Part shown: piece by piece, positions 1-41,688 of the stretch
Layout of the letters: every line of letters starts with the position of its first letter
Numbering within the stretch: the stretch's first letter is position 1
From: a virus
Direction: 5' to 3' (one strand)
Virus record (IMG/VR): IMGVR_UViG_3300006920_000089
Span: 1 to 41,688 of that record
Length of the DNA stretch: 41,688 nt
Made by a program: the position numbers and the translations under genes
Notes under the pieces: model-generated
What the model was told of the DNA's origin: nothing
The model's database searches: none
What the model saw: only the letters and a program-made list of their open reading frames with translations

Positions 1-32
1 GTAGCTCGATATATAATTCTTTTTTAGAAGTA

Positions 33-287
33 ATGTCCATACCTATGTGGGGTATCACTTGCGTCCTTGCCGGTACTTTTCAAATAGCTGGCGTTATGAT
101 CAACGGAAACTGGCGTCGTTCCCCTATTCTTCGATGCATTGGGGCTATCTATGCCGCATCGTTCTTTGCGATGTTGACTGTCCTATTTTCGTATGTAACA
201 CCACCCGCCTTGCTGGCGATTTCAATTTATTTGCCACTAAGTATTTGCAACTTGTGGACAGCAGTGAATATATCTGCCAAAGTGTGA
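33..287 (+). CDS. Small membrane protein, about three TM segments
   Basis: An 84-residue protein made almost entirely of hydrophobic segments. Likely transmembrane helices are at about residues 7-24, 34-52 and 55-78, separated by a short basic turn (NWRRS). It would sit in the host inner membrane. No enzymatic motif is visible and I do not recognise the family with certainty. A purine-rich AGAAG lies a few bases before the ATG, and a TATAAT hexamer (12-17) may belong to a promoter whose -35 is outside the window or absent. It sits upstream of another small membrane-anchored protein and of PhoH. A holin-like role is possible, but the lysis cassette is about 22 kb away, so I do not assign it. 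Confidence 0.6.
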   Translation: MSIPMWGITCVLAGTFQIAGVMINGNWRRSPILRCIGAIYAASFFAMLTVLFSYVTPPALLAISIYLPLSICNLWTAVNISAKV

Positions 288-296
288 GAATGAAAA

Positions 297-596
297 ATGA
301 TGGAATGGCTGATCACGTGGGAGCCTGAACACATAGTTGGCTTCACGACAGCTATTAGTGCAGCCGTGGCAGCTTGGTGGCTCCACGGTAAATCGAAAAC
401 AGACAAAAATAAACCTACTTCAGACTTAGTTGTTATGTCCAGTGTGCGATTGCATCCGTTGGACCTTTTAATGCTGGAAAGTGCAATCAACGAACTGCAC
501 GAAGTACGGCGTGAGGTATCTGGAACTACCGCTACTTTACAAGCGATCACAAAAGACGTTGCGATACTCTTAGACAGGGCACGCAGTATGAAATGA
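297..596 (+). CDS. Small membrane-anchored protein with helical C-terminus
   Basis: A 99-residue protein with one hydrophobic segment at about residues 15-31 (FTTAISAAVAAWWLHG), a Lys-rich linker, then a hydrophilic, probably helical C-terminal half. The architecture resembles small phage membrane proteins with a single anchor and a cytoplasmic or periplasmic coiled coil. It starts 10 nt after the stop of the preceding membrane protein, so the two are probably co-transcribed and may act together. The ribosome site is weak (GAGAATGAAA), and two adjacent ATGs (297 and 300) could serve. The function is unknown. Confidence 0.6.
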   Translation: MMEWLITWEPEHIVGFTTAISAAVAAWWLHGKSKTDKNKPTSDLVVMSSVRLHPLDLLMLESAINELHEVRREVSGTTATLQAITKDVAILLDRARSMK

Positions 597-639
597 AGCC
601 TACCAATTTTTGGTAAGCAAAGGTCAATAAGGAGTGCAC

Positions 640-1401
640 ATGCTTCAAGGACCACTTGGTAACCCGAACGAACAACACCAACCACCAATGAGCCAAAAGG
701 CTCTCAAAAGGCTGAAGAGAAGGCAGCAAAAAAGTAGTTCAAAAGTCCGATACCAACCAAGCATAATTCGACCTCTAAACGCACGTCAATCAGACCTGAT
801 TGATAGCCTCAAAAATGCGACACAAATCTTCGCTATAGGAGAAGCTGGCACCGGTAAAACATGGTTGTCATGCAAGATCGCAATTCAAAAACTAAAATCA
901 CAAGAAATATCAAAGATACTTATTGCACGTCCAACTACTGCACCAAAGCGACACCAGCAAGGTTTCTTGCCCGGTAAGCTTGAGCAGAAGCTTGCGCCGT
1001 GGTTGGTCCCTATGATGGATGCATTCAAGGACGAAGTGTCGGCGGCAGAGCTTGAACGTCTTATGGGCGCGGGTGATATTGAATTTCTATCATTTGAGCA
1101 TATGCGTGGACGCACATTCAAAGATGCCTTTGTTATTCTTGACGAAGCGCAGAACTGTACGTTCGCTGACTTGCGCTTGTTCTTGACACGTAAAGGCGAG
1201 GACACAACCTACGTCGTAACCGGGGACCCTGTTCAAAGCGATATTGACGACAGTGGGCTGGTTGCTATCTTGGATATCATCGAAAAATATGATATTGATG
1301 CTGATATAATTGAATTCCTACCTGAAGACGTCGTTCGATCTGAACACGCACGTGAGTGGGTTGAAGCATTTTCTAAGTGGACCGCTAACGATAATCTTTG
1401 A
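640..1401 (+). CDS. phoH: PhoH-family ATPase
   Basis: A 253-residue P-loop ATPase of the PhoH family, which is frequent in phages and of uncertain role (RNA metabolism or phosphate stress). The Walker A motif GEAGTGKT is near residues 67-74, and the Walker B motif VILDEAQNC identifies the family, followed by a GDPVQSD motif. The N-terminus is basic and proline/glutamine-rich. I choose ATG 640 rather than the in-frame GTG 634, because AAGGAG (629-634) overlaps that GTG and sits 5 nt before the ATG. The gene lies between small membrane proteins and head-tail connector genes, an unusual position for a metabolic gene. A small hairpin (TACCAA/TTGGTA, 601-615) precedes it. Its TGA stop lies inside a promoter-like TTGACT. 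Confidence 0.93.
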   Translation: MLQGPLGNPNEQHQPPMSQKALKRLKRRQQKSSSKVRYQPSIIRPLNARQSDLIDSLKNATQIFAIGEAGTGKTWLSCKIAIQKLKSQEISKILIARPTTAPKRHQQGFLPGKLEQKLAPWLVPMMDAFKDEVSAAELERLMGAGDIEFLSFEHMRGRTFKDAFVILDEAQNCTFADLRLFLTRKGEDTTYVVTGDPVQSDIDDSGLVAILDIIEKYDIDADIIEFLPEDVVRSEHAREWVEAFSKWTANDNL

Positions 1402-1426
1402 CTTATAGTCGCTCGCATGTGACAAT
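1398..1426 (+). promoter_or_regulatory. Candidate sigma70-type promoter for the connector genes
   Basis: TTGACT (1398-1403), 17 nt spacer, GACAAT (1421-1426). The -35 box overlaps the phoH stop codon (TGA 1399-1401). An alternative is TATAAT at 1440-1445 with GTGACA at 1419-1424 and a 15-nt spacer. Either would drive the connector genes from 1460. Confidence 0.5.
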
Positions 1427-1459
1427 AACCATCTAATCGTATAATCGCGGGATAATTAA

Positions 1460-1981
1460 ATGGCTGTCACATTACTCATAGAAGATGGAACCGGTGTAAC
1501 CGGAGCTAACTCATATGTCACAATCGCGGAAGCTGATGCTTATATCGAAGCAAATGCTTTCGCGAATGCTGATTGGGCTGGCTTGACCGATGCTCAAAAA
1601 GACGCGTTGCTTGTATGGGCGACCCGGTATATTGATATCCGCGTAAAATGGAAAGGCACAAAGGTTGACAATGACCTGATGCTGTCTTGGCCTCGCGAAG
1701 GTGTTCTCGACCACGAAGGTCATGCAATCCTTTCCACAGAAATCCCTCCACGCTTGAAATCAGCCGTATCTGAAATGGCTCGCTTCCTCATAAACGATGA
1801 TCGCTCTGCGCCCGGCTCACGCGAAGGCATTGAACGTATCCGCGTTGATGTTGTTGAATTGTATCTGGATGCTAAATACAAGCAAATGACAATCCCAACT
1901 GATGTGATTTTATTGCTGCGCGGATTAGGCGCAATTGACAATCCATCAGGAATAACATTCGGAAGAGTGGCGAGGTCGTAA
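1460..1981 (+). CDS. Head-tail connector protein (family often labelled DnaT-like)
   Basis: A 173-residue protein of the phage family often auto-annotated as putative DnaT-like ssDNA-binding protein. Diagnostic features are the N-terminal GANSYVTIAEADAYIEA segment, the AQKDALLVWATRYID helix and the LSWPREG segment. In phages this family sits directly after the capsid gene and before HK97 gp10-like proteins, so its position argues for a head completion/adaptor role at the portal rather than replication. It is mostly alpha-helical and begins the connector operon. The start has only a weak SD (GGGA about 8 nt before the ATG). Its stop codon overlaps the next start (TAATG). The family is recognised from the sequence; the function is inferred from position. 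Confidence 0.75.
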   Translation: MAVTLLIEDGTGVTGANSYVTIAEADAYIEANAFANADWAGLTDAQKDALLVWATRYIDIRVKWKGTKVDNDLMLSWPREGVLDHEGHAILSTEIPPRLKSAVSEMARFLINDDRSAPGSREGIERIRVDVVELYLDAKYKQMTIPTDVILLLRGLGAIDNPSGITFGRVARS

Positions 1982-2361
1982 TGGCACTTGAAAATCTCAT
2001 AGCAAGTCTGGTTAAAGACGCGTTTGATATTCTGGATGATTTACCAGTGTTGAACGCAACCTATGTCACTGAAGGCGATACCGCTTACGACCCGGCGACG
2101 GGCACTGTGTCACGCCCCGACACCGCAAACATTGTGATTGCTAAAAGTGTATTTGCTCAATTCACTCAACGTGAAATGGAGCGCGACCCACAGATCGATG
2201 GGTCTGTCGATCAGAAAATGATATTCCCGCGCCTACCATATAACTTTGTGGTGAACGATAACGATATCGTAATCCATCCAGACGGAACAAAGTGGGACGT
2301 TAAGAAAGCAGTGTCTGTCCCCGGTGATTCTGTTGCAATACTACATTTACGGAAGAGATAA
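1981..2361 (+). CDS. Head closure / neck protein
   Basis: A 126-residue protein rich in beta-strand patterns (IVIAKSVFAQFTQREME; NDIVIHPDGTKWDVKKAV). Size and position between the connector and the gp10-like gene fit a head-tail stopper of the SPP1 gp16 / lambda gpFII type, which closes the DNA exit channel after packaging. There is no enzyme motif. It is translationally coupled to both neighbours by 1-nt TAATG overlaps, with GAGG before its start. The assignment is by synteny and general fold pattern only, since this group diverges strongly in sequence. Confidence 0.6.
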   Translation: MALENLIASLVKDAFDILDDLPVLNATYVTEGDTAYDPATGTVSRPDTANIVIAKSVFAQFTQREMERDPQIDGSVDQKMIFPRLPYNFVVNDNDIVIHPDGTKWDVKKAVSVPGDSVAILHLRKR

Positions 2362-2837
2362 TGTCAATCAGCTTTTCAGATAATATCAACGATGTTATCG
2401 CTGGCATGCAAATACATAAGCAGAAGCCAGCCGAATTGCTGCGTAAAGAAATCAATATTGCAATTACCTATCTACACACAGCCGTTACAGATCGCACACC
2501 GGTTTATACTGGTACAGCTCTTAGGAACTGGCAATGGTCGGCGGGTACCCCGGCATCCGGTGAATTGGGGGACCCCGGCGGTCCGGCACCGGGCGCCACA
2601 AGCTCAATGGCACTAGGTACGGAACCAAGACGCGGAATTGCACAGGCTGATGCCGATGCGTCACTTGCACGTCTAAGTCTAAAGAATCCGTTTCAAACAT
2701 TCTGGCTATCAAACAACTATGGTAAAATTGATGAATTGGAATATGGTATGCTTCCTACGGCGGAACGATCTAGGTCACCCGCTGGTATGGCTCGCATATC
2801 GATGAAAGAACTCGAAGTAATTATGAAAAGGCGCTAA
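2361..2837 (+). CDS. HK97 gp10-like tail/neck completion protein
   Basis: A 158-residue protein resembling the HK97 gp10 family. Seen directly are an N-terminal helix, then the family-typical TPVYTGTALRNWQW segment, a Gly/Pro-rich loop (GDPGGPAPG) and a C-terminal basic helix ending KRR. Family members act at the head-tail joint or on the first tail ring. The gene overlaps the preceding stop by 1 nt, and only 2 nt separate it from the following tail terminator gene. The order connector, stopper, gp10, terminator, tail tube is the standard siphovirus order. Confidence 0.7.
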   Translation: MSISFSDNINDVIAGMQIHKQKPAELLRKEINIAITYLHTAVTDRTPVYTGTALRNWQWSAGTPASGELGDPGGPAPGATSSMALGTEPRRGIAQADADASLARLSLKNPFQTFWLSNNYGKIDELEYGMLPTAERSRSPAGMARISMKELEVIMKRR

Positions 2838-2839
2838 CA

Positions 2840-3259
2840 ATGTCTCACAAACTCTTGCGCAGAGAATTAGAAACCCGGTTACTAGCTCAAATGACAGCCA
2901 ACTATCCGGGTGATGTTGAAATAAACTGGCAAAATGTCGATCTGGAAAAGGCAACTGAAATGGTGCTGGTTGCCCCTTGTATGTTAGAAGGCAAGAGAAT
3001 GCCATCGACTGTAGGTCGAACGCATCTTCGCAGCATTGGTATATTTCAGGTTGACGTATTAACCCCAAAAGATACTGGAACCGGTCTACGCGACGAGATT
3101 GCAGAATTCATTGGTGACTTCTTTGCGGCTGTCAGTTACAACCTATCGGATGGTGGTTACGCCATAATGGATGAACCTGAATTCAAATATATGGGCATGC
3201 GGAACGGGAGAGACCGTCTGGTTATTTCAATATCATATCAAATCGACCTAAAAATATAA
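2840..3259 (+). CDS. Tail terminator protein (DUF4128 / gpU-like)
   Basis: A 139-residue protein with the pattern of the tail terminator family: an N-terminal helix (LLRRELETRLLAQMTANY), then strands around GIFQVDVLTPKDTGTGLRDEIAEFIGDFF, and a C-terminal RDRLVISISYQIDL strand. The protein forms a hexameric ring that stops tail tube polymerisation and joins the tail to the head. It is the last gene of the connector operon. A 139-nt non-coding stretch with a promoter and hairpin follows before the major tail protein, as expected where expression must rise sharply. Confidence 0.72.
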   Translation: MSHKLLRRELETRLLAQMTANYPGDVEINWQNVDLEKATEMVLVAPCMLEGKRMPSTVGRTHLRSIGIFQVDVLTPKDTGTGLRDEIAEFIGDFFAAVSYNLSDGGYAIMDEPEFKYMGMRNGRDRLVISISYQIDLKI

Positions 3260-3282
3260 AGTATGAGCCACTCGCTAATCCT

Positions 3283-3311
3283 TTGACCTTTGCTCCATAA
3301 CAAGGTAGAAT
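3283..3311 (+). promoter_or_regulatory. Strong sigma70-like promoter for the tail tube gene
   Basis: TTGACC (3283-3288), exactly 17 nt spacer, TAGAAT (3306-3311), both 5/6 matches to consensus. It lies in the 139-nt gap before the most abundant tail protein gene, giving a leader of roughly 80 nt. Confidence 0.65.
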
Positions 3312-3331
3312 TTGCGTTATTCGGATTTTTA

Positions 3332-3358
3332 CTATCCCGCCGGAGGTTCTGGCGATAG
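3332..3358 (+). promoter_or_regulatory. Leader hairpin with an SD-like loop
   Basis: CTATC (3332-3336) pairs with GATAG (3354-3358), and GCC (3339-3341) with GGC (3351-3353), with a two-base bulge. The loop contains GGAGG (3342-3346), a perfect SD-like sequence with no gene just after it. The real site for the tail tube gene is the later GGAGAG before ATG 3399. It could stabilise the mRNA or act as a standby ribosome site; this is inference. Confidence 0.4.
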
Positions 3359-3398
3359 GATTGCCCTTTAATCGAAACCAAACCTGTCGGAGAGACCT

Positions 3399-5219
3399 AT
3401 GCCCACAGCCGGATTTGCGGATTCCAACCGCGCCAGCATTCGCTTTATCGCAGAAGACACCGCTGATTGGGGTGTAACCCCTGCTAGTGGTAACGTGCGA
3501 GAGCTACGCTTCACTTCTTCTTCCCTAGTTGCAAGCAAGGAAACTGTTGTTTCCGACGAGCTTCGCGCTGACCGTATGGTTAGCTCGGTGATCGAAGTTT
3601 CAGCTATGACTGAAGGCGATATCAACTTTGAATTTAGCGCCGGGTCACATGATGACTTTTTACAGGCGTTCGTACTTGGCGCATGGTCGCGCCCAATGTC
3701 TTTCGACTTTTGGAAGGGTAACACAGTTTCTATAACTGGTGTATCAGCTATCGCCATTTCTGGCGGAGATTATACAGACTACTTTACCGCAGGTCGCTAC
3801 ATTAAAACTGAAGGCTTCATTGGAGCCACCAACAACGGTTATAACACAATCGCTTCAGTTGCATTTGGTGCAGGTGTAACGACTGTGACTATTACTGAAA
3901 CAGACCTTGTTGCCGAAGCTGGTACAGCTTATACAAAAATTATGGATGCGAACGACGTTACCGTCCTTAATAGCTCGGCTCTACGCCTTGGTACCGCTGG
4001 TGCTGCTACGATCGACTCAAACAGTGGTAACGCTTTTGCTTCTGCCATTGCTGCTGGTCAACTTGTTGCAGGTCAGAAAATCTATTTGGACACACCAGTA
4101 AGTGATGTTACTTTCCGTAACAACACAGTCACTTGGACAGGTACCGGCGCAGATGCTGATAGTTTGTCAATTACTGATGGAACAGAAATCGTTGCTTTGG
4201 TTGCCGGTGTTGATTATACAACTGGTGGTACTGCTACTGATACTGCTTTGTCGTTTGCAAATGCTGTGAATGCTGAACGTGTCGCTGGTCGCTTGAATGT
4301 TAAAGCTGTTCCTGCTGTCGGTGTCGTTACATTGTTCTTCTTGTCAAATAGCACTCTTGCTGACGTGACTGAAGTTGTCGATGGTAACACTGAAATAGCT
4401 GTTGGTACTGCCGCAGCCGCTTCAGCCGCAGGTGCACGTGGTGTATTCACGATTGTGAATGCTGCTGACGACGTTTTGACTGTAACACCACCACCACCAA
4501 CTGTAGCTGCACCGGGCGTAACCTCGGTTAAAGCTTCAATGTTGCGCAATCCGGGTGACCTTGCAGATATCACTGCACAGTCATTCTCTTTGGAAACCTC
4601 TTTCAACGATGTTGATAAGCACTTCCTAATGACCGGCATGCGCGTTGGTACTTTCTCAATGGACGTTTCAACCGGTGCGATTGTTACCGGAACGATGGCG
4701 TTCAATGGTAAAGAAACAACACCTGCTTCTGCTGAAGTTATTGGTGATGCTGGTTCTTACACATTGTTTACGACAACAGCCACTGAAGTAATGAACGCCA
4801 CGACCAACGTTGGTGATATCACCAAAAACGGTTCGATCTTGGCTTCTGCGGTTCAGTCCATCACGCTAGAAGGCGACGCGACTTTGCGTAACCAGATGGC
4901 TGTTGGTTCTAAGTTCCCTCGCGGAATTGGTACTGGTCGTTTCAATCTAACAGGCACAATGACTGCATACTTCGAGACCCTCGAATTGTATAGTCACTTT
5001 ATCAACCACGATACAATCTCACTTGGTTTTGACTTTACTGATCTTGATTTCAATCACTATGTATTCACGGTCCCTGCTGTTAAGATCACGTCTGACCCTG
5101 TATCACCTACAGGTATCGATGAAGATATCACTGAAGAAATGGAATGGACTGCATTCCGTGACGCAGCTACTGCGTGCATGCTTCAAGTTGATCGCTTCTC
5201 TAGCATTAAACCAGAATAA
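3399..5219 (+). CDS. Major tail tube protein with internal insertion domain
   Basis: A 606-residue tail tube protein of the Phage_tail_tube_2 type. The N-terminal region (residues 1-190) contains the TTP pattern TSSSLVASKETVVSDELRAD and GRYIKTEGF followed by NNGYNTIAS. The C-terminal region resumes at about residue 373 with ITAQSFSLETSFNDVDKHF, GMRVGTFSMDVSTGAIVTG and MAFNGKE. Between them, about residues 190-370 form an Ala/Gly/Thr/Val-rich beta-type insertion ending in a proline run (TPPPPT). The insertion probably folds as an Ig-like or other surface domain on the outside of the tail. GGAGAG lies 7 nt before the ATG. The gene has its own promoter and is followed by a terminator, as expected for a highly expressed structural gene. 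Confidence 0.82.
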   Translation: MPTAGFADSNRASIRFIAEDTADWGVTPASGNVRELRFTSSSLVASKETVVSDELRADRMVSSVIEVSAMTEGDINFEFSAGSHDDFLQAFVLGAWSRPMSFDFWKGNTVSITGVSAIAISGGDYTDYFTAGRYIKTEGFIGATNNGYNTIASVAFGAGVTTVTITETDLVAEAGTAYTKIMDANDVTVLNSSALRLGTAGAATIDSNSGNAFASAIAAGQLVAGQKIYLDTPVSDVTFRNNTVTWTGTGADADSLSITDGTEIVALVAGVDYTTGGTATDTALSFANAVNAERVAGRLNVKAVPAVGVVTLFFLSNSTLADVTEVVDGNTEIAVGTAAAASAAGARGVFTIVNAADDVLTVTPPPPTVAAPGVTSVKASMLRNPGDLADITAQSFSLETSFNDVDKHFLMTGMRVGTFSMDVSTGAIVTGTMAFNGKETTPASAEVIGDAGSYTLFTTTATEVMNATTNVGDITKNGSILASAVQSITLEGDATLRNQMAVGSKFPRGIGTGRFNLTGTMTAYFETLELYSHFINHDTISLGFDFTDLDFNHYVFTVPAVKITSDPVSPTGIDEDITEEMEWTAFRDAATACMLQVDRFSSIKPE

Positions 5220-5223
5220 GGAG

Positions 5224-5243
5224 AGGGAGCTTAGCTCCCTTTT
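5224..5243 (+). terminator. Rho-independent terminator after the tail tube gene
   Basis: AGGGAGC (5224-5230), loop TTA, GCTCCCT (5234-5240), then TTTT (5240-5243). It lies 4 nt after the tail tube stop codon. It may be partial, so that read-through supplies the less abundant chaperone and tape measure transcripts. Confidence 0.75.
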
Positions 5244-5271
5244 CATACCGACATATTTATGGATAAACAGT

Positions 5272-5312
5272 TAGAGGGGTGGCGTTGTCGGGTCGCTGCC
5301 CCTCGCCCTCTA
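5272..5312 (+). promoter_or_regulatory. GC-rich stem in the leader of the tail chaperone gene
   Basis: TAGAGGG (5272-5278) pairs perfectly with CCCTCTA (5306-5312). The intervening bases contain further partial G/C pairing. The stem lies just upstream of GAAGGA and ATG 5329. No U-tract follows, so it is not a classical terminator. No clear promoter was seen in this 109-nt gap. Confidence 0.4.
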
Positions 5313-5328
5313 CCCGAAGGAACCGACT

Positions 5329-5760
5329 ATGAGTATCAAAGATAAATTAGCAGCAAAATATGCTGTTGACCTTGGCCTTGAAGAAGATGGCAAATGGTGC
5401 CAGTTCGATGGGTTCGAGTTGAAAATTCGCCGCCTGTCTTCAAAGAAGGCGCAAAAAGCACGTGAAGAAGCTTCCAAGAAATACCAGCAAGATATCAATC
5501 GCAATAAGTTGAGTGATGAAGCTGCGGAAGAGATTCTGAACAAGCAAATCGCTTACGGTATTGTTGCCGATTGGCGTGGTGAAACCTTCACTGAAAAGTC
5601 TGCTGAAGGCACTGACGCTGTAGTCCCATATACCCCTGAAATCGCTATGGAAGTCTTCGGTTCTGAAGACATGAAAGAGTTGAAGACTGAAATTGTTCAG
5701 CTTTCAATGGCAGCGGCAACTTACAAAAAGTCTTCCGATGAAGAAACATTGGGAAACTAA
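5329..5760 (+). CDS. Tail assembly chaperone, short form (gpG-like)
   Basis: A 143-residue acidic and lysine-rich helical protein (MSIKDKLAAKYAVDLGLEED..., then RRLSSKKAQKAREEASKKY). Its size and its place directly between tail tube and tape measure genes fit the gpG-type chaperone that coats the tape measure during tail assembly. The reading frame ends at TAA 5758-5760, immediately after the slippery heptamer GGGAAAC (5751-5757). A fraction of ribosomes should therefore shift -1 and make the long G-T form. GAAGGA before the ATG supports the start. Confidence 0.85.
   Translation: MSIKDKLAAKYAVDLGLEEDGKWCQFDGFELKIRRLSSKKAQKAREEASKKYQQDINRNKLSDEAAEEILNKQIAYGIVADWRGETFTEKSAEGTDAVVPYTPEIAMEVFGSEDMKELKTEIVQLSMAAATYKKSSDEETLGN
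5751..5757 (+). promoter_or_regulatory. -1 programmed ribosomal frameshift site GGGAAAC
   Basis: In the zero frame this reads G GGA AAC, an exact X XXY YYZ slippery heptamer and close to lambda's GGGAAAG. The zero-frame stop TAA follows directly. A possible downstream stem (CCGCCCG 5783-5789 with CGGGGTGG 5803-5810, imperfect) lies about 25 nt further, more distant than usual for a stimulator. Confidence 0.9.
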
Positions 5761-6125
5761 CTGAATTCCTAAAGTGGTCACTCCGCCCGTCTTCTAGGCA
5801 AGCGGGGTGGCTTAAAAAGCTTCAGGAAGAAGGCAAGATTTCGAAGTCCAAAACTCTTGAAAAAGAGCCGATACTTCTAGCTACTTCAGAATGGGCTTGG
5901 CGAGCATTTGATGTGCTCAATCGTCAGCGCCAGACAGGTCAAATCGGACCGCAGCCCATTACTATTCACGACATTTGGTCATACGCAGAATTGTCTCGCG
6001 TAGTGCCGGATGATGCTGAATTCTTATTACAGGCTATCCCGGCTCTGGATTCCATTTTCCTACAAAACTATTATGAGCAACAGGAAAAAAGGTCTAAACA
6101 AAAGAAACCTACGAAGGGTAGATAA
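5757..6125 (+). CDS. Tail assembly chaperone T extension (made by -1 frameshift)
   Basis: This is the second half of the G-T fusion. After the shift, translation continues at 5757 in the -1 frame for 122 residues to TAA 6123-6125, giving a fusion of about 265 residues. The frame is open from 5742 onward, and its first usable ATG is only at 5913. There is no ribosome site before that ATG, so an independent gene is unlikely. The region reads like gpT or GTA chaperone extensions (GWLKKLQEEGKISK; SEWAWRAFDVL; HDIWSYAELSRV). It would recruit the tail tube protein to the chaperone-coated tape measure. Confidence 0.85.
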   Translation, partial: LTEFLKWSLRPSSRQAGWLKKLQEEGKISKSKTLEKEPILLATSEWAWRAFDVLNRQRQTGQIGPQPITIHDIWSYAELSRVVPDDAEFLLQAIPALDSIFLQNYYEQQEKRSKQKKPTKGR

Positions 6126-6127
6126 CA

Positions 6128-16700: not shown

Positions 16701-17487
16701 GGCTGGTCACTGTGATATTACAGACGAGACAACCGAACTGATTGTCATTCCAGCTTATGATTTTGAATCAGTAACTGATATGTATACATGGTCTTCAATA
16801 GACCCAACACTTTGGCCTAATGAGAGTAATATTATTTGTGTTGGTAAAGAGATAATCAAATTCCGTGACGTGTTGGATAATGCCGACGGGACGTATACTT
16901 TGACGCATCTTATACGTGGCGATCGCGGGACTGAAAGCGAGCACGACAAGCACCAAGCGACTGAAGAATTCTTCATAATTAATGAATACTTCAAAGACGA
17001 CGCTCGGGCAGTGACTGACATTGGCTCGCCGCTTGTATATGCTGGTATGACGCCAGATATTCTGTCAGTACGTTATGCAACTGAAGTGACTTTAGAAGGT
17101 CGATCAATGTATCCATGGGCACCGTCGGCTGTGCTACGATCAGACTCTGCTGGTGATACCACTATCACGTGGTCACGTCGTCCACGTATTGGTGGGCAAT
17201 GGCAAGATGGTACTGGCACAGTTCCAACTGTTGAGGATGCTATCGAGTATCAATTATTCTTACTGGCAGCTCCCTATGACGTTGATACATTTGACCCCGG
17301 TGATGCAACCACATACTTGCGCTCTTACACCGAACTAGCCAGTGCAACCGTGACTTACACTGCGGCTGAAAAAGCAACTGATAGTGTAGCTGCACTCGAC
17401 CCGATACATTATGTGGTCTATCAAGTGTCTGGTTACATAGGAAGAGGTTTTCCGGGAACTGGAACATTGAACTATTATGCGGTTTAA
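13738..17487 (+). CDS. Tail-tip / host-specificity protein (GTA gp15, gpJ-like)
   Basis: A 1249-residue central tail-tip protein. The N-terminus is a Gly/Ala-rich hydrophobic segment (1-45) likely to face membrane. It is followed by the tail-tip motif SSSYGKGIPLVYGTMRVTGNMFW (45-75), a Phage-tail_3-like region (about 680-880) and beta-rich C-terminal domains including TLTHLIRGDRGTE (about 1050) and a terminal VYQVSGYIGRGFPG segment typical of this family. Two Lys/Gly-rich loops (about residues 88-110 and 162-178) interrupt the first hub domain. The protein forms the central spike that contacts the cell envelope. TAGGAG precedes the ATG. Confidence 0.87.
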   Translation: MAMMAIGLAGAGGGLGGAGLLRLGIMGASIAGSMMGGGQQEKNSTKLNDLKVSSSSYGKGIPLVYGTMRVTGNMFWATDFEEERTITKKGGKKTKSGDKKKGGKKGQENYEYFANFAMGLCTGEVKEVLKIWADSNLIYDKYGTDEDDVVGPGFSTQENGGSDKKGGKGGKGKGATGGDSGRFRFRFYTGSEEQRKDNFMVSTQGTENVPAFKGLCYLMFEHLSVTDFGNRTPTITAEVSVDTRRGVTANQFQPLEFLNDDTAAGLGIPDLSYPTVQIGTKRFINHRDKELLSYDISPSSIRFFDLNTLEETRRIAKSELKSGQITRFGVTNPIWEWHDAADNGAFLGVSAIGDLIYKVNQGNNSNPIIIYDSKTLYPLVKWGSADNSTGVSLTNMFQPSKVLYYTYPDLLTGTPFWQTVLTNARADIVIFNERYQAVGAVECPFSAIFSGAEALISPVQNPNGFKYLLLTDSSIVDGYSLYSFVDDEVSFYMTGLGVGTDLNPAQSDYDLFYERELRYDLGESTITSVSVFEVTGANCYGIIETVEGPAEEMEGTFAVKLDKESGRFVWRARVSSSSSAVADCEFPPAVSGNIFSFMFADDVYNIDFAQEDVTRFNYPSGAPPQSGFQTYYSLEGGIITNVEGSVYTDLSMLYVDRKQRFPADLHGILYDICERIGFERSQIDVTDVANDEIAGYILESPVEARSVIDQLSDLYFFDVIESDYKIKFVSRQKDVPLVPDWSIVQDKLGVVEEVGGGYEVLKETRLQEIDLPYKVDFTFIDPKNDYETNSTYVSRPKKPVKTANTRNKLDVNIPMAMTVNEAKTFAHRLLYGAWTERVSYDMKLSWEFLALDPTDVIEVTMDDGYVFNTRIAQADFGVNYELDLVGFSYNNGTYSAVKTGAEAGNIITRPKVYSPSVKAIALDIPYAVDGDAESLFKPELYTGMGAYGDGFRGGTVFTQGADNVTKYDDNFIDDLVWGRIAAIVPAHPAGHCDITDETTELIVIPAYDFESVTDMYTWSSIDPTLWPNESNIICVGKEIIKFRDVLDNADGTYTLTHLIRGDRGTESEHDKHQATEEFFIINEYFKDDARAVTDIGSPLVYAGMTPDILSVRYATEVTLEGRSMYPWAPSAVLRSDSAGDTTITWSRRPRIGGQWQDGTGTVPTVEDAIEYQLFLLAAPYDVDTFDPGDATTYLRSYTELASATVTYTAAEKATDSVAALDPIHYVVYQVSGYIGRGFPGTGTLNYYAV

Positions 17488-17509
17488 TTAGAGCCGTAGG
17501 ATAAAAACT

Positions 17510-17538
17510 TTGACTTTGACGCAAAAATACGTCAATAT
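17510..17538 (+). promoter_or_regulatory. Weak candidate promoter upstream of tail fibre genes
   Basis: Two overlapping -35-like boxes, TTGACT (17510-17515) and TTGACG (17516-17521), lie in an AT-rich 74-nt gap. At 17 nt from the first the best -10 is CAATAT (3/6). TAAAAT (17542-17547) is a better -10 but 20 nt from TTGACG. The -35 matches the other late promoters here; the -10 is uncertain. Confidence 0.3.
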
Positions 17539-17561
17539 ACGTAAAATAAATAGGTGATTTT

Positions 17562-18242
17562 ATGGCTTCTGCTGCTCTTGGTATAACATTTATAACGACT
17601 TCGCAGTCGAACAAAGAAACCACTGCGAATGATGCTTTGCAACGTCTTGAAGATGCAACGCAAGAAACTGTGACTGTCGATCTTACAGGATTGACAACGT
17701 ACACATTCACGGCGACCGAATGGAAAGCAAACTGGCTTCTTATCGGTGAGAACAACTCGGCATTGGTAACCTTTACGTTACCAGCCACAAAGCGCATGTT
17801 TGCAATACAGAACAACAGCGCTTACGATTTTGATTTGACCTTCAATGGTTCTACTGTCGTTGAAACAGTCCCACCGGGCGGTATGTGGATAATCTATTCT
17901 ACCGGCACAGCCCTTGAAGTAATGGTTAAGCAACCAAACATTTTGGTAAAAGATGATACTGGCACATCATACACCTATGCGATAGGTGATGAATATGTTC
18001 GCCACAACAATGCGTCAGCTATAAGTGCGACTGTGCCTTTGAACGCAACGGTGCCTTTTCCAATCGGTTACATCATCACTCTTTTTCAAAAAGGTGCAGG
18101 TCAGGTCACGGTAGTCGCAACCGGTGGTGTGACAATAAACACACCTGAAACCCTGTTATTGCGCACACAATATTCAACTGCTTCTCTCGTAAAAGTTGGT
18201 ACGAATGAATGGGACCTTACTGGGGACCTTGAGGCGGTATAG
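17562..18242 (+). CDS. Tail fibre / tip-associated beta protein
   Basis: A 226-residue beta-rich protein. The N-terminal part SQSNKETTANDALQRLEDATQETVTVDL matches a pattern seen at the start of many alphaproteobacterial phage tail proteins (NKE-T-N-AL-RL), probably the attachment segment. A first beta domain follows (about 50-125: NWLLIGENNSALVTFTLP ... GGMWIIYSTGTALEVM). A second has the fibre-tip type pattern FPIGYIITLFQKGAGQVTV, then VTINTPETLLLRTQYSTASLVKVGTNEWDLTGDL. It probably decorates or extends the tail tip and contacts receptors. AGGTG lies before the ATG. Its place after the tail-tip gene supports the role; the exact structure is unknown. Confidence 0.7.
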   Translation: MASAALGITFITTSQSNKETTANDALQRLEDATQETVTVDLTGLTTYTFTATEWKANWLLIGENNSALVTFTLPATKRMFAIQNNSAYDFDLTFNGSTVVETVPPGGMWIIYSTGTALEVMVKQPNILVKDDTGTSYTYAIGDEYVRHNNASAISATVPLNATVPFPIGYIITLFQKGAGQVTVVATGGVTINTPETLLLRTQYSTASLVKVGTNEWDLTGDLEAV

Positions 18243-18251
18243 GGATAAACT

Positions 18252-19835
18252 ATGTCTAAATCTAAAATATCTTTAAAGAATGGTGTTGCTAGTTTTGGTA
18301 TAACTGTTGGCGATCACGTGGGCGGTCGTCTACCTGCGTGGAATATGGTCATAGCATCAGGTGAGACAAGCACCGATTTGTCAAACTTCCCTGTGCGCAT
18401 TGAGCTAGGTCAATTGCCTGACAGTTTTTGGACATTCACAAACGATGGTTTGGACGTCCGTGCGACAGTATCTGGTTCTGAAATCCCAACCGACTTGGTT
18501 GAGATTGATATGGTTAACAAAAGAGGGACACTATGGGTGAAAGTCCCTACGCTGGCGACCGCCACTGACACCACTATTGTTTTATCAGCCGATGGTGTTA
18601 GCACGCGTCCGGCGTCGGGTGCCACTTACGGAATGTATGCCGTTTGGGCCGATTATAAGTGTGTGTATATTCCAAATCAGAGCATTCAGCTAAACAGGTG
18701 TAATGGCAACATTGCGTTTTTGACAGGTTCATTCACTGTAGATGAAGTGTCCGGTGTTACCGGTAGATATGGTCTTCAAGCGTCTGGCTCTAATTTTGTA
18801 AAGAACAACGATGGTTCTGGTAGATTAATGTGGAGTGTGCCAACCATTTCAAACTCGACAGATGGTGCATTCACCATGTTAACAACACTGCTTGAAGATA
18901 CCACATCTCAAGCTGCTGTTATGTTTTTTGGCAAATCTGATAACACCACTTTTATTATGCAGATCATTGACAACGGAAATCAACTTGGTGTGTTTCAGAC
19001 TGACGACAGTTGGACTTATCCATCACAACAAGTCAATCCAATCACGACAGACATGCATATCTATTCCGTGAAGCATAGAGATAGTGGTGCTGGTGGTGAT
19101 CAATATGGTATGATCGATGGTGATTTCTCTAATAGATCACATAACGCGACCCCCACTGATTTGACAGCTACAGGATATAATAGATTTATACCCGGCGGTG
19201 TAATTAACGTTGGGGCTTCATCAAACAATGATGGATACCTTGGTTTTTCTTATATTCGTTACGAGTATATGGAAGACGCATGGCAAGTCGCTGAACATCG
19301 TATGTTGAAAAATCCATACTTTGCAGAGTATGATGGATTGACTACTGTATCTATCGGTTCAAACATTGACGTTTCAGGCGGCACTAGCACTGGCTGGACA
19401 TTAAGTAATATGATATTGGCGGACATTGCAGTCAATCGTATTCCGAACGCTCCTTATGGAAACTATTACTTCGAAGCAACAAATACGATCGAAGGATATG
19501 CCCGTCAGAATATTGACGTATCAGCTTATTCTACAGACATAGATGCAGGTAAATGTTTTATTGAATTTCTTGGTTCTGTTTCTAAAGACTTTGCTGATCT
19601 TGATAGTGCTCAATTGTCTGTCAAGTTCCTCAACGGCGCGGCTTCAGAATTGTGGCGAGGTGGTAGTGGTAACGGTTACCCTGCGGCTGACAACTGGATT
19701 GAATACCTGATAGGCTTACCTGTGCCAGCTAATACACGTACTATTCGTTTGGAAGTCTTAAGTCAGCGTGTTGATGGTACAAACAGTAACAGTGCTGGTG
19801 CATTCGACTTCATTAATTTACTAACTAAGGCTTAA
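18252..19835 (+). CDS. Tail fibre protein, DUF2341-like plus binding module (copy A)
   Basis: A 527-residue paralogue of the next gene. After a short basic N-terminus, residues 33-130 resemble DUF2341 (FPVRIELGQLPDSFW, then EIPTDLVEID and LWVKVPTL). A lectin/LamG-like beta-sandwich region follows (about 130-360, ending SYIRYEYMEDAWQVAEHRML). The C-terminal domain (about 375-527, GWTLSNMILA ... RQNIDVSAYSTDIDAGKCFIE) looks like a galactose-binding/CBM jelly roll. The protein is therefore a likely receptor-binding fibre. It starts 9 nt after the previous stop. Nucleotide identity with copy B is visible around 18593-18625 versus 20212-20244, so the duplication is fairly recent or maintained by recombination. 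Confidence 0.75.
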   Translation: MSKSKISLKNGVASFGITVGDHVGGRLPAWNMVIASGETSTDLSNFPVRIELGQLPDSFWTFTNDGLDVRATVSGSEIPTDLVEIDMVNKRGTLWVKVPTLATATDTTIVLSADGVSTRPASGATYGMYAVWADYKCVYIPNQSIQLNRCNGNIAFLTGSFTVDEVSGVTGRYGLQASGSNFVKNNDGSGRLMWSVPTISNSTDGAFTMLTTLLEDTTSQAAVMFFGKSDNTTFIMQIIDNGNQLGVFQTDDSWTYPSQQVNPITTDMHIYSVKHRDSGAGGDQYGMIDGDFSNRSHNATPTDLTATGYNRFIPGGVINVGASSNNDGYLGFSYIRYEYMEDAWQVAEHRMLKNPYFAEYDGLTTVSIGSNIDVSGGTSTGWTLSNMILADIAVNRIPNAPYGNYYFEATNTIEGYARQNIDVSAYSTDIDAGKCFIEFLGSVSKDFADLDSAQLSVKFLNGAASELWRGGSGNGYPAADNWIEYLIGLPVPANTRTIRLEVLSQRVDGTNSNSAGAFDFINLLTKA

Positions 19836-19838
19836 AAT

Positions 19839-21470
19839 ATGCGTCCTAGAATGACCCTTAGAAACAATGTATCGGCTAGCGCGTTGATTGCGGGTGTCGG
19901 TGGTGGCGGTCCTAGTTATGGGGGTGGTGCTTCTGGTTTTTGGGACCTGATAATCCCTGCCGGCATGACAGATTCTGACCTGACAGACTTTCCTGTGCGC
20001 ATCGAACTCGGGCAGCTTCCTACATCTTTTTGGAACGAGACAAACGCTGGTTTAGACGTCCGCGCTTGGGTTGGTACGACTGAAGGCGCCGGCGGTACAG
20101 AAATACCAACTGATTTAATTTACTTCGACGGAACCAACTTCAACGGTCACATTTGGGTCAAGGTTCCAACTCTTTCTGCAGCGGCGACTACAATCATTAC
20201 TTTGAAGGCTGATGGTGTTAGTACGCGTCCGGCGGCGGGTGATGCCAATGGGCAATATGCTGTTTGGAGTGATTATGAGTGCGTGTATATTCCAGACGGT
20301 AGCACATTTACAAACCGTTGTGATGGTACGACAGGAACAACTTCTGGCACACAAACTGCACAGACCGTCGGTGCAACTACCGCTGATAAAAACCTAGCTG
20401 GTTCAAAATATTCACACGACAACACCGGGGCAGGTAATGTTACATTTTCTGTTGCAGACGTTTCTACCTCTTCAGGTGTATTCTCTTATGGTGTTGCAGG
20501 TACGACGCAAGATACGACGCAAGACGCATTTGGTTCCTATGGACAATCTTCCGGCTTCACAGAACAAGCAACTTTTGTTGTGGATAATGGTGATCAATGT
20601 GGCTTGTTTGATGTTGCAAACAGTTGGGTGTATCCAACAGGAAACAACATTGACCCTGAATCAGACGAATGGATTAGAGGTGTTGTAAAATATAACGGAA
20701 CGACCGAACGTAAGCTTATCGTTTCTGGTGATCAAAGCAATATGGCGGTTGATACAACAATCACCAGCATGTCTGGACAGAGTTTGAATACCTTTGTTGT
20801 GGGAGGCTCTTCTGCATCCCAATATCTAAATGGTGAAATGGGTTATAGCTGGCTTCGTCTTGATTATGTTTCAGACGATTGGGCTACAGCAGAATTCAAC
20901 ATGCTGATGAACCCGCTATTCGCTCGGTATGGCAACCTTGTTAATAGTGGCGCGCTTGGTACAAACGTAAACATGCAGACAGGTGACACGACAGGGTGGA
21001 CACTAAACAACGTCGCTTATGTAACCTGTGAAGATACTGTCTCTGGTTTCTATCAAGGAACCGTACCGTTTTCTAACACCTACTATTTTCAAGGCGGTAC
21101 AACTGGTGTTTCTGGTAACGCTAAACAAACCATCGATGTATCAGGTTATTCCACAGAAATAGACGCCGGGCGAGCTTTCATACAATGGACGTATGCACCT
21201 ATGAAAGATTTTGACGACACCGATAAAGCCAATGCAGAGATATCATTTAAAAACGCTGGTGGTACAGAAATCAGTGCGCATGATGGTGCCCGGCTTAACA
21301 CCGCAGCAGATAATGCTGTTATCAAATACCATTCGGTTCAAATACCACCACTGACAAGAGATATTGAAATACTAATTCGCTTCTCACTTTTGTCTGGCCT
21401 TAATGTGAACTGCGAAATGGCTTCAAAAGACTTTATTGTATATACAACTCCTGACGATTTTATTCCATAG
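19839..21470 (+). CDS. Tail fibre protein, DUF2341-like plus binding module (copy B)
   Basis: A 543-residue paralogue of the preceding gene, 3 nt downstream of it. The N-terminus has a Gly-rich stretch (GVGGGGPSYGGG). The DUF2341-like region has DFPVRIELGQLPTSFW, GTEIPTDLIYFD and HIWVKVPTL, followed by ADGVSTRPAAG and YAVWSDYECVYIP shared with copy A. The middle domain (SYSWLRLDYVSDDWATAEFNML in pattern) and a C-terminal jelly-roll module (NAKQTIDVSGYSTEIDAGRAF) repeat copy A's layout. The middle portion (about residues 155-300) has diverged most, as expected for a receptor-binding surface. AAGG precedes the ATG. It is co-transcribed with copy A and probably assembles in the same fibre or as an alternative tip. 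Confidence 0.75.
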   Translation: MRPRMTLRNNVSASALIAGVGGGGPSYGGGASGFWDLIIPAGMTDSDLTDFPVRIELGQLPTSFWNETNAGLDVRAWVGTTEGAGGTEIPTDLIYFDGTNFNGHIWVKVPTLSAAATTIITLKADGVSTRPAAGDANGQYAVWSDYECVYIPDGSTFTNRCDGTTGTTSGTQTAQTVGATTADKNLAGSKYSHDNTGAGNVTFSVADVSTSSGVFSYGVAGTTQDTTQDAFGSYGQSSGFTEQATFVVDNGDQCGLFDVANSWVYPTGNNIDPESDEWIRGVVKYNGTTERKLIVSGDQSNMAVDTTITSMSGQSLNTFVVGGSSASQYLNGEMGYSWLRLDYVSDDWATAEFNMLMNPLFARYGNLVNSGALGTNVNMQTGDTTGWTLNNVAYVTCEDTVSGFYQGTVPFSNTYYFQGGTTGVSGNAKQTIDVSGYSTEIDAGRAFIQWTYAPMKDFDDTDKANAEISFKNAGGTEISAHDGARLNTAADNAVIKYHSVQIPPLTRDIEILIRFSLLSGLNVNCEMASKDFIVYTTPDDFIP

Positions 21471-21478
21471 GTGAAAAA

Positions 21479-22324
21479 ATGACTTTACAAATTAAAAACC
21501 ACAAGCTCTTAGGTGTTGATTATATCCCTTCACCAAACGTATCTTCAGGTTACATCACGCCAAAGATAATTGTTCAGCATTACACTGCCGGGTGGACTGA
21601 CAAAAGTGCAATCGAGACGTTCAAGAGTAAAGCTTCAAAAGTGTCTGCTCAACTAATTGTAGGACGTGACGGTAAAATCACACAAATGGTACCGTTCAAC
21701 CGCAAAGCGTGGCACGCAGGACCGTCGTCTTATGCTGGATACAAAAATCTCAATAACCATGCAATCGGTATTGAGAATGTAAGCATTGGTTATATTCGCC
21801 TGATTGGTCAGGACAAGTGGTTACATTGGAATGGAACGTCTGAATATTCATCAGCGCAGCTCCGTGAGAGGGGTTATGACCCGGAATACTTCGTTGCACA
21901 GGCTCACCCTCGCGTTGGCTCTGGTATGCTCTATTGGCCTTCTTATACAGAGGCTCAAATCAAAGCAAACGATGAAATTGTCCGGGCATTACAGCACACA
22001 TATGGAATTAAACATATTGTAACACACGAAGAGATTGACACGCGTGGGTGGAAGACTGACCCCGGTCCTGCTTTCCCTATGGAACGTTACAAGCAAATGC
22101 TTAGCGAAGGTGAAATTGACCAAGACGAAAGTTACACCACAAAGGTCACAACAAGATCGCTTAATGTGCGAGGTGGTCCGGGTACAAACTACGCGGTGAT
22201 AGATAAGTTACATCGGGGTGACTGTGTTACTGTGCTTGATCGCCAAGGTGATTGGTTATATATCCTGATTGACTCCGAAAAGGAGGGATGGATACATGGC
22301 TATTACACCCAAAGACCGGAATAA
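21479..22324 (+). CDS. Endolysin: N-acetylmuramoyl-L-alanine amidase with SH3 domain
   Basis: A 281-residue Amidase_2 (AmpD/T7-lysozyme-type) enzyme that cuts the bond between MurNAc and L-Ala in murein. Zinc ligands are predicted at H34 (IIVQHYTAG), H183 (VTHEEIDTRG) and D194 (KTDPGP). The spacing of the last two matches AmpD. The amidase domain covers about residues 1-205. A C-terminal bacterial SH3 domain (about 217-280, TTRSLNVRGGPGTNYAVI ... WLYILI) should bind the cell wall. There is no signal peptide, so a holin is needed, and the next gene overlaps its end by 29 nt. AGGTG precedes the ATG. Confidence 0.94.
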   Translation: MTLQIKNHKLLGVDYIPSPNVSSGYITPKIIVQHYTAGWTDKSAIETFKSKASKVSAQLIVGRDGKITQMVPFNRKAWHAGPSSYAGYKNLNNHAIGIENVSIGYIRLIGQDKWLHWNGTSEYSSAQLRERGYDPEYFVAQAHPRVGSGMLYWPSYTEAQIKANDEIVRALQHTYGIKHIVTHEEIDTRGWKTDPGPAFPMERYKQMLSEGEIDQDESYTTKVTTRSLNVRGGPGTNYAVIDKLHRGDCVTVLDRQGDWLYILIDSEKEGWIHGYYTQRPE

Positions 22325-22694
22325 AGAACCGGATGATTTAAAACCAAATTCACCAAACAGAACTCGCAGATCGATCTTTGTTTTTGGTGGGACGATTCTT
22401 TTCACTGGACTAGCCGCGTACACCACGTTGACTATGGAAGGCAGGTTGCCTGAACTATTCGTACAGGGGGCGCTTGGCATAGTGGAATTAATCGTCATTT
22501 CTTACTTGTTTACGACAACGATCGATAGATCAGAAGTCCTGACAAGAATTGGTAAAGGCGTCGAAAATATGGGCGAGCGAAAGCGGTACAATCCGCGTTA
22601 TGATTATGACAACCCGCAGGATAAACCGTTTCAGGAGCCAGCATACCATCGTCAAGAACAATACTATCAACATGACGAAGACACAAAAGGATAA
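22296..22694 (+). CDS. Probable holin, two TM segments
   Basis: 132 residues from ATG 22296. AGGAGG (22281-22286) lies 9 nt upstream, inside the end of the endolysin gene, so this start is better than the in-frame TTG 22269. The cytoplasmic N-terminus is charged (KDRNKEPDDLKPNSPNRTRR). Two hydrophobic helices follow (SIFVFGGTILFTGLAAYTTL and ELFVQGALGIVELIVISYLF), then a long hydrophilic Tyr/Asp/Gln-rich tail. Position between endolysin and spanins, size and topology fit a class II-like holin that releases the signal-less amidase. The sequence family itself was not recognised, so the function is inferred from context. Confidence 0.7.
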   Translation: MAITPKDRNKEPDDLKPNSPNRTRRSIFVFGGTILFTGLAAYTTLTMEGRLPELFVQGALGIVELIVISYLFTTTIDRSEVLTRIGKGVENMGERKRYNPRYDYDNPQDKPFQEPAYHRQEQYYQHDEDTKG

Positions 22695-22697
22695 GCT

Positions 22698-23066
22698 ATG
22701 TTTGGAATAAGCAAATACTTTCTGATAGGCGCTGGGGTGATCATTTCGATCTTGCTAGGTTTACTGGCGTTTGAAAAATACACATCAGCAAAGCTTGAAA
22801 CAAAGGTTGCAAATTTGGAGAAGGCGGCGATAGCTGATCAGCTAGAGATTTCTTCCTTGGAAGATGAATTGACAGGTGTTCAATTCAAACTCACCTTAGC
22901 TGAAAACGGACGAGAGTTTGCCTTGAAACGAGAAGCCGAAGCTGAAGCTGATCGAGCTGAATATGAAAAACTATTGAAGGATATTTTAGATGCTAAAGAT
23001 GAAGATGATGGTCCTGTTGCCCCTGTTCTTGAGCGTGTTGTTACTGACCGGGTGTCAAACGACTGA
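22698..23066 (+). CDS. Inner-membrane spanin (Rz-like)
   Basis: A 122-residue protein with a single N-terminal transmembrane helix (YFLIGAGVIISILLGLLAF) and a long periplasmic coiled coil rich in Glu/Ala/Leu (residues 30-100). This is the i-spanin architecture. Together with the outer-membrane lipoprotein encoded in an overlapping frame, it would fuse inner and outer membranes in the last step of lysis, which implies a Gram-negative host. AAGGATAA precedes the ATG. Its last 77 nt overlap the o-spanin gene in another frame, an arrangement known from lambda Rz/Rz1 and relatives. Confidence 0.85.
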   Translation: MFGISKYFLIGAGVIISILLGLLAFEKYTSAKLETKVANLEKAAIADQLEISSLEDELTGVQFKLTLAENGREFALKREAEAEADRAEYEKLLKDILDAKDEDDGPVAPVLERVVTDRVSND

Positions 23067-23334
23067 CATTCGAATTATCACACAGCAAGTTGTGATATCG
23101 CCAAAGATCGATGCATCCTTGCTCACCTGTAAGGCTAAGCCAAAAAAGCTGGTAGCTCCTTTTACCCAAAGGGACGTCGCGGTTTATTTGCTGCGCTTGG
23201 AAGCAACTACTGACGATTGTAAGAAAGACCTTGCCGCTGTCAAGAAAGCGCTTCAAGCTTACATTGTTCAGATTGATGCGTTCAACAAAAAGCGCGAAGC
23301 TGAAGCAAAGGCAAAAGCCAAGTCAGCTAGTTGA
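22990..23334 (+). CDS. Outer-membrane lipoprotein spanin (Rz1-like)
   Basis: A 114-residue protein with a lipoprotein signal: MLKMKMMVLLPLFLSVLLLTGC, lipobox LLTG-C22. The mature part (about 93 residues) is helical, with KKDLAAVKKALQAYIVQIDAF and a Lys/Ala tail. The start ATG 22990 is favoured by GAAGGA (22976-22981) 8 nt upstream, inside the i-spanin gene. The protein should be anchored in the outer membrane and bind the i-spanin coiled coil. It overlaps the i-spanin by 77 nt rather than being fully embedded. Its TGA stop lies inside TTGACA, a perfect -35 hexamer. Confidence 0.85.
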   Translation: MLKMKMMVLLPLFLSVLLLTGCQTTDIRIITQQVVISPKIDASLLTCKAKPKKLVAPFTQRDVAVYLLRLEATTDDCKKDLAAVKKALQAYIVQIDAFNKKREAEAKAKAKSAS

Positions 23335-23371
23335 CAATAATCCGAATTTGTGTGAGTGTAAAAAATTACAC
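23331..23371 (+). promoter_or_regulatory. TTGACA box and GTGTAA-N4-TTACAC palindrome
   Basis: TTGACA (23331-23336) overlaps the o-spanin stop codon. At 17-18 nt there is no good -10 (GAGTGT/AGTGTA). A perfect 6-bp inverted repeat, GTGTAA (23356-23361) and TTACAC (23366-23371), covers the place where the -10 would be. It could be a promoter with an overlapping operator, or a hairpin in the leader of the next gene. Confidence 0.4.
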
Positions 23372-23388
23372 AAACGAAAGGAGAATTT

Positions 23389-23778
23389 ATGTCTGACGAC
23401 GCTGATGAAAACCCGACGATAATGCATACGTACTGGACAACTACCTTTATTCCAGAACAAGAAACCCCGGCAAAACTGAAAGACACTATCCAATATTATA
23501 AGACCAAACTTTCTGTTGGTCTTGGTGATTATCTTATAAAAAGTGGGGCTATTGATATCACAATGGTTCCAGCTATCAATGAGGATGGTGTGAGTGGTTA
23601 TGAGGCGTCTGCTATCACTACTGTAATGCATCCAGATTACGTTGAAAGGCAAGACAAGATCGCACACAGTCGTATGAAAGCTTTTGCGGAAGCCTATCAA
23701 TGGCATGACGAGAATTTGCGTGATATGTTCATGCAAATGCTTAAAGATACTGAACCCGACCCAACAATATTGAATTAG
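23389..23778 (+). CDS. Hypothetical protein with possible own promoter
   Basis: A 129-residue acidic protein with a strong ribosome site (AAAGGAG before TTTATG). It has no recognised motif, signal peptide or membrane segment. The patterning suggests an alpha/beta domain: TYWTTTFIPEQETPAKLKDTIQYYKTKL, then GLGDYLIKSGAIDITMVPAINEDG, ending with an acidic helix (DENLRDMFMQMLKDTEPDP). It lies between the lysis cassette and the nucleotide-metabolism gene in a 54-nt gap that holds a palindrome. It is thus placed like a moron, an accessory gene with its own control. The function is unknown. Confidence 0.6.
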   Translation: MSDDADENPTIMHTYWTTTFIPEQETPAKLKDTIQYYKTKLSVGLGDYLIKSGAIDITMVPAINEDGVSGYEASAITTVMHPDYVERQDKIAHSRMKAFAEAYQWHDENLRDMFMQMLKDTEPDPTILN

Positions 23779-23787
23779 GAGACCCGA

Positions 23788-24504
23788 ATGTCCATTACAT
23801 CTTATCGAATTTATTCAAAGCCCAATTGCCCTTGGTGTGTAAAAGCTGCCCGGCTGCTTAAGTCTTTGGATATTCCACATGAAGTAAAACACATCAACGA
23901 CGAATATGAACGGGCTAAACTGGCAGACAGGTTTGTCCATTTCAGCTTTCCCATCATTATCTCATTGCCAGACGGTGCGCTGGTTGGGGGATACGAAGAA
24001 GTGTATAAGTTGTTTGTGAAAGAAGAAGCTCCAACAACAAATTATCCTATCGATTTGAAAGTTGAAAAGATAAACGAACAAGCTGAATTACCAAAGCGCG
24101 GCTCACCTCTTTCGGCTGGTTATGATCTGACAATGGTTACCTCTTCAACCACACCGAATGGTGAAAGGTTCCCAAGTTGCTCTATTCATCCGGGGGAGCG
24201 AAGATTTATCCAAACAGGGCTACGCATATCAATACCAAGAGGTTATTACGGTCGCATAGCTCCACGCTCGGGGCTTGCGGCTAAACATGGTATCGATGTT
24301 TTAGCTGGTGTGATCGACGAAGATTATCGTGGTGAGGTTATTGTCGTTTTGCAAAACCACGGTAAAATGGCTGTCGAGTTTTATGCTAATGATCGTGTTG
24401 CGCAGCTTATCCTTACACCCTACGGCGAAGCAAACGTCATTCCTGTCAAGTCCTTGGATGATACAGATCGATCTGATGGTGGTTTTGGTTCCACTGGAAT
24501 ATAG
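23788..24504 (+). CDS. Glutaredoxin-dUTPase fusion protein
   Basis: A 238-residue two-domain protein. Residues 1-76 are a glutaredoxin: a strand, CPWC (C14-C17), a probable cis-Pro after SF at 55, and the GGYEE segment (68-72). Residues 88-238 are a trimeric dUTPase with all five motifs: AGYDL (110-114), PRSGLA (159-164), GVIDEDYRGEV (174-184), RVAQLIL (203-209) and RSDGGFGSTG (228-237). The dUTPase converts dUTP to dUMP, the ThyX substrate, and keeps uracil out of DNA. The glutaredoxin would reduce disulfides, plausibly those of the class II ribonucleotide reductase encoded convergently next to it. No frameshift or linker stop separates the domains. AGGAGA precedes the ATG. Confidence 0.92.
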   Translation: MSITSYRIYSKPNCPWCVKAARLLKSLDIPHEVKHINDEYERAKLADRFVHFSFPIIISLPDGALVGGYEEVYKLFVKEEAPTTNYPIDLKVEKINEQAELPKRGSPLSAGYDLTMVTSSTTPNGERFPSCSIHPGERRFIQTGLRISIPRGYYGRIAPRSGLAAKHGIDVLAGVIDEDYRGEVIVVLQNHGKMAVEFYANDRVAQLILTPYGEANVIPVKSLDDTDRSDGGFGSTGI

Positions 24505-24510
24505 GTAATA

Positions 24511-24537
24511 AAAAAGCCCGGTCAAACCGGGCTTTTT
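24511..24537. terminator. Bidirectional rho-independent terminator
   Basis: A perfect 12-bp stem AAAAAGCCCGGT / ACCGGGCTTTTT (24511-24522, 24526-24537) with loop CAA. It has a T run on the plus strand and, by symmetry, on the minus strand. It sits between the convergent dUTPase fusion and ribonucleotide reductase genes and ends both transcription units. Confidence 0.95.
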
Positions 24538-24542
24538 CTTTT

Positions 24543-26771
24543 CTATCGTACTGGACAGGCACCTGTCGCACATTCCCCTGTATCAAGCAATCCTTCTATA
24601 TCAGTGCCATTCAAGTCAACAGGCATTAGATAGTCTGCGTAATCATGGAACGTGTCTTTATCGACAACTTCCTGTGGAAGGTAAGGGTGTCCTAAATCTT
24701 CAGCAGTCTTTGTAGGGTCATTGCGATACAAGAATGAAACACCTACATAGATTTCCCAGTTGTTCATGAGCCAATCGATGATCGCAGGAACCTCGTCAGG
24801 TGAATAAGAAACTGTGATCGAACAGTTATGATCGACATAGTTTTCCATCCACATTTTATAGCGGTTCAACTGATCAATAGCTGTTTCCAGATTGACCTCG
24901 ACTTCGACCTCTTTACCCTGCACTGTTTTTACAACTGTATCAAATTTGATATTGTTATATTCGACAGGAAAGCGATAGATGCGAGCGTTCTTGTCCTTTG
25001 GGTGTGGGATAGAATGATATCCTGCATTATCCAAAGCACGGCACGCAGGGTCGTCTTTAGGGAACATGATGTTGTTGAAAATGTAACGACCCAAAGGCTT
25101 GTGCACGCCTTCACCAACTTCGTCACCAATCAATCCAGCAGTCTTTGATTGTGTGCCGGAAGGCTTAACAGTTGTGACAAGTTGTGGTCGTGGTAGTGCT
25201 AGTTCGTCAGCCATACCATTCGCACCATTTTGAGCCGCAAGACGAAGGCGAGACTGCATCATTTTATCATCACACCCTTCCCAACCAATAACGCCTGTCA
25301 CACCAACACCACACAAGCGCAGGAACTCATTCAGTTCGTGCCAAGAGCGCTGTAGTACACCATCATCAAGGTTGACGCAGGTTTGGCGATAGTTTGCACG
25401 TGCAACAAGGTAGTGAGCGCGGTGTAGGGCTGCTTCGTCACCATTGAAGCGACATACGATTGTCTCAACAAGGTTACAAAAGCTTTGGTCACCAAGAAGG
25501 ATTTCACCACAAGGGTTTACACCTTTGAAATATGGTGCCCGGCGAAGCGCTTCAACCGCATTGATAAAACCGGGGTCAGAACCACCTGCATCCATCATCA
25601 GATTGAATATTTCCACCAATTCATCACGTTCAGGCTTGTGAAAGAACAACAATGAATTGTTGGACATTGACTTGTGATCGTTCTTCTTTTTAACAAGTTT
25701 CTCGTCAACCCATCCACGTTGGAACGGGATACGACCATTCACAGCATCACCCCATGCACATTCACTTGTGCCTTCTTTCATCACACCAATCGACTGATCA
25801 TCCGTAGCGTTTGCATAAACCGACGCGTCTTCAAGGGCATGATGGAAATAGTAGTCTTTCTTCATCGTAGCAATGTTACGCCACTCTGGACCACCAAACA
25901 TATAAAGACCAATCTCGGCAGAACGACGTGATGATAAGATAGTGCCAAGGTAGTTCGCAATTTCATGAATTTCCTCGCTGGTGAGCAAACGCCCGGCACC
26001 CTTGTTCATAATCTCAATAATGCCAATTACCGCTTCAGCAATCTGTTCATCGCCTGAAGAAATCCAACCATATCCTGACAAGCGATAGCCAGCCGGGCGT
26101 ACTTCACGGAAATCAATTTCAAGCTTCTTTACAGGCTTTTTCATTGCCATGATCTTGCCAAAGAACTTTGCCCATGCTTCAGCACTATCACCCAAACGGA
26201 TATACCATTCTTGTGTTGCCGCATTGTATGTTTCGTAGTTGTTTGGTGCACCCTTTAGCGCCGGGTCGGAAATAGGATTACCTTCATCGTCGTATGTAAT
26301 CACCTTTTCAGAACGATGAATAACAACGTCGTCGATCGCTTGAGCGAAACCATTAAGAACACCAACTTCAGGTAAGAAACCAACGCCACAGCCTTGTAGT
26401 AAAAGCCAGATCGTATCCACAATGTCATGGACTGTGCGCACGCGAAGAAATGAACAATTAAACTGTGAGGCTTCACGTGTCTGAGCAATAGCGGTACCGC
26501 CAAGCCAGCGCGTGCGTCCTGATACTGTTACCTTGCGATTGATAAACAACCCGTACAGTTCGTCCAATTCATCTTCTTGTTCTTTGTCTAGTGGTTGACC
26601 GTGTTGCGCTCTCTCCCACAACCAACGCTGGTGATCGATAACACGTAGCCATGATTGTTCTGGTGTTTCGAACGTCTTGCCATGCTTGTCAAGAGGACGC
26701 AGATAAGTGCGTCGTTCTACAAGTTGGGCACGAACGCTTTGAGTAGGATAGTCGTTGTAGGTCACAGACAT
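24543..26771 (-). CDS. nrdJ: Class II (adenosylcobalamin) ribonucleoside-triphosphate reductase
   Basis: A 742-residue monomeric B12-dependent reductase of the Lactobacillus leichmannii RTPR type, converting NTPs to dNTPs. Catalytic residues map well: C106 (FNCSF) corresponds to Lactobacillus C119, C421 in NPCGE to the thiyl C408 with E423 as E410, and C432 to C419 with identical spacing of 11. The C-terminal shuttle pair is C734/C739 (CATGACPVR). The enzyme needs host or environmental B12 and a thioredoxin/glutaredoxin donor; a glutaredoxin domain is encoded just across the terminator. GAGGAG lies about 11 nt before the ATG. It is the last gene of the minus transcription unit and has its own promoter and a roughly 100-nt leader. 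Confidence 0.95.
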   Translation of the reverse strand: MSVTYNDYPTQSVRAQLVERRTYLRPLDKHGKTFETPEQSWLRVIDHQRWLWERAQHGQPLDKEQEDELDELYGLFINRKVTVSGRTRWLGGTAIAQTREASQFNCSFLRVRTVHDIVDTIWLLLQGCGVGFLPEVGVLNGFAQAIDDVVIHRSEKVITYDDEGNPISDPALKGAPNNYETYNAATQEWYIRLGDSAEAWAKFFGKIMAMKKPVKKLEIDFREVRPAGYRLSGYGWISSGDEQIAEAVIGIIEIMNKGAGRLLTSEEIHEIANYLGTILSSRRSAEIGLYMFGGPEWRNIATMKKDYYFHHALEDASVYANATDDQSIGVMKEGTSECAWGDAVNGRIPFQRGWVDEKLVKKKNDHKSMSNNSLLFFHKPERDELVEIFNLMMDAGGSDPGFINAVEALRRAPYFKGVNPCGEILLGDQSFCNLVETIVCRFNGDEAALHRAHYLVARANYRQTCVNLDDGVLQRSWHELNEFLRLCGVGVTGVIGWEGCDDKMMQSRLRLAAQNGANGMADELALPRPQLVTTVKPSGTQSKTAGLIGDEVGEGVHKPLGRYIFNNIMFPKDDPACRALDNAGYHSIPHPKDKNARIYRFPVEYNNIKFDTVVKTVQGKEVEVEVNLETAIDQLNRYKMWMENYVDHNCSITVSYSPDEVPAIIDWLMNNWEIYVGVSFLYRNDPTKTAEDLGHPYLPQEVVDKDTFHDYADYLMPVDLNGTDIEGLLDTGECATGACPVR

Positions 26772-26812
26772 TTTAGGTTAGACTCCTCAAAAATAAATAT
26801 AAAAGATGTTAT

Positions 26813-26835
26813 CCGTGGTATGAAAACATACCCGG
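26813..26835 (-). promoter_or_regulatory. Hairpin in the leader of the reductase gene
   Basis: On the plus strand CCG(T)GGTATG (26813-26822) pairs with CATACCCGG (26827-26835) around AAAA; one base is bulged. In the minus-strand mRNA it is a 9-bp stem with a UUUU loop, about 40-60 nt before the start codon. No U-tract follows. It could stabilise the mRNA or control translation. Confidence 0.45.
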
Positions 26836-26876
26836 TTTTGTATGGTATAAGATGGCTTGGAAAATGCCGAACCCCC

Positions 26877-26906
26877 ATTTTAGCATTTTTAAACACGGAT
26901 GGTCAA
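26877..26906 (-). promoter_or_regulatory. Minus-strand promoter for the reductase gene
   Basis: Read on the minus strand: TTGACC (26906-26901), 18 nt, TAAAAT (26882-26877), each 5/6 to consensus. The -35 box straddles the loop and the inner end of the 12-bp inverted repeat at 26891-26933, so anything bound there would affect this promoter. Confidence 0.55.
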
Positions 26907-26933
26907 CAAAAATACTTGCGTCCATCCGTGTTT
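26891..26933. repeat. Perfect 12-bp inverted repeat next to the HTH gene
   Basis: AAACACGGATGG (26891-26902) and CCATCCGTGTTT (26922-26933) are exact reverse complements separated by 19 nt. It lies between the stop of the HTH gene and the reductase promoter, overlapping that promoter's -35. It may be an operator or a transcript-end hairpin; there is no U-tract on the minus strand, so it is not a typical terminator. Confidence 0.7.
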
Positions 26934-26939
26934 ATTTGA

Positions 26940-27296
26940 CTAGGTGGACCTTGACAATCCAGCTTCTTTGACTATGAGGTCAACCTTTGTCGGGCGCCCG
27001 TCTAATAGATATGTTCCGTTTTTCTCTTTGAGCCGTTCGCCAAGTCTTAGTTTTGCCTTTTCCATCATGGATAGACCAGAGTCATAGTTCGGCTCTTTCA
27101 CCTTGACAAGTTTTGGTTTGTTACGTCGGTTGCTTCTGCTAATCTTTTTCTTCACACCCAGTGAGCTTATCCATCGCTTCACCTGACTGACTGACACGCC
27201 ATACTTGTTTGCAATTTGCTCGCGAGTATGGTCGAGACGTAATAACTCAAGCTCTGCTTTATCAGGCGTCTGTGTTGTTTTTTTATTGATTTTCAT
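26940..27296 (-). CDS. Small HTH DNA-binding protein
   Basis: 118 residues from ATG 27296 (MKINKK...); upstream codons in the same frame belong to a longer open frame without a ribosome site. The helix-turn-helix is at about residues 13-44: DKAELELLRLDHTREQIANKYGVSVSQ, then VKRWISSLGV, resembling sigma-70 region 4 / homeodomain-like HTHs. A strongly basic segment follows (KKKISRSNRRNKPK). The C-terminal GRPTKVDLIVKEAGLSRST reads like a short DNA-contacting tail. It overlaps the preceding gene by 14 nt. A perfect 12-bp inverted repeat begins just beyond its stop and is an obvious candidate target, which would make it a regulator of the reductase. That link is inference. Confidence 0.65.
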   Translation of the reverse strand: MKINKKTTQTPDKAELELLRLDHTREQIANKYGVSVSQVKRWISSLGVKKKISRSNRRNKPKLVKVKEPNYDSGLSMMEKAKLRLGERLKEKNGTYLLDGRPTKVDLIVKEAGLSRST

Positions 27297-27516
27297 CTTT
27301 ATCAGTATCCTGTAATTGTAAGAGTAATTGGGCTGCAATATCAAGATAATCACCTGAAGAATGCAGTTGATGAATAGCAATAGTGAAGGCGGCTGTAGGT
27401 GAATCCTTCAGGAATGTATTTTCCTTTGGTTCTTCGCCTGACATTTTTACAGTCATTTCAACGCCAACGTTACCGTCTTCCATTGCGACGTCTTTAAGGC
27501 TAATTATTGCTTCCAT
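27283..27516 (-). CDS. Hypothetical small acidic protein
   Basis: A 77-residue acidic protein. The N-terminal half has a beta pattern (MEAIISLKDVAMEDGNVGVEMTVKM), and the C-terminal half a helical AFTIAIHQLHSSGDYLDIAAQLLLQLQDTDKDENQ. No catalytic motif was recognised. It overlaps the ThyX gene upstream by 13 nt and the HTH gene downstream by 14 nt, so it is firmly part of the nucleotide-metabolism operon. The function is unknown. Confidence 0.65.
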   Translation of the reverse strand: MEAIISLKDVAMEDGNVGVEMTVKMSGEEPKENTFLKDSPTAAFTIAIHQLHSSGDYLDIAAQLLLQLQDTDKDENQ

Positions 27517-28388
27517 GCTTCAGGGTCCTTTATTGCCTCGTTCAAGAAAGATTTGCGATACTGTCGCCACCCTTTGAAGTTACCCCATGCTTCACGATTG
27601 TCGGTATGAGGGTCTGGTGTGGCTTGGTGCTCGGTCGGTGATGCATGTAAAGGTTCTGAACCGACCAGCTTGTCAAACAATTTTACATCATTTGTCATGT
27701 TTGATGGTTTACCATCGAAGTCGTCGTAAGAAACACGTGCGCATCTTGCCGTTGACATTTTGAGCAAGTATTGATCGATTTCTTCCTGTGCGTAGCCTTG
27801 CTCAATAAGCTGATAGGCGCACGCCTTTTGTTCACCACGGGAAACATAAGGTAGATGCCACTCACCTTCTTCCATAGGTGTAGGTGTGCTATCTTTGATC
27901 GCTTCACGAATGAGTATTGCAAGCTCATGAATTTCCGGCTGCGCATCTTGGTGTGCACGCAGGTGGAAGAAATTTGACCAATTACTTGAAGTGATCAAAA
28001 CCTTGATATGAGCGTAGGGTTCAGTGATGCGGTTAGCGATCTGTTTGTGAGCACCCGCTTTCATCATTGCCCAAGCGATACCAACACTGGTATAACAACC
28101 AAGCTGCCACAAACCCTTAGCAATCAACAGGCGCACGCCTGACAATTCATACAGTGCTTGCATGCCGGGCATGTTGGTGCCCCAATGCACCGGTCCGGCG
28201 GGGTCCGACAATATGTTTTTCAACATACGGGCGACGGGGATAGCGCGTGACGACGATGCATTGCGTGAAAATTCACGGTGCGTCATTACTTCAGAATGGA
28301 TAAACCGTGGATAGGACACTTCCATAGTGATCAGATCAGGACAATCTTCAGAGGATGAATGCGCAATTACTTTAGCAGAGAAACTCAT
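27504..28388 (-). CDS. thyX: Flavin-dependent thymidylate synthase ThyX
   Basis: A 294-residue FAD-dependent thymidylate synthase converting dUMP to dTMP with methylene-tetrahydrofolate. The signature is present as THREFSRNASSSR (T36-H37-R38, x7, S46), the first Arg of the usual RHR being Thr. Other conserved parts are ANRITEPYAHIKVLITSSNWSNFF, where the Asn/Arg/Glu cluster binds FAD and substrate, and the C-terminal ARCARVSYDDFDGK with SPTEHQATP. It is coupled to the upstream kinase gene by an ATGA overlap. With dUTPase and kinase it gives the phage its own route from dUTP to dTDP. Confidence 0.95.
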   Translation of the reverse strand: MSFSAKVIAHSSSEDCPDLITMEVSYPRFIHSEVMTHREFSRNASSSRAIPVARMLKNILSDPAGPVHWGTNMPGMQALYELSGVRLLIAKGLWQLGCYTSVGIAWAMMKAGAHKQIANRITEPYAHIKVLITSSNWSNFFHLRAHQDAQPEIHELAILIREAIKDSTPTPMEEGEWHLPYVSRGEQKACAYQLIEQGYAQEEIDQYLLKMSTARCARVSYDDFDGKPSNMTNDVKLFDKLVGSEPLHASPTEHQATPDPHTDNREAWGNFKGWRQYRKSFLNEAIKDPEAWKQ

Positions 28389-28945
28389 TTATACAGCTCC
28401 ACCATTGCGTTACCAACAGCCTCATGCAAGGCTTCGATGGTGCCATCGTTTACGATTTCCAAATCAACATTCATTTTAGGAATGTATGCTTCAGACGGAT
28501 GATCTTGGAATACATTTGATGCATTGTCCGGACGCACGATACGAATAATCTTACCACCCAAGTCTCTGATTGCCTTCTCTTCGTTATCGAAACGGCAATC
28601 TGTTATGACAACGTAGTCAGAGGTAGCTTGCACGCGGTTTACTAACGTATTCACCCACAACTCTTCATTGATCAGGTCACGTGCCCATTCAGTGCCAAGC
28701 AATATCATTGCTTCACGTGGTGATTTGCCACCAAGATAAAGGTTTGAAGGCACCTCTTTCAAATGACCTTCAATCATGTCCGCAATAAGTCGAGTGGAAC
28801 CTCCTTGATATTTAATCAAGGTAGCAATCATATCTTTCAAGGCGCCGGCGAACTTCTCGTTGGTAAAGCCTCGGCTCATAAAGTACAAGGCGGCAGTGTC
28901 TTTACCTGACCCCTTATGCCCTGTGAGTGCAACTATCTTACGCAT
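28385..28945 (-). CDS. Deoxynucleoside monophosphate kinase
   Basis: A 186-residue P-loop kinase of the phage dNMP kinase family (T4 gp1-like), phosphorylating dNMPs to dNDPs. The Walker A motif is GHKGSGKDT (residues 9-17). A lid/substrate region follows (GGKSPREAMILLGTEWARDL), then VVITDCRFDNEEKAIRDLGGKIIRIVRP, which is characteristic of the family. It lies directly upstream of ThyX with an ATGA overlap, so dTMP made by ThyX can be passed on. TAGGGATAC before the ATG is an acceptable ribosome site. Confidence 0.9.
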   Translation of the reverse strand: MRKIVALTGHKGSGKDTAALYFMSRGFTNEKFAGALKDMIATLIKYQGGSTRLIADMIEGHLKEVPSNLYLGGKSPREAMILLGTEWARDLINEELWVNTLVNRVQATSDYVVITDCRFDNEEKAIRDLGGKIIRIVRPDNASNVFQDHPSEAYIPKMNVDLEIVNDGTIEALHEAVGNAMVELYK

Positions 28946-28954
28946 TGAGTATCC

Positions 28955-29200
28955 CTAATGTTTGTTTCTAATTGTCTTGATTAAATCGCGGATTGATTGG
29001 TCTAATTCCACGTCACCTTTGATAGTTTCTAAACTTACGTCATAGTCACTCAAAAGTTGGTGAACCCATGATGTTACCAACGGCAACGCTTCATCTTCGG
29101 TGGGGTCGCTGTCATCAATATTTTGACATGGGCAAAAATCATCATACCCATGACAAGGGCATTTCTTTGCTTGGTCAATCTGCCATTGGCTGTGCATCAT
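28955..29200 (-). CDS. Hypothetical protein with N-terminal CxCH...CxC motif
   Basis: An 81-residue protein with an N-terminal cysteine cluster (KKCPCHGYDDFCPCQN, residues 12-27), which could bind zinc. An acidic segment (DDSDPTEDE) and a helical C-terminus (VHQLLSDYDVSLETIKGDVELD, then QSIRDLIKTIRN) follow. AAAGGAATTT lies before the first of two tandem ATGs. It is situated between the kinase and a 57-residue zinc-ribbon-like protein, so two small Cys-motif proteins are encoded consecutively. The function is unknown. Confidence 0.65.
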   Translation of the reverse strand: MMHSQWQIDQAKKCPCHGYDDFCPCQNIDDSDPTEDEALPLVTSWVHQLLSDYDVSLETIKGDVELDQSIRDLIKTIRNKH

Positions 29201-29209
29201 AAATTCCTT

Positions 29210-29383
29210 TTATTTGCGTTCGTTTTCGAGTGCGGAAATCCGCTTTTCCAGGCTTTCGTTTTCCATCTTCGCCGCCGCATTATTGATACAAGTTTTACAG
29301 CGATGTGACGGATAAGGCGCACAGTATCCAGTTGCTTGCAGCGGTGAATTGCACCTTGGGCATTTTGGAGTTAGCCAACCCAT
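29210..29383 (-). CDS. Small zinc-ribbon-like protein with coiled-coil tail (57 aa)
   Basis: A 57-residue gene filling an otherwise empty 193-nt gap. It starts at ATG 29383 with AAGGGAAG (AAGGGA at 29394-29389) upstream and ends at TAA 29212-29210. The N-terminus MGWLTPKCPRCNSPLQATGY is followed by CAPYPSHRCKTC, giving a CxxC...C...CxxC zinc-ribbon pattern. The C-terminus (MENESLEKRISALENERK) is a short coiled coil, suggesting a dimer. Its stop lies 10 nt before the start of the next gene. No specific function can be assigned; a nucleic-acid or protein-binding adaptor is plausible. Confidence 0.75.
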   Translation of the reverse strand: MGWLTPKCPRCNSPLQATGYCAPYPSHRCKTCINNAAAKMENESLEKRISALENERK

Positions 29384-29393
29384 CGATCTTCCC

Positions 29394-29603
29394 TTAAATT
29401 AAAAGTTTCTTGATTGCCTCAATTGAAGACGCAACCCCACGCGCATAGCCTTCTTCATCTGCGTTTGTCGCAGGGCTTTTCATATGAGTATTCCTTACCG
29501 CTTCGAGCGCCTCGAAAAGTCCGCACTCGCGTGTCGCGGAAAGCAAACTGGCTAACGCCAATTCTTTTTCCTCTGTCGCAATTTGCAATTCTGACTGGTT
29601 CAT
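29394..29603 (-). CDS. Hypothetical small helical protein
   Basis: A 69-residue, mostly helical, acidic protein (ELQIATEEKELALASLLSATRE; EALEAVRNTHM; ASSIEAIKKLLI). There is a good ribosome site (AAAGGAGAATTGAA before the ATG). There are no cysteines in motif spacing, no membrane segment and no known family. It is one of a run of small genes between the SF1 helicase and the nucleotide enzymes. Confidence 0.6.
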   Translation of the reverse strand: MNQSELQIATEEKELALASLLSATRECGLFEALEAVRNTHMKSPATNADEEGYARGVASSIEAIKKLLI

Positions 29604-29615
29604 TTCAATTCTCCT

Positions 29616-29825
29616 TTATATTAGAGGTTCGCCGGACAGTTCCGACCACCTACGTTTTGCCTTGGCATAGCTGCCAAGAAATTGTTGGACAGTGTGCGTT
29701 TGAGGTTCTGAAAAAAACCCCTTTGTGGCGGCATCAAACTTGTCTGCCAATTCTACAAGTTCATTTGCTTCTGGTCCTGTATATTGCCGCATACGCTTTG
29801 ATAATTCTGTCCGTTCGTCGCTCAT
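29616..29825 (-). CDS. Hypothetical small charged protein
   Basis: A 69-residue charged, helical protein (MSDERTELSKRMRQYTGPEANE, then LVELADKFDAATKGFF and QQFLGSYAKAKRRWSELSG). AAAGGAAATTTA precedes the ATG. It lies 12 nt upstream of the preceding small gene and 37 nt downstream of the SF1 helicase gene. The family was not recognised. The size and charge fit a small host-takeover or nucleic-acid accessory protein, but nothing in the sequence proves this. Confidence 0.6.
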   Translation of the reverse strand: MSDERTELSKRMRQYTGPEANELVELADKFDAATKGFFSEPQTHTVQQFLGSYAKAKRRWSELSGEPLI

Positions 29826-29862
29826 TAAATTTCCTTTCTATTTCAGTTTCTGTCTCGATTGA

Positions 29863-31173
29863 TTAACGCATAACCAGTATTAATTCATTAGCAGCTCTGG
29901 TGACGCATGTATATAACCATTTGTCTGCATCGCGTTGAAATACACCACTTTCGTCATGGACGATAACGTTATCCCATTGTGAGCCTTGCGACTTGTGCCC
30001 GGTGATCGCATAACCAAAATCAAGATGCTCATAATCCCGCAGCCCATAGTAGGCTTTAGCTTGGTCACGTTGACTACGCTCATGTGTGATGAAATGATCT
30101 TCGAATATGCTTTGGGCTGCCAGTGCAGCACACTTGATACCTGTATCTTGATCTTCCACATGCACCATACAGTTATTGACCCCTTCTTTAAAAGGTTCAA
30201 CGTCTTTTGTCACCCAAGCAAAAGTGCCGTTCACCATATTCGCATAATTCTTTGAATTCTTACCAAAGATCAGCAGCTCGTCTTTTTGTGGTTCATTAAT
30301 ACCTTTGTATCCCATGGCGTCACGTATTTTCTTTATAGTGCGGTATCGTGTTTTATGAGTACCCACCAGCACTTGCGCATTGTAATCCATGTTTACTGTC
30401 CATTCATCATCCTTCGGGCGAACGATGTGCACAAGACCGCCATGTGAACCATGTTGAATATTTATGCCCTTGCGTATTTGTTGAGACAGCCAGATAATAG
30501 GATTGTCCAAAGCTTGTCTGTGAATTTCATCCAAGAAGAAGTCTGGTTTACCAATGGTCAAACCATGCTTGTCCTTAACAGGCGGGAGCTGTAGCGGGTC
30601 ACCCATCGCTAGGATAGGGATATTGAACCACTTAAGGTCTTCTGCCAGCGATGAACCTACCATAGAAGCTTCATCAACTACGATTAGCTTTTTCTGTGCT
30701 ACTTCAGCATCAGGGTTCAAATGGAATACCATTTCACCTTTGGTCTTGTATGCAGCATCAAGTTCAGCTTCAAGGCTTTTGAGTTCGTTATTAAGTGTAT
30801 TCCATTCATCGCTTTTACTTTGAAGCTCTGCCAACTTGTGCGTGGTGTGTTCAATACGCTTTTCAAGTATATCGACTTTTTGAGAGCCGGGCACGTAGAT
30901 GGTGGAATGAATTGTTTTGGCTCGATCAATCTCACCATAAACCTCACGTAATTTTGTTGTCATAACTTTTGCAGCCTTGCCTGTCGGTGCGCAAAAAGCC
31001 ACATCGCTAGCATTCAACCCCATCTTCTCAATGAGATATGGCAGCACAGTTGACTTACCTGAACCAGCGTACCCCGCAAGATAGAACACAGGCGCTCCAA
31101 TGTTTCCTTGTGTGTCTCCATACCAGCTTGCAGCTTCGCGGATACACCTCTCCTGTAACGGGGTTAAGTCCAT
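29863..31173 (-). CDS. SF1 DNA helicase (RecD/Dda-like)
   Basis: A 436-residue superfamily 1 helicase. The Walker A motif is LAGYAGSGKST (residues 32-42), motif Ia CAPTGKAAKVM, motif II VVDEASMV, motif III GDPLQLPPV. Motif V is TGHKSQGSQWDNVIV and motif VI YTCVTRAANELILV. This set and its size match the Dda/RecD-type 5'-3' helicases that phages use at replication forks or in recombination. A charged coiled-coil insertion lies at about residues 100-150 (DILEKRIEHTTHKLAELQSK and following) between motifs Ia and II. AGGAG lies 9 nt before the ATG. A terminator-like hairpin separates it from the SSB-like gene upstream. Confidence 0.92.
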   Translation of the reverse strand: MDLTPLQERCIREAASWYGDTQGNIGAPVFYLAGYAGSGKSTVLPYLIEKMGLNASDVAFCAPTGKAAKVMTTKLREVYGEIDRAKTIHSTIYVPGSQKVDILEKRIEHTTHKLAELQSKSDEWNTLNNELKSLEAELDAAYKTKGEMVFHLNPDAEVAQKKLIVVDEASMVGSSLAEDLKWFNIPILAMGDPLQLPPVKDKHGLTIGKPDFFLDEIHRQALDNPIIWLSQQIRKGINIQHGSHGGLVHIVRPKDDEWTVNMDYNAQVLVGTHKTRYRTIKKIRDAMGYKGINEPQKDELLIFGKNSKNYANMVNGTFAWVTKDVEPFKEGVNNCMVHVEDQDTGIKCAALAAQSIFEDHFITHERSQRDQAKAYYGLRDYEHLDFGYAITGHKSQGSQWDNVIVHDESGVFQRDADKWLYTCVTRAANELILVMR

Positions 31174-31200
31174 TTTAAAAGTCTCCTGTTTTTTTGATTG

Positions 31201-31240
31201 TAAAAGAACCTGTCCGCCGTTCGGGAACAGCGGACAGGTT
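31201..31240 (-). terminator. Terminator-like hairpin after the SSB-like gene
   Basis: AACCTGTCCGC (31207-31217) and GCGGACAGGTT (31230-31240) form a perfect 11-bp stem. On the minus strand it is followed by CTTTTA (31206-31201). It lies 13 nt beyond the stop of the SSB-like gene. No promoter is visible between it and the helicase gene, so read-through or attenuation is likely. Confidence 0.65.
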
Positions 31241-31253
31241 TTAGAGGATGGAC

Positions 31254-39656: not shown

Positions 39657-40276
39657 AGTGATTGCTCCAATTCAAAGAGGCAGGTCTGTGCCATGCCTAG
39701 AAAAACATTGCGTGCTGCGTGCGGCGTAAACCAATGGTGATCAGGAAAATAGTCTGTCATTATTTCGTCAAGACATTCCTCATCACCCGCCATGTATCGA
39801 TAAATCGGGTCTCGACCAATGAGCATAGCTTCCATATCAAACATGCGCCTGTCACAGTAATGCATCATTGATAGTTCCATTTCAGTGGGTTCAACGCCAA
39901 ATTGTTTATAGACCGCCGATTGCACCTTGTCTTCTAATGCGGCGAAGTCAGGAAGGTAAATCTTCACAGGCGTAGGCATATCACCTAGATATGCTTCGGA
40001 ACCATCATGCAACAAACCAATGAGGGACATACGGTTTATTTCATGTTGTGTGTACTTACCCAATTGTTGCATGGTCTCACGAATAAGGATTGACACGTAT
40101 ACAGAATGTTGCGCAACAGAAAGTATGAAGTCACCTTGATATTGACCTTTAAAGCGCGCCTGTTTGGATAGTCCATCAGCAATATCGCTCATTCGGATAT
40201 CAGTCTGGTCGATATCCAAGATGTTGAAACTGTGTCCAGAGGCAGTGTAGAATGTTGAAATCGGGTTTGCAATCAC
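39653..40276 (-). CDS. HD-domain phosphohydrolase (YfbR-like nucleotidase)
   Basis: A 207-residue HD-superfamily protein. Metal ligands are H57 (VAQHSVYVS), H90-D91 (GLLHDGSEAYLGDMPTPVK) and a later Asp in the CDRRMFDMEA region. E94 and D99 complete the YfbR/5'-deoxynucleotidase-like pattern. Likely reaction: hydrolysis of dNMPs (or dNTPs) to nucleosides, tuning the dNTP pool alongside ThyX and dUTPase. The start is GTG 40276 with AGGAG 11 nt upstream. It lies 51 nt beyond the SNF2 helicase and overlaps the methyltransferase start. Confidence 0.85.
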   Translation of the reverse strand: MIANPISTFYTASGHSFNILDIDQTDIRMSDIADGLSKQARFKGQYQGDFILSVAQHSVYVSILIRETMQQLGKYTQHEINRMSLIGLLHDGSEAYLGDMPTPVKIYLPDFAALEDKVQSAVYKQFGVEPTEMELSMMHYCDRRMFDMEAMLIGRDPIYRYMAGDEECLDEIMTDYFPDHHWFTPHAARNVFLGMAQTCLFELEQSL

Positions 40277-40327
40277 TGTCTTGAAATCTCCTATGTTGTT
40301 ATCTTGGTGCCTTTATACACGACTTTT

Positions 40328-41688
40328 TTATCTCTGTAAAGCTTTTTCTGGTGAAAGGGCACGATCTTGCATGTCCATTCGCTCTAATAATAGATTAATA
40401 AATCTTGCATCCAGAGAACCTTGAACAACAAGGTGCTGAATAAGTACAGGGTTTTCTTGTCCGATGCGCCATGCCCTGTCTTCCGCTTGTTCAAGTTCGT
40501 GTGGTAACCAAACAAGTTCAGCAAACACCACGATACTCGCAGCAGTCATTGTGAAGCCGGTGCCGGCAGCACCAATGTTACCAATGATCAACCGGCAATC
40601 GTCTTCTTCTTGGAACCGGTCTACCTGTGCTTGGCGATCGTCCGCGTGGACTTTACCTGTGATGAAAGCAGCATCAGGATAGTGTTTGTGCAATTCATCA
40701 GCAACAGCTTTATGGTGGCAAAAAATGATGATCTTTTCATCACCTTGTAAAAGATTGTCCACATGATTTTTGACAAGAGGTATCTTGGCAATAGACATTT
40801 TCTTTCGTAGTTCAGATATTTCATCGAAAGCTACAACCTGCTCATTCGTCATGAGGTCGGCAATGTCTTCGTAGCTCATGTTTGACGTGTCAGACGGGAA
40901 TAAATTCTGCAACGCATCCAAGGTTTGTTCTTCGTCTTCAAGATCAACGGCGCCCACCATTGCTTCGAAGTCTTTCATCATTTCACCAACGTAGTTCACC
41001 TCGGCAGCTACCTGCTTCGCCAGACCATCATCAGGTAGGACAATAAGTTCCCGGCGCTTGGGTGGTAGGTCTTTAAGCACAGATACTTTGTCTCGGCGCA
41101 CCATGAAAGCTTCACGTAGTTTGAAGTTCAGCTCTTCAAGGTTTGAAGCACCATCCCAGTGCAAGCCAAAGTTGTCTTTGTATGCAGCACAATACCTGAA
41201 GATAAACTTCTTCCAGTTGCGACCAAGGTTCTCATAGTCAAAATTCATGCAAAATACCCACATATTGTATGGGTTTTTTGTTATCGGGGTACCGGTCAAA
41301 AACATACGTCTCTTTGCTGGTGGTCGTTTCACTCGTTTCTTACCTGCGCCGCCACCCCAAACATATGTGGAGCGTGCAGCCTTGGCGTTTGTGTACGCCT
41401 GTACTTCGTCTGCGATGAACAAATCCCATCGTATTGACTGAATTTTCTCATAGAATACAGGCATAAGGTTGTCATGGATGATCACAACGTCCGTATCAGG
41501 CCACACAGGAGCGCTGTACTTAATCTTGGCACCAAGACGCCCTTTTTCCTTTGCCGGCTTTCGTAGGGGGTCCCCGTTTGACCCTAGCTTGTCTTTTTGC
41601 ACAGTTGTTGCGATGCCCACACTCAAACCCAACATATCCCACTTCTTATACTCGCGAGACCAGTTAACTTTGAGGTATGATGGACAAA
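40328..41688 (-). CDS. SNF2-type SF2 helicase, cut by the window edge
   Basis: The C-terminal about 453 residues of a superfamily 2 helicase of the SNF2/SMARCAL1 type. The frame stays open to the end of the window (CPSYLKVNWSREYKKW at 41686-41639), so the Met at 41635 is internal and the Walker A motif lies outside. Visible are motif II ADEVQAY, motif III FLTGTPI, a C-terminal RecA lobe with KIIIFCHHKAVADEL, motif V GNIGAAGTGFTMTAAS and motif VI QAEDRAWRIGQ. These are dsDNA translocases used by phages in replication restart or recombination. There is no terminator after it; a 51-nt gap leads to the HD gene. Confidence 0.9.
   Translation of the reverse strand, partial: CPSYLKVNWSREYKKWDMLGLSVGIATTVQKDKLGSNGDPLRKPAKEKGRLGAKIKYSAPVWPDTDVVIIHDNLMPVFYEKIQSIRWDLFIADEVQAYTNAKAARSTYVWGGGAGKKRVKRPPAKRRMFLTGTPITKNPYNMWVFCMNFDYENLGRNWKKFIFRYCAAYKDNFGLHWDGASNLEELNFKLREAFMVRRDKVSVLKDLPPKRRELIVLPDDGLAKQVAAEVNYVGEMMKDFEAMVGAVDLEDEEQTLDALQNLFPSDTSNMSYEDIADLMTNEQVVAFDEISELRKKMSIAKIPLVKNHVDNLLQGDEKIIIFCHHKAVADELHKHYPDAAFITGKVHADDRQAQVDRFQEEDDCRLIIGNIGAAGTGFTMTAASIVVFAELVWLPHELEQAEDRAWRIGQENPVLIQHLVVQGSLDARFINLLLERMDMQDRALSPEKALQR

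Follow-up and report, generated by a model that had tools for sequence, protein, structure and literature searches.

The viral record IMGVR_UViG_3300006920_000089 (IMG/VR; 41,688 nucleotides, analysed at its full length and referred to here as the window) carries a gene in which a glutaredoxin (Grx) and a dUTPase are joined in one frame. This one-frame fusion looks real, as an earlier note made from the sequence had described it, and it combines well-known domains in a new way. We lean towards the view that the product is a bifunctional protein, in which the glutaredoxin half reduces the class II ribonucleotide reductase (RNR) of the phage and the dUTPase half removes dUTP, the tethering of the two being incidental or of modest use.

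A glutaredoxin and a dUTPase in one open frame

The fusion gene is a single frame that runs uninterrupted from ATG to TAG over 238 amino acids, with no stop inside. The Shine-Dalgarno (SD)-like sequence ahead of its ATG pairs with the 16S tail at -7.3 kcal/mol, compared to a background median of -2.4. The coordinates, the open frame and both domains are as the earlier note gave them, and the domain search that it proposed places Glutaredoxin (PF00462) and dUTPase (PF00692) above their gathering scores. The gene is laid out as follows (L350 is a contig of a second virus, described below):

23777..23782, plus strand: Shine-Dalgarno-like AGGAG 5' of the fusion ATG (sequence; 16S-tail pairing)
23788..24504, plus strand: glutaredoxin-dUTPase fusion gene, 238 amino acids, ATG start (fused homologue at L350:2495-3214)
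23788..24018, plus strand: glutaredoxin domain, residues 1-77 (PF00462; AlphaFold; Foldseek)
24019..24051, plus strand: linker of about 11 residues, residues 78-88 (alignment with Grx and dUTPase proteins that relatives encode separately)
24052..24501, plus strand: dUTPase domain, residues 89-238 (PF00692, TIGR00576; phmmer and Foldseek against PDB dUTPases)

In the glutaredoxin half, PF00462 matches residues 8-49 (E 1e-7; E 1.8e-8 for the domain alone) with 32.5-34.9 bits against a curated cut-off of 22.9, and NCBIfam GRX_bact matches weakly. The CxxC active site typical of glutaredoxins is present as CPWC at residues 14-17; the cis-Pro loop SFP with P55 and the GG motif at G67-G68 would, judged from sequence, provide the glutathione site. 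Both cysteines of CPWC, P55 and the GG motif are invariant across 36 aligned sequences, namely that of the window and 35 phage or viral glutaredoxins. AlphaFold models this half with a pLDDT of 86, and the best Foldseek matches are Francisella Grx1 (3msz) and E. coli Grx3 (3grx); the glutaredoxin fold, on which the earlier reading of the N-terminal domain depended, is thus recovered in the prediction.

The dUTPase half is matched by PF00692 over residues 98-237 (E 4.9e-34; 117 bits, cut-off 22) and by NCBIfam dut at E 3.2e-44, and its closest relatives, by phmmer and by Foldseek against the PDB, are ordinary dUTPases. All five motifs that had been claimed for it are present and complete (AGYDL 110-114, PRSGLA 159-164, GVIDEDYRG 174-182, DRVAQLI 202-208 and GGFGSTG 231-237), together with R228, and the positions that do not vary among 28 aligned dUTPases are all conserved, including the catalytic Asp of motif III (D177) and the Arg and Phe of motif V (R228 and F233). 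The fusion's dUTPase belongs by sequence to the trimeric family, and the protein would probably assemble as a trimer, the model itself being that of a monomer.

The class II RNR and the local genes

The genes around the fusion are listed below (L431 is a longer contig of the same virus as L350).

21479..23334, plus strand: lysis cassette with an amidase/SH3 endolysin, a 141-aa membrane protein and overlapping small ORFs (same order in L350/L431)
23389..23778, plus strand: 129-aa gene immediately 5' of the fusion (homologue at the equivalent place in L350)
24511..24537, no strand assigned: symmetric terminator-like hairpin between the convergent fusion and RNR genes
24543..26771, minus strand: class II (adenosylcobalamin-type, monomeric) RNR (TIGR02505, phrog_367, 1l1l, C-terminal tail)

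The fusion is the last gene on the plus strand; it lies on the strand of the lysis genes, opposite the RNR and outside the RNR operon. Within the lysis cassette the endolysin is identified by domain matches, and the 141-aa protein and the small ORFs are holin-like and spanin-like, respectively, by position and sequence only. The RNR scores 461 bits against TIGR02505 (cut-off 340), which places it in the monomeric RTPR family, and it matches the Lactobacillus enzyme 1l1l. It carries the motifs FNC (C106), NPCGEI (C421) and SFCNL (C432) and ends in CATGACPVR, where the tail pair is C734-ATGA-C739; family match, structural match and tail all bear out the earlier description of a convergent class II reductase with a CATGAC C-terminal pair. 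Queries with phage NrdB proteins found no NrdB-like frame in the window, whose record may be a fragment. On the strand of the RNR and 5' of it are a helix-turn-helix (HTH) gene, ThyX and a dNMP kinase.

Two side observations concern these genes. The dNTP gene set of the window is broad, comprising a YfbR-like HD 5'-deoxynucleotidase (PF12917; 39653-40276, minus strand), ThyX, the dNMP kinase, the dUTPase and the RNR. In the RNR, some 60 residues are inserted (window 25660-25870, residues ~305-369); the insertion is partly common to the related viral contigs L014 and L074 and is missing in L012, L056, L066 and L067.

Relatives with separate glutaredoxin and dUTPase genes

Relatives were gathered by scanning viral contigs with the RNR and with alignments of Grx and dUTPase. 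In seven related viral contigs (L014/L294, L056/L218, L066, L067, L074, L223 and L354) a class II RNR, a glutaredoxin and a dUTPase are encoded by separate, consecutive genes in this order on one strand; L014 and L294 are the same prophage, in Rhizobium rosettiformans. In some relatives the stop and start of the separate genes overlap, as in the ATGA of L074. The contig L012 has the RNR and the dUTPase without a glutaredoxin, and the cultured Roseobacter phage DSS3P8 has class Ia nrdB and nrdA followed by grx and dut. The order is reversed at L409:1299-1977, where a dUTPase gene is followed by an overlapping glutaredoxin gene.

A tail of the C-x4-C type is found in 151 of 153 viral class II RNRs. 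Among the 130 class II RNR loci with enough downstream sequence, 24 rows have a CxxC glutaredoxin within 250 nt 3' of the RNR stop, some of these rows being near-identical and so not all independent; in the separate Grx genes that adjoin a class II RNR, CxxC is kept in all. The link of glutaredoxin to class II RNR is thus well supported by the gene neighbourhoods of the relatives. The separate neighbouring RNR, grx and dut genes there speak for a common pathway and are the probable source material of the fusion, which most likely arose when neighbouring grx and dut genes, 3' of a class II RNR as in related phages, merged into one frame.

A second fusion in another virus

A glutaredoxin-like domain is also joined to a dUTPase at L350:2495-3214 (IMGVR_UViG_3300002334_000271) and in the longer contig L431 (IMGVR_UViG_3300002334_000183), which comes from the same sample and is identical in sequence to L350. 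The two fusions share 42% identity over 204 aligned positions that span both domains. The gene stands in an equivalent position, in the order endolysin, spanin-like gene, homologue of the 129-aa gene (24% identity, pairwise E 7e-9) and fusion. In L350/L431, what follows on the same strand is a class Ia NrdB-NrdA pair (L431 4762-7435) and not a class II enzyme. Beside a shared lysis cassette and fusion, the RNR differs, being class Ia nrdBA (plus strand) in L431 and class II (minus strand) in the window; this difference is a cassette swap.

The active site of the second fused glutaredoxin reads SLDC where the window has CPWC, so that the nucleophilic cysteine is lost. The Pfam glutaredoxin model leaves only a trace on this protein (E 0.057), and a Grx profile built without the window sequence gives it 20.3 bits, compared to at most 6.3 for shuffled sequences. 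Trees of the dUTPases place the two fused ones apart, so the fusions may differ in their history; a single clade is not rejected (AU test, p 0.11). A sister fusion without the nucleophilic cysteine offers a natural comparison between redox activity and mere attachment as the property that is kept. The same virus encodes a thioredoxin-like protein (L433:1468-1827, minus strand) with AGPC in place of CGPC; both of its redoxins are thus without the nucleophilic cysteine, yet its NrdA tail keeps CAVC.

What the fused protein may do

RNR tails are reduced by dithiol glutaredoxins. With CPWC intact and glutaredoxin linked to RNR in the relatives, the glutaredoxin half in the window most likely serves as an electron donor to the class II RNR. 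No further Grx/Trx-like protein was detected in the record, which is linear and may be a fragment; that the fusion is the sole such protein detected there fits a role as RNR donor. The glutaredoxin half would reduce the C-terminal cysteine pair of the phage class II RNR and would draw its electrons from host glutathione. The dUTPase half would turn dUTP into dUMP, which the phage ThyX and dNMP kinase could pass on towards dTTP. The joining itself may be incidental or modestly useful, by giving one message, equal amounts of the two halves and possibly avidity in a trimer, and would bring no new chemistry. Phage class II RNRs are usually regarded as thioredoxin-fed; if the glutaredoxin half does reduce the RNR, a donor for these enzymes would be named. 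Gene fusions reveal proteins that work together, and in this case the glutaredoxin is joined to the dUTPase and not to the RNR, although relatives keep RNR, grx and dut consecutive.

A mechanism of this kind had been put forward in the earlier note, and part of it stands: the two folds, the C-x4-C-tailed class II RNR and the genomic link between Grx and RNR are all supported. What does not stand is electron donation as a fixed property of the fusion, since L350 has SLDC instead of CPWC and sits beside a class Ia RNR.

It is possible, if distinctly less probable than a reductant role, that the glutaredoxin half acts in tethering, folding or docking, or has been drifting since the fusion, and is not chiefly an RNR reductant; the useful product would then be the dUTPase, possibly also on its own. 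Such a reading suits the second fusion, where the glutaredoxin-like signal has outlasted the nucleophilic cysteine, as well as the location of the window gene outside the RNR operon, and it draws further on in-frame starts with SD-like sequence that precede the dUTPase domain in both fusions. Those of the window are:

24001..24019, plus strand: possible internal starts GTG 24001, TTG 24010 and GTG 24016

The first of these, GTG 24001, comes with an SD-like GGGGGA (-8.4 kcal/mol), which at the same time encodes the GG motif; GTG 24016 is without an SD (-3.1 kcal/mol, background level). In L350 an in-frame ATG at 2744 lies just 5' of the dUTPase domain, with an SD of -7.9 kcal/mol. With in-frame internal starts and SD-like sequence in both fusions, free dUTPase beside the fused form is possible, and in both viruses it may also be made from such a start. 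An argument from SD pairing that the dUTPase is without a start of its own is weakened by the GGGGGA at GTG 24001. Nevertheless, the window protein has the full set of catalytic marks (CPWC, P55 and GG), it has no other redoxin beside it in the record, and wherever a separate Grx gene adjoins a class II RNR, its CxxC is retained; these points speak for the RNR reductant.

We think it unlikely that the target of the glutaredoxin is the dUTPase itself, or some other protein of phage or host, for thiol protection or redox control, instead of the RNR. Glutaredoxins have broad substrates, and the dUTPase domain does contain a cysteine, C131, in an insertion missing from most relatives; this residue is, however, not conserved, and the related phages tie glutaredoxin to RNR with or without an adjacent dUTPase.

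The stronger version of RNR reduction, an adaptive tethered-reductant device in which a dUTPase trimer would carry three glutaredoxins that dock on the RNR tail, with RNR reduction and dUTP removal united in one complex in the infected cell, also seems improbable to us. The three reductants on a trimer and the coordination of dUTP removal with dNTP synthesis that the earlier note proposed are not supported by these results. A sister without the nucleophilic cysteine and a window gene outside the RNR operon argue that attachment is not generally needed for RNR reduction.

Finally, it is very unlikely that the fused frame is a sequencing or assembly error across a grx gene ending at TGA 24017-24019 and a dut gene starting at GTG 24016. 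The fusion hinges on the frame read through 24000-24050, where the TGA lies in the +1 frame and overlaps the in-frame GTG. Were one base lost 5' of 24017, two genes overlapping by GTGA would result, an arrangement of the type known from L074 (ATGA), and in principle one error would be enough to produce the fusion; the search of viral contigs also yielded no independent contig with the window's junction. Yet the proposed dut start is the one lacking an SD, and the same fused architecture recurs at 42% identity and with the same neighbours in two identical contigs of a second virus; a fused homologue in another virus, at the equivalent place after the lysis genes, makes a sequencing artefact unlikely.

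Comparison with known systems

Fusions of glutaredoxin to RNR itself are known. In the Grx::ATP-cone::NrdB of Facklamia ignava the fused Grx is a proven, efficient RNR reductant, and Grx::NrdB occurs in Francisella and in viruses, and grx::nrdJ in Labrenzia (PMC6187632). The Caulobacter phages BL47 and CcrSwift have NrdB with a C-terminal Grx. Like these, the window has a CxxC-keeping Grx inside a protein of dNTP synthesis that is encoded by or beside RNR genes; unlike them, its Grx is carried by the dUTPase and would have to reach the RNR as a partner protein. It is therefore not a Grx::RNR fusion in the sense of a Grx covalently within an RNR subunit, the RNR having its own gene on the opposite strand.

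The nearest parallels in gene content are DSS3P8, L014/L294, L066, L067, L074, L223 and L354, which encode these two proteins, likewise in the order grx-dut, beside an RNR. They have them as two genes on the RNR strand, whereas the window has one gene, on the strand opposite the RNR and at the end of a lysis cassette. A fusion involving a thymidylate enzyme is described in the baculovirus PeluSNPV (PMC4895240). Its two parts are reportedly a thymidylate kinase and a dUTPase; the likeness would lie in a dUTPase linked to another enzyme of its own pathway, and the difference in a partner that is no redoxin and in an insect virus instead of a phage.

By sequence or predicted fold, the two halves match an ordinary trimeric dUTPase (3so2, 4oop, 2hqu) and a dithiol glutaredoxin (3msz, 3grx). 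No PDB chain with both domains is among the matches listed, and the literature search found no paper combining glutaredoxin, dUTPase, fusion and phage. Besides the window and L350/L431, no fused gene is among the phage, plasmid and viral matches listed, in a survey that did not extend to four phage records covering at least 80% of the query. Screens at strict E-values, run without a positive control, gave no fusion in 385 alphaproteobacterial or in 399 Pseudomonadota genomes. Overall, the fusion looks real and rare.

Several candidates for further fusions were set aside. The Bertelyvirus matches (87% query coverage) consist of an NrdB-Grx followed by a separate dUTPase; the long match on a Paenibacillus plasmid is a protein without a CxxC glutaredoxin, and that on a Blattabacterium plasmid runs beyond its dut gene. 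The N-terminal extension of phiCbK-type and Bajun dUTPases was considered as a decayed glutaredoxin and rejected at an hhalign probability of 0.4%. Possible further candidates come from a fold search of BFVD, in which several viral dUTPases match the fusion model along more than 220 aligned columns, though with a high rmsd; A0A7M1S066, A0A517YZK2 and A0A068QKF6, of about 225-238 aa, do so along at least 230 columns, again at high rmsd.
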